Assembly (NCBI RefSeq): GCF_028471905.1
Contig: NZ_CP116902.1
Location: 718,501 to 782,500 of the forward strand
Direction: 5' to 3'
DNA: 64,000 bases
Origin: Aneurinibacillus uraniidurans
GTDB lineage: Bacteria > Bacillota > Bacilli > Aneurinibacillales > Aneurinibacillaceae
The notes beneath the pieces are model-generated. The model had not been told where the DNA came from. It saw only the letters and a list, made by a program, of their open reading frames with translations, and did no database searches. The position numbers were made by a program, and so were the translations under genes. Each line of letters begins with the position of its first letter. Positions within the stretch are counted from its first letter, which is position 1. Below are positions 1-64,000 of the stretch, in pieces.

Positions 1-29
1 GAATATTCAGGAAAAGAGGAGAGAGAAAT

Positions 30-1274
30 ATGGGTTTGATCGTACAGAAATTCGGTGGTACATCAGTAGGAACGGTGGAACGCATTCAGGCGGTAGCACG
101 CCGCGTCATTCAGACGCGGAACGCTGGACATGATGTCGTTGTAGTTGTATCTGCCATGGGGAAATCAACGGATGTGCTTGTAGATATGGCGAAGCAGATT
201 ACAGCAGAACCACCTGCCAGGGAAATGGATATGCTTTTGACAACTGGAGAGCAAGTATCCATTGCCTTATTGTCGATGGCGCTTCAGGCGGAAGGTCAGC
301 CTGCTGTTTCGATGACAGGCTGGCAGGCAGGGATTACAACAGAAAGCGTACATACAAAGGCACGCATTGCACACATCGACCCTTCAGCGATGCAGGCTGC
401 ACTGGCCGCTGGAAACGTTGTGATTGTTGCAGGCTTTCAGGGAGTTACCGAAGATGGACAGATCACAACGCTCGGCCGCGGTGGCTCGGATACGACAGCG
501 GTAGCACTTGCTGGGGCATTACAAGCTGATTTGTGTGAGATTTATACTGATGTTGATGGTGTCTATACAGCTGATCCACGCATCGTACCATCCGCACGGA
601 AGCTTACAACCATCTCACACGATGAGATGCTTGAATTAGCTACACTCGGTGCTGGCGTGCTGCACCCGCGAGCGGTTGAATGCGCTAAACAATATGGGGT
701 ACCGCTTGTAGTACGCTCTAGTTTTGGTCATGAAGAAGGAACACGAGTACAGGAGGAAGCAGATATGGAACAAGGACTGATTATTAGCGGAGTCGCTCAT
801 GATAAAAACGTAGCGAAAATTACAGTGGCAGACATGCCGGTCCAGGTGGATACGATGTCGAAGCTCTTTACTACACTGGCTGACGAGCATATTAACGTGG
901 ACGTGATCATTCAGAGTGCGTACGAGGCAGATACAACGAATGTTTCATTTTCAGTAAGTGGAGATGAAGTAAAGCGGACGCTGCAAATTTTGTTGCGTGA
1001 AAAAGAAAATCTGCACTTTGGCTATGCGGTCGCGGAAGAAGAACTGGCTAAAGTATCCATCGTAGGTGCAGGTATGATTACCAATCCGGGAGTAGCGGCT
1101 CAGATGTTCCGCTGTCTGGCAGAGGCAGGCATTGAAATCAAAATGGTATCGACATCCGAGATCAAAGTATCGTGTGTTGTACCGCTTGAGCAAATGGAAA
1201 ATGCCGTTCGCAGCCTGCATACGTCATTTGGGCTTGACGTAGTAGAACGCGCAGTTGTACATTCCGCACAATAA
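30..1274 (+). CDS. lysC: Aspartate kinase (aspartokinase II, alpha subunit)
   Basis: Cytosolic kinase that phosphorylates L-aspartate with ATP, the first committed step towards lysine, diaminopimelate, threonine and methionine. The 414-residue protein starts with the kinase motif KFGGTSVG (about residues 7-14), has the substrate loop GRGGSDTTA near 149-157, and ends with two ACT regulatory domains (about 265-410), which in this family bind lysine or threonine for feedback control. The ATG follows an AGGAGAGAG Shine-Dalgarno. Length matches the family. The ACT region has its own start inside the gene (see the beta-subunit entry), as in Bacillus subtilis LysC. Any lysine riboswitch would lie left of the window. 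A strong bidirectional hairpin ends the gene. The symbol is inferred from the internal start; the enzyme call is secure. Confidence 0.95.
   Translation: MGLIVQKFGGTSVGTVERIQAVARRVIQTRNAGHDVVVVVSAMGKSTDVLVDMAKQITAEPPAREMDMLLTTGEQVSIALLSMALQAEGQPAVSMTGWQAGITTESVHTKARIAHIDPSAMQAALAAGNVVIVAGFQGVTEDGQITTLGRGGSDTTAVALAGALQADLCEIYTDVDGVYTADPRIVPSARKLTTISHDEMLELATLGAGVLHPRAVECAKQYGVPLVVRSSFGHEEGTRVQEEADMEQGLIISGVAHDKNVAKITVADMPVQVDTMSKLFTTLADEHINVDVIIQSAYEADTTNVSFSVSGDEVKRTLQILLREKENLHFGYAVAEEELAKVSIVGAGMITNPGVAAQMFRCLAEAGIEIKMVSTSEIKVSCVVPLEQMENAVRSLHTSFGLDVVERAVVHSAQ
765..1274 (+). CDS. lysC: Aspartokinase beta subunit from an internal start in lysC
   Basis: An in-frame ATG at 765, codon 246 of lysC, follows a perfect AGGAGG (751-756) with 8 bases between. 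Translation from it would give a 169-residue protein made only of the two ACT domains. In Bacillus subtilis, aspartokinase II is an alpha2-beta2 enzyme whose beta subunit is made from just such an internal start. The ribosome-binding site is seen directly; production of the protein is inferred from the family. Confidence 0.75.
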   Translation: MEQGLIISGVAHDKNVAKITVADMPVQVDTMSKLFTTLADEHINVDVIIQSAYEADTTNVSFSVSGDEVKRTLQILLREKENLHFGYAVAEEELAKVSIVGAGMITNPGVAAQMFRCLAEAGIEIKMVSTSEIKVSCVVPLEQMENAVRSLHTSFGLDVVERAVVHSAQ

Positions 1275-1283
1275 CGAAGATTC

Positions 1284-1322
1284 ATAGCAAAAGGCCGGTC
1301 TCTTGGACCGGCCTTTTGCTAT
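1284..1322. terminator. Bidirectional terminator between lysC and bioY
   Basis: Perfect 17-bp inverted repeat (1284-1300 and 1306-1322) with a 5-base loop and a GC-rich core (GGCCGGTC). A and T runs at its two edges let it serve both convergent genes. Confidence 0.85.
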
Positions 1323-1347
1323 GGTGTATAAGGTGTGCTGAATCGTA

Positions 1348-1926
1348 CTATGCGGCGTGTTCTGCTTTTGACTGGGCATGTGATGGCATAAGCCCCGCAG
1401 CTTTCAGGCGACGGATGACCAGAACGCCGACATAAGACGCAAGTGCAATTTTGAGTAGATCAGGTGCGATAAACGGAGTCATCCCAAGAGCAATCGCTTT
1501 GTTCCATGTCAGGTGGGCAACTAGTTTAAGCTGTGCGACACCAAACGCATAAATAATAACCAGGCCCACTACATTAGCAAGAAAAGCGCGGACAACTGTT
1601 AGGTTATCCCGCTTGAGCATCATGCCCATCACGAGTGCAGCGGCAATGTAACCAATCAAATAGCCGCCTGTTGGACCGATGAGCACGGCCGCCCCGCTTT
1701 TAAACTGAGCGAATACCGGAACCCCAATCGCGCCAAGCAGGATATACAACAATACTGCCAGTGTTCCGTATCTCTGTCCGAGAATAATTACGGCAAGAGC
1801 GATCGCAAAGTTTTGCATCGTGAACGGAACCATTGGGAGGAAAGAAATAGATAGCTGTGCACATACAGAAATAATCGCGCAAAATAAGGCCGAAAGAAGC
1901 ATCATTTTCAAACGTTGACTTTGCAT
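1348..1926 (-). CDS. bioY: Biotin transporter BioY (ECF S component)
   Basis: Membrane-embedded substrate-binding subunit for biotin uptake, which works alone or with the shared ECF energising module; that module is not in this window. The 192-residue protein has about six hydrophobic helices and the family segment GPTGGYLIGY around residues 83-92, typical of BioY. The ATG at 1926 is preceded by GAGGGGAC on the minus strand. A BirA-type operator lies just upstream, so the gene should be repressed when biotin is plentiful. With bioB at 7 kb it forms a local biotin regulon. The C-terminal tail after the last helix is short and polar. Confidence 0.93.
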   Translation of the reverse strand: MQSQRLKMMLLSALFCAIISVCAQLSISFLPMVPFTMQNFAIALAVIILGQRYGTLAVLLYILLGAIGVPVFAQFKSGAAVLIGPTGGYLIGYIAAALVMGMMLKRDNLTVVRAFLANVVGLVIIYAFGVAQLKLVAHLTWNKAIALGMTPFIAPDLLKIALASYVGVLVIRRLKAAGLMPSHAQSKAEHAA

Positions 1927-1942
1927 GGTATGTCCCCTCTTT

Positions 1943-1973
1943 TTGTTAACTTTATTTTATTTAGAGTTTACAT
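1943..1973 (-). promoter_or_regulatory. BirA operator and promoter of bioY
   Basis: TTGTTAAC (1943-1950), a 15-base spacer, then GTTTACAT (1966-1973): the biotin-repressor palindrome with standard half-sites and spacing. On the minus strand a candidate promoter is TTGACA (1994 to 1989), 18 bases, TAAACT (1970 to 1965), so the operator covers the -10. Confidence 0.85.
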
Positions 1974-1996
1974 AGTGTAGTGCTGAACTGTCAATA

Positions 1997-2025
1997 TTGA
2001 CATTGCTTTCTAAAGCACGTAGTAT
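1997..2025 (+). promoter_or_regulatory. Promoter of metX, back to back with that of bioY
   Basis: TTGACA (1997-2002), 17 bases, TAGTAT (2020-2025). Transcription would start about 30 bases before the SAM riboswitch. The -35 is half of a 14-bp palindrome whose other half is the -35 of bioY. Confidence 0.6.
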
Positions 2026-2061
2026 TGTAAATAATTATTAAAGACTGAAAAAACTGAATAG

Positions 2062-2171
2062 CTCTTATCTAGAGAGGTGGAGGGACTGGCCCGATGAAGC
2101 CCGGCAACCCCGCAGTAGTATGCGGATAAGGTGCCAATTCCAGCAGGACGTATTGTTCTGGAAGATAAGAG
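2062..2171 (+). ncRNA. SAM-I (S-box) riboswitch
   Basis: The S-box pattern is present: a closing stem CTCTTATCT (2062-2070) with AGATAAGAG (2163-2171), the core GAGGTGGAGGGACTGGCCCG, then GAAGCCCGGCAACC and the downstream GGTGCCAATTCC. S-adenosylmethionine binding should stabilise the aptamer and release the terminator stem downstream. Without SAM the 3' side of the closing stem (AAGAGGAGG) can pair with the CCCTCTTC of the terminator. Confidence 0.96.
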
Positions 2172-2192
2172 GAGGTCTGGATCGGCATACGC

Positions 2193-2232
2193 CCCTCTTC
2201 TTTTCGATAAAGAAGAGGGTTTTTCTTTTTTC
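2193..2232 (+). terminator. Riboswitch-controlled terminator before metX
   Basis: CCCTCTTCTTT (2193-2203) pairs with AAAGAAGAGGG (2209-2219) across a 5-base loop, followed by a T-rich run. It is the expression platform of the SAM riboswitch. Confidence 0.9.
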
Positions 2233-2273
2233 ATGGATGCAGCGGAAAAAGCTCGGAAGGAGTGACAGATATA

Positions 2274-3383
2274 ATGGAAAAGACGATGGTGCTTTCAAGC
2301 ATCACTTTAGAATGTGGGGAGACAATTAGGCAGGTAAAGGTAGCGTATGAAACAAGTGGGACGCTGAATGCGGAGAGAAACAATGCCATTCTCATTTGCC
2401 ATGCACTGACAGGGGATGCGAAGGCGGTAGGGGACGAAGAAACACCAGGTTGGTGGGAAGGATTAATTGGGCCAGGTCGATATGTAGACACAAATCGATA
2501 TTTTGTCATTACGTCTAATGTATTAGGCGGCTGTGCAGGAACGACAGGCCCAGCCTCGCTTCATCCAGAGTCTAATACGCCGTACGGAGCTGACTTTCCC
2601 GTTGTAACGATTCGGGATATGGTGCAGGTACAGTATGAATTGGTACGGCAGCTTGGGATTAATAAGTTATTTGCGGTAATCGGTGGATCGATGGGAGGAA
2701 TGCAAGTATTTGAATGGGCTGCATCGTATCCAGAGATGATGGAAGTTGTCGTTCCGATTGCAACTTGTGCTCGTTTGTCAGCTGTGGCGATCGCATATAA
2801 TGATGTCGGCAGACAGGCAATTTTATCTGACCCGAACTGGCAGTGTGGACATTATTACCCAGGAAAAGGGCCGGTAAATGGGCTGTCTATCGCCCGGATG
2901 CTTGGGATGATCACGTATCGAACCGCAGATTTATTTGAATACCGATTTGGTCGCCGTCTGAAAGATGATAAGGGAGATGTGACGAAATTTGACTCCACTT
3001 TCCAAATCGAGAGCTATTTGCGCTACCACGGACAGAAACTGGTCGATCGGTTTGACGCTAACAGCTACTTGTATTTGTTAAAAGCGATGGACTCTCATGA
3101 TATCGGACGCAATCGTGGCGGGATTAAGAAGGCGATTGAAGGCATCCAGGCGCATGTCCTTTCGATTGCGATTTCTGATGATTTATTGTATCCGGCTGAT
3201 CATCAGGAAGAAGTAGTGGCGATGATGGAGGTAGCTGGAAAAAATGTGGAATATCACTACATTGATTCCATTTATGGCCATGATGGCTTTCTTGTCGAAT
3301 TTGTGAAGATCGGACCGTTGGTAGAATCCTATCTGAACGAGCAGTATGTAAGGGTGTGCAAGCAGGCCGCTGCTCCCTATTGA
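2274..3383 (+). CDS. metX: Homoserine O-acetyltransferase
   Basis: Transfers an acetyl group from acetyl-CoA to homoserine at the start of methionine synthesis. Alpha/beta-hydrolase fold with the oxyanion segment HALTGDA, the nucleophile elbow GGSMGGMQ (serine near residue 137), the acid in ISDDLLYP near 300 and the histidine in GHDGFLVE near 335. I chose the ATG at 2274: AAGGAG (2257-2262) lies 11 bases upstream, whereas the in-frame GTG at 2262 overlaps that ribosome-binding site. Product about 369 residues, usual for MetX. Sequence alone cannot fully exclude a succinyl-specific enzyme. Control is by the SAM riboswitch directly upstream. Confidence 0.92.
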   Translation: MEKTMVLSSITLECGETIRQVKVAYETSGTLNAERNNAILICHALTGDAKAVGDEETPGWWEGLIGPGRYVDTNRYFVITSNVLGGCAGTTGPASLHPESNTPYGADFPVVTIRDMVQVQYELVRQLGINKLFAVIGGSMGGMQVFEWAASYPEMMEVVVPIATCARLSAVAIAYNDVGRQAILSDPNWQCGHYYPGKGPVNGLSIARMLGMITYRTADLFEYRFGRRLKDDKGDVTKFDSTFQIESYLRYHGQKLVDRFDANSYLYLLKAMDSHDIGRNRGGIKKAIEGIQAHVLSIAISDDLLYPADHQEEVVAMMEVAGKNVEYHYIDSIYGHDGFLVEFVKIGPLVESYLNEQYVRVCKQAAAPY

Positions 3384-3421
3384 TTATCGATTAATTTCGA
3401 CAATTTCTATCAGAGGTTTCC

Positions 3422-3450
3422 TTGACGCTAACCCCTCCAGAGAGTAAAAT
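3422..3450 (+). promoter_or_regulatory. Candidate sigma-A promoter of sdhCAB
   Basis: TTGACG (3422-3427), 17 bases, TAAAAT (3445-3450) is the best promoter match in the 275-base gap after metX. It implies a leader of about 200 nt before sdhC. I recognise no known riboswitch in that leader and no clear terminator for metX. Confidence 0.55.
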
Positions 3451-3658
3451 GAATTTGTCACAAAGTCTTCATTTTCATAGGCTTCCTTCACAGGGAGCTT
3501 TTCTTCATGTCAGAGACTGCCGCAGAGGCGAAGGAGGAGTGGAGAGAGAGAGGATTTTATAGTTTTATAGTGGCAGGAGAGAGTAGCCAACAAGCATGAA
3601 TTTGTGAAAAAAATGCCAAACTAGAAAAACCAGAGGGTACCATTATGAAAGGGGGAAT

Positions 3659-4315
3659 ATGAAAATGATGAATCATCGTCATTTTTTCAACCGTAAACTT
3701 CACTCCCTACTCGGCGTAGTTCCGATTGGGGGCTTCCTGTTCGTTCACTTACTTGTGAACTATTACGCAACACGCGGCGAGCCAGCCTTCCTGGAGCGCG
3801 TACAAGTCATGGAGGGACTTCCGTTCCTCGCATTGATTGAAATTCTGTTTATTTTCTTACCGATTTTGTACCATGGTATTTATGGTTTGTACATTGCTTT
3901 CCAAGCAAAAAACAACGTTGGCAACTACGGCTATTTCCGTAACACAATGTTCATGCTGCAGCGCGTTACGGGCGTAATTACTCTCATCTTTATTACCTGG
4001 CACGTATACGAAACAAAAATCCAAATGCTGATCGGCAAAACAGATGCCAACGGTCTCTTTACACTCATGAATGACATTCTCGCGAACAAGGTAATGCTTG
4101 CATTTTACATCATCGGCCTTCTTTCTGCCGTGTTCCATTTCGCGAACGGTCTCTGGAGCTTTGCAGTTAGCTGGGGCATTACAGTCGGTCCGCGTGCACA
4201 GCGCATCTCTACATATGTGACAATGGCGATTTTCGTACTGATGTCTGCCATGGGTCTGATGGCGCTGTTTGCATTTGCGAATCCGGTTGATGTGGCTCAG
4301 GCCATTCAGAAATAG
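3659..4315 (+). CDS. sdhC: Succinate dehydrogenase cytochrome b558 subunit
   Basis: Membrane anchor of respiratory complex II, carrying haem b and passing electrons from the iron-sulphur subunit to menaquinone. The protein has five hydrophobic helices and conserved histidines in KLHSLLGVVPIGG, HLLVNY, TWHVYET and VFHFANGLW, as in Bacillus SdhC. AAGGGGG ends 3 bases before the ATG at 3659 and 9 bases before an in-frame ATG at 3665, so the true start may be 3665; the alternatives differ by two residues. First gene of sdhCAB; sdhA starts 11 bases downstream. Confidence 0.94.
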   Translation: MKMMNHRHFFNRKLHSLLGVVPIGGFLFVHLLVNYYATRGEPAFLERVQVMEGLPFLALIEILFIFLPILYHGIYGLYIAFQAKNNVGNYGYFRNTMFMLQRVTGVITLIFITWHVYETKIQMLIGKTDANGLFTLMNDILANKVMLAFYIIGLLSAVFHFANGLWSFAVSWGITVGPRAQRISTYVTMAIFVLMSAMGLMALFAFANPVDVAQAIQK

Positions 4316-4326
4316 GGGGTTAGAGC

Positions 4327-6111
4327 ATGAGTAAAGGTAAAATCATCGTAGTCGGTGGCGGTCTCGCAGGCCTCATGGCGACTATTAAAGCTGCGGAAGC
4401 CGGTTATCCGGTTGAGTTGTTCTCACTTGTTCCGGTAAAACGCTCCCACTCTGTTTGTGCACAGGGCGGTATTAATGGGGCAGTTAATACAAAAGGGGAA
4501 GGCGATTCCCCGTGGATTCACTTCGATGATACCATTTATGGTGGCGACTTCCTTGCGAACCAACCGCCAGTTAAAGCAATGTGTGATGCAGCACCTGGTA
4601 TCATTTATATGTTCGACCGTATGGGCGTTATGTTCAACCGTACGCCAGAAGGTCTGATCGACTTCCGTCGTTTCGGGGGTACGCAACACCACCGTACAGC
4701 ATTTGCTGGTGCAACAACAGGTCAGCAGCTTCTGTATGCGTTGGACGAGCAAGTTCGCCGCTGGGAAGTAAATGGTCTTGTTACGAAATACGAAGGATGG
4801 GAATTCCTGTCCGCTGTTGTAGATGAGCAAGGTACATGCCGTGGTATTACCGCGCAAAACCTGCGCTCAATGGAAGTTAAATCATTCAAAGCTGATGCCG
4901 TTATTATGGCAACAGGTGGTCCTGGTATCATCTTTGGTAAATCAACAAACTCTGTTATCAACACAGCGACAGCAGCGTCTGCGATTTACCAGCAGGGTGT
5001 TAAATATGCAAACGGTGAGTTCATCCAGATCCACCCGACTGCGATCCCAGGTGATGACAAACTGCGCCTGATGTCCGAGTCTGCTCGTGGTGAGGGCGGT
5101 CGTGTATGGACATACAAAGACGGTAAACCGTGGTACTTCCTTGAAGAGAAGTATCCAGCATACGGTAACCTTGTACCGCGTGATATTGCAACGCGTGAAA
5201 TCTTTGACGTGTGCGTTGTACAGAAACTCGGCATCAACGGTGAGAACATGGTATATCTTGACCTGTCTCACAAAGATCCGCACGAACTTGACATTAAGCT
5301 CGGTGGTATCATCGAGATCTATGAAAAATTCGCAGGGGACGACCCGCGTAAAGTTCCAATGAAAATCTTCCCGGCTGTTCACTATTCTATGGGCGGTCTG
5401 TGGGTTGATTACAACCAGATGACAAATATCCCAGGTCTGTTTGCAGCTGGTGAGTGTGATTACTCGCAGCACGGTGCAAACCGTCTTGGTGCGAACTCGC
5501 TCCTGTCCGCTGTATTCGGCGGCATGGTGGCAGGTCCGAAAGCGATTGAATACATTAAAGGCCTTGATAAGTCTGCAGAAGACGTATCTTCGTCTGTATT
5601 CGATGCAGAAGCGAAAAAACAACAAGACAAATACGATAGCATTACTAGCATGACAAGCGGTACAGAGAACGCGTATGTAATCCACCGTGAACTTGGCGAA
5701 TGGATGACTGATAACGTAACGGTTGTACGTTACAATGATAAGCTGAAGCAGACAGATGAGAAGATTCAAGAACTCATGCAGCGCTATCAGCAAATCAACA
5801 TCAACGATACAGCAAAATCAAGCAATGCGAGCGCTTCGTTTACACGTCAACTGTGGAACATGCTGCAACTTGCACGCGTTGTTACACTCGGTGCGCTTAA
5901 CCGTAACGAAAGCCGTGGTGCGCATTACAAACCGGAATTCCCGGATCGTAATGATGAGGACTTCATGAAAACAACCATTGCTGAATTCGATCCAGCTACA
6001 AACGGACCGAAGATTTCGTACGAAGATATTGATATTTCGCTGATCCAGCCTCGTAAACGTGACTACTCTTCGAAGCATAAAGTGGCTGATAAGAAAGAAG
6101 AGGTGAAATAA
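4327..6111 (+). CDS. sdhA: Succinate dehydrogenase flavoprotein subunit
   Basis: Catalytic subunit of complex II, oxidising succinate to fumarate on the cytoplasmic face with covalently bound FAD. The Rossmann motif GGGLAGLMATIKAAEAG is at the N-terminus, followed by SVCAQGGINGA, where the FAD-linked histidine region lies. HRTAFAGATTGQQL and the capping domain with HPTAIPGD follow. The 594-residue length is usual. RBS GGGGGTTAGAGC precedes the ATG. It lies between sdhC and sdhB (2 bases to sdhB), so the three are co-transcribed. Codon choice is strongly biased, as expected for an abundant enzyme. Confidence 0.97.
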   Translation: MSKGKIIVVGGGLAGLMATIKAAEAGYPVELFSLVPVKRSHSVCAQGGINGAVNTKGEGDSPWIHFDDTIYGGDFLANQPPVKAMCDAAPGIIYMFDRMGVMFNRTPEGLIDFRRFGGTQHHRTAFAGATTGQQLLYALDEQVRRWEVNGLVTKYEGWEFLSAVVDEQGTCRGITAQNLRSMEVKSFKADAVIMATGGPGIIFGKSTNSVINTATAASAIYQQGVKYANGEFIQIHPTAIPGDDKLRLMSESARGEGGRVWTYKDGKPWYFLEEKYPAYGNLVPRDIATREIFDVCVVQKLGINGENMVYLDLSHKDPHELDIKLGGIIEIYEKFAGDDPRKVPMKIFPAVHYSMGGLWVDYNQMTNIPGLFAAGECDYSQHGANRLGANSLLSAVFGGMVAGPKAIEYIKGLDKSAEDVSSSVFDAEAKKQQDKYDSITSMTSGTENAYVIHRELGEWMTDNVTVVRYNDKLKQTDEKIQELMQRYQQININDTAKSSNASASFTRQLWNMLQLARVVTLGALNRNESRGAHYKPEFPDRNDEDFMKTTIAEFDPATNGPKISYEDIDISLIQPRKRDYSSKHKVADKKEEVK

Positions 6112-6113
6112 TC

Positions 6114-6863
6114 ATGGCTGAAAAAACAATTCATTTGGTTGTTACTCGTCAGGATACTCCTGAATCAGCACCATATAAGCAAGAATTCAAAATCCCATAC
6201 CGTCCGAACATGAACATCATTAGCTGCCTGATGGAAATTCGCCGTAATCCGGTAACAGCAGATGGCAAGCAAGTGGCTCCAATCGTATGGGAAATGAACT
6301 GTCTCGAAGAAGTGTGCGGTGCGTGCTCGATGGTTATCAATGGCAAGCCGCGCCAATCTTGTACAGCTCTTGTAGATAAGCTTGAACAGCCGATCCGCCT
6401 TGAGCCGATGAGCACATTCCCGGTTGTACGCGACCTGGCTATCGACCGCAGCCGTATGTTCGATGGATTGAAACGTGTAAAAGCATGGATTCCGATCGAT
6501 GGTACGCATGATCTTGGTCCAGGACCACGCATGCCGGAAGTAGATCGTCAGTGGGCTTATGAACTGTCTCGTTGTATGACATGTGGTGTATGTCTGGAAG
6601 CATGCCCGAACGTAAATGATAAATCACCGTTTATTGGTGCATTTGCGATCTCTCAAGTGCGTCTGTTCAATGAACACCCAACAGGTAAAATGAACGCAGA
6701 AGAGCGCCTTGAAGGAATCATGGGTGAGGGTGGCGTTACAGATTGCGGTAACTCCCAGAACTGTGTGCAATCTTGCCCGAAAGGCATTCCACTTACAACG
6801 TCAATCGCCGCGATGAATCGTGCGACTACGTTGTATTCTATTAAAAACTTCTTCCGTAACTAG
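6114..6863 (+). CDS. sdhB: Succinate dehydrogenase iron-sulphur subunit
   Basis: Electron-transfer subunit of complex II linking the flavin to the haem. Three clusters are readable: the [2Fe-2S] site in CLEEVCGACSMVINGKPRQSC (split here as CLEEVCGAC and the later Cys near residue 83), the [4Fe-4S] site in CMTCGVCLEACP, and the last cluster using CVQSCPKGIP. 249 residues, usual for Bacillus SdhB. It starts 2 bases after sdhA stops and ends the operon. An 8-bp hairpin (6851-6871) spans its stop codon, followed by a strong terminator. Confidence 0.96.
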   Translation: MAEKTIHLVVTRQDTPESAPYKQEFKIPYRPNMNIISCLMEIRRNPVTADGKQVAPIVWEMNCLEEVCGACSMVINGKPRQSCTALVDKLEQPIRLEPMSTFPVVRDLAIDRSRMFDGLKRVKAWIPIDGTHDLGPGPRMPEVDRQWAYELSRCMTCGVCLEACPNVNDKSPFIGAFAISQVRLFNEHPTGKMNAEERLEGIMGEGGVTDCGNSQNCVQSCPKGIPLTTSIAAMNRATTLYSIKNFFRN

Positions 6864-6880
6864 TACGGAAGAGAGTGAGA

Positions 6881-6920
6881 AACCCCCTGCATTCTTTTAA
6901 TAGAGGATGCAGGGGGTTTT
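6881..6920 (+). terminator. Terminator of sdhCAB
   Basis: AACCCCCTGCAT (6881-6892) pairs with ATGCAGGGGGTT (6907-6918), followed by TTTTGTCTTTT. A second small hairpin, CTTCCGTA with TACGGAAG (6851-6871), sits just before it. Confidence 0.88.
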
Positions 6921-6949
6921 GTCTTTTGACAACCTATTTCTTATCAAGG

Positions 6950-7012
6950 TTGACATACTGAAAGAATAGTCCGTATAATTATTGTTAACTAAGATTATAT
7001 AAAAGTTTACAA
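6950..7012 (+). promoter_or_regulatory. Promoter and BirA operator of bioB
   Basis: Promoter TTGACA (6950-6955), 18 bases, TATAAT (6974-6979). Directly downstream, over the expected start of transcription, lies the BirA palindrome TTGTTAAC (6982-6989), 15 bases, GTTTACAA (7005-7012). Biotinyl-AMP-bound BirA should block transcription here. Confidence 0.9.
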
Positions 7013-7028
7013 TAATGGAGAGTGACGT

Positions 7029-8066
7029 ATGAGCATACCTGTGATGGAAACAAAACCGACAACGAATTGGATGGCATTAGCAGAAGATGTACTGGCCGGG
7101 CGTCAATTGAGCAAGGAAGAAGCACAATCTATTTTGCAGGCACCGGATACAGAAATTTTGAGCCTTCTACAGGCTGCATACCGTATTCGCAGTCATTATT
7201 ATGGCAATAAAGTTAAACTGAATATGATCATCAATGCTAAAAGCGGTCTTTGTCCAGAAGATTGCGGGTACTGCTCACAGTCGATTGTATCGAATGCACC
7301 GATTGAGAAATATCCGCAGCTTTCCAAAGATGTTCTGGTAGATGGGGCGCTGAAAGCGAAAGAAGCAAAAGCCGGTACATACTGCATCGTTATGAGCGGT
7401 CGCCGTCCGACTGATAAGGAAGTTGATAATGTTATTGAAGCGGTGAAAGAGATTAAGGAACAGCACAATATGAAAATCTGTGCCTGCCTAGGACTCGTCA
7501 CACCAGAACAAGCTAAAAAGCTAAAATCAGTTGGGGTGGACCGATTCAATCATAATATCAACACTGCAGCAAGCAATCATGAAAACATTACCTCTACGCA
7601 TACGTATGAAGACCGCCTGAACACGTTAAATGCGATTAAAGATGCCGGCATGTCACCTTGCTCTGGTGTAATCATCGGCATGGGCGAAACGGATGAAGAA
7701 ATTGTGGACATGGCGTACACATTGCATGAGCTGAATGCTGACTCCATTCCGGTCAACTTCCTGAATGCCATTCCGGGTACACCACTGGAAAGCATGAAAA
7801 AAGTAGGTGCGGTAAAAGCACTTAAAGTCGTAGCACTGTTCCGTTTCATTAACCCGACAAAAGAAATTCGGATTGCCGGAGGCCGAGAAGTGAACTTGCG
7901 TCATCTTCAGCCGATGGGGCTGTACGCCGCAAATTCAATCTTCGTTGGCGATTATTTAACGACAGATGGCCAAAAGATGCGCTTTGACCATGAAATGATT
8001 GAAGATCTTGGTTTTGAAATTGAAGAATGTGCCTATGATAGCGAGCCGCCGACAGTAATGGCATAA
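7029..8066 (+). CDS. bioB: Biotin synthase
   Basis: Radical-SAM enzyme that inserts sulphur into dethiobiotin in the last step of biotin synthesis. The cluster-binding motif CPEDCGYCSQS (about residues 76-86) is intact, and YNHNINT-like FNHNINTAASNHENI and the C-terminal RFINPTKEIRIAGGRE follow, as in the family. 345 residues, usual. ATG at 7029 after GGAGAGTGACGT. It stands alone, without bioA, bioD, bioF or bioW in the window, between sdhB and a thioesterase gene. The rest of the pathway is elsewhere or the cell lives on imported dethiobiotin. Control is by the BirA box upstream. Confidence 0.96.
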   Translation: MSIPVMETKPTTNWMALAEDVLAGRQLSKEEAQSILQAPDTEILSLLQAAYRIRSHYYGNKVKLNMIINAKSGLCPEDCGYCSQSIVSNAPIEKYPQLSKDVLVDGALKAKEAKAGTYCIVMSGRRPTDKEVDNVIEAVKEIKEQHNMKICACLGLVTPEQAKKLKSVGVDRFNHNINTAASNHENITSTHTYEDRLNTLNAIKDAGMSPCSGVIIGMGETDEEIVDMAYTLHELNADSIPVNFLNAIPGTPLESMKKVGAVKALKVVALFRFINPTKEIRIAGGREVNLRHLQPMGLYAANSIFVGDYLTTDGQKMRFDHEMIEDLGFEIEECAYDSEPPTVMA

Positions 8067-8085
8067 GCATACATGTATTGAAAAG

Positions 8086-8117
8086 CTCCCGTAATACACG
8101 GGAGTTTTTGTTTTTTT
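8086..8117 (+). terminator. Terminator of bioB
   Basis: CTCCCGT (8086-8092) pairs with ACGGGAG (8098-8104), then TTTTTGTTTTTTT. Confidence 0.87.
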
Positions 8118-8159
8118 ATAGTTCTGATAAAATAAGGGAAAAACACTAGGAGTGGAACG

Positions 8160-8636
8160 ATGGGAAAAGCGACATACATTCAGCCAGATCTTGAAACATG
8201 GATGAAATCTTTTCATTTTGAAACCGATATCAAAATTCGTTACTGTGAAACGGACATGTCCGGCCACGTCAATAATGTGAGTTACCTTGTGTATTTCGAA
8301 CAGGGGCGGGTTGACTATTTTGATCGACTGCATATAGGGGATGAAGTACTGCACGATAAAGCAGACTTTATGGTTGTAACGGCAGATATTACATGCCATT
8401 ATCACGCTGAACTTTTCTTCCGGGAAACACCTACGTTACTTGTACGTGTTGCACGGCTTGGCAATAGTTCGATGGATATTGAATATTGTCTGATTGTAAA
8501 AGACAAAAATAAAGTAGCCGCTACTGGAAGTGGGACAATTGTATTGGTGGACAAACAAACGAAACGAAGCGCACCGATTCCGCCGCAGGTACGCGAGCGT
8601 ATTATACAGTTTGAAAAAATGGAGATGACGATATAG
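8160..8636 (+). CDS. Acyl-CoA thioesterase, hot-dog fold (YsmA-like)
   Basis: Predicted acyl-CoA thioesterase of the 4-hydroxybenzoyl-CoA thioesterase type. The active-site region CETDMSGHVNNVSYLVYFE (about residues 28-46), with an acidic residue before GHVNN, is the family signature; one hot-dog domain fills the 158 residues. It sits where ysmA sits in Bacillus subtilis, between sdhB and gerE, which supports orthology; its substrate is unknown. RBS AGGAGTGGAACG precedes the ATG. The next short gene starts 3 bases after the stop. Confidence 0.85.
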   Translation: MGKATYIQPDLETWMKSFHFETDIKIRYCETDMSGHVNNVSYLVYFEQGRVDYFDRLHIGDEVLHDKADFMVVTADITCHYHAELFFRETPTLLVRVARLGNSSMDIEYCLIVKDKNKVAATGSGTIVLVDKQTKRSAPIPPQVRERIIQFEKMEMTI

Positions 8637-8639
8637 CTT

Positions 8640-9047
8640 ATGTTTTTTCACGGCATTCCGTATAAGTACATACAGGTTCATTATCCAGTCATTTCACCCC
8701 GTCATAACACAGAGGAGATGACAGAAGCTCAGAAGGCTGATAGTCGTCATTTAATCGAGCGCTTCGGTCTCGAACCTGTACATCTTCTTGCATATAAGCG
8801 TGCTGTATACGGACTTCGTGACTGTCTGGCAGCCTGTTTTTCCTTTGGGGATGTCGTATTTGTCTTTCGTTCACTGCCGCATCCGATCTTGCAGCTTAGT
8901 GCGCATGAAGTAGGAGTGAAGGAACTTGATTTGCGGGAGGCACGCTGGATTTTTCTTAATGGAGCGGAACATTACGAGAAAATCCAAAAGCAGTTTCCCA
9001 AAATCAAGGTTTTCATCTGCACGGCGGAAAAGCACACCGGAATATAA
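8640..9047 (+). CDS. Hypothetical protein
   Basis: 135 residues I do not recognise. It starts 3 bases after the thioesterase stop with no good Shine-Dalgarno; GGAGATGACG inside the end of the thioesterase gene is about 12 bases upstream, so it could be translationally coupled. A later in-frame ATG at 8718, after GAGGAG, would give a shorter protein of about 109 residues. The middle carries Cys-Leu-Ala-Ala-Cys (CLAACF) and a hydrophobic strand-rich stretch (FGDVVFVFRSL); no signal peptide or membrane helix is evident. Codon use resembles the neighbours. It lies between ysmA-like and gerE, so a sporulation link is possible but unsupported. Confidence 0.5.
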   Translation: MFFHGIPYKYIQVHYPVISPRHNTEEMTEAQKADSRHLIERFGLEPVHLLAYKRAVYGLRDCLAACFSFGDVVFVFRSLPHPILQLSAHEVGVKELDLREARWIFLNGAEHYEKIQKQFPKIKVFICTAEKHTGI

Positions 9048-9080
9048 TGTGTCGCAGGCCCAAATTCAGCCATCCCTTGA

Positions 9081-9108
9081 ACCACCTGGCTTCCCAGGTC
9101 ATAAATAT
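9081..9108 (+). promoter_or_regulatory. Possible sigma-K promoter of gerE
   Basis: AC (9081-9082), 17 bases, CATAAATAT (9100-9108) resembles the sigma-K pattern (AC, 16-17 bases, CATAnnnTA) except at the last two positions. In Bacillus subtilis gerE is sigma-K dependent. A palindrome ACCTGG-N4-CCAGGT (9084-9099) fills the spacer. Confidence 0.35.
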
Positions 9109-9167
9109 ATGGTGACTGTATCCCTAGCCTTGCACTTGAGAGCCCAGGCCAAGGAGGGGTAGCACTT

Positions 9168-9389
9168 TTGAATAATGAACAGAAAGCCAAGCCGCTATTG
9201 ACCAATCGGGAACGGGAGGTATTTGAACTACTGGTGCTTGACAAAACAACAAAAGAGATCGCACAGCAGTTGTTTATCAGTGAAAAGACGGTTCGTAATC
9301 ATATCAGCAATGTCATGCAAAAGTTAAATGTAAAAGGCCGTTCCCAGGCAGTTGTCGAACTCGTCCGTTTAGGTGAATTGAAAATTTAA
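9168..9389 (+). CDS. gerE: Spore-coat regulator GerE
   Basis: Small DNA-binding protein that activates and represses late mother-cell (sigma-K) genes for the spore coat. The 73 residues are almost wholly a LuxR-type helix-turn-helix; LTNREREVFELLV, TTKEIAQQLFISEKTVRNH and KGRSQAVVEL match Bacillus GerE nearly residue for residue. There is no in-frame ATG. The start is TTG at 9168, with AAGGAGGGG (9151-9159) 8 bases upstream. Its presence shows the organism makes endospores. Confidence 0.95.
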   Translation: MNNEQKAKPLLTNREREVFELLVLDKTTKEIAQQLFISEKTVRNHISNVMQKLNVKGRSQAVVELVRLGELKI

Positions 9390-9408
9390 TGATTCTCAAT
9401 ACGGGCAG

Positions 9409-9435
9409 CCCACCTCCATGAGAGGCGGGTTTTTT
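9409..9435 (+). terminator. Terminator of gerE
   Basis: CCCACCTC (9409-9416) pairs, with one A-C mismatch, with GAGGCGGG (9422-9429); TTTTTTAT follows. Confidence 0.75.
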
Positions 9436-9450
9436 ATATCAAATACAGGA

Positions 9451-9479
9451 TTGACGTAGGCGGAGGGAAAGCGTATCGT
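9451..9479 (+). promoter_or_regulatory. Candidate promoter of murI
   Basis: TTGACG (9451-9456), 17 bases, TATCGT (9474-9479). The only reasonable sigma-A match between the gerE terminator and murI; the -10 is weak. Confidence 0.35.
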
Positions 9480-9577
9480 AAAATGGGCATGTGCCCGGAT
9501 GATGAACCTAGGTGTTTGTCCATCCATATACTGGGTGCATAACAAAGGACTCTACACATAAGGAAGCGACTGAACTG

Positions 9578-10390
9578 ATGAAAAGAGGCATAGGCATTAT
9601 TGATTCCGGAGTGGGGGGGCTAACCGTAGCGAAAGAAGTGCTGCGTCAGCTTCCGCGCGAGGATATTTTATATTTTGGCGATACGGCCCGCTGTCCGTAC
9701 GGCCCACGTCCGGCAGAAGAAGTACGAGAGTTTTCCCTCCAGATGATCCGGTTTTTGCTGCAACATAACATAAAGGCGCTGATGATCGGATGCAATACAG
9801 CTGCCGCAGTAGTACTACAAGAAGTAAGCGAGATGCTTGATATTCCAGTCATTGGAGTAATTGAGCCAGGCGCTCGTTCTGCCATTAAGGAAACCGAAAC
9901 AGGCCGGATTGCGGTAATCGGCACCGAAGGAACGATCCGAAGCGGTGCATATGCTGCTGCATTACGAAAGCTGAATCCACAAATTCAGGTTACAAGTCTT
10001 GCTTGTCCGACACTTGTTCCCCTCGTGGAGAGTGGCAGATTACATGATCGGGAAGGCATTGCGATTGTACAGGAGGCACTTGCCCCACTTTCCGGAGAGG
10101 ATTTTGATACGCTTATTCTTGGCTGTACACATTATCCGCTCATCGCGCCATTTATTCAGGAAGTGGTAGGAGATAGCGTTACGCTAATCAGTTCGGCAGA
10201 AGAAGCGGCGCGGGAGTTGAGTACGGTACTGTGGCACAGACGCATGTTAGCGAACGGGGGAGATGTTGTGAACGCTATGCACCAGTTTTTCACAAGCGGA
10301 GACTCCGAATTATTTATGTCCATTGCCGAAGAGTGGCTAAATATTAAAGTGCAAGCGAAGCAAGTCGATCCCGCAGCGGACGCACAATAA
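9578..10390 (+). CDS. murI: Glutamate racemase
   Basis: Converts L-glutamate to the D-glutamate of peptidoglycan, without a cofactor, in the cytosol. Both catalytic cysteines are in their motifs: GCNTAAAVV near residue 71 and LGCTHYPLI near 182. The N-terminal IDSGVGGLTV supplies the first acid. I start at ATG 9578 (MKRGIGIIDSG), which matches the Bacillus N-terminus; the open frame extends up to a GTG at 9512 that lacks a ribosome-binding site. About 270 residues, usual. The position between gerE and gerM is that of racE in Bacillus subtilis. Confidence 0.93.
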   Translation: MKRGIGIIDSGVGGLTVAKEVLRQLPREDILYFGDTARCPYGPRPAEEVREFSLQMIRFLLQHNIKALMIGCNTAAAVVLQEVSEMLDIPVIGVIEPGARSAIKETETGRIAVIGTEGTIRSGAYAAALRKLNPQIQVTSLACPTLVPLVESGRLHDREGIAIVQEALAPLSGEDFDTLILGCTHYPLIAPFIQEVVGDSVTLISSAEEAARELSTVLWHRRMLANGGDVVNAMHQFFTSGDSELFMSIAEEWLNIKVQAKQVDPAADAQ

Positions 10391-10467
10391 AATTTGGACA
10401 AAGCAGGCATACATCCCGGGAAGGCTCGTATACATAGTAATACAAAATGAGCCTGAGGAGGGAAACT

Positions 10468-11523
10468 ATGGCCCGCAAATTACCATATGTCGGTGCTTTT
10501 CTTAGTGCAGTATTCTTACTTAGCGGCTGCGGCCTATTCGGACCAAAAGATGTTTCAAGTCCGCAACAGATTGATCCACCGCAGCTTACGCCACCATCTG
10601 CCGCAACGAGTGAGAAAGTGACGGCGCCGCAGACTGGCTCTGAGCAGAAAGCAAATAAAGCTGTGCATGTACAAAAGTTGTACGTGCTTGATGCGGACGG
10701 CTATGTTGTGCCGTGGCCACTGCAGCTGTCGCAGTCGGAAGGCAAAGGAACTGCCAAGCAAGTTCTTGGGTATATGGTTCAAGGTGGAGAAGGTGAGAAA
10801 CTGCTGCCGCAAGGATTTAAGCCGGTGCTGCCGAGCGGAACGAAGGTGCTTGGCATTACGATTAAAGACGGGATAGCCACAGTAGACTTCTCACAGGAAT
10901 TCAAAAAATATAAGGCTGAAGATGAACAAAAGATTCTTGATGCGGTAACATGGGCGATGACCGAGTTCGATAGTGTAAAAGAGGTTAATATCCGGATTAA
11001 CGGGCATCCGCTTGAAGTGATGCCGGTCAAAGGTACGCCGGTGTCTCATCTTAGTAGGGAGACGGGAATCAACGTAGAAGTAGCAGAAGGAGTGAAGCCG
11101 GGAAATGCCATGGCGGTTACGGTATACTTCCAGGGCCAGGTAACAGATAAGTTTACCTATTTTGTTCCGGTGACACGTTATGTGCCGAAAGCAGATAATC
11201 GCGGATTGGCCGCGATGAAAGAGCTAATCCAGGGACCAAAGCAAAATTCTATGCTATTCTCGCCACTGCTTCAGGCGAATGTATTAAGTGTAAAACAGCA
11301 GAAAGATACGGTTCTGGTCGATTTCGACAAGAAATTGCTCTCATACAATCAGGGACAGGCAAGTCCAGATGCAATGGAAGCAATTGTGCTGTCACTGATC
11401 GAGAATTCAGGTGCCAAAAAAGTACAGGTAATGGTGGAAGGCAAGAAAAATGTTAAGGCAGGAACGATTGATTATTCTAAGCCAGTGAGCCGTACGATGG
11501 TTGAACAGGCACAAAAATATTAG
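10468..11523 (+). CDS. gerM: Spore germination/cortex lipoprotein GerM
   Basis: Membrane-anchored lipoprotein needed for normal cortex and germination in Bacillus. The N-terminus has a hydrophobic stretch ending in a lipobox, LLSGC (Cys near residue 20), then a Pro/Ser/Thr-rich linker and two GerMN domains (about residues 70-190 and 215-345), the second containing the family pattern LIQGPKQNS. The start at 10468 follows GAGGAGGG; an in-frame ATG at 10447 has no such site. In Bacillus subtilis, GerM is mother-cell made and helps join the engulfment complex SpoIIIAG to the forespore side. I could not identify a convincing sigma-E or sigma-K promoter. A terminator follows. Confidence 0.9.
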   Translation: MARKLPYVGAFLSAVFLLSGCGLFGPKDVSSPQQIDPPQLTPPSAATSEKVTAPQTGSEQKANKAVHVQKLYVLDADGYVVPWPLQLSQSEGKGTAKQVLGYMVQGGEGEKLLPQGFKPVLPSGTKVLGITIKDGIATVDFSQEFKKYKAEDEQKILDAVTWAMTEFDSVKEVNIRINGHPLEVMPVKGTPVSHLSRETGINVEVAEGVKPGNAMAVTVYFQGQVTDKFTYFVPVTRYVPKADNRGLAAMKELIQGPKQNSMLFSPLLQANVLSVKQQKDTVLVDFDKKLLSYNQGQASPDAMEAIVLSLIENSGAKKVQVMVEGKKNVKAGTIDYSKPVSRTMVEQAQKY

Positions 11524-11533
11524 AAATGATAAG

Positions 11534-11563
11534 GAGAGGGGGAGATACCACCTCTCTTTTATT
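11534..11563 (+). terminator. Terminator of gerM
   Basis: GAGAGG (11534-11539) pairs with CCTCTC (11551-11556), followed by TTTTATTT. Short stem, moderate strength. Confidence 0.65.
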
Positions 11564-11601
11564 TCGCTATTGGTGTCTGGTACATGTTCTATCAGGTGTT
11601 G

Positions 11602-11610
11602 TGCTATAAT
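11602..11610 (+). promoter_or_regulatory. Extended -10 promoter of the rph cluster
   Basis: TGCTATAAT is a perfect extended -10. No good -35 is seen 17 bases upstream, as is common with extended -10 promoters. It lies 32 bases before the rph start. Confidence 0.6.
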
Positions 11611-11642
11611 AATCCAGATGTTATGAATTGGGAGGTAATGGA

Positions 11643-12407
11643 ATGCGAATAGATGGACGTACATACGATCAACTTCGACCGGTTACAATGACAACCGATT
11701 ACATAAAGCATGCGGAAGGTTCTGTATTAATCGAGGTGGGTGACACGAAAGTCATCTGTACAGCTACAGTGGAAGAAAAGGTACCACCGTTCATGCGCAA
11801 TCAAGGACGCGGCTGGGTGACAGCAGAATATTCGATGCTGCCACGTGCAACAGAAAGCCGCAATGTGCGAGAATCAAGCCGAGGTAAAGTGAGCGGACGC
11901 ACGCAAGAAATCCAGCGTCTAATCGGTCGTGCCCTGCGCTCCGTTGTGAATCTCGAGGCGCTCGGGGAGCGAACAATCTGGCTTGATTGTGATGTTATTC
12001 AGGCAGATGGTGGCACACGTACGGCATCCATTACTGGGGCATATGTAGCGATGGTATTGGCGATGGGCGGACTTATCGAGAAGAAGCTGCTGACTAAACT
12101 ACCGGTAACGGATTACTTGGCGGCGACGAGTGTCGGTATTCTGGAAGAAATGGCCCATCTTGATTTATGCTACGCGGAAGATTCAAAAGCAAAAGTAGAC
12201 ATGAACATTGTGATGACGGGAGCAGGTAAGTTTGTAGAAGTACAGGGAACGGGCGAAGAAGCACCATTTAGTATGGACGAGTTACAGCAGCTGCTTGCTC
12301 TCGGGAAAAAAGGCGTACAAGAGTTGATTGCGGCTCAAAAAGAAGCGATTGGACAGTGGAGCACACAGATTGGAGCCCCAACGGAAGGAGGGGATCGTCA
12401 TGAGTAA
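11643..12407 (+). CDS. rph: Ribonuclease PH
   Basis: Phosphorolytic 3'-to-5' exoribonuclease that trims the 3' end of tRNA precursors. The N-terminal [13 protein letters not shown] and the phosphate-site segment [17 protein letters not shown] (about residues 120-136) are characteristic. I use ATG 11643, 7 bases after GGGAGGT; the frame opens further upstream at a TTG (11628) with no ribosome-binding site. About 254 residues, usual. Its last 8 bases overlap rdgB. Confidence 0.94.
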
Positions 12408-13020
12408 GAAAGAAGCTTTTCCATGGGAAAGCGTTGTGCTCGCTACGAAAAATAAAGGGAAAATTAAAGAGTTTACCCGAATGTTTAGCGGTTGGAATGT
12501 GCGTGTACTTACGATGAATGATGATCTGGATTTCCCAGACGTAGTAGAAGACGGGGATACATTTGAAGCGAATGCCCGCAAAAAAGCAGAAGAAATTATG
12601 AGAGCAACTGGACTTCCAGCGCTTGCGGATGATTCTGGCCTGGAAGTGGATGCACTTGGTGGAAAACCTGGCGTGTACTCCGCTCGCTTCGCAGGAGAAC
12701 ATGCTTCGGATGAAGAGAACAATGCAAAGCTTGTGCAGTTGATGAAGGATGTGCCAGAAGCAGAACGTACGGCACGATTCGTGTCTGTACTAGCACTTGC
12801 ACTACCAGAGGGTGATACGATTCTAACTCGCGGCACGTGTGAAGGTCAGATTGTACTGGAAGCGTCCGGTACAAATGGATTCGGATATGACCCACACTTC
12901 TATTTATCGGAGAAAGGGCGGACGATGGCCGAACTCGAACCAGATGAGAAAAATGCCGTGAGTCACCGAGGCGTTGCTGTGCAGAAGCTTACAGCAGAGC
13001 TTATGGAGCGGTTCGCATGA
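12400..13020 (+). CDS. rdgB: XTP/dITP pyrophosphatase (Ham1 family)
   Basis: Removes non-canonical purine nucleotides (dITP, XTP) by hydrolysis to the monophosphate and pyrophosphate. Motifs: [12 protein letters not shown] at the N-terminus, the metal-binding [20 protein letters not shown] near residues 68-87, and the C-terminal [10 protein letters not shown]. The start at 12400 has AAGGAGGGG just upstream, inside the end of rph; the longer open frame to 12328 is not supported. About 206 residues. Its stop overlaps the next ATG (ATGA), so rph, rdgB and yfcE look translationally coupled, as in other Bacillales. Confidence 0.94.
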
Positions 13021-13556
13021 AGCTCGTTGTCGTAAGTGATACACATGGCAGTACCGAGCATCTAGCGGCCATTCGGGAACGTCATAAAGAAGCCTACTTT
13101 TTTCACTGCGGCGATGCGTGCTATCCAATTGCCGAAGAGCCGGAGTTTGTATATGTAAAGGGAAACTGTGATCATGACCGAACGATGCCGGAAGAGCGTA
13201 TTATGGAACAAGATGGGCTTGTTATTTTGCAGACCCACGGAGATGCGTATGGAGTGAAGCAGACCGGGATGCGGCTGCGCTACAAAGCTCTTGAGGCGGG
13301 GGCGAATCTCGTATTGTTTGGACATACGCATGTACCAACTTGTGTGCAGGATGAGGGCGTACTGTTTTTGAATCCGGGAAGTATGAGACTGCCACGTTCA
13401 TATCCAATCGCGACGTATGCGGTACTGAAGGGGAAGAAGGACAGGGCGTGTATAACAGTGGAAGTCACCTTTCATGCGCTTGATGGCACACAGCAGGACG
13501 GCTTAGGTGGTACATATCAATTGCAGGTTGTTAGAGGAGAAGACGATCTGTCATGA
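13017..13556 (+). CDS. Metallophosphoesterase, YfcE/MJ0936 type
   Basis: Calcineurin-like phosphodiesterase binding two metal ions. The blocks appear in order: DTHG (residues 8-11), FHCGDA near 29-34, VKGNCD near 47-52, THGD near 74-77 and GHTH near 101-104. 179 residues, usual. Orthologues in this place are Bacillus ysnB; the physiological substrate is not settled. It overlaps rdgB by 4 bases upstream and the next gene by 4 bases downstream. Confidence 0.88.
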   Translation: MKLVVVSDTHGSTEHLAAIRERHKEAYFFHCGDACYPIAEEPEFVYVKGNCDHDRTMPEERIMEQDGLVILQTHGDAYGVKQTGMRLRYKALEAGANLVLFGHTHVPTCVQDEGVLFLNPGSMRLPRSYPIATYAVLKGKKDRACITVEVTFHALDGTQQDGLGGTYQLQVVRGEDDLS

Positions 13557-14242
13557 AGGAAACCGATAAAAAGCAGCCAGATAAAGTCGTTTTGTTTCCT
13601 GGTTCGGTGGACAGACCTTTCCAGATGGTTGAAACATCTGTGCTGCGCAGGCTTGATGAACAGGAAGGGTATGCGGAACGGCTGCGCATGAAGCTGCATA
13701 CAGGGACAGCTGCTGAACAGCTAGCTGCGGTTGAGCAACTTACATATGTGTACGAAGATGAAACTATTACGGCTCTTCGTTCGTATATAGAAGGAGAGCA
13801 GGGAGATCCAGTTGCTAAGACATTGGCTCTGCGTGCTCTTAAAGAGCAGGGGGAGACAGGAATTATTCCTGTACGGAAGTTTGGTCGCCTGTTCTCTGTA
13901 GACATCTGTGATGTTCCGCTTGATGATCAGGAACTTCCAGCTGGACAAGTCGCTGTCATGAATGAACTGGAAAAGGTGGCTGAGGTTCATGATGCGTCCG
14001 TGCTGCCGCTTGCGCTTCAGTTATGGACGACGTACTTTTTCATGGCATATCCGCTAGGAACAGATGTGAAAACGTGCGGTGTGAAAGTGTGGGCTGCTGC
14101 GCTTCATTATGCGGTGACAAAGCTGCTTGGGACGGAGCAAATGCTGGTAGAAATCGCTGGGTTATACGATGTTAAAAGTGAGGCAGTAAACGCCTGTTAT
14201 CAGGCGCTGCAAGAGGTACCTGGTCTTATATACGGCCAGTGA
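13553..14242 (+). CDS. Hypothetical protein
   Basis: 229 residues that I do not recognise, last in the rph-rdgB-yfcE cluster and overlapping yfcE by 4 bases. Residues 35-105 are alpha-helical and HEAT-like in character (repeated Leu/Ala patterns, AVEQLTYVYEDETITALRSY). The C-terminal 80 residues (WAAALHYAVTKLL, then IAGLYDVKSEAVNACYQAL) resemble a helical DNA-binding or SEC-C-associated region seen in some Bacillales proteins. No membrane helix or signal peptide. No terminator separates it from tig; promoter-like boxes lie downstream. Confidence 0.7.
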   Translation: MKETDKKQPDKVVLFPGSVDRPFQMVETSVLRRLDEQEGYAERLRMKLHTGTAAEQLAAVEQLTYVYEDETITALRSYIEGEQGDPVAKTLALRALKEQGETGIIPVRKFGRLFSVDICDVPLDDQELPAGQVAVMNELEKVAEVHDASVLPLALQLWTTYFFMAYPLGTDVKTCGVKVWAAALHYAVTKLLGTEQMLVEIAGLYDVKSEAVNACYQALQEVPGLIYGQ

Positions 14243-14274
14243 TTCGACGCTAGATGGAAAGTGTCACCGGTCAG

Positions 14275-14316
14275 TTGAAAAGCCGTTTGATTATGATATA
14301 ATAAAATGGTTATAAT
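14275..14316 (+). promoter_or_regulatory. Two overlapping candidate promoters of tig
   Basis: TTGAAA (14275-14280), 16 bases, TATAAT (14297-14302), and TTGATT (14287-14292), 18 bases, TATAAT (14311-14316). Either would give a leader of 75-95 nt. Confidence 0.6.
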
Positions 14317-14398
14317 GGCAGGTGTACATAGTGTACGGTTTTTTATGAACAGTAGCACGTGTATTTGTTGATAGGATCTTTAGGAGGGGAAAGCATAA

Positions 14399-15685
14399 AT
14401 GAAGGCAACTTGGGAAAAGTTAGAAAATAACCAGGGCGTTCTCACTGTTGAAGTAGAAGAGTCCCGCGTTGACAAAGCAATTGATCAAGCATTTAACAAA
14501 GTCGTGAAGAAAATCAATGTACCGGGCTTCCGTAAAGGTAAAGTACCGCGTAAGATTTTCGAAGCGCGTTTCGGAATCGAATCACTCTATCAGGATGCGC
14601 TTGATATCATCCTGCCAGAAGTATACTCCGAAGCTGTACAAGAGACAGGCATCGATCCGGTTGACCGTCCAGAAGTAGACGTAGAGCAAATGGGCAAAGG
14701 TCAAGTGCTCATTTTCAAAGCTACTGTTACTGTTAAGCCGGAAGTAAAACTTGGTGATTATAAAGGTCTTGCAGTAGAAGCAAAAGACTTCGCTGTAACT
14801 GACGAAGCAATTGCAGAAGAACTGACAGCTATGCAAAATCGCGGTGCTGAACTAGTGGTTCTCGAAGACGATGCAGCTGTAGCAAGCGGCGACTTCGCAA
14901 TCATTGACTTCACAGGTTTCGTAGACGGAGAAGAATTCGAAGGCGGATCAGCTGAGAACTATCAGCTTGAGATCGGTTCCGGCACATTCATCCCAGGCTT
15001 CGAAGATCAAGTGATCGGCTTGAAGAAGGGTGAAGAGAAAGACGTTAACGTTACATTCCCAGAAGACTACCATGCAAAAGACCTCGCGGGTGAGCCGGTT
15101 GTTTTCAAAGTGAAAGTAAACGAAATCAAACGCAAAAACCTTCCAGAACTTGATGATGAATTCGCGAAAGACGTAAGTGAATTCGACACGCTTGATGAAT
15201 TGAAAGCAGACATCAAGAATAAACTCGAAGAAAAAGCGAAAGTAGACGCTGAAAACTTCAAAAAAGAATCCCTGATTGAGCAAGCAACAGCTAATGCTAC
15301 AATCGATATTCCTGAAGTTATGGTTGAACAAGAAATCAACCACATGGTAAATGACTTTGCACAGCGTCTCCAATATCAAGGCATGAACCTTGAGCTGTAC
15401 TACCAGTTCACAGGTCTTGATGAAGAAAAACTACGCGACCAATTCCGTGAAGATGCACAGAAGCGTGTTCGCACATCTCTTGTGCTCGAAGCAATTAGCG
15501 AAGCGGAAAACGTAGAAGTAACAGAAGAAGATATTAATGCTGAATTGGATGTAATGGCTGAGCAATACAAGCGTTCTGCTGACGAACTTCGTAAGATTTT
15601 CGCAGGCCGCGATGGACTTGCAAGTCTGAATCAAGACATTCGTATGCGTAAGACGATCGATCTTCTTGTGGCAAACAGCAAATAA
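14399..15685 (+). CDS. tig: Trigger factor
   Basis: Ribosome-bound chaperone and peptidyl-prolyl isomerase that meets nascent chains at the tunnel exit. The N-terminal ribosome-binding loop [12 protein letters not shown] is near residues 42-53. The FKBP-type domain (about 150-245) contains DGEEFEGG and [10 protein letters not shown], and the long helical C-terminal arms follow. 428 residues, usual. RBS TAGGAGGGG precedes the ATG. Codon use is strongly biased, as for an abundant protein. A strong terminator separates it from clpP. Confidence 0.96.
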
Positions 15686-15710
15686 TCGTATACGTATCTT
15701 TCAGCTATAG

Positions 15711-15741
15711 AACAAGGCACGAATTATCGTGCCTTGTTTTT
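15711..15741 (+). terminator. Terminator of tig
   Basis: AACAAGGCACGA (15711-15722) pairs perfectly with TCGTGCCTTGTT (15727-15738) over a 4-base loop, then T residues. Confidence 0.9.
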
Positions 15742-15784
15742 CAAACCAATCATACATAATTTTGAAGGGGGGCCTGTATAAGTA

Positions 15785-16375
15785 ATGAGCGTTATACCTT
15801 ATGTTGTTGAAAGCACCAACCAGGGCGAGCGCGCCTATGATATTTATTCCCGTCTCCTAAAAGACCGGATTATTCTACTCGGGTCTGCCATCGATGATGA
15901 TGTGTCAAATGCAATTGTTGCTCAGCTTCTGTTTCTGGCAGCTGAGGATTCGGAAAAAGATATCAGCTTATACATAAACTCTCCCGGCGGATCAATTACG
16001 TCCGGCATGGCGATCTATGATACGATGCAATTGATCAAGCCGGATGTTTCAACAATTTGCATCGGCATGGCTGCTAGCATGGGATCATTCTTGCTCATGG
16101 CCGGAGCAAAGGGCAAGCGTTATGCGCTTCCGCATAGTGAAATCATGATTCACCAGCCGCTTGGCGGCATTCGCGGCCAGGCAACAGATATTAAGATTCA
16201 TGCGGATTGGATTTTGCGTACGAAGGGAAACCTGAACCAAATTTACGCAGAGCGCACCGGTCAGCCGCTTGAAAAAATCGAGCGCGATACAGATCGTGAT
16301 TATTTTATGAGTGCCCTTGAAGCGAAAGAATACGGGTTAATTGATGAAGTTATCACCCGTAATGAACAAAAGTAA
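15785..16375 (+). CDS. clpP: ATP-dependent Clp protease proteolytic subunit
   Basis: Serine peptidase that forms the tetradecameric barrel of ClpXP and ClpCP. The catalytic serine is in GMAASMGSF (near residue 98), the histidine in MIHQPLGG (near 123) and the aspartate in RDTDRDYFM (near 172). 196 residues, usual. The ATG at 15785 lies 13 bases after GAAGGGGGG, rather long spacing, but [10 protein letters not shown] fits the family N-terminus. I see no CtsR operator (the GGTCAAA repeats of Bacillus clpP) upstream. It directly precedes clpX with an 11-base gap, unlike Bacillus subtilis, where the two are apart. Confidence 0.96.
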
Positions 16376-16386
16376 GGGGTGAATCC

Positions 16387-17661
16387 ATGTTTAAATTCAA
16401 CGATGAAAAAGGTCAGCTGAAATGTTCGTTTTGCGGTAAATCTCAGGATCAGGTACGTAAACTTGTAGCGGGTCCTGGTGTATATATTTGCGATGAATGT
16501 ATTGAACTGTGCACAGAAATCGTAGAAGAAGAACTGGGCACGGAAGAGGAAATTGACCTCAAAGAAATTCCGAAGCCGAAGGAAATTCGGGCATTTCTCG
16601 ATGATTATGTAATCGGGCAGGATGCGGCGAAAAAGGCGCTATCTGTAGCGGTATACAATCACTACAAGCGCATCAATACCGGCTCGAAAATTGATGATGT
16701 TGAGCTTGCGAAAAGTAACATCCTCATGCTTGGACCGACAGGAAGCGGGAAAACCTTGCTGGCGCAAACAATGGCACGTATTTTGAATGTGCCGTTTGCG
16801 ATTGCGGATGCAACATCGCTTACAGAAGCAGGTTATGTTGGGGAAGATGTGGAAAACATTCTTCTCAAGCTAATCCAGGCAGCTGATTATGATGTAGAAA
16901 AGGCCGAGCGCGGCATTATCTACATTGATGAGATTGATAAAGTAGCCCGTAAATCCGAAAATCCATCGATTACACGCGACGTATCCGGTGAAGGGGTACA
17001 GCAGGCGCTTTTGAAAATTCTTGAAGGCACGGTTGCTAGTGTGCCACCGCAGGGTGGACGTAAGCATCCGCATCAGGAATTCATTCAAATCGACACATCG
17101 AACATTTTGTTCATCGTCGGTGGTGCCTTTGATGGCATTGAGTCGCTGATCAAGCGTCGTGTTGGGAAGAAAGTTATCGGATTTGGTGCGGATATTGAAT
17201 CCGGTACAAATGATATGAAATCTGGTGAGTTCCTGCAGAAGGTGCTTCCAGAAGATTTGCTTAAGTTTGGTCTGATTCCAGAGTTCGTTGGTCGTCTTCC
17301 GGTTATTACAACACTGGAGCCGCTTGATGAACCAGCGCTGATTCGCATTTTGACAGAGCCGAAAAATGCGCTCGTTAAACAATATCAGAAGCTGCTTGAA
17401 ATGGACGAAGCTGAACTTGAATTTACAGACGGTGCACTGCACGAGATTGCCAAAGAAGCAATCAAGCGTAATACAGGTGCACGTGGTCTCCGTTCCATTA
17501 TCGAAGGCATCATGCTCGACATCATGTTTGACCTGCCGTCCCGTGATGACATCGTAAAATGTGTCATTACCGAAGAGACTGTCAAACAAAAGAGCCACCC
17601 TGAACTGTACAACAATCAGGGTAAAATCGAACCATCAAAGAAAAAATCAGAGAGCGCATAG
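16387..17661 (+). CDS. clpX: Clp protease ATPase subunit ClpX
   Basis: AAA+ unfoldase that feeds substrates to ClpP. The N-terminal zinc-binding domain has CSFC (residues 13-16) and CDECIELC (near 38). Walker A is GPTGSGKT (near 116-123), followed by [17 protein letters not shown] (Walker B) and the sensor and ClpP-binding IGF-like loop (VIGFGADIE, near 262-270). 424 residues, usual. RBS AAGGGGTGAATCC overlaps the clpP end. Likely one operon with clpP. Confidence 0.97.
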
Positions 17662-17692
17662 TCTGATTATGTAAGAAGAGTCATAGAAGTAG

Positions 17693-17730
17693 AAAAAGCG
17701 TCTTAATCATTCATGATTAGGACGCTTTTT
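17693..17730 (+). terminator. Terminator of clpPX
   Basis: AAAAAGCGTC (17693-17702) pairs with GACGCTTTTT (17721-17730); an inner stem TAATCA with TGATTA extends it. Confidence 0.88.
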
Positions 17731-17812
17731 CCGTTTATTCCCGATGCCGTTCGGCAATAATACACCTAAGATAATCTGAGAAACCGTATTTCTTTACATG
17801 TGGGAGGAAACT

Positions 17813-19495
17813 ATGAATTGGACAGTAATGCTCATGCTTATTCAGGTGTTTTTTGCCGTGATTATCGGGACATACTTCTGGAACTTGCTGAAAAACCAGC
17901 GCAATAACAAAACAACGATTGATCGGGAATCGCGCAAAGAGATGGAACAGTTACGCAAGCTGCGGTCAATTTCATTGTCTGAGCCGCTTGCAGAGAAAAC
18001 GCGCCCGGCAAGCCTTGCGGATATGGTTGGTCAGGAAGATGGAATTCGTGCACTGCGTGCGGCCCTGTGTGGACCGAATCCACAGCACGTACTCATCTAC
18101 GGTCCGCCAGGTGTTGGCAAAACAGCCGCCGCCCGTGTCATTCTGGAAGAAGCAAAGAGACAACCCGGATCTCCGTTCACGTTTGAATCGGTCTTTACTG
18201 AACTCGATGCGACGACAGCCCGATTTGATGAGCGCGGCATTGCGGACCCGTTAATTGGCTCTGTGCATGATCCGATCTATCAAGGGGCAGGTGCGATGGG
18301 ACAAGCAGGGATTCCGCAGCCGAAGCCAGGAGCTGTAACGAAAGCACACGGGGGCATGCTATTTATTGATGAGATCGGAGAGTTGCACCCTATTCAGTTG
18401 AACAAATTGCTAAAGGTGCTCGAAGACCGGAAAGTAGTGCTTGAGAGTGCGTATTACAGCGATGAGAATCAGCAAATTCCAAAGCATATTCATGATATAT
18501 TCCAGAATGGTTTGCCAGCTGATTTTCGTCTCGTAGGTGCGACCACTAGAACACCAGATGAACTGCCTCCTGCTCTTCGTTCGCGCTGTCTTGAAGTTTT
18601 TTTCCGTTCATTAACTCCAGCTGAAATTGTTGAAATCGCAAGAAAAGCTGTAAAGAAAATGAAGCTGGACGCAGAAGATACGGCGATTGCCTATTTATCT
18701 CGCTATGCCACAAATGGACGGGAAGCTGTTAACATGGTTCAGATTGCAGCAGGATTGGCCATCACGGAGCAGCGTTCGTGCATCATGCGTTCTGATATCG
18801 AGTGGGTAGTAAACAGCAGTCAGAAATCGCCGCGTCCTGACAAAAAAGTGCTCGGTGGTGCGTATGTTGGGTTCGTGAACGGACTGGCTGTATACGGTCC
18901 AAACATGGGGGCGCTGTTGGAAATTGAAGTAACAGCGTCTAAAGTAGCGATACCAGGTACGGGAACAGTAACAGTAACGGGAGTCGTTGATGAAGAAGAA
19001 ATGGGAGGCAGGGGACGGACGCTGCGCCGTCGCTCGATGGCCCGTGGTTCTGTCGATAATGTACTGACGGTATTGCGTCGTCATGGAGTTGCTACACAAG
19101 ATTACATTTTGCATGTTAACTTTCCAGGTGGTGCACCAGTAGATGGACCTTCAGCGGGCATTGCGATGGCGACAGCGATCTATTCGGCGATTACGGAACA
19201 GCCGGTGGATAACTATGTGGCAATGACGGGGGAGATCGGCATTCATGGAACAGTTAAGCCTGTTGGAGGGGTGGCGGCTAAAGTTGAAGCGGCTCGCCAT
19301 GCCGGTGTGAAAAAAGTGCTTATACCGCAAGAGAACTGGCAGGATATTTTTGCGATGATGAAAGACATTCGGGTGATTGCTGTTGAACAGATGGAGGACG
19401 TATTCAAATACGCACTTGTGCCACAAGAACAGATAGAATCCGCAGAAGTCCCGCTGCTTCAGCCGAACGAAGTGTTCAATCCGCCTGCCTTTTAG
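17813..19495 (+). CDS. lonB: Lon-like ATP-dependent protease LonB (sporulation)
   Basis: Membrane-anchored Lon protease; in Bacillus subtilis it acts in the forespore. An N-terminal hydrophobic helix (residues 4-24) replaces the usual Lon N-domain. The AAA+ module has Walker A GPPGVGKT near 96-103 and Walker B LFIDEIGE near 180. The C-terminal protease has the Ser-Lys dyad: Ser in DGPSAGIAMA near 449 and Lys in GGVAAKVEAARHAG near 490. The start at 17813 follows TGGGAGG; an in-frame ATG at 17798 lies before that site and is rejected. About 560 residues. Followed by lonA, the usual order in Bacillales. Confidence 0.94.
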   Translation: MNWTVMLMLIQVFFAVIIGTYFWNLLKNQRNNKTTIDRESRKEMEQLRKLRSISLSEPLAEKTRPASLADMVGQEDGIRALRAALCGPNPQHVLIYGPPGVGKTAAARVILEEAKRQPGSPFTFESVFTELDATTARFDERGIADPLIGSVHDPIYQGAGAMGQAGIPQPKPGAVTKAHGGMLFIDEIGELHPIQLNKLLKVLEDRKVVLESAYYSDENQQIPKHIHDIFQNGLPADFRLVGATTRTPDELPPALRSRCLEVFFRSLTPAEIVEIARKAVKKMKLDAEDTAIAYLSRYATNGREAVNMVQIAAGLAITEQRSCIMRSDIEWVVNSSQKSPRPDKKVLGGAYVGFVNGLAVYGPNMGALLEIEVTASKVAIPGTGTVTVTGVVDEEEMGGRGRTLRRRSMARGSVDNVLTVLRRHGVATQDYILHVNFPGGAPVDGPSAGIAMATAIYSAITEQPVDNYVAMTGEIGIHGTVKPVGGVAAKVEAARHAGVKKVLIPQENWQDIFAMMKDIRVIAVEQMEDVFKYALVPQEQIESAEVPLLQPNEVFNPPAF

Positions 19496-19620
19496 TGCAC
19501 ATTGTACGGTATTGCATGATTAGACATTACAGGGCACATACGATACAATAAAACGAAGGTAAAATGCTGTAGGAGTCTCTATTTAATGGAGTAAGATACA
19601 TAAAATCGGAGGTAGGATAG

Positions 19621-21954
19621 ATGGGAACAAACGAAAAAGAGAGACAAATCCCTCTTCTTCCATTGCGCGGTCTGCTTGTGTTTCCAGGAATGGTACTGCA
19701 TCTCGATGTCGGACGCGCCAAATCCGTTAAAGCGCTTGAAAAAGCAATGGTTGATGATAACCTGATTCTTTTATCCACACAGGAAGAAGTACACATCGAG
19801 GAACCGGAGAAGGATCAAATTTTTGTGATCGGCACGGTTGCACGCGTTAAGCAAATGTTAAAGCTGCCGAATGGAACGATTCGTGTACTTGTGGAAGGGG
19901 TCGGGCGTGCTAGAATAGAAGAATTTTTGCAGGAAGAGGAATATTTCGAAGTTCAGATTACGTATGTTGATGAGGATGAAGAGCGAACACCAGAAATAGA
20001 AGCGCTCATGCGTACGGTGCTGGCTAACTTTGAACAGTATATTACCCTTTCTAAAAAAATCATCCCTGAGACGTTTGCGTCAGTGGCTGATATTAACGAG
20101 CCGGGACGTCTGGCCGATATTATTACATCGCATTTGCCGCTCAAAATTCGTGATAAACAAGACATTCTTGAGACAATCGCTGTACGAGAGCGTTTAGAAA
20201 AGCTGCTGAGTATTTTGAACAATGAGCGGGAAGTATTGGAGCTTGAGCGTAAGATCGGGCAGCGAGTCAAGAAACAAATGGAAAAAACGCAGAAGGAATA
20301 CTATCTTCGCGAACAAATGAAAGCGATTCAGAAGGAATTAGGCGAAAAAGAAGGGCGTGCAGGTGAGGTAGAGGAACTCCGTCGCAAGCTAGAAGAGTCT
20401 GGCGCTCCAGAAAATATCGTCGCCAAAGTGGAGCGCGAGCTTGAGCGTCTGGAGAAAATGCCACCAACCAGTGCAGAAGGAAGTGTGATCCGCACGTACA
20501 TCGACTGGTTACTTGCGCTTCCATGGACGAAGCGTACGGAAGACAATCTTGATCTGCATAACGCAGAGAACGTGCTCGATGAAGATCACTTCGGCCTCGA
20601 AAAGGCAAAAGAGCGAGTGCTTGAATATCTTGCCGTACAAAAGCTTGTAAACAAATTAAAAGGCCCGATCCTGTGCCTTGTTGGACCACCAGGTGTCGGA
20701 AAAACATCGCTTGCTCGCTCGGTAGCGCGGGCGCTGAATCGTGAATTTGTTCGGATTTCGCTCGGTGGTGTGCGAGATGAAGCCGAAATTCGTGGTCATC
20801 GCCGTACGTACGTGGGAGCGATGCCAGGCCGCATTATCCAGGGGATGAAGACAGCAGGCACCATCAATCCGGTTTTCTTACTCGATGAGATTGACAAAAT
20901 GGCAATGGACTTCCGGGGCGATCCGGGTGCAGCTCTGCTAGAAGTGCTCGACCCGAATCAAAATGATACTTTTAGCGATCATTACATTGAAGAACCATAT
21001 GATCTCTCATCCGTGATGTTTATTACAACTGCGAATGCAGTGCATACGATTCCACGTCCGCTTCTTGACCGGATGGAAATGCTGTATATTCCAGGCTATA
21101 CTGAGCTTGAGAAGCTAAAAATTTGTCAGGATTATTTGCTTCCGAAGCAGATGGAATCGCATGGGCTTGGTCGTGACAAGCTGCAGGTCAATGAGGAAGC
21201 GCTTAGTAAAGTCATTCGATTGTACACACGTGAAGCCGGAGTACGTAATCTGAATCGGATGATGGAGACAATTTGTCGTAAAGCTGCGCGGATGATCGTA
21301 GCAGGCACGAAGAAAAAAGTAATTGTGACGGGCAATACGCTTGAAACCCTGCTCGGTAAGCCGAAATTCCGTTATGGTATGGCGGAGCAGGAAGATCAGA
21401 TTGGAGCGGTAACAGGATTAGCCTGGACGGAAGCAGGCGGAGATACGCTAACGATTGAAGTATCGGTCGTTCCGGGTAAAGGTAAGCTGACACTTACCGG
21501 TAAGCTTGGCGACGTAATGAAAGAATCTGCTCAGGCGGCGTTCAGCTACATTCGCTCCCGTTCTAAGGAATTAGGGATTGATCCAGAATTCCATGAGAAA
21601 AATGATATTCACATTCACGTTCCAGAAGGTGCGATTCCAAAAGATGGTCCATCTGCTGGAATTACGATGGCAACGGCGCTTGTATCCGTATTAAGCAATA
21701 CTCCAGTATCTCGTACTGTCGGGATGACCGGAGAAATTACGCTGCGCGGACGTGTACTGCCAATTGGTGGTCTGAAAGAGAAGGCGCTGGCCGCTCACCG
21801 TGCTGGACTGCAAACGGTTATTATGCCAAAAGATAATGTGCGGGATATCGATGATATTCCAGAAAGTGTGCGCCAGGATCTCAAGTTCATCCCAGTTGAA
21901 CATCTCGACGAGGTGCTTGATGTGGCGTTATTAAAAAAGGTGGCTCATTCATGA
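19621..21954 (+). CDS. lonA: ATP-dependent protease La (LonA)
   Basis: Cytosolic AAA+ serine protease that degrades damaged and regulatory proteins. The N-terminal substrate domain spans about residues 8-200, followed by a coiled-coil rich in Glu and Lys, Walker [10 protein letters not shown] near 356, Walker B FLLDEIDK, and the protease with Ser in [10 protein letters not shown] near 679 and Lys in [14 protein letters not shown] near 722. 777 residues, usual. RBS GGAGGTAGG precedes the ATG. The 125-base gap before it holds no clear CtsR or CIRCE element. The stop overlaps the ysxC start by 4 bases. Confidence 0.97.
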
Positions 21955-22586
21955 AAGTAACACAGGCTGAATTTGTAATCAGCGCTGTATCTCCAAAGCA
22001 GTACCCGCATGGCACCCTGCCAGAATTCGCCTTGGCAGGGCGTTCTAATGTCGGGAAATCATCATTTATTAACAAGATGATCAATCGCAAAAATCTGGCC
22101 CGGACATCATCGAAGCCAGGGAAGACACAGACGCTGAACTATTATTTGATTAACAAGGACTTATACTTTGTAGATTTACCAGGATACGGTTATGCTAAAG
22201 TATCCAAGACTGAGAAAGAAAAATGGGGCAAGATGATGGAGGAGTACCTCCAGACGCGGGAACCGCTGCGTGCTGTTCTGCAAATTGTTGATATTCGTCA
22301 CTCCCCAACGAAAGACGATCAGGGGATGTACGAATACTTGAAGCACTTTGGGATCCCTGTTGTGGTCATTGCGACCAAAGCGGATAAAATTCCGAAGGGC
22401 AAATGGCAGAAGCATCTAAAAGAAGTGCGTACCGTGCTTAATATGGACCCGGCTGATGAACTGATTTTGTTCTCCGCTGAAAACGGGCATGGAAAAGACG
22501 AAGCATGGAAAGCGATTCTCGCGCGGGCGAAGGCGAAGCCAAAAGATCAGCCGCAAGAGGAACAGCAGGTCGAAGGCGAAATGTAA
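21951..22586 (+). CDS. ysxC: Ribosome biogenesis GTPase YsxC (EngB)
   Basis: Small essential GTPase needed for assembly of the large ribosomal subunit. G1 is GRSNVGKSS (about residues 30-38), G3 is DLPGYGYA near 74-81, and G4 is TKADK near 142-146. 211 residues, with a charged Lys/Gln/Glu tail. It overlaps the end of lonA by 4 bases (ATGA), so it is translated in the lonA operon. A strong hairpin terminator follows, and beyond it the first copy of the structured repeat. Confidence 0.95.
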
Positions 22587-22600
22587 GATGACTCATGGCA

Positions 22601-22652
22601 AAGAGGCTATCTCAAATGCTGTAACACAGCGACTGAGATAGCCTCTTTTTTT
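22601..22652 (+). terminator. Terminator of lonA-ysxC
   Basis: AAGAGGCTATCTCA (22601-22614) pairs with TGAGATAGCCTCTT (22634-22647), then a T run. The loop holds a second small hairpin, GCTGT with ACAGC. The stem-loop is similar in plan, not sequence, to the hairpins bounding the repeat copy at 51.4-51.9 kb. Confidence 0.88.
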
Positions 22653-23285
22653 CTTGGTAGTTTTCTCCCAAAGTGTGGTGGAGGAGCCGGGATCGGGCGG
22701 GGTCTTGTCACTTCAGTATGCTTACAAAGAAGTTATGACTGTCCGCTCCAGGTGCCAGGCGAACTCGCCCACAAAAGAGGACCCATGATGTATCTGCCTC
22801 GAAGTATTGTGGGCAAAGGCCCGTTCACCTGGTCCCTTCCGCTGGGTAGTAGCATACAGGCGTTCCGTTACCCCGCCCGATCCCGCTCCTAGCATACTTT
22901 GGATAAAAATCATCAAGCACAAAAGGCTGAGTTTTCCTATGTAAGTAAAAAACAAGAAAGCTATCTTTTGAGAAGACAATGGCGATCGAGCAAATCCGCT
23001 CTGGCGTGGCATGTTTTTTGTAGATGGAAACGTTGTGCGAGGAGTGGGAGAAGGGATGAGCAAGAGAGTGCCTGTACGCGCCTACTTAGAGGAGGGAGAA
23101 CGACGAACGGGCCTTTGCCCGCAATCCATCAATGAATCAACATCGTGGGCTTTTCTTTGCGGGCGAGTTTGTCGGGCTCCCGGAGCGGACACTCCTCACT
23201 TCCCTGCAAGCGTACCGAAGCGAATGGCTCATCCCTTCTCCTACTCCCTCACCACCAAACATTGTCGATTTTACAAAAGAAACTG
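22653..23285 (+). repeat. Structured non-coding repeat element, copy A (contains a nested inverted part-copy)
   Basis: Most of the 700-base gap between ysxC and the convergent exporter gene. It matches, in the opposite orientation, the segment at 51.42-51.85 kb. Layout: GTTTTCTCCCAAAG and GGGATCGGGCGGGG (22689-22702); a partial inverted module (about 22703-22870); CCCCGCCCGATCCC (22871-22884); a conserved linker (22903-23016); and a full module (about 23017-23272) with outer arms GGAGTGGGAGAAGGGATGAG (23041-23060) and its near-perfect complement at 23228-23247. Both modules contain the 8-bp stem that covaries between copies. The short open frames here differ in frame between copies, so I do not read it as coding. 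Its right edge reaches the stop codon of the exporter gene. Confidence 0.8.
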
Positions 23286-24209
23286 TCAGGACGAGATTGT
23301 TTTTTGCTTTTTCCAGCGTGCTACCACCACATTGAATGGAAATTCTGCGAGAATCATGCCGAGAAAGATGAGCATGCAGCCAGTAAGAGCGCGTACTGTC
23401 AACAGCTCGTCGTTAAAGAAGTAAGCGGTCGCGGCTGCAAACACAGGCTCCATGGCGAAAATAAGCGCCACACGAGTCGCTGTCGTGAATTTCTGACATT
23501 CTGTTTGTGCGAGAAAGGCGAGCGCCGTTGCTGGAATAGCTGTAACAAGCAGAGCGATATATACAGTGGGCGTAGAAAATGTTTTTAAAGAAAGAGCAGC
23601 CTGCCAATTCTCAAGTATGAGCGCGCTGATGCCGCTTAGCACCGAAACGACAAAGATCTGTACACAGGCAAGCGCGAGTGATGGAAAATGTGGCGCATAG
23701 CGTCCAGTAAAAATAATCTGCAGGGCAAATGATACTGCACAAAAGAATATAAGGATATCCCCGCGATTGACCGCTACAGCATCTCCCATGGTTAGGAAAT
23801 ACAGTCCGACCGTTGCGACCAGTACCCCAAGCACTGCTGGAATACGTGGCTTCTGTTTGAGAATCAGCAATGCGAACATCGGCACGAGCACAACCGAAAG
23901 ACCGGTGATAAAACCGGCTTTTGCTGATGTAGTATATAGCAGCCCCACGGTTTGAAAGGCATAGCCGAGAAACAGCCATATGCCAAGTAAGATGCCTGCG
24001 CCGAGCAGTCGTGCATTTATTTGTGCGAGCTGGCTACGATAGAATACCAGTAGGAAGCCAAACAGAAATACAGCAGCCATAAAAAAACGAACCGCATTAA
24101 ATGTAAGCGGTGGAAGCACGGCAATGGCATTTTGCACCACGACAAACGTTGCCCCCCAAATGAATGTCACAGTGAGCAGGATGCTGTCAGCAAGTATAGA
24201 TTTTTTCAT
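23286..24209 (-). CDS. EamA-family (DMT superfamily) transporter
   Basis: Ten-helix inner-membrane exporter or metabolite transporter with two EamA repeats (about residues 8-140 and 150-290). The first repeat has FIWGATFVVVQNAI and the second EPVFAAATAYFFNDE, typical of the family. 307 residues. The ATG at 24209 follows AAGGGTGGG on the minus strand. Substrate unknown; drugs or amino acids are usual. The last residues (WKKQKTISS) are encoded where the repeat element ends, so the C-terminus may have been changed when the element arrived. Divergent from the chemoreceptor gene and convergent with ysxC. Confidence 0.88.
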   Translation of the reverse strand: MKKSILADSILLTVTFIWGATFVVVQNAIAVLPPLTFNAVRFFMAAVFLFGFLLVFYRSQLAQINARLLGAGILLGIWLFLGYAFQTVGLLYTTSAKAGFITGLSVVLVPMFALLILKQKPRIPAVLGVLVATVGLYFLTMGDAVAVNRGDILIFFCAVSFALQIIFTGRYAPHFPSLALACVQIFVVSVLSGISALILENWQAALSLKTFSTPTVYIALLVTAIPATALAFLAQTECQKFTTATRVALIFAMEPVFAAATAYFFNDELLTVRALTGCMLIFLGMILAEFPFNVVVARWKKQKTISS

Positions 24210-24371
24210 ACATATCTTCCCACCCTTAAAATAATTTCTATTATAGCGAACTATATATAGTGAAATAAAAAGAAAAAATATTCAGTAAATATACAGAGGG
24301 AGGCAGGTAAAAAAAGGTTTTATGACGAAATGAGTAACATATAGTGGATAAAAAAGGGAGGAACACGACGG

Positions 24372-25991
24372 ATGAGCAGATTGCTGCGGACGAAAAGTGC
24401 CCGTACCGGACTCAAAAAAGTAGAACGGGTGGCGGGCAGAATCAGAGAGATCATCCGGCAGGCAGGCACACTTGAATTATGCACAGACCGGGTTCGCGCC
24501 GTCATGGATGAAGAATTGGGTCATGATGAGTATTTTGTGTTGGTTGATGTAGATAGTGAAGGACGAATCCATACGAATCGGCTTCGAGAAGGCACACATT
24601 TTTTAGATGAAGTAGGGATAAAGGCAGCGAGGACAGAGATTCCACTTTTACAGTTGTATCCACGTAACACAGGAGAGATTCTTATCGATGCGTCCTGTCC
24701 AGTTGTCACACTCGATAATGGCAAGCGATACAATTTGCGTATGGGGCGTCTCATGCACAAACCATTTCTTGCGCCAGCTATATTTGGTTTAGGTATTCTG
24801 CCTGCTGTATTTGAAAGTGCATATGGTCTATCACAAGGACAGCTCATTTATATAGTATGGCCATGGCTCCTTGGAGCGATCGTATGTGGCATGGGGCTGG
24901 CTGCGTTTATTTATGTACAGATTAATATGAGGCTGAAAGAATGGTATACGATTACGCGCAGCATATCGGCCGGAGATTTAACTGTATCAGCTGCCCATAA
25001 GGGACGGAATCAGTTTGCACAGATGGGATATGAATTGAACAAAATTATTATCGGTACACGTGCTATGATTGATGAACTTGCTGCATCAGCGGACGTGACC
25101 CACACGGTTAGCAACCATCAGGAAGAAGAATCTACGGCGCTGGCACGTACATTTGAAGAGATGTCGTCTATGATGCAGACGTTTCGAGAAGGAACCGAGA
25201 CACAACTTGGCTCGCTTGAGGAAGTACGAGCGATGATTACCGAGATGATGGAAGAAGTCAATAAAATGCAGCGCAATACGAAAAATGCACGTGAGCTTTC
25301 TCTTCAAGTATCAGATAGTGCGAAAGCAGGGAAGCGAGCTGTTGAAGATTCTGAATATCAGATGCAGCAGATTGAGACAGCGGTAGGGACATCTGTTCAG
25401 ACGATTTCCGAGCTATCGCATAGCACGCATGAAATTATGAATAAAGTGTCAGCGATTACGCAGATTGCAAGACAGACGAACACACTTGCCCTTAATGCTT
25501 CGATTGAAGCCGCACGTGCAGGAGAGGCGGGAAGGGGATTTGCAGTTGTGGCAGGAGAGGTACGCAAGCTCGCAGAAAGTACATCGGCTTTTGCAGAAGA
25601 TATTCACAGCCTACTAGAGATAACAAGGCAGCAGGCAGTGGAAGCAGGCGAGCGTGCTTCAGCGAGTGTAACAAGTATTCAGCGCGGTCGTGATGTGGTA
25701 TATGTAGCTGGAGATTCGATCCGCAGCATGGAGGAGGCAGCGCAGCATGCACAGGAGCAGGTAGACTTGAATTATGATTTATCCAATCACTTGATTGAAA
25801 AAAGTGTAGAAATTGAGAAAATTATTGAGACGTTAACCCATATTGCAGAACAGTTTACCGAATCAATGACTAAAGGTGCAGCAGCGGTTGAAGAAAAAGT
25901 TGGAAGCGTCCATCAGCTAGCAAAAGATGCCGCTCTCTTATCGAGGCAGTCCGCATCTCTTCATACAATTGTTAAACGATTTCATACGTAA
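24372..25991 (+). CDS. Methyl-accepting chemotaxis protein with an N-terminal soluble domain and a membrane hairpin
   Basis: Chemoreceptor that would control the CheA kinase. Unlike most receptors it begins with about 135 soluble residues rather than a membrane helix. Two close hydrophobic segments (about 138-156 and 163-184) with a six-residue turn form a hairpin, then a HAMP-like region (about 185-225) and a long signalling coiled coil. The tip motif [20 protein letters not shown] and [16 protein letters not shown] are intact, so CheA/CheW binding is expected. The layout suggests a cytoplasmic sensor. RBS GGGAGGAACACGACGG precedes the ATG. No sigma-D promoter was evident in the 160-base divergent gap. 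Confidence 0.88.
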
Positions 25992-26033
25992 ACGAGAAAA
26001 TGTAAGCGATTACAAACAAGGGATTCATAAACC

Positions 26034-26085
26034 TTAACCTGAAATTTAACATTTCTTAACATGGATTTAGTAAAATGGTTATAAT
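26034..26085 (+). promoter_or_regulatory. Pho-box-like repeats and promoter of ppx-ppk
   Basis: Three direct repeats, TTAACC (26034-26039), TTAACA (26046-26051) and TTAACA (26056-26061), with starts 12 and 10 bases apart. They fit the PhoP box of Bacilli (TTAACA-like, 5 plus or minus 2 bases between). The last repeat is also the -35, 18 bases before TATAAT (26080-26085). This suggests phosphate-starvation control. Confidence 0.55.
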
Positions 26086-26107
26086 GATAAAAAACAGGTA
26101 AGGTTGG

Positions 26108-27643
26108 ATGCATATGGGAAGTTATCATGCAGTCATTGATATGGGATCCAATTCCGTTCGAATTGTTATGTATTACGAAGAGGAGGGCGGTGCTTTCTAT
26201 GAAATAGATAACATGAAGCAGACCATTCGCCTCAGCTCGTATGTAGATAGCGAACAATGTATTACAGAGAAAGGCGTGCGAGAAGTGCTGGCTGTTCTAC
26301 GGCAGTTTCGCCAGCTTTGTTCAGCACGTGCTGTGTCACATGTAATTGGGGTAGCGACTGCTACGGTACGTTATGCGAAAAATCGGGCAGAATTTTTGAC
26401 ACGTATTTATCAGGAGACAGGATTTCGCTTTCGAGTTTTATCGGGAGAAGAAGAGGCCTACTATGGATATTTAGCAGTTGTCAATACGACTCCCGTTACG
26501 AATGCATTCACAATCGATATTGGCGGGGCGAGTACAGAGATTGTCAACGTCAAAGATAGAAAGTTAATAAATAGCCATAGTTTCCCATTTGGGGCAGTGA
26601 CACTTACTCGAAAGTTTTTCCGTAGTTCGACTCCAGGAAAAGCGGAAATGAAAGCGATGATCGAATATGTACAGGCGGAGCTTGCTCGACATGACTGGCT
26701 AATAAATTCGTCTTATCCCCTTGTGGGAATGGGCGGAACGGCACGTAATCTTGGCAAGATTCATCAAATGATGATTCGCTACCCATTTACCAGTCTTCAT
26801 TATTACCCGATGCGTAAATATGAAGTAGATAGCGTATTCCATCTTCTGCTTGATCATGCTCCAGAGCGTATGCAGTCTGTTCAAGGACTTTCTAAGGAAC
26901 GGGCTGATATTATCCTAGCCGGTGTGCTGCTGATTAAAACAGTGATGGAGCATATCGGTACGAATGAGTTTGTTACAAGTAACAAAGGATTGCGTGACGG
27001 TGTGCATCTGGAGTCGTACCTAAAACGGATACAGCAGCCGCTGCTTGAGGATGTAGTTCAGCATGGCGTTAACGTATTTATGAATAATTACAAGGTGAAT
27101 CATACGCATGCAAGACATGTAAGAGAGCTTGCATTGAGCTTGTTTGATGGGGTAAAGAAGCTAGAGCTGCATTCATATGGGGCACCCGAATCCAAGCTGC
27201 TCAATATTGCGGCACAGCTGTACGATATCGGGCGGAGCATCAACCTGCGCGAATCGCATCGGCATACCTTTTATTTGATGGTACATGTACTTCTTCCAGG
27301 GCTAACCCATCGAGAGCGTATTCTAGCAGCGCTCATCGCGTCATATAAAGGAACAAAACGGCTGCAGGAGCTAGCAGCTCCGTATGAATCGCTTCTGTCC
27401 GAAGCTGACATGCAGATGGCCGATACCAACGGTGTGCTGCTTACTATGGCACGAGCGCTTGATCGGACAGAAAGTGGACAGGTAAAGGCCGTTCAAGTTC
27501 AGCGCATTCGGAATGAAATTGTGCTGATCTGTGAAGGGGAACGACGCCCTGAACTTGAGCTGCAGGCGATTGAAGAATACCGAAAGAAATTCAGAAAACA
27601 GTTTGGACTTCCACTGACAATTCAGTGGGTAGAACATAGCTAA
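26108..27643 (+). CDS. ppx: Exopolyphosphatase / pppGpp phosphohydrolase, Ppx/GppA family
   Basis: Cytosolic phosphatase of the ASKHA fold that removes terminal phosphate from polyphosphate or from pppGpp. The N-terminal phosphate loop AVIDMGSNSVRIVMY (about residues 6-20) and the second loop TIDIGGASTEIVN (near 138-150) are the family signatures. The C-terminal half (about 310-511) is an HD-like helical domain as in long Ppx proteins. 511 residues. Start 26108, or ATG 26114 two codons later; AAGG at 26100 fits either. The gene lies just before ppk, so polyphosphate is the likely substrate. Confidence 0.9.
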   Translation: MHMGSYHAVIDMGSNSVRIVMYYEEEGGAFYEIDNMKQTIRLSSYVDSEQCITEKGVREVLAVLRQFRQLCSARAVSHVIGVATATVRYAKNRAEFLTRIYQETGFRFRVLSGEEEAYYGYLAVVNTTPVTNAFTIDIGGASTEIVNVKDRKLINSHSFPFGAVTLTRKFFRSSTPGKAEMKAMIEYVQAELARHDWLINSSYPLVGMGGTARNLGKIHQMMIRYPFTSLHYYPMRKYEVDSVFHLLLDHAPERMQSVQGLSKERADIILAGVLLIKTVMEHIGTNEFVTSNKGLRDGVHLESYLKRIQQPLLEDVVQHGVNVFMNNYKVNHTHARHVRELALSLFDGVKKLELHSYGAPESKLLNIAAQLYDIGRSINLRESHRHTFYLMVHVLLPGLTHRERILAALIASYKGTKRLQELAAPYESLLSEADMQMADTNGVLLTMARALDRTESGQVKAVQVQRIRNEIVLICEGERRPELELQAIEEYRKKFRKQFGLPLTIQWVEHS

Positions 27644-27673
27644 AGAGAATGAGAAGGGAAGAGGGTGAACGGT

Positions 27674-29848
27674 ATGACGGATACAATCATTACACAGGAA
27701 ACCGATATGCCGAAAGAAGAGGTTGATCTGGATTGTACAGATTATTACATCAACCGGGAATTAAGCTGGCTTGCATTTAACCATCGTGTACTAGAAGAAG
27801 CGGAGGATGAAGCAACTCCTGCCCTGGAACGTCTGAAGTTCCTGGCGATTACCAGTTCGAATCTGGATGAATTTTTTATGGTTCGTGTTGGATCGATGAA
27901 AGATCAGGAGAAGCATGGTATTACGACTCCAGAGAATAAAGCAGGGATGACGCCACGTCAGCAGCTTGAAGCGATGTCACGCGAGGCGCATAAAATGGTA
28001 GCCAAGCAGTATCGTATCTGGAATGAAGCACTGCTCCCTAATCTAGAGATAAAAGGAATCTCCTTCGTAAAGCCGGATGACTTGAACGAGGAACAGGATG
28101 CGTTTTTGCGCACGTATTTTTATGATCGAATTTATCCGGTTCTCACTCCAATGGCAGTTGATGCGAGTCGTCCGTTTCCGATGTTGTTAAATAAGAGTGT
28201 AAATCTTGCTGTTACACTTGAGAGTGAAAGCGACGGGAAGAGTAAGATTTTGTTTGCGGTCGTGCAAGTTCCATCTGTGCTCCCGCGTTATATCGAGCTT
28301 CCGATCACGACAACAGCAGAAAAGCAATTTGTTTTGTTAGAAGATGTAATTTGCCATTATATTGACTTCTTGTTTAAAGGCAATCGAATTTGTGCGGTCA
28401 AGCCGTTTCGGATTACGCGCAACGCAGATATGACGCTTGATGAAGAAGGCGCAGAAGATCTTCTTAAGGAAATTCAGAAAGAGCTGAAGAAGCGGCGTTG
28501 GGGAGCGGCGGTTCGTCTAGAAGTAACAGAAGAGATGGATGAATACATGAAGGGCATTCTTCAGGAATCACTAGAGATTGAGCCGAGTGATATTTATGAA
28601 GTCAAAGGGCCGCTGGACTTAACGTTTTTGATGAAGTTTTCGCAGCTTCCTGGATACAGCGATCTTCGCTATCCGCATCTTGCTTCGCAGCCACCTGCTG
28701 ATTTTATCGGAGAGAACAATATTTTTGAGGCAATTGCTCATAAAGATATTTTGGTACATCATCCATATGAATCGTTCGATCCGGTGATTCACTTCGTCAA
28801 GCAGGCTGCCGAAGATCCGAATGTGCTGGCGATTAAGCAGACGCTATATCGGGTAAGTGGTGATTCTCCGATTGTTGCGGCACTTGCGAAAGCAGCAGAG
28901 AATGGCAAGCAGGTTACCGTGCTTGTTGAGCTGAAAGCACGCTTTGATGAAGAAAATAATATCGTCTGGGCTAAAAAATTAGAAAAAGCGGGCTGCCATG
29001 TTATTTATGGACTGGTAGGGTTGAAAACACATTGTAAAATTACGCTCGTTGTTCGGCAGGAAGGGCAGAGCTTGAAGCGGTATGTCCATCTTGGAACTGG
29101 AAACTATAATGATTCAACAGCGCGGCTGTATACCGACCTTGGTATGTTTACATGCAAGGAGCCATTTGGGATTGATGCTTCGTATATTTTTAATCATCTA
29201 TCGGGGTATTCAAAGCCCCCAAAGTTTAAAAAAATCGAAGCGGCTCCGCATGGATTGCGCAATAAAATCTTACAGCTGATCGATAATGAAATCGCGATGA
29301 GTACACCAGACCAACCGGGACGAATCATTCTGAAAATGAATTCGTTGACAGATAAAAAACTGATTAAGGCTTTGTTTAAGGCATCGGCTGCCGGTGTCAA
29401 AATCGATATGATTATCCGGGGGATTTGCTGTCTGCGTCCGGGCATTCCGGGTGTGAGTGAGAACATTCGAGTTATTAGCATTGTGGACCGCTTCCTTGAG
29501 CATTCGCGTATTTTCTACTTCCAGAACGGTGGCGACGATAACGTGTATCTAGCAAGTGCGGACTGGATGACACGAAACATGGAACGCCGGGTAGAAATCA
29601 TGTTCCCAATCGAGGTTGTTTCCTTGAAAGAACGGGTCAAAAAGATTCTTGATGTATTGCTGCAAGACAATGTAAAAGCACGTGTCCTCGATTCAAGCGG
29701 TGTTTACACACGGGTAGAGGCACAGCCAGGGGAAAAGCGGATTCATAGTCAGCTGGCTTTTCATGCAGCAGCAGTGAAGAATGCGAAGAAAATTCGTCAG
29801 ACACCATATATGAAGCAGTTAAAACCGAAAACACATATTGATGTATAA
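27674..29848 (+). CDS. ppk1: Polyphosphate kinase 1
   Basis: Makes inorganic polyphosphate from the terminal phosphate of ATP, reversibly. N-domain begins YINRELSWLAFNHRVLEEA; the catalytic C-domains contain GLVGLKTHCKITLVVR and YVHLGTGNYND, regions that hold the phosphorylated and second histidines of the family, and later the GICCLRPGIPG block. 724 residues from ATG 27674, which follows GAGGGTG by 6 bases; an in-frame GTG at 27665 overlaps that site. Thirty bases after ppx, so one operon for making and breaking polyphosphate. Confidence 0.95.
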   Translation: MTDTIITQETDMPKEEVDLDCTDYYINRELSWLAFNHRVLEEAEDEATPALERLKFLAITSSNLDEFFMVRVGSMKDQEKHGITTPENKAGMTPRQQLEAMSREAHKMVAKQYRIWNEALLPNLEIKGISFVKPDDLNEEQDAFLRTYFYDRIYPVLTPMAVDASRPFPMLLNKSVNLAVTLESESDGKSKILFAVVQVPSVLPRYIELPITTTAEKQFVLLEDVICHYIDFLFKGNRICAVKPFRITRNADMTLDEEGAEDLLKEIQKELKKRRWGAAVRLEVTEEMDEYMKGILQESLEIEPSDIYEVKGPLDLTFLMKFSQLPGYSDLRYPHLASQPPADFIGENNIFEAIAHKDILVHHPYESFDPVIHFVKQAAEDPNVLAIKQTLYRVSGDSPIVAALAKAAENGKQVTVLVELKARFDEENNIVWAKKLEKAGCHVIYGLVGLKTHCKITLVVRQEGQSLKRYVHLGTGNYNDSTARLYTDLGMFTCKEPFGIDASYIFNHLSGYSKPPKFKKIEAAPHGLRNKILQLIDNEIAMSTPDQPGRIILKMNSLTDKKLIKALFKASAAGVKIDMIIRGICCLRPGIPGVSENIRVISIVDRFLEHSRIFYFQNGGDDNVYLASADWMTRNMERRVEIMFPIEVVSLKERVKKILDVLLQDNVKARVLDSSGVYTRVEAQPGEKRIHSQLAFHAAAVKNAKKIRQTPYMKQLKPKTHIDV

Positions 29849-29880
29849 AAGTAGTTCACTGAAGGAAACTAGAAGCGTAC

Positions 29881-29923
29881 AGGAAACGGACACATTTTCC
29901 AGCGCTTCCGGTTTCCTTTTTGT
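29881..29923 (+). terminator. Terminator of ppx-ppk
   Basis: AGGAAAC (29881-29887) pairs with GTTTCCT (29911-29917), followed by TTTTGTTTT. GAAGCG with CGCTTC offers an alternative fold. Confidence 0.65.
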
Positions 29924-29948
29924 TTTCTGCTTTGCTTTTTGTTATAAT
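29920..29948 (+). promoter_or_regulatory. Promoter of the hem operon
   Basis: TTGTTT (29920-29925), 17 bases, TATAAT (29943-29948), about 90 bases before hemA. The -35 overlaps the T tract of the preceding terminator. Confidence 0.55.
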
Positions 29949-30038
29949 GCTTAATAGTAAAGATCGGACATGCAAAGAGAACTGGTGGAAAGCCAGCACT
30001 GCATTGATGAGTAAAGAACGTAGGGTGGGGTGTCAGAC

Positions 30039-31397
30039 ATGCACATTCTTGCTATCGGATTGAACTATCGCACGGCACCGGTCGAGATTCGGGAGCAGTT
30101 TGCTTTCGCAGATGAAGACAAGGTTGAAGCGCTGCGTAAATTGCAGCAGACCAAGAGCATATTAGAGTGTGTAATTGTAGGCACTTGCAATCGTACAGAG
30201 TTGTATGCAGTTGTGGATCAGCTTCACACTGGTCGCCATTTTATGAAGACATTTTTGTCTGAATGGTTTGGTGTGTCACGCGAGCAGTTCGAGAGTCACT
30301 TATATGTAAAAGAAAATGACGTTGCCGTACAGCATTTATTCCGCGTAGCCTGTGGACTTGATTCCATGGTACTTGGTGAGACACAAATTCTTGGTCAGGT
30401 AAAAGATGCATTCCAGCTTGCACAGGCGAACAATGCAACGGGAACGGTATTTAATATGTTATTTAAGCAGGCTGTAACGCTAGCGAAGCGGGCGCATTCG
30501 GAAACAGAAATCAATAAGAATGCGGTATCGACAAGTTATGCAGCGATTGAGCTTGGTAAAAAAGTGTTTGGCTATTTTACGGACAAGACTGTGCTCGTAC
30601 TTGGTGCGGGTAAGATGAGTGAATTAACCGCGAAGCATCTTCATGCGAACGGAGCTGCTCATGTACTTGTGGCGAACCGCACATATGAACGAGCGGTTTC
30701 GCTAGCTGAGAAATTCCGTGGGCAAGCGCTTGAGATGAATCGCCTTGCTGAAGCGCTTGTGCTGGCTGATATTGTGATCAGTTCAACAGGTGCTGACGGT
30801 TATGTAGTAACAAAACAGGATATCGCCGCTGTTATGCGCAAGCGGATGGGCCGTCCGCTGTTTTTAATTGATATTGCGGTGCCGCGTGACCTTGACCCGG
30901 CGATCAATGATCTAGATGGCGTATATTTATATGATATTGATGATCTAGAAGGCATTGTGGAAGCGAATATGCGGGAACGTGCTCGTGAAGCTGAGAAGAT
31001 TGGCGTTATGATCGGGGAAGAGCTTGTTGCATTTAAGTCATGGCTTGGTACGCTTGGTGTTGTTCCACTCATCAGTGCACTGCGTGAGAAGCTGCTGACC
31101 CATCAGCAGGAAGCGATGCGCAACATTGAGAATAAATGTTCCGATCTAACGGAAAAAGAAATTCGTATGATTAACAAGCAGACCCGGAGTCTTATTAATC
31201 AAATTATGCACGATCCGATCGTGCGTATAAAAGAAATGGCTGGTCAGCCAAGAAGCGATGCAGCGCTTGAGATGTTTATTCGACTATTCGCACTTGAGAA
31301 CGAGTTGGAAGAAACGGTTCATCCAACAGAAGAAGCAAAAGAATCATACATCCCGCTGCGGCACCGCCGTGTGCTGACAGGTCAGGAAGCCTTTTAG
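30039..31397 (+). CDS. hemA: Glutamyl-tRNA reductase
   Basis: Reduces glutamyl-tRNA to glutamate-1-semialdehyde with NADPH, the committed and usually regulated step of C5-type haem synthesis. The catalytic cysteine is in GTCNRTELY near residue 50, the NADPH loop is GAGKMSELTAKHL near 187, and a C-terminal dimerisation helix follows. The N-terminus MHILAIGLNYRTAP matches the family and supports ATG 30039; the open frame starts 9 bases earlier at GTG. About 452 residues. First gene of hemAXCDBL, the Bacillus arrangement. Confidence 0.95.
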   Translation: MHILAIGLNYRTAPVEIREQFAFADEDKVEALRKLQQTKSILECVIVGTCNRTELYAVVDQLHTGRHFMKTFLSEWFGVSREQFESHLYVKENDVAVQHLFRVACGLDSMVLGETQILGQVKDAFQLAQANNATGTVFNMLFKQAVTLAKRAHSETEINKNAVSTSYAAIELGKKVFGYFTDKTVLVLGAGKMSELTAKHLHANGAAHVLVANRTYERAVSLAEKFRGQALEMNRLAEALVLADIVISSTGADGYVVTKQDIAAVMRKRMGRPLFLIDIAVPRDLDPAINDLDGVYLYDIDDLEGIVEANMRERAREAEKIGVMIGEELVAFKSWLGTLGVVPLISALREKLLTHQQEAMRNIENKCSDLTEKEIRMINKQTRSLINQIMHDPIVRIKEMAGQPRSDAALEMFIRLFALENELEETVHPTEEAKESYIPLRHRRVLTGQEAF

Positions 31398-31442
31398 AAA
31401 GAACGATAATCCTGTTGCTCCTGCGGAGAGGAGTTATGTCCA

Positions 31443-32264
31443 TTGCTTCATGAAAGCTTAATTTATGACGCTATCATTTACATTTATGCTTGCAGCATTT
31501 TGCTGTATTTTGCAGATTTTATAAATCGCAGTCGGAAGGTGAATCGTACAGCCTTCTGGCTGCTTGCTGTTGTTTGGGCGCTGCAAAGCGTCTTTTTTGG
31601 TATCAGTATGATGGAGAAAGAGTACTTTCCTGTATTAACATTGTTTGAGACGCTCTTTTTCTATTCATGGATTCTTGTTACGATGTCGCTTGTGATTAAC
31701 TATTTTTTTAGAATTGATTTGCTTGTTTTTTTTACGAATGTAATTGGGTTTTCCGTGCTGACGATTAACTTTTTTGCGAATCAGCATGCATCGCCAATGG
31801 TAGCGGAACGACTGACCTCGGAGTTGTTGTTTATTCACGTTAGCATCGCATTTGTAAGCTATGGGGCGTTTTCGCTCTCGTTTATTTTCTCGCTTATGTA
31901 TCTGGTAGAAGATCGGATGTTGAAGCAGAAGATGTGGAACAAGTGGTTACATCGTCTCCCCGGGCTGGGCTTGCTTGATTTATATTCGTATCGGCTGAAC
32001 ATGGCAGGTGTTCCGCTGTTATTGCTAGCCATCATTTTGGGCGCGATCTGGGCGCACCTCAAAGTAGCGGGAGATTTTTGGATTGACCCGAAGGTATTGA
32101 TGTCTATCGGTGTGTTAATTGCCTATTCGCTGTATTTATACCAGAGAGTCACATATGGTTGGGGAGGACGCAAACTTTCCCTCTGGAATGTGGGAGCGTT
32201 TATGCTTGTTCTTATAAACTATCTAATTTCTGGTTCTGTATCTTCATTTCATCAGTGGCTTTAG
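31443..32264 (+). CDS. hemX: HemX, cytochrome c-assembly-like membrane protein
   Basis: Eight-helix membrane protein of the CcsA/ResC-related family. In Bacillus subtilis HemX lowers the amount of Hem[20 protein letters not shown] near residues 30-48 and the [18 protein letters not shown] block match HemX. The start appears to be TTG at 31443, 11 bases after GGAGAGGAG; no in-frame ATG lies near the expected N-terminus, and ATG 31436 reads into a stop after five codons. 273 residues. Second gene of the operon. Confidence 0.88.
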
Positions 32265-32281
32265 AAAGGACTGTGACCAAC

Positions 32282-33208
32282 ATGAGAAAAATTATTGTAG
32301 GTTCTCGCCAGAGTGCACTTGCGCTTACGCAGACAAACTGGGTAATTGAGCAGTTGAAAAGTTTCGGACTTCCCTTTGAATTTGAGATTAAAAAGATTGT
32401 AACCAAGGGAGACCGAATTCTTGATGTAACGCTGTCGAAAGTAGGCGGCAAAGGATTGTTTGTTAAAGAAATTGAACAAGCTCTTTTAGACGGGGAAATC
32501 GATCTAGCCGTGCACAGCATGAAAGATATGCCAGCAGAGCTGCCGGAAGGGCTTATGGTCGGCTGTGTACCGAAGCGTGTGGATGCACGGGATGTATTGA
32601 TTAGTGAAGACGGGAAGACGCTTGCCGAACTACCGGGTGGCTCGATTGTAGGGACAAGCAGTTTGCGGCGTGCTGCTCAGTTAAAAGCACAGCGCCCAGA
32701 CCTTGTTATTAAACCGATTCGCGGCAACATCGACACACGTATACGCAAACTAAAAGAGGAAGATTTCTCTGCGATCATCCTGGCCGCAGCAGGGCTTGAA
32801 CGTATGCAGTGGAACGGGGAAATCACGGAATTTCTGCCGATTGAAAAAAGTCTTCCGGCTGTTGGGCAGGGCGCGCTAGGGATTGAATGTCGGGAGAATG
32901 ATGCGGACGTTCGCAACTTGCTAGCACGCTTGCATGATGAAGCAACAGGCAAAGCGACTGAGGCAGAGCGAGCTTTTCTAAGAACGATTGAGGGAAGCTG
33001 TCAGGTACCGGTTGCGGCATATGCAACGATGGAAGGGAATCGGATCACATTGACTGGGCTGGTAGCAGATTCGGAAGGGACAATCGTTCTGAAAGAAACG
33101 ATGAGCGGTGAGAGTCCAGAAGAGATCGGACATATGCTTGCTGCTCGTCTAAAAGAGCAGGGAGCTGCGGATATTTTAGCGCGTATCCAGCAGGCGAATG
33201 AATCATGA
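32282..33208 (+). CDS. hemC: Hydroxymethylbilane synthase (porphobilinogen deaminase)
   Basis: Joins four porphobilinogen units into hydroxymethylbilane on a dipyrromethane cofactor. [12 protein letters not shown] at the N-terminus, [14 protein letters not shown] near residues 79-92, and the cofactor cysteine in [12 protein letters not shown] near 240. About 308 residues. I start at ATG 32282 ([10 protein letters not shown]) after AAAGGACTGTGACCAAC; the frame opens upstream inside hemX but that part is not conserved. Its stop overlaps the hemD ATG by 4 bases. Confidence 0.95.
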
Positions 33209-33987
33209 AACCGGGCGATCCGCTAGCAGGACGGCGCATTGTTGTCACGCGTGCGGCTCATCAGGCGCATGATTTTAGTATGCGTATTGAGAAGCTTGGC
33301 GGTACCGCGATTGCTTGTCCGGTGATTCGTACCGTACCGCCGGCTGATTCTCGTCTGATTGATGAAGCCTTACAGAAGCTTGACTCCTTTGACTGGTTGT
33401 TTTTTACCAGTGTAAATGGGGTCGCTTTTTTCTTTGCTAGACAGGAGCAGTTAGGGCTAACCCAGATTCCCCTTCCGCCACGTATTGTAGCCGTTGGTTC
33501 GAAAACCGCAGCAGCACTTGAGGCGCGAGGGATTCCGATCTATCATATGCCAGATAAATTTACGGCAGAGCATCTTGTCGCCTCGCTAGCCGGTGTGATT
33601 CGTCCCGGCGATAAGGTGCTGCTTGCCCGGGCTCGTATTGGACGCGCTGTCTTGCCGGAAGGGCTTGTAAGACTCGGAGCGGAAGTGACAGATGCCGCTG
33701 TGTATGATACGGTAAAAGCGAAGGAAAATATAACCGAGCTTGTTCGACTGCTGCATGCCGGACAAATCGATATGATTACATTCACCAGTCCGTCTACGGT
33801 GCGAAATTTGCTATCCGAACTAGATGAGTCGACACGTGAGGCACTTGCTGGTGTGAAGCTTGCTGTCATTGGACCAGTGACAGCCGAAGCAGTACAAGCA
33901 GCCGGACTTCCCGTTCATGTGATGCCGTCTGAATACAGCATCGATGGGCTGCTGGATGCAATGATTCACTATACCGGATGGAACTGA
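33205..33987 (+). CDS. hemD: Uroporphyrinogen-III synthase
   Basis: Cyclises hydroxymethylbilane with inversion of ring D. The family is poorly conserved; recognisable are the N-terminal [25 protein letters not shown] near residues 64-78, [14 protein letters not shown] near 98-111 and [12 protein letters not shown] near 192-203. 260 residues, usual. Overlaps hemC by 4 bases and is followed by hemB after 18 bases, so the call also rests on operon context. Confidence 0.9.
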
Positions 33988-34005
33988 TAAAAGGAGGAAC
34001 AGCAG

Positions 34006-34986
34006 ATGACCGCTTATTTTCAACGTCACCGTCGCCTGCGCACAACAGCGGCGATGCGCAATCTTGTACGTGAAACGTATCTTCATACGAACGATTTGAT
34101 TTATCCGATTTTTACAGTAGAAGGCGAGAATATAAAGCATGAAATCCCGTCAATGCCAGGGGTATTCCATTATTCACTTGATCGCCTGGAAGAAGAAATT
34201 CAAGAAGTTGTTGAGTTAGGCATCCAGTCTGTTATTCTGTTCGGCGTTCCGAATGAGAAAGATGCGTGCGGTTCACAGGCGTATGCGGAGAATGGAATTG
34301 TGCAGCAGGCGACACGCAAGGTGAAGCAGTGGGCACCGCACCTTGTTACAATGGCTGATACGTGCCTATGTCAGTATACGGATCACGGTCATTGTGGAAT
34401 GATTCACAATGAATATGTTGATAATGATTCTTCACTTGAAATTTTAGTGAAAACAGCTGTTTCACAAGCGCAGGCAGGTGCAGATGTAATCGCACCATCG
34501 AATATGATGGATGGATTCGTCGCTGCAATTCGCCAGGGTCTTGATGAGGCAGGGTTCGTTAATGTACCGATCATGTCGTATGCCGTAAAATACGCATCTC
34601 AGTTTTATGGTCCGTTCCGTGATGCGGCGCACTCTACTCCACAGTTTGGTGACCGTAAAACGTATCAGATGGATCCGGCTAATCGCTTAGAGGCGATGCG
34701 CGAAGCAGCATCTGACGTGGCAGAAGGCGCTGACATGCTGATGGTAAAACCGGCGCTTGCTTATATGGACATCATTCGTGAAGTGAAGGATAACTTTGAT
34801 CTTCCAGTAGCAGCGTACAACGTAAGTGGAGAATACGCGATGATCAAAGCGGCAGCACAGCGAGGCTGGGTAGATGAGAAGGGCATTACGCTTGAGATGC
34901 TAACTGGCCTAAAACGTGCGGGTGCAGATATGATTCTTACGTATTCCGCAAAAGACGCGGCACGCTGGTTAAAAGAACAGAACTAG
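34006..34986 (+). CDS. hemB: Porphobilinogen synthase (delta-aminolaevulinate dehydratase)
   Basis: Condenses two 5-aminolaevulinate molecules. The zinc-site cysteines are in [14 protein letters not shown] (near residues 117-130). The first Schiff-base lysine is in [17 protein letters not shown] near 195 and the second in [11 protein letters not shown] near 248. 326 residues. RBS AAAGGAGGAAC. It is a zinc-type enzyme by its cysteines. Confidence 0.96.
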
Positions 34987-35007
34987 GAACGAACAGGAGG
35001 ATGCGGC

Positions 35008-36297
35008 ATGCATAAAGGATATGAAAAATCAGTAGCAAGCTTTGCGGAAGCGAAAAAATATATGCCAGGCGGTGTAAATAGCCCGGTACGTGCTTTTAAA
35101 TCAGTTGGCATGAATCCGGTCTATATGGAGCGCGGTATGGGCTCTAAAATTTACGATGTGGACGGGAATGAATACATAGATTATGTTGGTTCCTGGGGAC
35201 CACTTATTCTAGGTCATTGTCATCCAACTGTTCAGCAGGCATTGCAGGAAACACTTGCACACGGCGTAAGCTATGGGGCACCAACTGTGCTGGAGACAGA
35301 GATGGCTAAGCTTGTATGCGATATCGTACCATCTGTGGAAGTAGTTCGTATGGTGAACTCGGGAACAGAAGCGACGATGAGTGCGTTGCGTTTGGCACGC
35401 GGCTATACAGGACGCGATAAAATTATGAAATTTGAAGGCTGCTACCACGGTCATGGCGATAGCCTTTTGATTAAAGCAGGTTCTGGTGTTGCTACGCTTG
35501 GTTTGCCGGACAGCCCAGGTGTTCCATCATCCGTTGCAACGCATACGATTACGGTGCCGTATAATGATCTAGAAAGTGCTAAGCTAGCATTTGAAAAATT
35601 TGGTCATGAGCTGGCAGCGGTTATTGTTGAGCCGGTTGCGGGTAACATGGGGATCGTTCCTCCAGTTCCGGGCTTCCATGAAGGCTTGCGCGAGCTGACT
35701 ACAGAATACGGTGCGCTGCTCATTTTTGATGAAGTAATGACAGGCTTCCGTGTTCATCGTGGCTGTGCGCAGTCACGTTTTGGTATTACACCGGATTTGA
35801 CAACGATGGGGAAAGTAATCGGCGGCGGACTTCCGGTTGGAGCTTATGGTGGTAAGGAAGAAATTATGCGCCAGATTGCACCGGATGGTCCAGTCTATCA
35901 GGCAGGTACACTATCTGGTAATCCATTAGCGATGGCTGCCGGATTTGCTACGCTGACGGAACTTGGTAAGCCAGGTGTATACGAGAGACTTGAAGACATC
36001 GGGGCTCGCCTTGAAGAAGGATTTGCAGCTAATGCGAAAGAAGTAGGGATTCCGGTGCAGTTGAACCGCGTGGGCTCTATGCTCGGCGTGTTCTTTGCAG
36101 AGCAGCCGGTTGTAAATTATGAAACAGCCAAAGCATCTGATATGGACCGATTCGCAAAATACTTCCGTCTGATGATGGATCAAGGCATTTCTTTACCACC
36201 GTCTCAGTTCGAAGGAATGTTCCTTTCAACCGCTCATACGGACGAAGATATTGAGCGGACAATTGAAGCGAATTACAAGGCGCTCAAACAGTTGTAA
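35008..36297 (+). CDS. hemL: Glutamate-1-semialdehyde 2,1-aminomutase
   Basis: PLP enzyme that moves the amino group of glutamate-1-semialdehyde to give 5-aminolaevulinate. [15 protein letters not shown] at the N-terminus, the PLP aspartate in [15 protein letters not shown], the Schiff-base lysine in [18 protein letters not shown] (near residue 270) and [13 protein letters not shown] follow. 429 residues. RBS AGGAGGATGCGGC. Last gene of the hem operon, before a terminator. Confidence 0.96.
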
Positions 36298-36310
36298 ATA
36301 GAATATGAAT

Positions 36311-36343
36311 AAAAGGAGAGGGATGTATGCCCCCTCCTTTTTT
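36311..36343 (+). terminator. Terminator of the hem operon
   Basis: AAAAGGAG (36311-36318) pairs with CTCCTTTT (36334-36341), with more G-C pairs inside, followed by T residues. Confidence 0.8.
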
Positions 36344-36514
36344 ACTACCCAAAAATTAGTATTGAATTATTTGTGAATTATTTCACTTCCCTATTTATTA
36401 ATACTAGAAAGTATGGGAAGATAAAGAAAGAAATGCACACCTAGAAGTCTCTCATCTTGCTAGACTTCAATGCCTTCATACTTATCCAACACATTATAAA
36501 AGGGAGAGTTGCGA

Positions 36515-37558
36515 ATGAAGAAACATGTTGTCTTTTTCGAAGTCGTAGGAGGAACGGATAAAGGACCGGATGGACACCGTGCCGATACAATGCCAATGGT
36601 GAAATCGCTTGAAGCGCGGGGCTGGACTGCTGAAGTAATTTTTTATTCCGATGAGCAAAAAGATGAGATTTTTGAACAGGTAGTCAAGTCAGCGGATGCG
36701 TATGTCAGCCGCATCAATCCAGGAAACTTAAAAAGCGAAGCAATGTATTTCCAGATGCTGCGTGACCTGTGCGAGAATGGTGTGAAAGGGATGCCGCATC
36801 CAGATGCAATGGTTGGATACGGTGCCAAAGATGCGCTTGTCAAACTGCGCGAAACACCGCTTGTACCGGAAGACACATATGCCTACTACGACATCGAATC
36901 CTTCAAGGAGAACTTCCCGAAGGCGCTTGTGAATGGTGAACGCGTTCTTAAGCAAAACCGGGGATCGACCGGGGAAGGAATTTGGCGCGTGCAGTTAGTT
37001 AGTGAGATTGGTGACGCTTCTGAAGTACCACTCACAGCAACCGTTCGCTGCACAGAAGCAAAAGACAACCATGTGGAAGAGCACGACCTTGCATCATTCA
37101 TGACGTTCTGTGAGCAATATATTGTAGGAGATAATGGCATGCTGGTAGATATGCCATTCCTGCCGCGCATTAAGGAAGGCGAGATTCGCCTGTTGATGCT
37201 GAACAAGACACCGGTTAATGTTGTGCATAAGAAACCGGCTGATAGTGCAGATGCCTTCTCGGCGACACTGTTCTCTGGAGCACAGTATCGCTACGATGAG
37301 CCAGAAGATTGGGCAGATCTGGTTCATTCGTTCATGTCAACGCTGCCGATGATTACGGAGCGTTTGGGTGGATATGATCTGCCACTAATTTGGACAGCCG
37401 ATTTTATTCTAGATACAGATGAGAATGGTAGCGATACGTATATTCTTGGTGAAATGAACTGTTCCTGCGTAGGTTTCACATCGCAGCTTTCTCTGAGTGA
37501 GAATGTAGCAGATGAGATCATTAGCATTTTGACGCAGACAGAAGCGGTGGAACAATAA
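36515..37558 (+). CDS. Cj0069-like protein, ATP-grasp fold suspected
   Basis: 347 residues resembling the family named after Campylobacter Cj0069; function unknown to me. The N-terminus VVFFEVVGGTDKGPDGHR is distinctive. The middle and C-terminal parts have features of ATP-grasp ligases: VNGERVLKQNRGSTGEGIWR (about 140-159, a glycine-rich nucleotide loop), RIKEGEIRLLMLN (near 224) and the end pair WTADFILD and LGEMNCSCVG (about 292-324), placed like metal-binding residues. A carboxylate-amine or peptide ligase is a guess. ATG 36515 follows AAGGGAGAG; TTG 36509 does not. It stands between hemL and spoVID with its own terminator, so it is probably a single gene. I see nothing definite in the 170 bases upstream apart from AT-rich sequence. 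Confidence 0.65.
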   Translation: MKKHVVFFEVVGGTDKGPDGHRADTMPMVKSLEARGWTAEVIFYSDEQKDEIFEQVVKSADAYVSRINPGNLKSEAMYFQMLRDLCENGVKGMPHPDAMVGYGAKDALVKLRETPLVPEDTYAYYDIESFKENFPKALVNGERVLKQNRGSTGEGIWRVQLVSEIGDASEVPLTATVRCTEAKDNHVEEHDLASFMTFCEQYIVGDNGMLVDMPFLPRIKEGEIRLLMLNKTPVNVVHKKPADSADAFSATLFSGAQYRYDEPEDWADLVHSFMSTLPMITERLGGYDLPLIWTADFILDTDENGSDTYILGEMNCSCVGFTSQLSLSENVADEIISILTQTEAVEQ

Positions 37559-37568
37559 TCATATAAAC

Positions 37569-37612
37569 AAAGGACATGGTGCAGGGTATTATCGCATCGT
37601 GTCCTTTTTTTC
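37569..37612 (+). terminator. Terminator of the ATP-grasp gene
   Basis: AAAGGACA (37569-37576) pairs with TGTCCTTT (37600-37607), followed by a T run. Confidence 0.8.
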
Positions 37613-37682
37613 TTGTAATATCCACCTTTCCTTCTCTATATATTTTACAGAAAGCATTACGAGAAGGGAGGAAATACGTATC

Positions 37683-39263
37683 ATGCAGAACAATCGCGAA
37701 TCCGTTCTGGCATTTCCGGTACAGCATTCGATCTTTATTCCCCAGGATCAGAATGAGATCGAGCAGATCGATGAAATAGAATTAACGCCGCATATTCAGA
37801 TTGAAGAAGTAGTGGATGAAGTCATTATTTCCGGGTATTTGAAGCTTGAAGGTACGTACGCAGGACGTCCACCTAAGTTCCCTGATATTCCCCAAAATGA
37901 GAGCGGCGTTCCACTGACGGGATACGTCGATTCTGTTGTGTTTAATCCATTTGCGATGGACCCGAATGATTTCCCATCAGAAAGCGAAACGACTCCGTTT
38001 GAACAGAAAATTCCGGTTCATATTCGGATTGCTCGCGATAAGATTAGCGCAATGGACGACTTATATGCCACGATTTCTGCATTTGATTATGAAATTCAAT
38101 CTGCTAGAAAACTGATGATTACCGCTGAGCTTGCCCTAAACGGAATCAGACAGGTCATTACTCGACAGCCTAAAACCGAGACTGAAGCGATCCCGACATC
38201 GTTTGAGTATACGCTTCCGGTGCAGGATACAGAAGAGGAGAAGTCATGGGCGCAACAACAGGGCGAGATTGAAGAAGTTGCTTTAGAAGATGAGGCTGTT
38301 CCTGTACCAGAGATTGAGTTAGTAGCGGCAGAGGAATCAACTGAAGAGACGATAGAAGAACTACAAGTGGCGTCTGATCCAGACCCGGTCCTGCAGATGG
38401 AACCTGTTTCGGCGGAGATGATTCAGCCTCCCGTACAGGAAGAAGAGGAAGCAATAGAAGAGAAGCAGGAAATAGTGCCGGAGCCGATTTCGTTCACACC
38501 GCAACCAGCCCCTGAACCAATTCAGGAAACTGCCCTTGAGATAAAAGTAAATCCAGAACCTGATCGAGCAGAAGCTATTGCGGATGTATCGCCTGAATTA
38601 GTAAAAGAAGTAAAGCAGGAGCAGGATGAAGTCAAACCTGTGTCAGATAATAAAATAGCTGTGCAAAGAGAGGAAGAACAGGCACGTAAAGAAAAGGAAA
38701 TAGGGGAGAAAAAGCCGGAGCCAGCGTCAAAAGTAGAGCCAGAGCCAAAAACGGAGCTAGAACCAAAAGCAGAGCGTGACCCAGAACTGAATGAAAATTC
38801 GGAGCGAGAAGTAGAGCGAGAGCCTGAGCCCGAACTTGAAGTTAATGAGGAGCCGGAGGAGGCAAAGGTATCGATTACGCTTAAAGGAACGAAGCGTGAT
38901 CCGGTAACAGTGACAACGGGACTTTTATCATCCGTTGCAGAAGCTGCAGAAGCAGAAAAGCGTGCAGAGGAAGTGCAGGCGATTGAAAATGCAGCGAGTG
39001 AGCAGGAGATAGAGGTTCAGACAGCAGAAGAGAAAAAAGCCCGTGCTGTACGGGAAGATGCCCTGTACTTGACGAATTTCATGAACAAAACGGAAGAGAC
39101 ATTTACTCGCCTGAAGATGTGCATTGCACAGAAAGATGAGACGCTTGAAGAAATTGCCGAGCGTTACAGCATTACGGCCGCAGAAGTAGCGGAAGCGAAT
39201 GGTCTGCATACGAATACTACTGTAGCCAGAGGGCAAGTGTTGTATATTCCTGTGCGAAGATAG
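37683..39263 (+). CDS. spoVID: Spore coat/encasement protein SpoVID
   Basis: Mother-cell protein that drives the coat to encase the forespore, binding SpoIVA, SpoVM and SafA in Bacillus subtilis. The N-terminal domain (about residues 1-175) includes EEVVDEVIISGYLKLEGTY. A long low-complexity region (about 190-440) is rich in Glu and Pro with repeated PEP and EPE units. A C-terminal LysM-type domain (about 478-525) has KDETLEEIAERYSITAAEV. 526 residues from ATG 37683 after GGGAGGAAA; the open frame extends further upstream without support. A sequence like a sigma-E promoter (GTAATATC then TATATATT) lies upstream, weakly. First of a run with two CotS-like genes. Confidence 0.88.
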   Translation: MQNNRESVLAFPVQHSIFIPQDQNEIEQIDEIELTPHIQIEEVVDEVIISGYLKLEGTYAGRPPKFPDIPQNESGVPLTGYVDSVVFNPFAMDPNDFPSESETTPFEQKIPVHIRIARDKISAMDDLYATISAFDYEIQSARKLMITAELALNGIRQVITRQPKTETEAIPTSFEYTLPVQDTEEEKSWAQQQGEIEEVALEDEAVPVPEIELVAAEESTEETIEELQVASDPDPVLQMEPVSAEMIQPPVQEEEEAIEEKQEIVPEPISFTPQPAPEPIQETALEIKVNPEPDRAEAIADVSPELVKEVKQEQDEVKPVSDNKIAVQREEEQARKEKEIGEKKPEPASKVEPEPKTELEPKAERDPELNENSEREVEREPEPELEVNEEPEEAKVSITLKGTKRDPVTVTTGLLSSVAEAAEAEKRAEEVQAIENAASEQEIEVQTAEEKKARAVREDALYLTNFMNKTEETFTRLKMCIAQKDETLEEIAERYSITAAEVAEANGLHTNTTVARGQVLYIPVRR

Positions 39264-39282
39264 CGTGGAAGGGGAGGGGAAG

Positions 39283-40257
39283 GTGAATCTGCATGCAGAA
39301 ATTTTCCGCAGTCATCTCGAAGAATACCCCTTTACTATTGACGAAGTAAAACAGGCAGACGGCGGATGGTTAATTCAGACAGATAGGGGCTGTAAGGCGG
39401 TGCTTTACTGTCCAGATGAAAACTTGCTGCGCTGGTCACACAGCTGGCGCGAGCATCTTGTCCGGACAGGATTTCGTTCCGTTCAGCGGTACTTGGCCAC
39501 CCGTTCTGGTGCGCACTGGATTACGGATAGCATTGGGTGCTGTGCACTATTTGACTGGTGGGAAGAAAAGGGAAGCTGGCTCGATGACCATCAGCTACGA
39601 CAGGAAGGATATCGGATTATCGGGCAGGTTCTCGGGCAGATTCATGCGTTTTTTGATGAGAGGACGGTTTACTATCGTGGGCGCTACCGTAAAAAAGGAA
39701 TGATCACAGCTACTCGCCTCCATAGTGCATCACGGAACATTCAGGCGGTGATCAATAAACTTGTCTCGGAGCCGTCTACAAAAGATATACGGTGGCTTAT
39801 ATATAACATTACACGCAGCAGCGAACGAGTACGGTGGGCAGAAGTGCTGTACAAAGAAAGCGGAGTAGAAGAAGAGGTTCTCCCGCTTTCGTTCGCTTTT
39901 GTGGATCTGTCCTCACTCGTGTACTGGGAAGGGGAATGGTACGTAACAGGACTGCACAATCCAGTGCTTGTACCGCGTCATGAGGACACCGTATCGTTGT
40001 TGGAGCAAATCATCATGTACGATGGGATGGAGAGCGTTGCGGTATTTCTCGATGCGTACTTTGCACAGCGTATGATGACGGAAGCGGAGTGGAATTACGT
40101 CGAGGCGCTGCTTGCGTATCCATATGCCGTGCTTGCGGCAATGGAAGAACCGTTTCAGCCAGACCTATACGAACGGGTACGAGATGCTCTTACGAAACAG
40201 GTACAGCGGGAGCAGTTGCTTGGTGAGATACATCGAAGGCATCAGGAGATGGGCTGA
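39283..40257 (+). CDS. CotS/YsxE-type spore protein, probable pseudokinase
   Basis: 324 residues, distantly like CotS, YutH and YsxE, spore-associated relatives of aminoglycoside phosphotransferases. The fold is suggested by RIIGQVLGQIHAFF (near residues 112-125) and the catalytic-loop position FAFVDLSSLVYWEGEWYVTG (near 206-225). There the HxD-like histidine and the metal-binding Asp-Phe-Asp are missing (TGL replaces IDF). It is therefore probably not an active kinase. The start is GTG 39283, just after GGGGAGGGGAAG; the frame opens at 39265 inside that site. It sits where ysxE sits in Bacillus and overlaps the next gene by one base. Confidence 0.7.
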   Translation: MNLHAEIFRSHLEEYPFTIDEVKQADGGWLIQTDRGCKAVLYCPDENLLRWSHSWREHLVRTGFRSVQRYLATRSGAHWITDSIGCCALFDWWEEKGSWLDDHQLRQEGYRIIGQVLGQIHAFFDERTVYYRGRYRKKGMITATRLHSASRNIQAVINKLVSEPSTKDIRWLIYNITRSSERVRWAEVLYKESGVEEEVLPLSFAFVDLSSLVYWEGEWYVTGLHNPVLVPRHEDTVSLLEQIIMYDGMESVAVFLDAYFAQRMMTEAEWNYVEALLAYPYAVLAAMEEPFQPDLYERVRDALTKQVQREQLLGEIHRRHQEMG

Positions 40258-41255
40258 TGGAGTGGATCCGTCATATTTTATATGAATATGATCTTACGTT
40301 GTCTGCCATAGAAGCGGAAGGGCATCATGTTTGGAAAGTGCAAACGAACCGGGGAATGTTTCGATTGAGTCGGCAAATGGAAGCGGAGGAACAGCTTGTC
40401 TTTACGAGTGGCTGGCTGCAGCGGTTGCGGCAGTCAGGTATTCGAAGTGTCATTCCATATAGCGTAACCAAGTATGGAGAATCAGTCGTTTCAAGCGCAG
40501 ATAGCCGGTATATTTTACAGCCCTGGATACAGCCGGTCTGCTCTGTGCGGGATGTTTCTGGCTGGGAACGGCAGTTGATGCGTCAGCTTGGACGGATTCA
40601 TCAGGCCAGCGCAGCTGCCGCTCGGGAGGCAGGTACGATTGGACTGACACCGTCTGTTGTCCAGAAGCGATGGCTAGACGGAATGAATGCTGTACGGGAG
40701 CTGGCTCATCAATATACCCGTCATCAGAAGGGGGGAGCGTTCGGCTTACTTGTATGCGAAAGTGAATCGTACGTGATTTCGCTGGTGGAACGAGCAGTTG
40801 AACGGCTGGGGCATACGATATCGAATCTGATAGCGGACGAAAAGCTTCCCCACGTGCTTTGCCATGGACGTTTGCGTTCTCACTATGTTCTGGTGGCGGG
40901 ACAGGACCGGCGGCATTTATATCTCACAGGATTTGAGCGGGCGGGGTATGATGGGGCGGTGCGTGATCTGACCGTTTGTGTGCGGCATTGTGGAGACGAT
41001 GTGGATTGGAACGTACGACTTGGTCGTCGCTGGTTGGCTGCGTATGAAGCAGAACGACAGCTATCAGAGGCAGAACGACAGCTTCTTTCCTGTTATTTAT
41101 TGTATCCAGAACCGATGATGAGGGCGGCGAAAAGCTGTCTGGATACAGCGAAAGTGGGTCGCTCAGAAATGGGGAGATGGATGCACATATGGCGCAGGCA
41201 TCTTCCTCGCCTGTTTGCTATGCAGCAGTTTGCCTTCGAAATTATAGAGAAGTAG
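40257..41255 (+). CDS. ysxE: Second CotS/YsxE-type spore protein, probable pseudokinase
   Basis: 332 residues, same family as the preceding gene and read directly after it (TGATG overlap). The phosphotransferase catalytic loop is recognisable as LCHGRLRSHYVLV (near 199-211), but the catalytic aspartate is Arg and the following Asn is changed. The metal-binding motif reads TGFE instead of IDFE. RQLGRIHQASAAA (about 110-122) is the usual helix before it. The two proteins are diverged, so this is an old duplication or two separate members. A role in the spore coat is inferred from family and from spoVID next door. The ysxE symbol could belong to either copy. Confidence 0.68.
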   Translation: MEWIRHILYEYDLTLSAIEAEGHHVWKVQTNRGMFRLSRQMEAEEQLVFTSGWLQRLRQSGIRSVIPYSVTKYGESVVSSADSRYILQPWIQPVCSVRDVSGWERQLMRQLGRIHQASAAAAREAGTIGLTPSVVQKRWLDGMNAVRELAHQYTRHQKGGAFGLLVCESESYVISLVERAVERLGHTISNLIADEKLPHVLCHGRLRSHYVLVAGQDRRHLYLTGFERAGYDGAVRDLTVCVRHCGDDVDWNVRLGRRWLAAYEAERQLSEAERQLLSCYLLYPEPMMRAAKSCLDTAKVGRSEMGRWMHIWRRHLPRLFAMQQFAFEIIEK

Positions 41256-41281
41256 GCCGCTCCTCGTCGGGATGCGGCCTA
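41253..41281. terminator. Hairpin between ysxE and the small convergent gene
   Basis: TAGGCCGC (41253-41260) pairs perfectly with GCGGCCTA (41274-41281). It overlaps both convergent stop codons and has no T tract, so it is a weak terminator or RNA stabiliser. Confidence 0.5.
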
Positions 41282-41464
41282 TAGCCAGTCAAGCAGCACC
41301 GCGGCATATAGTAAAGAAAGAAGCGCAAGCAGAACGACGTCGACAGAAGTGGGAAGAATCACAGTGCGCACGAATTGAAATACGATGAACGGTACGAGCA
41401 GCTGCAGGGCGCCAAAGCGGATTTTGAGGTACCAGGGGTGACAGCGCCAGCGGCCTTTCCACAT
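41279..41464 (-). CDS. Small membrane protein, hypothetical
   Basis: 61 residues: a basic N-terminus (MWKGRWRCHPWYLKIRFG) followed by one or two hydrophobic stretches (about residues 19-35 and 39-58) ending in DWL. The ATG at 41464 is preceded by AAGGTG at suitable distance on the minus strand. It fills the gap between ysxE and the valS T-box and converges on ysxE. I do not recognise a family; coding is plausible, not certain. Confidence 0.45.
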   Translation of the reverse strand: MWKGRWRCHPWYLKIRFGALQLLVPFIVFQFVRTVILPTSVDVVLLALLSLLYAAVLLDWL

Positions 41465-41547
41465 GAGGACACCTTCTTTCAGAGGAGCTAGTTAGTTTTA
41501 ATATACGCAGCAACCCAGGAAGAGTGCATAAAACCGCAAGGCGTGTA

Positions 41548-41577
41548 TTGACTATTTCTAGACGAACTGGGTACAAT
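41548..41577 (+). promoter_or_regulatory. Promoter of valS
   Basis: TTGACT (41548-41553), 18 bases, TACAAT (41572-41577), just upstream of the T-box leader. Confidence 0.7.
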
Positions 41578-41584
41578 GGATAAT

Positions 41585-41867
41585 GCATGTAAAGTGAATA
41601 CGCAGCAGGTGTTGAAAGGGAAGAGTATATCATGATGCCATACCAGAGAGCGGACCAAAGGTGGAAGGCCGCATGGATGTAATGATAGAAGGTAGCCCTG
41701 GAGCCGTGTGCCCGAACGATTCGAGTAGGGCATACCGGGTTTTACCCGTTATCGTGATGGAAGAGAGTTCGCACGCTCGCCTATGTACAGGTGTTGTGTG
41801 AACTAACAAAGGTGGTACCGCGAGATACGCTCCTCGTCCTTTGCAGGATGAGGGGCTTTTTTATTTT
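41585..41867 (+). ncRNA. T-box leader of valS (valine)
   Basis: The T-box core AAAGGTGGTACCGCG is at 41808-41822. The terminator CCTCGTCCT with AGGATGAGG (41832-41853) plus a T run follows. Stem I can be built: AGGG (41617-41620) with CCCT (41696-41699), the AGTA motif (41624-41627), TATCAT (41628-41633) with ATGATA (41682-41687), and the distal AGAGAG and GGTGGAA. The specifier loop then reads GAAGGTAG, giving GTA (41692-41694), a valine codon. Uncharged tRNA-Val should bind and switch to antitermination. The specifier is my hand fold. Confidence 0.9.
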
Positions 41868-41897
41868 TAGAAAGAAGAAGCAGGAGGTTATGTATAG

Positions 41898-44555
41898 ATG
41901 TCAAATGAGCAAAACGAATTGCAAATGCCAACTAAATATGAGCCGAAACAGACGGAAGCAAAATGGTATCCGTACTGGCGCGACAATGGCTATTTCAAAG
42001 CGGAACGCAATCCAGAGAAAAAGCCATTCACCATCGTAATCCCGCCGCCAAATGTTACGGGGAATCTACATATCGGCCATGCGCTGAATAACACATTACA
42101 AGACATTATGATTCGCTTCAAGCGCATGCAAGGCTATGATGCGCTCTGGCTGCCTGGGATGGACCATGCCGGAATCGCAACACAGGCACGTGTAGAAGGA
42201 AAACTGCGCGAAGAAGGCATCAGCCGTCATGATCTTGGTCGTGAGAAATTCGTGGAGAAAGTATGGGATTGGAAAGAACATTACGCGAGTATCATCCGCG
42301 AGCAGTGGACCAAAATGGGGCTGTCGCTTGATTACAGCCGCGAGCGTTTTACGCTTGATGAAGGACTGTCTCGTGCAGTGCGTGAAGTGTTCATTCGCCT
42401 GTATGAAAAAGGTTTAATCTACCGCGGTAAATACATTATCAACTGGGATCCGGCTACTCGCACAGCGCTCTCAGACATTGAAGTAGAATACAAAGATGTA
42501 CAGGGTGCGCTCTATCACCTGCGCTATCCGCTTGTAGATGGAAGTGGGTATATCGAAGTCGCAACAACTCGTCCAGAAACAATGCTTGGCGATACGGCTG
42601 TTGCGGTGCATCCAGAAGATGAACGCTATCAAAATCTGATCGGCAAAAAAGTTGTCGTACCGTTCGTTGGACGCGAAATTCCAATTGTAGCAGACGACTA
42701 TGTCGACCGCGAATTCGGAAGCGGTGCCGTAAAAATCACGCCAGCCCACGACCCGAACGACTTCGAGCTTGGTCTGCGTCACGACCTGCCGCAAATTCTT
42801 GTCATGGATGAATCCGGCAAAATGAACGAAAATGCGGGCACATATCAAGGACAGGACCGCTTCGAGTGTCGCAAAAACATCGTGCGTGACATGCAGGAGC
42901 AGGGTATTTTGTTCAAAATCGAAGAGCACATGCATTCGGTTGGTCACAGTGAGCGCAGCGGCGCGGTTGTCGAGCCGTATCTGTCTACTCAGTGGTTCGT
43001 AAAAATGGGGCCGTTGGCAGAACGGGCGATTGAAGCACAGAAGTCCCAAACAGGTGTGCAGTTCGTACCAGATCGTTTCGAAAAAATTTACCTGCACTGG
43101 ATTGAGAACGTACGTGACTGGTGTATTTCACGTCAGCTCTGGTGGGGCCATCGTATCCCGGCATGGTACTGCGAATGCGGCGAGATGACCGTATCAAGCG
43201 AAGACATTACTGAATGTCCAAAATGCGGCAGTAAGCATTTGACGCAAGATACAGACGTACTGGATACATGGTTTAGCTCCGCGCTTTGGCCGTTCTCGAC
43301 ACTTGGCTGGCCGGATGCAACGGAAGACATGAAACATTTCTATCCGACCGATGTGCTTGTAACCGGGTATGATATTATTTATTTCTGGGTTGCCCGCATG
43401 ATCTTTACTGCGCTTGAATTTACGGACCAGAAACCGTTCGAACATGTACTGATTACAGGTCTCGTACGCGATGCAGAAGGACGTAAAATGTCTAAGTCGC
43501 TTGGAAACGGGGTTGACCCGATGGAAGTAATTGAGCAGTATGGTGCGGATGCAATGCGCTACATGCTCGCCACAGGCTGCACACCGGGGAATGACCAGCG
43601 CTTCCGCTGGGAACGTGTAGAAGCTTCCCGTAACTTTGCAAACAAAATTTGGAATGCCTCCCGTTTTGCTCTGATGAACATGGAAGGCTTCACATATGAC
43701 GAAATCGACATTACGCAAAACCTCGGCATTGCAGACAAATGGATTTTGCATCGCCTGAACGAAACAATCAAAGATACAACGCGCCTGCTAGATACGTTTG
43801 AATACGGCGAAGTAGGTCGAGTACTGTACAACTTCGTTTGGGACGAGCTGTGTGACTGGTACATCGAGGTAGCAAAACTGCCGTTGTACGGTGAAGATGA
43901 AGCAGCGAAGAAAACAACTCGTTCTGTTCTGGCGTACGTGCTGGATCGTACGATGCGTTTATTGCATCCATTCATGCCGTTTATTACTGAGGAAATCTGG
44001 CAGCACCTGCCGCATCAAGGAGAGAGTCTAATCGTAGCCGAATGGCCGCAAGCAGACACTGCACTTGAGAATGAAGAAGCAGTGAAGCAGATGGAACTCC
44101 TCATGGGCATCATTCGCAGCGTGCGCAACATCCGTGCGGAAGTCAATGTGCCGATGAGCAAAAAAATTGAGCTGATTGTTAAGGCAAACGATGCTGAAAC
44201 ATTGGCACATCTCGAAAGCGGTAAGCCGTATATCGAGCGTTTCTGTAATCCGGAAGTGCTGACGATTGGTACGGATATTACAGCGCCAGACAAAGCGATG
44301 TCTGCGGTTGTAACAGGGGCGGAGTTGTATTTGCCGCTTGCAGGTCTGATCGATATCGAGCAAGAAATCGCTCGTCTGGAAAAAGAATTAAAAGCACTAA
44401 ACGCGGAAGTAGAACGTGTACAGAAGAAACTGTCAAATCAAGGCTTCGTAGCAAAAGCACCGGCTCAAGTAATCGAGCAGGAGCGGGCGAAAGAAGCGGA
44501 TTACCTGGACAAGCAGGCAAAAGTAGCGGCTCGTATCCAGGAACTCAGAGGGTGA
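41898..44555 (+). CDS. valS: Valyl-tRNA synthetase
   Basis: Class I synthetase charging tRNA-Val. Motifs: [17 protein letters not shown] (near residues 48-64) with HIGH, the editing domain (about 190-350), KMSKSLGNG near 528 and a C-terminal coiled coil (about 815-885) with [20 protein letters not shown], which binds tRNA. 885 residues, usual. ATG 41898 follows AGGAGG. Controlled by the T-box upstream. folC starts 6 bases after its stop. Confidence 0.97.
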
Positions 44556-44561
44556 TCGAAC

Positions 44562-45890
44562 GTGGAACAGCATGAGCTGCAAGAGGCGCTGTCCTGGCTT
44601 GGCGGACTGGAGCGATTCTCCATCCGCCCGGGCCTTGAACGTATGGAATATTTAATGGAGGCGCTCGGGCATCCCGAGCGTCGCCTTAAGTTTGTTCATA
44701 TTGCAGGCACGAATGGCAAAGGATCAACAGCGGCATTTCTCGATGCGATCCTGCGAGAAGCAGGGCAGGATACGGGAATGTTTACGTCCCCTTATATTGA
44801 AACGTTTCACTCGCGTATTCGCTACAATGGAACCCCTATTAAAACGGAAGAATTGCTTGAGTTAATAGAGCGGATTCGTCCGATTGTAGAAGAGATGCGC
44901 AATCATGAAGTAGGGACACCGACGGAATTCGAAGTCGTGACCGCACTAGCATTGCTTTATTTTGCAACCGTTACGTATCCTGATATTGTGATCTGGGAGA
45001 CCGGGCTTGGCGGACGACTGGATTCAACGAATATTGTTCATCCACTGGCTTCGATTATTACGAACGTCGGACTGGATCATATGAATATACTAGGTGAAAC
45101 TAGAGCGGACATTGCCCGAGAAAAAGCCGGTATCATTAAAAGCGGTGTTCCAGTTATTATGGGACGTATGCACCCGGATGCTCTCGCTGTGTTAGAAGAG
45201 ACAGCGCAGGCAAAAAAAGCCACGATGTATCGTGCAGGTCGCGAGTATACAGCGGAACGCCAACTGGCAGAAGGAAGAGAACACCTAACCTTCACGGGTC
45301 CATTCGGTCGTCTTGAGAATAGTGAGCTTGGCCTGTACGGGGCCCATCAGACTGACAATGCTGCTGCAGCACTGATGACCATTCAAGTGCTGCGCAGCTA
45401 CTATGCGCTGTATGTAGATGATGAACATATGCGAAACGGCCTGGCTCGTGCCAAATGGCCAGGACGCTTTGAACGTATCGCAGAAAAACCTGACATGATT
45501 TTTGACGGGGCGCATAATGTAGATGGAATAAAAGCATTAAAACAGACCTTGGATGATTACTATCCGGGACAGCGGATTCGACTTGTATTCTCAGCGCTTG
45601 GTGATAAGGAATACGCACAGATGGTAGCCGAACTAGCACCGGCCTGCGCTGAAGTATGGGTGGCACGTACCGCTCATCCACGGGCAGCGGAACCGGAGAA
45701 AATTGCTGCTGTATTCCAGCAGGTGATACCAGAAATTCCGGTGCATGTATATGAGAACGGCACAGAAGCGTGGGAAGCGGCTTGCACCAATGCTGGGCCG
45801 GAGGATGTCATTCTGGTAGCGGGCTCGCTTTATTTTATTTCAGATGTACGGAACGGATGGAAACAAACTAGGAAAGCTGGTGATGAATAA
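44562..45890 (+). CDS. folC: Folylpolyglutamate synthase / dihydrofolate synthase
   Basis: Mur-ligase-type enzyme that adds glutamate to dihydropteroate or folates. ATP loop GTNGKGSTAAFLDAILREAG (near residues 49-68), FTSPYIETFHSRIRYNG, and GGRLDSTN with TNVGLDHMNILG follow. 442 residues. Start is GTG 44562 after AGAGGGTGA, which overlaps the valS stop. Co-transcribed with valS, as in Bacillus. Its last 8 bases overlap murC. Confidence 0.94.
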   Translation: MEQHELQEALSWLGGLERFSIRPGLERMEYLMEALGHPERRLKFVHIAGTNGKGSTAAFLDAILREAGQDTGMFTSPYIETFHSRIRYNGTPIKTEELLELIERIRPIVEEMRNHEVGTPTEFEVVTALALLYFATVTYPDIVIWETGLGGRLDSTNIVHPLASIITNVGLDHMNILGETRADIAREKAGIIKSGVPVIMGRMHPDALAVLEETAQAKKATMYRAGREYTAERQLAEGREHLTFTGPFGRLENSELGLYGAHQTDNAAAALMTIQVLRSYYALYVDDEHMRNGLARAKWPGRFERIAEKPDMIFDGAHNVDGIKALKQTLDDYYPGQRIRLVFSALGDKEYAQMVAELAPACAEVWVARTAHPRAAEPEKIAAVFQQVIPEIPVHVYENGTEAWEAACTNAGPEDVILVAGSLYFISDVRNGWKQTRKAGDE

Positions 45891-47298
45891 GATGAACACA
45901 CAGGATAGACAGCAGGAATCGACGAAACGCGAACACGTTCATTTTATCGGCATTGGCGGGTATGGAATGAGTGCCATCGCCCGAGTGATGCTGGATATGG
46001 GGTACCATGTAACAGGCTCGGACGTGGCACGCAAAGAACTAACAGATAAGCTGCAAAAAAAAGGAGCACACGTATTTATTGGACACCAGGCGGAGAACGT
46101 TGCCAATGCGGATATCGTTGTGTACTCGACTGATATTCCGAAAGACAACGTGGAGCTTACAACGGCGAAAGAGCAAGGGATTACACTGATTCACCGCTCG
46201 CAAATGCTTGGTCGTCTGTTGAATGAGAAAAAAGGGATCGCCGTTGCGGGTGCACACGGGAAAACAACAACGTCTTCCATGATTGCCCTTGTGATGGAAA
46301 AAGCCGGAGCGGACCCGACTTACATCATTGGCGGGGAAATTATGGACATCGGCAGCAACGCGCGTGCCGGAGCAGGAGAATATGTCGTAGCGGAAGCTGA
46401 TGAGAGCGATGGTACGTTCCTTGAATATTTCCCGCATATCGCGGTTGTCACAAATATTGAGCCCGACCATCTTGAAAACTATGGCGGCGACTTTGAAAAT
46501 CTGAAAAAAGCATACCGTCAATTCCTTTCGCAAGTAAAAGCGGACGGAAAAGCGGTTGTATGTGTCGACGATGCATATGTTCGTGAAATGATTGAGGCAC
46601 AAAAAGAAAATGTGTCATTCCTTACATACGGCATTGAACGTGATGCTGATTATACAGCTGCCAATATTGAACCGGGTGATCGGACAGTTTCATTTGATGT
46701 GCTGCATAAAGGGCAGATGCTAGGAAGAATGAAGCTTTCTGTGCCAGGGATGCACAATGTGTATAATGCATTGGCAACGACAGCGGTCTGCTTAGAAGCC
46801 GGGCTGACATTTGAAGCGATTGTGCAGGTAATTGTGTTGTTTCGAGGAGCGAAGCGCCGCTTCCAGGTAATTGGGGAAGTGAATGATATTCTTGTGGTGG
46901 ATGATTACGCTCACCATCCAACGGAGATTGAGGCGACACTCGAAGCATGTCGCTCGACGAATCGTCGCACTGTGGCGATTTTCCAGCCGCAGCGATACAC
47001 GCGCACATTCTTCCTGCTTGATGCGTTCAGTAAAGCATTCAAAGAAGCGGACGAAGTGATTATTGTCGATATTTATTCGCCAGCGAATGACCCGGAAATC
47101 GAAGGGGTAAGTGCTGCGAAACTAGTGGAACTGATTCGCCAGAATAGCAATGCAAATGCTCGTTACATCGCGACCAAACAAGAGGTTGTAGCGGAGCTTG
47201 AGAAGCGGACGCAACCAGGAGATCTCGTGATTACGATGGGTGCGGGTGATATCTGGAAAGTGGCCGAACAGTTTGTGACGGTTTTAGAACAAAAATAG
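45883..47298 (+). CDS. murC: UDP-N-acetylmuramate-L-alanine ligase
   Basis: Adds L-alanine to UDP-MurNAc, the first peptide step of peptidoglycan synthesis, in the cytosol. GIGGYGMSAIARVMLDMGY at the N-terminus binds the nucleotide sugar, GAHGKTTTSSMIA is the ATP loop (near residues 125-137), then EADESDGTFLEYF and NIEPDHLENYGG. The C-domain has DDYAHHPTEIEATLEACR. About 471 residues. I choose ATG 45883, 8 bases after AGGAAAG; ATG 45892 is possible. It overlaps folC by 8 bases; in Bacillus subtilis murC is elsewhere. Confidence 0.95.
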   Translation: MNKMNTQDRQQESTKREHVHFIGIGGYGMSAIARVMLDMGYHVTGSDVARKELTDKLQKKGAHVFIGHQAENVANADIVVYSTDIPKDNVELTTAKEQGITLIHRSQMLGRLLNEKKGIAVAGAHGKTTTSSMIALVMEKAGADPTYIIGGEIMDIGSNARAGAGEYVVAEADESDGTFLEYFPHIAVVTNIEPDHLENYGGDFENLKKAYRQFLSQVKADGKAVVCVDDAYVREMIEAQKENVSFLTYGIERDADYTAANIEPGDRTVSFDVLHKGQMLGRMKLSVPGMHNVYNALATTAVCLEAGLTFEAIVQVIVLFRGAKRRFQVIGEVNDILVVDDYAHHPTEIEATLEACRSTNRRTVAIFQPQRYTRTFFLLDAFSKAFKEADEVIIVDIYSPANDPEIEGVSAAKLVELIRQNSNANARYIATKQEVVAELEKRTQPGDLVITMGAGDIWKVAEQFVTVLEQK

Positions 47299-47309
47299 TG
47301 GTAAAATGT

Positions 47310-47351
47310 AGAAAGCCTCCCTGGTTGCTATATAGCACAGAGAGGCTTTCT
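47310..47351 (+). terminator. Terminator of valS-folC-murC
   Basis: AGAAAGCCTC (47310-47319) pairs with GAGGCTTTCT (47342-47351); the loop holds the palindrome TGCTATATAGCA. The T tract is poor. Confidence 0.65.
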
Positions 47352-47404
47352 GTCGTATGATATAGGTAGTAGGTCCTTTGAGAAAGAAAGGAAGGGGAGG
47401 AAAA

Positions 47405-50400
47405 ATGAAGCGATTGTCACAGCGAATGATTAGTCTGATGATGGTGGTACTGCTGATCATAGGTGGATTGCTTGCAGGGGTTAGCTACATCTGGGCAGAC
47501 GACACAACAAAGATACGTGTGCTTGAGATTACAGACAAGAAGAATGTAGACAGCAACGGGGAAGAAACGGGTGTACCATCTGAATTAGGGAACCTTGGGA
47601 ACAAGTATGTCGTGACGACAATAAGTATGAAGCGGTTTGTGGCTTTGCGGGAAGAATTAGATGGAAAGTACGATGTTATTTATATTGGAAGCGGTACGTA
47701 TTCGACAACAGGGGTTCAAGGGAAAGATCATAATACGAAAGCCGTGATGAATGATATTACGAATCTGAAGGCAAAAGAGATTCGGGAAAAGTTTATTGAA
47801 AAAGGACAGCCAGTCGTATTACACGAAGATATTTTCAAAGATAGTGCGAGCAAGCTTAAGGCTAACTTCTATACGTATAAAACCAATCCGGTCGCAAACG
47901 TGAAAGTGGTAACGAAAGCGGCAGATGCAATAGCTTTCATTCAATCGCTTGATATCAATATGTTACAGCGACCACATATGGAAATGACCAAAACGCCGGA
48001 TGATTATATGAAAGGATCTTCTACCGTATATAAGCCGGGAGATACGGTATCATTTGGCTATCGGATCGGGGATTATGATAAGAAACTTGCCTCTCATAAG
48101 GCAAGAGTCAATCTTTATCTTGATATGAACTTTGACAAGAAGTACGAAGCATCCGAGATGCTGGCGTCTGTCCCGCTTTCTTCGGCAACTGGAGAACTGA
48201 ATTATACGCTAACGCGTGGATATTCCGGGATGCGTTATTGGAAGCTGGAAATCGAGGATCTGGATACGCATTTGAAAACATATGAAACGGGCGTATTCCG
48301 TTTCCGTGACCGTGCTGTGGAAGTGCGGACGCTCCAGGTTACTCAAGATAACAATCTGGCTAGTAGTCTATTAAATACAAATAACATGAAAGCTAGCTAC
48401 CTCAATGATTCGAACAATCCCGATTACAAGATTAAAATAACTGTGAAATCGATGAGTGAATTTAATACTACCGAATATAAAAACCTTAACGGGAACTATG
48501 ACATGCTCATTTTTGGTTTTGCCGATTCGTATAATAATGCAGCGATAAGCGAAGAAGCAGCCAAAGCGGTGAAAACGTTCATTGCCACTAGACAGGGCGT
48601 TATGTTTACACACGATACGATTTTTAAGACAGGGAACAACTGGGTGAAATATTTCATGTATGATACTGGACAGATTGCACCGATGACTGACCTTGGATAT
48701 GGTGCACCGAATACATCCAAAATTACGAAGAAAATGAATGACGGGATGATCAATCAGTATCCGTTCCAGCTTGGAGATAATGTAGCGGTAAATACAACGC
48801 ATAATCAGTATTACACACTCGATTTGGAAGATGAAACGGTTGTGCCGTGGTATAACATTGTCGGTAGTAAGCGGGATCAGGATGATAGCTGGAACCATTA
48901 CTACACGTATTCCAAAGGAAGTGTCACCTATTCTGGTACTGGTCATACGAATACGAATTTTCCGGATCAGGAGCAGCGCTTGTTTGTGAATACGATTTAC
49001 CGGGCTTTTATTGGGGCGAATCACAGTCCAGAGATTACAGCGTATACGCCGAAAAACAATGATAGCATTCGGACAATTGATCCGCTTGAAATCGTCTGGA
49101 AGGTAGAGGACTTTGACTTGACCGATCAGTTCCTGGATACGAAAGTAACCATCTACAATGAAAAAGGTGAAGATATTACACCAAAGAATGCGGAAGCACC
49201 AAGCAGTTTTACGGATGTTCGCACCGGAACTGTTATGAAATATGTGCTACCTGAGATACCGGCTTCCCTCAAAGAAAACGGTGGTAAGCTTACGATCAAA
49301 ATTGAAGCGAATGATAAGCGAGGAGCAAAGGCGGAGCCAGTTATTTTGACGGTCAACGTCAAAAAGATTATCGCCAAGCTTGTGCTTGACCGGGAACGAG
49401 AAATCAAAGCGGCAGCTGGACAGGAAGCATCTGTTCATTATACAGTAGCACCACTTCCAATTACCGAAAAACTGACCAATGGTGTTGATACGATGCCGGT
49501 AACATCCATCCAGTTCCGAGAGACATTCCCGGCAGGTGTGGAAGTAACTGTACCTGCAGGATTTAGTCGTACGGGAACCGTGGATACCGGATATACGGTA
49601 ACGAAAACATTCGATAATATTGTCTACCGAAAGCAAGCAGATGGGACGTATAAGGCGGACGGTGACGGACTTGCTTTTGAGTTGAAAGTAAAGCCAACAA
49701 AAGCCGAGAAGTATGTGCTTGCTGATTCGAAGCTTTCGTATACGGATCTCGATAAAACACCGAATGTAGAAGCAAAATTCCCGGCGCTTATCCTGAATGC
49801 AGAGTCCGACGTAACCGGCATTCAGATTAGTCCGAAGCCAGTGACCATTCAAGTTGGCGATACGCAGACGTTGTTTGCGAAGGTACTACCGGATGCTAGC
49901 ATGGCGAAGAATGTTGTATGGGATTGGCAGTCAAACACAACAATCGCTGAGATTACGGGTCAGACAGGTGGAACGGCGGTAATTAAGGGATTGAATCCGG
50001 GGAAGGCTGTATTGCGGGCTTCGATCAAAACTGCAGATGGTCAAACATTAACGGATACGTGTGAGGTTACGGTGATACCGGTGCCTGTAAAAGGAATTAG
50101 CCTGCCGCCATATATACAGCTCACAACAGATACAGCGCCAAACAATGAGCCGAAAGTGAAACCGGTAAATACGACAACACTGGTGCCAAATGTTTTTCCG
50201 ATAAATGCAACAAATAAAAAAGTTAGCTGGTCCAGTGATCACCCTGATTGGGTATCAGTCGATCAGAATGGGACCATTCGAGCTCTTATGCCAGGTAAGA
50301 CAGCTACGATTACAGCAAAAACCGCGGACGGCGGACAGGAAGCCACATGTGTGGTATATGTCATGAGTGTGGCACTTGATCGTTCTAACATAACGATGAA

Positions 50401-51364
50401 TGTGAACGAATCGACGACACTCGTCCCGAAAGTGACACCGCCAGAAGCACCGAATCAAAATTTGCTCTGGTCATCGAGCAATCCGGCTGTTGTCACAGTT
50501 GACGGGAGCGGCAAGCTTACAACAGCCAGCGAAGGAACAGCAGTGATTACAACATGGGTACAAGACAGTCATGCATACGCACAGTGTCAGGTTACGGTAA
50601 GTAAGAAGACGCTGATTCCGAAATTTACTGTAGAGGCGAAAATTATCGATAATCAATTCGCGATTGTCAAGGTCACGCCAAAAGAAAATATTATTGATGT
50701 CCCTAGCAATGCGGCAAATGAGGAAACGCAGTGGTTTAAACGAACCGAGGATACAACGATTCCTCCATATGAGACAGGGACTACATTACATGATGCTTTT
50801 GCGCACGGAAAACCGACACCGGAAGATGGATCATATGAGTTCATCGTACCGAAAGGAGACTTTGCAAAACTTATATACATCACAGCCGTTCAACCAAATG
50901 GACTTGGCTCTGCGCAGGAGCATATCAGCGTTATAGCAGCACCGAACATTCCTATACCGGATGATTTCCTGAAAGTGACTGCAAGTGCGGTGCCTGCGTC
51001 TGAGAACCGGGCGGCTCAGATTGCGGTTTCGTACGAAGTAAATCCAGATCGACTAGACGAACTGAAAAATCTCGGGGCAACTATTTCCATTAAAGCGGGA
51101 TCATATACAGTTCAAACAAAGGGGAGTAGTACGAATCCGTTTAGTGGCAAACTAGTGTTGCCAACTGGAAGCATAATGCCATTCGATAAAGAGATTAAAA
51201 CGAGTCAGCTTTTCAAGACAGCTGGAACATCAGGTGAGTATACGCTAGATGCAAGTGTGGTAGCTAAACTTCAGGCTACCGTTCTAGGTCAACCAATTGT
51301 AAAAGAACGAACATTCTCAGTACAGCTTCCATTCAATGTGAAGGCGAAAGAAAATTTGAAATAG
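47405..51364 (+). CDS. Large exported protein with three BIG2 domains (DUF5057-like N-terminus)
   Basis: 1319 residues from ATG 47405 after AAGGGGAGG; an in-frame ATG at 47378 lies before that site. An N-terminal signal sequence or anchor spans residues 9-35. Residues about 36-560 resemble the DUF5057 family (IRVLEITD at the start; a second similar half from VRTLQVTQD near 305), each half with Rossmann-like alternation, e.g. YDVIYIGSG and YDMLIFGFAD. Further beta-rich domains reach about 800. Three bacterial Ig-like BIG2 domains follow (about 803-893, 895-990, 990-1067), with VSWSSDHPDWVSV and LLWSSSNPAVVTV. A beta-rich C-terminal region ends the protein. No LPXTG motif or C-terminal helix. 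It faces the pilus genes, so a pilus-linked or surface adhesin is the best guess. Confidence 0.8.
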   Translation: MKRLSQRMISLMMVVLLIIGGLLAGVSYIWADDTTKIRVLEITDKKNVDSNGEETGVPSELGNLGNKYVVTTISMKRFVALREELDGKYDVIYIGSGTYSTTGVQGKDHNTKAVMNDITNLKAKEIREKFIEKGQPVVLHEDIFKDSASKLKANFYTYKTNPVANVKVVTKAADAIAFIQSLDINMLQRPHMEMTKTPDDYMKGSSTVYKPGDTVSFGYRIGDYDKKLASHKARVNLYLDMNFDKKYEASEMLASVPLSSATGELNYTLTRGYSGMRYWKLEIEDLDTHLKTYETGVFRFRDRAVEVRTLQVTQDNNLASSLLNTNNMKASYLNDSNNPDYKIKITVKSMSEFNTTEYKNLNGNYDMLIFGFADSYNNAAISEEAAKAVKTFIATRQGVMFTHDTIFKTGNNWVKYFMYDTGQIAPMTDLGYGAPNTSKITKKMNDGMINQYPFQLGDNVAVNTTHNQYYTLDLEDETVVPWYNIVGSKRDQDDSWNHYYTYSKGSVTYSGTGHTNTNFPDQEQRLFVNTIYRAFIGANHSPEITAYTPKNNDSIRTIDPLEIVWKVEDFDLTDQFLDTKVTIYNEKGEDITPKNAEAPSSFTDVRTGTVMKYVLPEIPASLKENGGKLTIKIEANDKRGAKAEPVILTVNVKKIIAKLVLDREREIKAAAGQEASVHYTVAPLPITEKLTNGVDTMPVTSIQFRETFPAGVEVTVPAGFSRTGTVDTGYTVTKTFDNIVYRKQADGTYKADGDGLAFELKVKPTKAEKYVLADSKLSYTDLDKTPNVEAKFPALILNAESDVTGIQISPKPVTIQVGDTQTLFAKVLPDASMAKNVVWDWQSNTTIAEITGQTGGTAVIKGLNPGKAVLRASIKTADGQTLTDTCEVTVIPVPVKGISLPPYIQLTTDTAPNNEPKVKPVNTTTLVPNVFPINATNKKVSWSSDHPDWVSVDQNGTIRALMPGKTATITAKTADGGQEATCVVYVMSVALDRSNITMNVNESTTLVPKVTPPEAPNQNLLWSSSNPAVVTVDGSGKLTTASEGTAVITTWVQDSHAYAQCQVTVSKKTLIPKFTVEAKIIDNQFAIVKVTPKENIIDVPSNAANEETQWFKRTEDTTIPPYETGTTLHDAFAHGKPTPEDGSYEFIVPKGDFAKLIYITAVQPNGLGSAQEHISVIAAPNIPIPDDFLKVTASAVPASENRAAQIAVSYEVNPDRLDELKNLGATISIKAGSYTVQTKGSSTNPFSGKLVLPTGSIMPFDKEIKTSQLFKTAGTSGEYTLDASVVAKLQATVLGQPIVKERTFSVQLPFNVKAKENLK

Positions 51365-51374
51365 CAATGTACAC

Positions 51375-51420
51375 AAGAAGCTGTCCCAAAGCCAAGATAT
51401 GGCGAACGGGACAGCTTCTT
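51375..51420 (+). terminator. Hairpin after the BIG2 protein; left end of repeat copy B
   Basis: AAGAAGCTGTCCC (51375-51387) pairs with GGGACAGCTTCTT (51408-51420), then TTTTTG. It can terminate the upstream gene. The same 46-base sequence recurs inverted at 51852-51898. Confidence 0.75.
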
Positions 51421-51851
51421 TTTGTAGAATCGACAACGTTTGGTGGTGAGGGAGTGGGAGAAGCCGTTCGTTTTAGTACACTTGCATGGAAGTGAGGACT
51501 GTCCGCTCCGGGAGCCCGGCAAACTAGTCCGCAAAGAAAAGCCCCACGATGTTTCTTCATAGAAGAATTGCGGACAAAGGCTCGTTCGCCGTTCTCCCTT
51601 CGCTGAGTAAGCGCGTACAGGCACTCTCTTGCTCCTCCCTCCTCCCACTCCCCGCACAACGTTTCGATTTACAAAAAAAATGCCACGCCAGAGCGAACCT
51701 GCTCGATCGCCATTGGTTTCTCGAAAGGTAGCTTCCTTGTTTTTTACTTGCATAGCAAAGCTCAGCTTCTTCATCAGCATACCAAAGAGTGGTGGAGGCC
51801 CCGCCCGATCCCGGCTCCTCCACCACTCTTTGGAGAAAACCACCCTTAAGC

Positions 51852-51898
51852 AAGAAGCTGTCCCGCTCGCCATGTTTTGGCCTTTGGGACAGCTTCTT
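51852..51898 (-). terminator. Right hairpin end of repeat copy B, possible terminator of the minor-pilin operon
   Basis: AAGAAGCTGTCCC (51852-51864) pairs with GGGACAGCTTCTT (51886-51898). On the minus strand it lies 22 bases past the minor-pilin operon, but what follows (GCTTAAGG) is a poor T tract. Confidence 0.5.
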
Positions 51899-51919
51899 TG
51901 TCGTAGAGTGATGTATTTG

Positions 51920-53896
51920 TTAGAAGACTAGATGGAGTTCATTCGGCAGCGGTGAATAATACACGTCATACACATCGAGCGAGTAGCTGCTTCCAACCGG
52001 AAGGCCAGGAGTCGGTCGTTCAAAAATGCCGCGGTTGAACTGGACAACCAGCCGGGCAGCCCCGCCCGTTTTATCATCTTGAGGATCTTCCCGCTTCGTA
52101 TTCAGCTCAATATAATTGGCACTTGTCGCAAGTCCGCCGACAATCCAGTTGAAGGAGTCGTGCGAGTACAGCTCCAGATTATTTTCCGAATACAGAAAGG
52201 CAGATAGTACGGGAGAAGCCTTACCGTTGGTAGAAGTATCTGTCCACTTTCCTACTTGACCCGGGTTATCCCGATCGAGGTACCGATCAGTGAGAGTGAT
52301 CTTGCCGGTAGAAATAATGGCAAGATTGTTTTTTTTCCCAGCATCGTAGTCTATATTTCCGGCTTCTCGAATGACAACATCCCCGTCTACATAAATTGCT
52401 CCTTTGATTTTTATATCTCCGACAATATCAAGATTGCCATGAATGTAGATCACTCCATCAAAAGTAAACGGCTCTCCTGAATTATCTGGTGTTTGCTTGA
52501 ATGAGCCGGTACGTCCCATCTCTACAGTAGCGAGCTTAGTAGAATCGGTTGGGCCGATAAAAATCCGGTCTGCTTTTCCTTTCAGGCTGTTTCCTGTCAG
52601 GCGAATAGTAAGCGGAATGGCTGCGCTGTCTTTCGCATAATCTGAGGCAATCACAAGCTTCTCATCTGCGGTTGTCTGCCCGATATCAATCGGTTCGAGC
52701 GCATCGCTATCGTTGACAGGAACTTCAAGGGCAAGCGGGCGTGTCTTGTAGCGGGCAGGATCACCTGGGTTCATCCCGCTTATCAGATCAATTTCCGGTT
52801 CTGTCACGGAAAAAGAATTGATTCCATTGTCTGCTTCCTGTTTGGCCATGTAGGAAGCGATACTGCCAAGTGATAATTTCTGTTTCAGGTTTGCATTACG
52901 AGAGAAAGTCGGAATATCATAGCCTGGAATATACGGTGTAGTTGATTTTGCATTCAACACGGTCTCATTGTCTGGTAGCGCATGTGGCGTAAACATATTG
53001 TGCGATGCCAGCGAAGAGCGCGAGAAATCGTTTATTTCATTTTTGGTCGTAGAGTCGAGATTTGGCTTATCAGCTCCACCCGCTGCAGGCAGCGAAGGAA
53101 CTTGATAAAGCTTTCCTGTCTGGTTATTGAATACAGCGCGTCCTTCGATATACGACTGCGTGCCGCTGTTTCCAGGATCGATCTTCCAGACGCCATCCTG
53201 GCTGTACAGATGCTGGTTGCTTGTTACGAGATTACCAGCCGTGACATCTCCGATAATGTTGCTTCCGCCAAGCAGACGCAAATCTCCGGGTGTACTGACG
53301 GCAAAGCGGAATGGAGCATCGATGGTGTTGATATACGCGGTTGCCTTCAGCAGCACGCGCTTCTGCCCGTCACTATTGTCTGCTGCTGCCCGAGCTGGAA
53401 TGCCGACAATATACAGGCGCAGCTTGCGCACGTACGGCTGACTTGGTTTGATTGGGTCTTTCACCGCAGCAATTATATCGCTCGTTTCGTCTCCGACTGC
53501 ATCTAGTGAGACATATGCAATGCCGAATCCGCCCTGATCGTGTGGGTTTTCTTTTTGAGGAAGCCAGGTCACCTGGTAGGTTAGTTTTTGGGCTTCTATT
53601 TCTTTAATATCTGAGGGATTATTACGTTTTGCCACTTTATCTAGTAGAGCAAGCACGTCACGATCAGCGAGTGGTTTTCCATCTGCCCCGAACTTTGCTT
53701 CTTTCTCCATATACGATTGCAAATACATTAGTCCTGTATCAGCGAGCATTTTGCCTTCTACTTCATCATCTGCTATTGCCCGTTGCTTTGCTCCTTGCAT
53801 CATGTAGGAAGCTAATGAGAAGCCAAGCAGGGTAAGCAGGATGAGAATAAATAGAACGGTTAGTAGTGCAGCACCTTTTTCCCGATGTTGTATCAT
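51920..53896 (-). CDS. Pilus assembly PilX-like protein with N-terminal prepilin-type helix
   Basis: 658 residues. A short charged leader ending EKG is followed by AALLTVLFILILLTLLGFSL, a class III-type hydrophobic helix; as in PilX-like proteins the glutamate at +5 is absent. The rest is a large extracellular beta-rich domain. A stretch near residues 460-520 alternates short strands and turns (IHGNLDIVGDIKIKGAIYVD), like a bactofilin or beta-solenoid fold. ATG 53896 lies 5 bases after the stop of the upstream minor pilin. Such proteins are usually minor pilins that start or cap the fibre. Last of three genes. Confidence 0.78.
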   Translation of the reverse strand: MIQHREKGAALLTVLFILILLTLLGFSLASYMMQGAKQRAIADDEVEGKMLADTGLMYLQSYMEKEAKFGADGKPLADRDVLALLDKVAKRNNPSDIKEIEAQKLTYQVTWLPQKENPHDQGGFGIAYVSLDAVGDETSDIIAAVKDPIKPSQPYVRKLRLYIVGIPARAAADNSDGQKRVLLKATAYINTIDAPFRFAVSTPGDLRLLGGSNIIGDVTAGNLVTSNQHLYSQDGVWKIDPGNSGTQSYIEGRAVFNNQTGKLYQVPSLPAAGGADKPNLDSTTKNEINDFSRSSLASHNMFTPHALPDNETVLNAKSTTPYIPGYDIPTFSRNANLKQKLSLGSIASYMAKQEADNGINSFSVTEPEIDLISGMNPGDPARYKTRPLALEVPVNDSDALEPIDIGQTTADEKLVIASDYAKDSAAIPLTIRLTGNSLKGKADRIFIGPTDSTKLATVEMGRTGSFKQTPDNSGEPFTFDGVIYIHGNLDIVGDIKIKGAIYVDGDVVIREAGNIDYDAGKKNNLAIISTGKITLTDRYLDRDNPGQVGKWTDTSTNGKASPVLSAFLYSENNLELYSHDSFNWIVGGLATSANYIELNTKREDPQDDKTGGAARLVVQFNRGIFERPTPGLPVGSSYSLDVYDVYYSPLPNELHLVF

Positions 53897-53900
53897 GAAC

Positions 53901-54698
53901 TCACCCTCTTATCAAATCATTCACAGCAAACTCGGTGCGAACCAGGTGAATGTAGCCTGGGAGCTTGGTTTCGTGTGCGTTCTCCAGACGATTCAACTCT
54001 GCTTCTACATCCTCAACATTGCGAAACTGAGTCGTTTCCCCATCACTCGTTGTGATCTGCTCGCCTCTCGGTGCAATGAGCAAATAGACGATCAACTTCT
54101 GGCTGCCATCTGTGGTCATCTCAAACAGGCCATCAATCAGATAGCGATTATCCTGAATCGGAAAGCGTTGATACAGTCCGTTTGTACCCGCTGGCAACGT
54201 TTCGGATAGCACGTAGCCGACGCGGGAGACGGACGATTGCGTAATTTTTTCCTCGTCCTGGTTATTTGGATCACGAGACACAAGCTTCACGCTGCGATAG
54301 TAGACAAGTGCGGCATTTTGGGCAGCATTTCTTGCTGTCTCATCCATCATGCCACCTGCCAGCCTGTTGGAGAAGATTCGCTTTAATGTATCTTCGGAAT
54401 CAGACGGATAGTTCTTCAGTTCAAACGAAGAGACGGGGCTAATGCTGTCTGACTTATTCGGTTCTGTAGCCGACTCTTTATGTTCACGCAATGTACGCAT
54501 GATATCGCCCAGTACAAAATCCGCTTCATTGCGCAGATCGGTTTGTGTCCGGGTAGTGGCATACAAGGAAACCCCTTTCGTATAAACCGAGGTGAGCGGA
54601 AGTAGAATCGCAAAAAAGATGGTCAGTGCGGCTAGCACTTCAATTAGAGTCAGCCCGCGTTCATCGTGTGGTACATGTATATGTCGCATCACGCTCAC
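53901..54698 (-). CDS. Minor pilin, PilW-like (prepilin N-terminal methylation motif)
   Basis: 265 residues. The leader ends in ERG and is followed by LTLIEVLAALTIFFAILLPL, with Glu at +5, the motif cut and methylated by PilD. The body is a soluble C-terminal domain of unknown fold. Starts GTG 54698, overlapping the upstream stop by 4 bases; ATG 54689, after AAAGGGTGAG, is an equally good start. Middle gene of three overlapping minor-pilin genes. Name by position and motif only. Confidence 0.8.
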   Translation of the reverse strand: MSVMRHIHVPHDERGLTLIEVLAALTIFFAILLPLTSVYTKGVSLYATTRTQTDLRNEADFVLGDIMRTLREHKESATEPNKSDSISPVSSFELKNYPSDSEDTLKRIFSNRLAGGMMDETARNAAQNAALVYYRSVKLVSRDPNNQDEEKITQSSVSRVGYVLSETLPAGTNGLYQRFPIQDNRYLIDGLFEMTTDGSQKLIVYLLIAPRGEQITTSDGETTQFRNVEDVEAELNRLENAHETKLPGYIHLVRTEFAVNDLIRG

Positions 54699-55174
54699 CC
54701 TTTCTCCGGAACGCCTGTGTGCAGCACAGCCAGTACATCGTCTGGGTGATTCGCATCACGTACGGTAATAGTCAGCAGCAAAAGCTGGTGGGCAGTATCT
54801 GGATCAAGGGCGCTAATCGCTACCTTTTGTAAATAGCTGCGTCCGTTAATGATGAGCGGTGCTCCTGCATTTATTGTAATGGTCTGCCCTTTAAGCTTTT
54901 TCATTTCGTCATATGTAACTGGTGTGCCTGCCGCAATTGTCACTCCATTGACTGTAGTAGCTGACGTAACAATCCCCGCTTCGCTTTTCCATTCTTCGGC
55001 AGTTTGCCGTGCTAGATTCAGTGCGATCATCCGGTTATCTTGCTTCTTGGAAAGACCGTAGCTTTTTACAAAAAAATTGCTGAATAATAGAATCGCGATC
55101 GAGAAAATGACGAGAGCTGCAACGACTTCAATCAGGGTGAAGCCTTTTTCTTTTTGTGTCATATCATCTGTCAC
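54695..55174 (-). CDS. Minor pilin, PilV-like (prepilin N-terminal methylation motif)
   Basis: 159 residues. Leader ends EKG, then FTLIEVVAALVIFSIAILLF with Glu at +5. The short C-terminal domain has no motif I know. Start GTG 55174; ATG 55162, 8 bases after AAGGGTGA, may be the true start. First gene of the minor-pilin operon, divergent from the pilus machinery genes. The 73-base gap contains AT-rich sequence (TATATTATATTTA) that could hold promoters for both directions. Confidence 0.8.
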   Translation of the reverse strand: MTDDMTQKEKGFTLIEVVAALVIFSIAILLFSNFFVKSYGLSKKQDNRMIALNLARQTAEEWKSEAGIVTSATTVNGVTIAAGTPVTYDEMKKLKGQTITINAGAPLIINGRSYLQKVAISALDPDTAHQLLLLTITVRDANHPDDVLAVLHTGVPEKG

Positions 55175-55247
55175 CCTTCCTTTCCTCCTTCCTTTATATT
55201 ATATTTAGCAAGAAACGCATAGAATTTTTTTGAAAATGGGTGATACA

Positions 55248-56018
55248 ATGAACCTAGCAGGACTAACTGGATATTATCTTTTATATGCCTTTTTGACTAT
55301 TTTATTAAGTATTCTTTCGCGCCACAAGTTAAAAGAAATAAAACGTGGGTATATTGCCTTTGGAATCGCGGTCTGTCTTGGCGCAGCAGCACCATTTCTC
55401 ACAGCATGGTTTGGCCTACTTATGGTTGTTGTGCTTCTTGCAGTTGTTTCTGTTGTGCTTGTGCTTACGTTTTCATTTGTGGAAGCAGAAGAGGCGGTGT
55501 GGGTACATGTTCCGCTTCCGATAGAAGATGATAGGGATGCTGTGAAACAAGAAGATGAGGTAGAAGTGGAAGTGGAAGTGGAAGCAGAGGAGGAACATAA
55601 AGCGGCGGAATTGTTACAGTTTGCTAATGAGCCTGTATCGATGGAGCAAGAAATGCACGATCTATTGAATCATACAGCGTTCTCTGCTGCTACAGATGAA
55701 GATCATAGTATGATAGAGTTACAGTTTATTGAGGAATTACCGATGAAAGAAGAAGAACCATTGATAAAAGAAAAAGAAGAAGTACAGGAAGAGTCTTCTC
55801 TACTAGAAGATGAGGTTCTAGAGGCAGAGCCTCATCTTGCATTTGAGTTTGAAGACGACTCGCCAGCGCCTGTTTTTGAACGGGAAGCTGACGAGAAGGA
55901 GAAGGACTATTTTGTTCATCTTGGTGATGTATTACAAGAAGAGGGTGTATCGTTTGAACGCCTGAAAAGTAAGGCAGATGATGATCCTACGGAAGAGGGA
56001 GGATGGCACCGTGCTTGA
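55248..56018 (+). CDS. Membrane protein with a long acidic cytoplasmic tail
   Basis: About 256 residues of unknown function. Three hydrophobic segments in the first 80 residues (about 3-22, 34-52 and 54-76) are followed by a Glu-rich tail with EVEVEVEVEAEEE near 104 and several EEEPLIKEKEE-like runs. The tail ends with FVHLGDVLQEEGVSFERLKS. I place the start at ATG 55248, since GGGTGAT lies 5 bases upstream; TTG 55230 and ATG 55236 are in frame. It starts the pilus gene run and overlaps the VanW gene by 8 bases. A pilus accessory role is an inference from position. Confidence 0.65.
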   Translation: MNLAGLTGYYLLYAFLTILLSILSRHKLKEIKRGYIAFGIAVCLGAAAPFLTAWFGLLMVVVLLAVVSVVLVLTFSFVEAEEAVWVHVPLPIEDDRDAVKQEDEVEVEVEVEAEEEHKAAELLQFANEPVSMEQEMHDLLNHTAFSAATDEDHSMIELQFIEELPMKEEEPLIKEKEEVQEESSLLEDEVLEAEPHLAFEFEDDSPAPVFEREADEKEKDYFVHLGDVLQEEGVSFERLKSKADDDPTEEGGWHRA

Positions 56019-57546
56019 GAAACTGCGCGGAAAAGAAACAAAAACAATGCTTATCCTGCTGTTTGCTCAGCTGACGATCGTAAGCCTGCTCGCTCTGTCA
56101 GTTTCCGGGGTGGCGGGAGAAATCGATCCGGGCGGTGACTATGACCCGCAATTGACAGTAGCCGGGCTACCATTGAGCGGCTTGACAGAGAAGCAAGCTC
56201 AGGAAAAAATCCAGCAGCTTGTAAATCGTATGCAAAAGGAACAAGTAATTTTGACGATTGATACGAGACAACGTCCAGTCGCTCAGCAGGAGATTGGCGT
56301 ACGATATGATATTGCCGGAACGCTAGAGGATGCCAAACGTACCTCTGAAGAACGATCCGGCGTGCTTGGATGGTGGAAAAGCTGGCGGGGAACGTCTCCG
56401 ACAGCTGACCTGCCATTACGTGTAACCTTTGATAAGGCAAGAGCGTCTACTATTCTAGGAGAAATGGAGCAGACGATCAATCGGACGGCTGTTCCGGCTC
56501 AGGTAGAAATTACGGGCTCCAATGCTCGTGTTATACCGGAAATAGAAGGACGACATCTCAGTATTGAGAAAACGATTACGGCATTGACACATGAACTTTC
56601 ATATTACGAGAAGCACCTGCATGTTCCACTCGTAGTAGACAGCAGCAAGCCCGAACTTACCAAAAATGATCTTGCCGGGGTAGAGGCTTTACTCGGTGAG
56701 CAGCGCCTTGGTCTTGGCGGAGATGCTGCACGGCTTGATAATGTACAGAAAGCAGCCTCTTTACTGAATGGGGCTGTAATTAAACCACAAGAAACGTTTT
56801 CCTTTAATGCACGTACCGGACCTTTTAATCCGGGTAAGGGATATATTCCGGTAGCTGCACCTGCAGACAAACCGGAGGATGGAGTGAGCGGAGGTGCCTC
56901 TCAGGTCGCCTCTGCTCTGTATTACAGTGCACTGGCGGGACGGATTGGCATCGTGACGCGCAGTCCACATCTTCATCAGGTGGAGTATGCATCACCTGGA
57001 CTAGATGCTTTTGTAGATGGCAAGGAAAAAGACTTACAGCTTGTAAATCGAAGCGATAAGCCTATATACATATATGCCACAGTACAAAATAATGAACTGC
57101 GTGTCGCGCTGTTTGGAGGTAAGCAAAAAGGCTTACCTGCTGCTGTCAGCACAAGTGAGGTTCAGGAAATCCCGCAGGATACTGTTGTGCGGGCGGACAA
57201 TACCATGCCGTATGGACAGGAGCGCATCATTCGCCAGGGAGCAGCTGGTACGCGTGTTAGTGTGAATGTGGCGTGGTACAACGAAGCTGGTACGCTTCAA
57301 AAAGAGAGGGTCTCAGTAGATTACTACGTACCGATCCCGACCATTATCGCATCGAGTATTCGGAAGGAAGGAGAGGCGGCGAATCCTGCGCCTGTCTCCA
57401 ACTCGGAGACTTCTTCGAGTTCAGGAACAGTGTCAAATACGACACCATCTCCGACTCCTCCACCAGCAGAAAAAGTACCTGTACCGGAAAAGGGCACGGG
57501 AAGTACAAAAATCAGAGTCAAAGATAACGTCATTTATTTGGATTAG
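56011..57546 (+). CDS. VanW family protein, exported
   Basis: About 511 residues with an N-terminal membrane helix (residues 9-29). A peptidoglycan-binding-like (YoaR type) domain follows (about 45-210), then the VanW domain (about 225-365) with FSFNARTGPFN and SGGASQVASALYYSAL. A G5-like strand region (YVPIPTII) and a Ser/Thr/Pro-rich tail follow. Start GTG 56011, 8 bases after GGGAGG and inside the upstream gene. VanW proteins occur near cell-wall genes but have no settled biochemical role. Here it precedes pilB by 20 bases, which suggests work on wall passage or anchoring of the pilus. Confidence 0.82.
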   Translation: MLEKLRGKETKTMLILLFAQLTIVSLLALSVSGVAGEIDPGGDYDPQLTVAGLPLSGLTEKQAQEKIQQLVNRMQKEQVILTIDTRQRPVAQQEIGVRYDIAGTLEDAKRTSEERSGVLGWWKSWRGTSPTADLPLRVTFDKARASTILGEMEQTINRTAVPAQVEITGSNARVIPEIEGRHLSIEKTITALTHELSYYEKHLHVPLVVDSSKPELTKNDLAGVEALLGEQRLGLGGDAARLDNVQKAASLLNGAVIKPQETFSFNARTGPFNPGKGYIPVAAPADKPEDGVSGGASQVASALYYSALAGRIGIVTRSPHLHQVEYASPGLDAFVDGKEKDLQLVNRSDKPIYIYATVQNNELRVALFGGKQKGLPAAVSTSEVQEIPQDTVVRADNTMPYGQERIIRQGAAGTRVSVNVAWYNEAGTLQKERVSVDYYVPIPTIIASSIRKEGEAANPAPVSNSETSSSSGTVSNTTPSPTPPPAEKVPVPEKGTGSTKIRVKDNVIYLD

Positions 57547-57566
57547 CAGGAGAGGAAGGTGCTTCG

Positions 57567-59225
57567 ATGGCGCGTAAACGTCTTGGTGACATCCTGATTG
57601 AAAGCGGCATGATCTCAGAAGAGCAGTTGAAAAAAGCGCTGGAAGAGCAGAAAAAATCAAAGCTGAAGCTGGGAGATCATCTGCTTCAGACCGGATATAT
57701 TACGGAGCAGCAGTTGATTGAGACACTGGAGTTTCAATTAGGTATCCCGCATGTTCGTCTGTTTCGCTATCGGCTTGATCCATCTCTTTCAAGCATTGTG
57801 CCGGAAGAGGTCGCTCGCCGCAACCTGCTGATTCCGATAAAAAAAGAGGGTAACAGGCTGACGATTGCAATGGTTGATCCGATGGACTATTTTGCCATTG
57901 ATGAGCTTCGGATGAGCACAGGATTTGCGATCGATCCGGTTATTGCTACGCGCGATGAAGTACAGCGGGCGATTAATCGTATGTACAGCATGCAGGACTC
58001 CGTAAAAGAGCTCATGGAGAATATGAATTCGACATTGGATGTGGAAGAGGCCGAAGTAACGGATGAGGATTCACCGATTGTCCGCCTTGTAAATCAGATG
58101 TTCGAACAGGCAACGCAGCTTCGGGCGAGTGATATTCACATTGATCCACAAGATGACGGCGTTCGGATTCGCTATCGGATTGATGGAATGCTTCGTACAG
58201 AGCGGGTGCTCCCCCGTCATATGCACGGGATTTTGACAGCTCGTCTTAAAATTATGGCGAACTTGAACATTGCGGAACGGCGTGTGCCGCAGGATGGACG
58301 CATGCAGTTGCGGATTGCGTATAAAGAATACGATATTCGTGTTTCGGTGCTGCCAACGGTTTTCGGGGAGAAAATCGTGATGCGTCTGCTGGATTTAACG
58401 AATGTCATGATGGAAATTGATCAGCTTGGACTGACAAGGCGCAATCTGGTTGCATTTCGTGAGATTATTCGCAAGCCAAATGGCATTTTTCTGCTGACAG
58501 GTCCGACAGGAAGCGGAAAATCGACGACCCTGTATGCGGTGCTTCATCATTTGAATCGTGAGGATGTAAATATTATCACGGTAGAGGACCCGGTGGAGTA
58601 CCAGCTTGAAGGCGTTAATCAGGTTCAGGTCAATTCAGCTATCGGCATGACGTTCGCCTCCTCGCTGCGTTCGATTCTTAGGCAGGACCCGGACATTATT
58701 ATGATCGGGGAGATGCGTGATACCGAAACAGCTGAGATCGGGATTCGTGCTGCGCTTACGGGTCACCAAGTATTGAGCACGTTGCATACGAATGATGCGA
58801 TTAGCAGCATTATTCGTATGAGTGATATGGGGATTGAACCGTTTTTGATTGCATCGTCTGTGAATGGCGTAATGGCACAGCGGCTTGTGCGCCGTATTTG
58901 CAAGGAGTGCCGCTATGAACATCCGGTGAATGAGCATGAACAAGCTATTTTTGCCCAGCGTGGTGTCAAGGTTGAGAAGCTATGGCGTGGGAAAGGCTGT
59001 GCCGCATGCAATCTTACCGGCTATCGGGGACGAGCGGCGCTGCATGAAATCTTTTCGCTTGATGATACGATGCGCCGGATGATTGCAGAGCGAGCCCCTG
59101 CTTCTGAACTGCGCCGTCATGCGATGAAAAACGGCATGATTTTGCTGCTTGATGACGGGCTGATTAAAGTGACGCAGGGCATTACGACGATGGAAGAAGT
59201 ATTGCGCGTTTGTGCTACGGAATAA
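57567..59225 (+). CDS. pilB: Type IV pilus assembly ATPase PilB (GspE family)
   Basis: Hexameric cytoplasmic ATPase that powers pilus extension. N-terminal MshEN/GspE-N domain (about residues 1-150, starting ARKRLGDILIESGMISEEQL). Walker A is GPTGSGKST near 312-320, then the Asp box and Walker B (IMIGEMRDTETAEIG). The zinc-binding cysteines are in CKEC (near 445) and CAAC (near 478), before the GYRGRAALHEIF motif. 552 residues, usual. RBS AGGAGAGGAAGG. Confidence 0.94.
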   Translation: MARKRLGDILIESGMISEEQLKKALEEQKKSKLKLGDHLLQTGYITEQQLIETLEFQLGIPHVRLFRYRLDPSLSSIVPEEVARRNLLIPIKKEGNRLTIAMVDPMDYFAIDELRMSTGFAIDPVIATRDEVQRAINRMYSMQDSVKELMENMNSTLDVEEAEVTDEDSPIVRLVNQMFEQATQLRASDIHIDPQDDGVRIRYRIDGMLRTERVLPRHMHGILTARLKIMANLNIAERRVPQDGRMQLRIAYKEYDIRVSVLPTVFGEKIVMRLLDLTNVMMEIDQLGLTRRNLVAFREIIRKPNGIFLLTGPTGSGKSTTLYAVLHHLNREDVNIITVEDPVEYQLEGVNQVQVNSAIGMTFASSLRSILRQDPDIIMIGEMRDTETAEIGIRAALTGHQVLSTLHTNDAISSIIRMSDMGIEPFLIASSVNGVMAQRLVRRICKECRYEHPVNEHEQAIFAQRGVKVEKLWRGKGCAACNLTGYRGRAALHEIFSLDDTMRRMIAERAPASELRRHAMKNGMILLLDDGLIKVTQGITTMEEVLRVCATE

Positions 59226-59289
59226 AAATGAAAAAAATTAGTGATATAGGCAATAAGTAGTAGTAAAATATAATCAGGGGTAATGAAGG

Positions 59290-60333
59290 ATGAGCGAGAT
59301 TGATATTAAGAAATTGCTAAAGTACGCCTGTGAGAAGAAAGCGTCTGATCTTCATATTACGGTGGGATCTGCTCCTGTTTTCCGGATTGATGGGGAATTA
59401 AAACGGCTTGATATTCCATCGCTTACACCACAGGATACGGAACTGATGGCCCGTGAGTTAATCCGGGAGGATCTGTACGCGTCTTTTATCGAGCGAGGGG
59501 AGCTTGATTTCTCATACGGTTTGCCGGGAGTATCGCGTTTCCGTGTTAATGCGTATCATCAGCGTGGTTGCATTAGTCTGGTAGCCCGTGTTGTGCCAGC
59601 GGGGATTCCAGGGCTTGATTCTCTGGCACTTCCTGACGTACTTAAGACGCTTTGTCGCAAACCACAGGGGCTTGTACTGGTTACAGGTCCGACGGGTAGC
59701 GGGAAATCGACCACGCTTGCGGCGATGATCGACTATATTAACAGTACGATGCGCAAGCATATCATTACGCTGGAAGATCCGATTGAGTATTTGCATAAGC
59801 ATCAGCTTTCGATTATCAACCAGCGGGAGGTCGGGTTTGATACGAATGATTTTGCGAGTGGGCTTCGATCCGCACTCAGACAGGACCCGGATGTGATTCT
59901 GGTCGGGGAGATGCGCGATCTGGAGACGATTAGTACCGCGATTACGGCAGCAGAAACCGGTCACCTCGTATTTGCTACGCTGCATACATCCGATGCGCCG
60001 CAAACGATTGATCGTATTATTGACGTATTTCCTGGAAGTCAGCAGCCACAGGTCCGAATTCAGCTGGCATCCGTTCTTGTCAGCATCGTCTCCCAGCGTT
60101 TGTTCCAGAAGGTGGGGGGCGGCCGAGTAGCAGCGACAGAAGTTCTCGTGAATACATCGGCTATTGGCAACTTGATTCGGATGGAGAAAGTGCATCAGAT
60201 TAAAAGCATGATGCAGACAGGCAAGGAGCTTGGAATGCATACGATGGAGATGTCGATTAAGGAGCTGTTGGGCCAAGGGATCGTCACACGTCAGACGGTA
60301 CAGCACCATTTGAATGAAAGGGTGTTTGAGTAA
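59290..60333 (+). CDS. pilT: Twitching motility ATPase PilT
   Basis: Retraction ATPase that depolymerises pili. KASDLHITVGSAPVFRIDG at the N-terminus, Walker A GPTGSGKST near residues 134-142, EDPIEYLHKH, and Walker B VILVGEMRDLETI. The family AIRAAETGHLV motif reads AITAAETGHLV here. 347 residues, usual. A retraction ATPase means these pili should be dynamic rather than a simple secretion pseudopilus. 64 bases after pilB. Confidence 0.94.
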   Translation: MSEIDIKKLLKYACEKKASDLHITVGSAPVFRIDGELKRLDIPSLTPQDTELMARELIREDLYASFIERGELDFSYGLPGVSRFRVNAYHQRGCISLVARVVPAGIPGLDSLALPDVLKTLCRKPQGLVLVTGPTGSGKSTTLAAMIDYINSTMRKHIITLEDPIEYLHKHQLSIINQREVGFDTNDFASGLRSALRQDPDVILVGEMRDLETISTAITAAETGHLVFATLHTSDAPQTIDRIIDVFPGSQQPQVRIQLASVLVSIVSQRLFQKVGGGRVAATEVLVNTSAIGNLIRMEKVHQIKSMMQTGKELGMHTMEMSIKELLGQGIVTRQTVQHHLNERVFE

Positions 60334-60334
60334 C

Positions 60335-61549
60335 ATGCCGCTGTTTTCGTATGAAGCAGTCGGGCTGGACGGAATGAAGGCAAAAGGCAAGATTACAGCA
60401 GCGAGCAAGCCAATCGCACTTGCGGAGCTGAAGCAGCAGGGGCTATACGTTTCCGCAATTCGTGAAGAGAAGCAGAGTGTACTGAAACGGGAATGGACAC
60501 TGTTTCGTCCGGTTAAGAGTAAAGATTTTATTGTGTTCTTGCGGCAGCTCTCAACACTTATTAAGGCCGGTGTTGGCATTGTAGAAAGCATTCATATTCT
60601 TGCCCAGCAGAGTGAGAGTAAGCGGCTTCGTCAGGTACTGCTTGATATTGAGCTTGAGATTCAAGGAGGACGGCAGCTTTCGGAAGCATGTGCCAAGCAT
60701 CCGCGTATTTTTGATGAATTGTATATTAGTATGCTAAAAGCAGCCGAAGCGTCTGGAAGTATGGAAACGATACTGGACCGGATGGCCGGATTTTATGAGA
60801 AATCGCATTATACGAGAGAAAAGCTCAAGTCCGCGATGATTTACCCCTTTACGATGCTTGTACTTACCGTGGGAGTTACGCTGTATTTGCTGACAAATGT
60901 GGTGCCGATGTTTGTCCAGATGTTTAACGGATTGCATGCAGAGCTTCCTGCTATTACGAAAAGCGTAGTCGCTGTTAGTAATAGCGTCATTGAAACATGG
61001 TATATGTATGCACTGGCTATACTCGGTGTATATATAGCTTTGCGATTTATCTTTCGCACGAAGCGGGGGCGGTACTGGGCGGATTATATGAAGCTACGTA
61101 TCCCGGTGTTCGGCAAGCTGCTGCAAAAAGGGGCGCTGGCGCGGCTGAGCCGGACGATGAGTACGCTGTTTGCGAGTTCTGTGCCGGTTTTACAGGCGCT
61201 TACGATTGTGGAGAATGTGGCAGATAATCGGGTAATCGGGCAAGCGATCGCTAAATCACGAGATAGTTTGCGAGAAGGGCGACCGCTATCTGAACCGCTT
61301 AAGCAGGAGAAGGTTTTTCCGCCGCTTGTTAGTCACATGATTGCGATCGGCGAGGAGACCGGCGCAATGGATGGGATGCTGGAGAAGATTGCGGAATTCT
61401 ACGAGGCAGAAGTAGAAAACTCGGTGGAGCGCATTAAAGCGCTCATTGAGCCTGTTATGATTGTCGTACTTGCGGTTATCATCGGTTCCATTGTTTTGTC
61501 TATTATGGTACCGATGTTTGAGATATTTAACCGAATTGATCAACAGTAA
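60335..61549 (+). CDS. pilC: Type IV pilus inner-membrane platform protein PilC
   Basis: Membrane platform on which PilB and PilT act. Two GspF domains (about residues 60-185 and 265-385), each followed by hydrophobic helices (about 165-185, 210-230 and 370-395). LRQLSTLIKAGVGIVESIHI and TMSTLFASSVPVLQALTIVE are the two typical repeats. About 404 residues. I start at ATG 60335 (MPLFSYEAVGLDG), the usual N-terminus; AAAGGGTG lies upstream within pilT's end, somewhat far. Confidence 0.94.
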   Translation: MPLFSYEAVGLDGMKAKGKITAASKPIALAELKQQGLYVSAIREEKQSVLKREWTLFRPVKSKDFIVFLRQLSTLIKAGVGIVESIHILAQQSESKRLRQVLLDIELEIQGGRQLSEACAKHPRIFDELYISMLKAAEASGSMETILDRMAGFYEKSHYTREKLKSAMIYPFTMLVLTVGVTLYLLTNVVPMFVQMFNGLHAELPAITKSVVAVSNSVIETWYMYALAILGVYIALRFIFRTKRGRYWADYMKLRIPVFGKLLQKGALARLSRTMSTLFASSVPVLQALTIVENVADNRVIGQAIAKSRDSLREGRPLSEPLKQEKVFPPLVSHMIAIGEETGAMDGMLEKIAEFYEAEVENSVERIKALIEPVMIVVLAVIIGSIVLSIMVPMFEIFNRIDQQ

Positions 61550-61571
61550 ACAAGAAATGGGGGAGTGTATC

Positions 61572-62006
61572 ATGTTCAAACGTTTGAGGGAAGATCAGAA
61601 AGGTTTGACGCTGATCGAATTACTGGCGGTTGTTGTTATTCTCGGGATTATTATCGCGATTGCGATCCCTTCCATTAGCGGGATTATCGAGAGACAGAAA
61701 GTGAAGGCGCATGACGCAAATGCTGCGATGGTTCTGGATGCGGCCAAGATGTACTATATCGATAACCCGGGTCAAGCTATAAAGGGCAATTCAATTACTT
61801 TAAAAGGATTAACAGATGGAAAATATTTAGATGGTATTCCGAAAAATCCGTTTACAGGAAAACAATATGATGGCACAACTAATAAAGTAGATTATGCGGA
61901 TGGTGGAGAATTACAAGTTACGTTATTAAGCGAAGTGAGTGGAATTGATCGTGATTATAAAGGTGCAACGCGAGCAGATGTTTTAGCAGATAAGTATTCA
62001 AAATAA
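61572..62006 (+). CDS. pilA: Major type IV pilin
   Basis: 144 residues. The leader MFKRLREDQKG is cut after Gly; the mature protein begins LTLIELLAVVVILGIIIAIA with Glu at +5, the standard pilin helix. The globular domain follows from about residue 45. RBS GGGGGAG. The position after pilC and before pilD supports the major pilin. The globular part (roughly 61780-61920) is markedly richer in A+T than the helix-coding part: hand counts of G+C are 18/60 (61801-61860) and 20/60 (61861-61920), against 28/60 (61621-61680). That suggests a replaced tail. Confidence 0.88.
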   Translation: MFKRLREDQKGLTLIELLAVVVILGIIIAIAIPSISGIIERQKVKAHDANAAMVLDAAKMYYIDNPGQAIKGNSITLKGLTDGKYLDGIPKNPFTGKQYDGTTNKVDYADGGELQVTLLSEVSGIDRDYKGATRADVLADKYSK

Positions 62007-62023
62007 TAGTACATGGAATCGAG

Positions 62024-62058
62024 ACACTCCTTTTCTGGAATGAATGGAAAAGGAGTGT
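62024..62058 (+). terminator. Perfect hairpin between pilin and pilD (attenuator or mRNA stabiliser)
   Basis: ACACTCCTTTTC (62024-62035) pairs perfectly with GAAAAGGAGTGT (62047-62058), loop 11 bases, no T run after it. Such a stem between a major pilin and later genes could protect the pilin mRNA or give partial termination. Confidence 0.6.
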
Positions 62059-62104
62059 GATTTCCCGGAAAGACAAAAATTAAGAGGGAACAGGGAGGAG
62101 GAGC

Positions 62105-62875
62105 GTGGTGATCAGCTCTATCATAACTGGATTCTTTTTTTTATATGGGCTGATACTAGGCTCGTTCTTCAATGTTGTTGGACTCAGAATGCCGAACGGA
62201 GAGTCGATCGTGCGACCGCGTTCGTATTGTCCGCACTGCCGTCGTACGTTAGCGGCACGTGATCTGGTGCCGATTCTATCGTATATGTGGAATAAGGGAC
62301 ATTGTCGATACTGCGGGAATCCAATCCCGCCGGGTTATTCTGTTATGGAATTCATAACCGGACTGTTATTCGCAGCGACGTATCAGGCATTTGGCTTGAC
62401 GCCTGAGACAGGCATGGTTTTGCTGTTCATCTCTGTTCTCGTTATTGTCACGGTATCGGACCTGGCGTATTTTCTTATTCTGGATAAAATCACATTTCCG
62501 GCGTTTTTTGCGATACTCATTCTTCGTTTTTTCATTCACCCGAATGAGTCATATGAAGCCCATCTCATTGGTGCTGGGCTTGGATTTGGCATCTTTTATA
62601 TCATCGCTATGTTTGCACGGGGTGGATTCGGTTTTGGAGATGTAAAGCTGTTTACAGTCGTCGGATTATTTCTTGGCTGGCCGCGTCTGCTAGTGGTCAT
62701 CATGTTATCCACCTGCCTTGGTACATTATTCGGGCTGCTTATGATGATAGCAGGACGAGCGACAGAAGGGCGCAAGACTGCCATTCCGTTTGGTCCGTTT
62801 ATCGCACTTGGAAGCGTATTGGCTGTCTTTTTCGGTTATGATTTGATTGACTGGTACTGGAGTCTGTTCTGGTGA
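62105..62875 (+). CDS. pilD: Prepilin peptidase / N-methyltransferase
   Basis: Bifunctional membrane enzyme that cuts prepilin leaders and methylates the new N-terminus. The N-terminal domain has the zinc cysteine pairs CPHC (near 42-45) and CRYC (near 67-70). The two catalytic aspartates are in VSDLAYFLILDKI (near 123) and GFGDVKLF (near 180). About eight membrane helices; 256 residues. Start GTG 62105 (or GTG 62108) after AGGGAGGAGG. It should process the four pilins encoded here. Confidence 0.94.
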   Translation: MVISSIITGFFFLYGLILGSFFNVVGLRMPNGESIVRPRSYCPHCRRTLAARDLVPILSYMWNKGHCRYCGNPIPPGYSVMEFITGLLFAATYQAFGLTPETGMVLLFISVLVIVTVSDLAYFLILDKITFPAFFAILILRFFIHPNESYEAHLIGAGLGFGIFYIIAMFARGGFGFGDVKLFTVVGLFLGWPRLLVVIMLSTCLGTLFGLLMMIAGRATEGRKTAIPFGPFIALGSVLAVFFGYDLIDWYWSLFW

Positions 62876-62923
62876 CCGTCATTTTGTAGTATGATTTTTC
62901 TGGGAAAATAGAGGGGGATAGCT

Positions 62924-63925
62924 ATGAAACTTCCATTTTTTCGGCAGTCTGTCGGTTCGGTAGGCATGCTGCTGACAGATACCGGCCTGCGGTACGCGGA
63001 AGTTCGTACTACAGGGGAGCGGGTTCAAGTCAGACAGGCAGGGCTGATTGAGCTTGAGTCTGGTTGTGTAGAAGGCGGACGAATTGTGGATATGGAGAAA
63101 ACAGTCGCTCGCCTTAGCGCCGGGCTTACGCGGACCCGTTTAAAGCATAAGCGCGTGAGCATATCGGTCCCGACCTCAATGATCATTGTCCGGGCGGTTC
63201 CGCTTCCAAAAGTCCCGGCTCGTGAAGCGCGCCCACTTCTGGAGATGGAGCTTTCTTCTACCGTGCATCTGCCGTTTACGAATCCATATTTTGATTATTA
63301 TAAACTTCCAGATGAAGTGGTAGAAGAGAGAGAAGATGAGGCGGGTCAAAAGGAGAGTATACGGCTTGACAACTATCTGGTGGTGGCAGCCCCAGGCAAT
63401 ATAGTTGAAGAGTATGTCCAGCTTTTTGAGCGACTTGATCTATCGCTTTATGCGATTGATATTGAGCCGCTGGCACTGCATCGCCTTCTTATGCAGGCTG
63501 GAGTAGACCACGAATCGTGTATAATGTATATGCAGTTTGATACAGATGCGATTAATGTCTCCTTTTTTCGGGAGAATGCCCCTGAGTTCATCCGCAGTAT
63601 CCCGCTTACGATGCCCAATTATCAGTCGGTAGAGGGGACACATCTCTCAGATGGTCTGGAGGCATTGGCGGTTGAGGCAGCCCGTGAGGTCGAGCGTGTG
63701 CTAAACTTTTATCAGTTTACGATCAAAAATGACGGAACGCGTGTTAGAACGCTATACATTACCGGTACGTTCGTTGGGATTGAGAACGTGATTGAATCCA
63801 TGCGTGGCGTATTGTCCGGGATTGAGATTAGCCTGTTTCCGGCTGACAATATTATGCATCCGTTTTTTGAAGATCGTGACATTCAAGATTATATAATTCC
63901 AATTGGATTATCCATGAAAGGTTGA
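62924..63925 (+). CDS. pilM: Type IV pilus assembly protein PilM
   Basis: Actin-like cytoplasmic protein that binds the N-terminus of PilN and links the ATPases to the inner-membrane alignment complex. 333 residues with the ASKHA fold start GMLLTDTGLRYAEV near residue 13, the block RVSISVPTSMIIVRAVPLP near 79-97, and a C-terminal nucleotide-binding part (LYITGTF). RBS AGGGGGATAGCT. Five bases after its stop the pilN frame begins, the usual order. Confidence 0.9.
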   Translation: MKLPFFRQSVGSVGMLLTDTGLRYAEVRTTGERVQVRQAGLIELESGCVEGGRIVDMEKTVARLSAGLTRTRLKHKRVSISVPTSMIIVRAVPLPKVPAREARPLLEMELSSTVHLPFTNPYFDYYKLPDEVVEEREDEAGQKESIRLDNYLVVAAPGNIVEEYVQLFERLDLSLYAIDIEPLALHRLLMQAGVDHESCIMYMQFDTDAINVSFFRENAPEFIRSIPLTMPNYQSVEGTHLSDGLEALAVEAAREVERVLNFYQFTIKNDGTRVRTLYITGTFVGIENVIESMRGVLSGIEISLFPADNIMHPFFEDRDIQDYIIPIGLSMKG

Positions 63926-63930
63926 GCGGC

Positions 63931-64000
63931 ATGGTTGAGATTAATCTTCTTCCCCCGAAAAAACCAAAAATCAACACGCCTAGACTGACAGTGGGTATTC
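63931..64000 (+). CDS. pilN: PilN, N-terminal fragment cut by the window edge
   Basis: ATG 63931, five bases after pilM, opens a frame that begins MVEINLLPPKKPK and continues past the end. EINLLP is the PilM-binding motif at the N-terminus of PilN. Only 23 codons are visible, so the call rests on that motif and on position. Confidence 0.75.
   Translation, partial: MVEINLLPPKKPKINTPRLTVGI

Follow-up and report, generated by a model that had tools for sequence, protein, structure and literature searches.

An apparently undescribed family of large folded intergenic repeats in Bacilli

Introduction

The palindromic elements derived from IS200/IS605, as well as integron attC sites, have as their substrate a folded single strand in one orientation, and a role in transcription insulation, or as supercoil or gyrase sites, has been proposed for BIMEs. 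The repeat bcr1 is said, in the title of one paper, to be specific to the Bacillus cereus group. In published accounts, bcr1-bcr18 are described as dispersed intergenic repeats of the B. cereus group with a conserved secondary structure and features of mobile elements, bcr1 being a MITE-like stem-loop tabulated at 147-167 bp (PMC2267715, PMC3446304). REP sequences are palindromic and occur also in paired (dimer) forms, and a RAYT recognises single-stranded REP DNA (PMC3733652).

The repeat described here was analysed in a stretch of 64,000 nucleotides from Aneurinibacillus uraniidurans, the whole of which is called the window. Like the bcr repeats, its module family is dispersed, intergenic, structured and found in Bacilli, with traits of mobile elements; it is set apart from bcr1, by description, by an outward-pointing pair of ~250-bp hairpins and by a core that is present in seven families. 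With REP and BIME sequences it has in common palindromic units in inverted pairs (in all 11 loci where neighbours lie close by), but REP units measure 20-40 bp and carry GTAG or CGTC tags, whereas the core found here has ~150 nt and AGCGGA motifs, and the presence of a Y1 transposase does not clearly track the module. The idea of a folded strand is the same as in the IS200/IS605 palindromes and attC sites as generally known, from which size and motifs differ. The hairpins that flank the element (T_L and T_R) are like intrinsic terminators, as are the outer stem and T-run of the module in one genome (G007), but the core is far larger than a terminator and holds conserved unpaired motifs. As in MITEs, there are presence/absence differences between close relatives. 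Terminator-like ends with a shared loop were found in most of 33 full copies and are absent from some. No description of the family was found among the open-access papers searched, and it is apparently a large folded non-coding intergenic repeat family of Bacilli undescribed so far.

Results

Architecture of the element

In a single reading direction, the complete unit runs from hairpin A (~257 bp) through spacer M (~110 bp) to hairpin B (~245 bp) and forms an intergenic element of ~620 bp. Hairpins A and B contain related modules in opposite orientation, both pointing outward. We aligned 33 full copies, 18 from the source genome (G000) and 15 from a congener (G005). Terminator hairpins flank most of them, several copies being without one or both; the flanking stems, for example left-hand GCTGTCCC or right-hand GGCTGTCTC, carry a similar loop in inverted orientation. 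The window contains one full copy, element 1 (22661-23277, minus strand), and element 2 (51421-51839, plus strand), in which B is reduced to a short hairpin. Their parts, with the evidence for each, are:

22600-22652, no strand: terminator hairpin T_R of element 1 (G005 and five further congeners have another terminator here)
22668-22902, minus: hairpin B of element 1 (B alignment)
22708-22861, minus: conserved core of the module within hairpin B of element 1 (covariance model; G000:C1:741208-741361, minus)
22903-23016, no strand: spacer M between the outward modules of element 1 (full-copy alignment)
23017-23278, minus: hairpin A of element 1 (window repeats, A alignment)
23070-23223, plus: conserved core of the module within hairpin A of element 1 (covariance model; G000:C1:741570-741723, plus)
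51375-51423, no strand: terminator hairpin T_L of element 2 (sequence, window repeats, comparison with G005)
51421-51675, plus: hairpin A of element 2 (genome search, A alignment)
51468-51622, minus: conserved core of the module within hairpin A of element 2 (covariance model; G000:C1:769968-770122, minus)
51676-51795, no strand: spacer M of element 2 (genome search)
51796-51839, plus: hairpin B remnant of element 2, ends retained and module gone (window repeats)
51852-51899, no strand: terminator hairpin T_R of element 2 (matched by the single terminator at the empty G005 site)

Several copies look like deletion derivatives, with breaks at short repeats that flank a hairpin. In the apparent derivatives L010, L022 (2662), L044 and L043, hairpin A or the interior from A to B is gone, and the breakpoints lie at short repeats. 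More divergent copies of G000 have different outer arms (L035:9324-9581, L021:2807-3047, L019:2961-3181, L014:2846-3041 and L023:8741-8911) and are perhaps a second subfamily. The terminator loop motif AAAAGCNNNAACATNGCGA occurs 30 times in G000, where by hand comparison 19 occurrences adjoin an element and 11 lie elsewhere; the terminators with the motif and without an element are either pre-existing terminators or scars.

Copy number and spread

Window repeats and genome searches with three probes (up to 40 candidates scored per probe), merged, place element sequence in at least 54 places of G000. A covariance model of the module core (R1) found 89 cores in G000 and at least 150 in G005, where each of the 150 candidates scored was a match, with copies also in G003, in G006 and in two other genera of Aneurinibacillaceae; the same model found no core in G001, G002, G004, G009 and G010. 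With a second covariance model (R2, E up to 1e-4, up to 10 candidates scored per genome), matches were obtained in 47 of 299 Bacilli genomes, which represent 21 of 118 genera and seven families and include all 11 Aneurinibacillaceae genomes. The core spans 151-154 model positions and contains the motif AGCGGA.

Forty further stretches were fetched, and a set of 54 loci (51 outside Aneurinibacillaceae) provided 68 module matches, which form alignment A4. Most of these loci have single copies. Wherever neighbours lie within 400 nt, an outward (-,+) pair is present (11/11 loci) and a facing (+,-) pair is not (0/11), L133 and L175 having a same-strand neighbour in addition to the outward pair. Facing pairs are absent in G000 and G005 as well, and the outward arrangement recurs in other families.

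At the module, no family of Rfam release 15 reached its gathering cut-off in the window or in sets of 12 and 13 loci. The sole match to overlap a module is that of MIR5998, a miRNA precursor family, which covers part of the L115 module on both strands with 38.5 and 33.2 bits, against a cut-off of 180, and bxd_2 lies below cut-off in L104, away from the module. Apart from the module, RAGATH-18 RNA (RF03064) was above the gathering score in G000 (L024:4783-4848, minus), and a SAM riboswitch and a T-box leader are present in the window at 2062-2171 and 41603-41844. Searches with blastn against plasmids (three queries) and phages (one query) gave no match. The pattern GTACGCTTN{8,16}ACTGTCCGCTCC, searched in genome contigs, returned 4 loci in unrelated groups, which is about chance by our own estimate; the search possibly leaves out kin of the source genome.

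Evidence for the fold

Hairpin alignments were built from 47 A copies and 45 B copies, after hits with less than 78% identity (6/53 and 1/46, respectively) had been dropped. RNAalifold gave weak structures on these two whole-hairpin alignments, and the helices were taken from averaged pair probabilities, not from its consensus. The initial annotation of the window had read paired changes in a repeated stem as the signature of a selected fold, in RNA or in single-stranded DNA, and had proposed a covariation test on the collected genomic copies. Such a test, run by shuffles and a home-made G-test with APC in place of R-scape, supports the fold and that interpretation. Compensated Watson-Crick cells number 48 in A (n=47; shuffle mean 12.9, maximum 22) and 54 in B (n=45; shuffle mean 19.3, maximum 29), above the shuffle maximum in both. 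The minor-letter rate is 0.055 in A and 0.060 in B for paired columns, compared with 0.131 and 0.147 for unpaired ones. By the G-test, five column pairs were significant in A, three of them helix pairs, and six in B, of which none belongs to the structure tested and one falls in a small hairpin added afterwards.

A core alignment (A1) of 50 of the 92 cores has 37 pairs, three of which, the small hairpin, were added after the G-test. Standard pairs fill 95.4% of its cells (91.3 shuffled), 15 pairs (6.1) and 102 cells (33.8) are changed on both sides, and the covariation score is 0.215 (0.135), with 0/500 shuffles reaching each value and slid partners scoring 0.036-0.058; further pair types number 39 (33.3 shuffled, 1/500). 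Among 32 copies aligned to the R1 model, both-side changes are present in 35 of the 37 pairs. In A4, an alignment fitted to the model and thus leaning towards it (68 matches, 54 loci), the corresponding values are 92.3% standard cells against 56.3 and a covariation of 0.813 against 0.192 shuffled, the slid controls giving 0.072-0.136. In A4, P2 is preceded by the conserved unpaired letters aCcnAGCGgA and followed by cGnAGCGGaCagt, likewise conserved and unpaired, where capitals stand for at least 85% and small letters for at least 60%. The mean identity of the 33 full copies is 0.836 and 0.853 within genomes and 0.839 between them, and, the copies being nearly equidistant, shuffles mislead less than they do with deep trees. 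The whole fold is well supported. An additional apical pseudoknot (TGTC with GGACAGT) seems convincing in copies of G007 and G008, but in A4 the loop and tail of one copy pair no better (3.85) than swapped partners do (3.80), and it was rejected as a general feature.

The inner stem

P4, the inner stem to which the initial annotation had drawn attention, sits in the ~150-nt structured module within the long hairpin. Its six arms, checked against the window sequence, are all found where they had been placed:

51527-51534, no strand: P4 arm GTCCGCAA, hairpin A of element 2, the stem first noticed (sequence)
51568-51575, no strand: P4 arm TTGCGGAC, hairpin A of element 2, the stem first noticed (sequence)
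23117-23124, no strand: P4 arm GCCCGCAA, hairpin A of element 1 (sequence)
23157-23164, no strand: P4 arm TTGCGGGC, hairpin A of element 1 (sequence)
22767-22774, no strand: P4 arm GCCCACAA, hairpin B of element 1 (sequence)
22807-22814, no strand: P4 arm TTGTGGGC, hairpin B of element 1 (sequence)

The stems at 51527-51575 and 23117-23164 belong to A-type hairpins on opposite strands, and that at 22767-22814 to a B-type hairpin. Over 50 cores, four of the eight P4 pairs are invariant, three are compensated in a single copy each, and one splits A from B. The change from GCCCGCAA to GCCCACAA is a nearly fixed difference between A and B (AU 25, GC 23, GU 2), and the GTCC change is a singleton. 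Being almost invariant, the 8-bp stem is weak evidence by itself; pairing is above chance for the whole fold and not for this stem alone. A third pair change that had been suggested, GGC/GCC (51518-51520/51588-51590) against GAC/GTC (23102-23104/23171-23173), involves triplets that are indeed at these positions, and the pair concerned is GC in 24, AT in 10 and GT in 1 of the 47 A copies, with no standard pair in 12. Uncompensated changes at the background rate, which would speak against the fold, were not seen in the 8-bp stem, where non-standard cells make up 7/376 in A and 0/360 in B.

Strand and neighbouring genes

Read in module orientation, GU:AC cells in the core number 73:36 (A) and 74:21 (B), and in the outer arms 64:70 (A) and 63:55 (B). 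When counted by pairs, the ratios are 21:5 (p 0.0025) for A and 15:7 (p 0.13) for B in the core, and 15:13 for A and 19:8 (p 0.05) for B in the outer arms; by this count the GU excess is clear for the A core alone, and its restriction to the core is not firm. The other alignments have 140:40 (A1), 65:15 (A2), 29:5 (A3) and 58:14 (A4, P1-P4), and C-to-T changes at unpaired positions point in this direction as well. The excess of GU over AC in the core suggests that one strand of the module is folded. Two other indicators of strand or molecule were set aside. By folding energy, the module strand is favoured in 41/50 cores of G000 and G005 and in 20/32 of A2, but in A4 its energy is lower in 25/68 and higher in 42/68; as a strand test, folding energy backs this strand in G000 and G005 only. 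A low GU share of standard pairs was dropped as a sign of DNA, given that the share of 0.036 in A4 P1-P4 is about equal to the 0.038 of three riboswitches of these genomes (FMN, SAM and purine; 82 pairs).

Gene orientations were counted with crude ORF calls, namely the longest open frames. The 43 single copies of the 54-locus set, nearly all from families other than Aneurinibacillaceae, stand to genes as ++ 15, -- 13, -+ 8 and +- 5, with two unresolved; a constant orientation to the neighbouring gene was not found in this set, and a cis-acting mRNA element is unlikely, since single copies have no direction relative to genes. In G007, among the copies listed, 10 of 11 end in a T-run, and both flanking ORFs run in the module direction in 7 of 12 rows. 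One module of this genome (L110:1466-1685), with a T-run at its end, lies between two genes, which we take to resemble veg and a small acid-soluble spore protein gene. At the element loci of G000 and G005, convergent gaps are enriched (31/72 vs 17/131) and divergent gaps are depleted (4/72 vs 31/131). The region of element 1 (22560-23340) has a single sigma-70-like site, located outside M, where 0.7 is expected by chance; outward RNAs from promoters inside M are not supported by this copy, the one that was scanned.

Presence, absence and movement

G005 lacks the element at both window sites (2/2). Its counterpart of 51421 contains one terminator in place of the two in the window, and a deletion between terminator repeats is possible there. 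At 22661, G005 has an unrelated terminator of ~40 bp, and five other congeners have different simple terminators. Given short unrelated terminators at this site in six congeners, the sequence comparison is most simply read as an insertion of element 1, with its own T_R, in the source lineage. Some element sites are common to G000 and G005, with an identity of 0.844-0.895 in four ortholog pairs. Near-identical copies are absent among the 33 full copies (top within-genome identity 0.898 and 0.909), and recent movement is therefore not seen. At the two sites compared (22661 and 51421), no target-site duplication was seen.

The Y1 transposase (PF01797; IS200/IS605, RAYT) is present in 10 of 11 Aneurinibacillaceae genomes and, as read by hand from tables, in 32/47 module-positive and 129/252 other genomes, while G204, G212 and G240 have at least 10 module matches and no Y1 match. 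Its presence does not clearly track the module, and it is not supported as an obligate partner. No mobilising gene was found, Y1 being the transposase family searched.

Discussion

The repeat family has a high copy number and lineage-specific amplification, differs in presence between congeners, and retains a conserved fold with unpaired motifs in outward pairs that recur. We consider it, with a probability of about 0.5, a dispersed repeat, formerly or still mobile, whose folded single strand is recognised by a trans-acting factor. Two outward modules joined by spacer M form the ~620-bp element, which in most cases lies between terminator hairpins and has spread into intergenic sites, mainly at the 3' ends of genes. 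During copying or movement of the element, the factor may recognise one module strand in a folded, single-stranded state, either as single-stranded DNA during replication or as an RNA intermediate, in a manner analogous to that of RAYT enzymes on REP hairpins. Recognition of this kind would explain why the fold has been kept. It is a more tentative idea, and one we hold to be somewhat less probable, that these are non-autonomous mobile elements throughout the class, whose copying needs a one-strand fold of ~150 nt with two AGCGGA recognition loops, whose outward pairs are the transposition unit and which are moved by an enzyme so far not connected with them.

The alternative that the module is transcribed and acts as a structured RNA, in trans or at 3' ends, perhaps as a giant terminator, is unlikely. 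It would agree with the predominance of GU over AC in the core, with a GU share close to that of riboswitches, and with the T-runs and module-direction neighbours of G007, but single copies of the 54-locus set lie with and against genes equally, M of element 1 has no promoter-like site, no Rfam family reaches its cut-off and the pseudoknot is unsupported class-wide. A slightly lower chance is given to mutational correction only, in which template switching copies one arm of the palindrome onto the other with no selection on the fold. Template switching has been described for RNA hairpins, where it can yield compensated pairs (PMC8794818). The little GU/AC asymmetry among outer-arm cells fits this mechanism, and so do adjacent compensated pairs in the same B copy, of which there are 8 against 3.1 shuffled (reached in 1/1000); in A, however, such pairs are near chance (1 vs 0.9), and the tip is inverted in 0/92 copies. 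Conserved unpaired motifs, a helix plan common to seven families and outward pairs are also left unexplained, and template switching, which may account for single changes, is a poor explanation of the pattern as a whole.

It seems improbable that the repeat has been domesticated as a chromosome element at convergent genes, for transcription insulation or as a supercoil or gyrase site. The enrichment in convergent and depletion in divergent gaps, the flanking terminators and the orthologous sites retained in two species would be in line with such a role, yet an equal bias of gaps is expected if insertions in promoters were weeded out, and the element is missing from G005 at both window sites. 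Moreover, the identity of orthologs (0.844-0.895) is close to the mean among paralogs (0.836 and 0.853), so that no site-specific constraint is visible. We give very little credence to a classical MITE belonging to a DDE transposon and palindromic by accident: the repeat is non-coding, multi-copy and intergenic with inverted ends, as such an element would be, but the lineages share the interior fold while the outer arms inspected differ, and a target-site duplication was not evident at the two sites compared.

A structured element that reaches at least 150 copies in one genome, occurs in 21 of 118 sampled genera and has no Rfam family that attains its cut-off represents an annotation gap, and the covariance models built here make the family directly searchable. 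Its near-equidistant copies provide rich natural data on the origin of paired changes, whether by selection or by template switching. The repeat family also points to some machinery by which it is spread.
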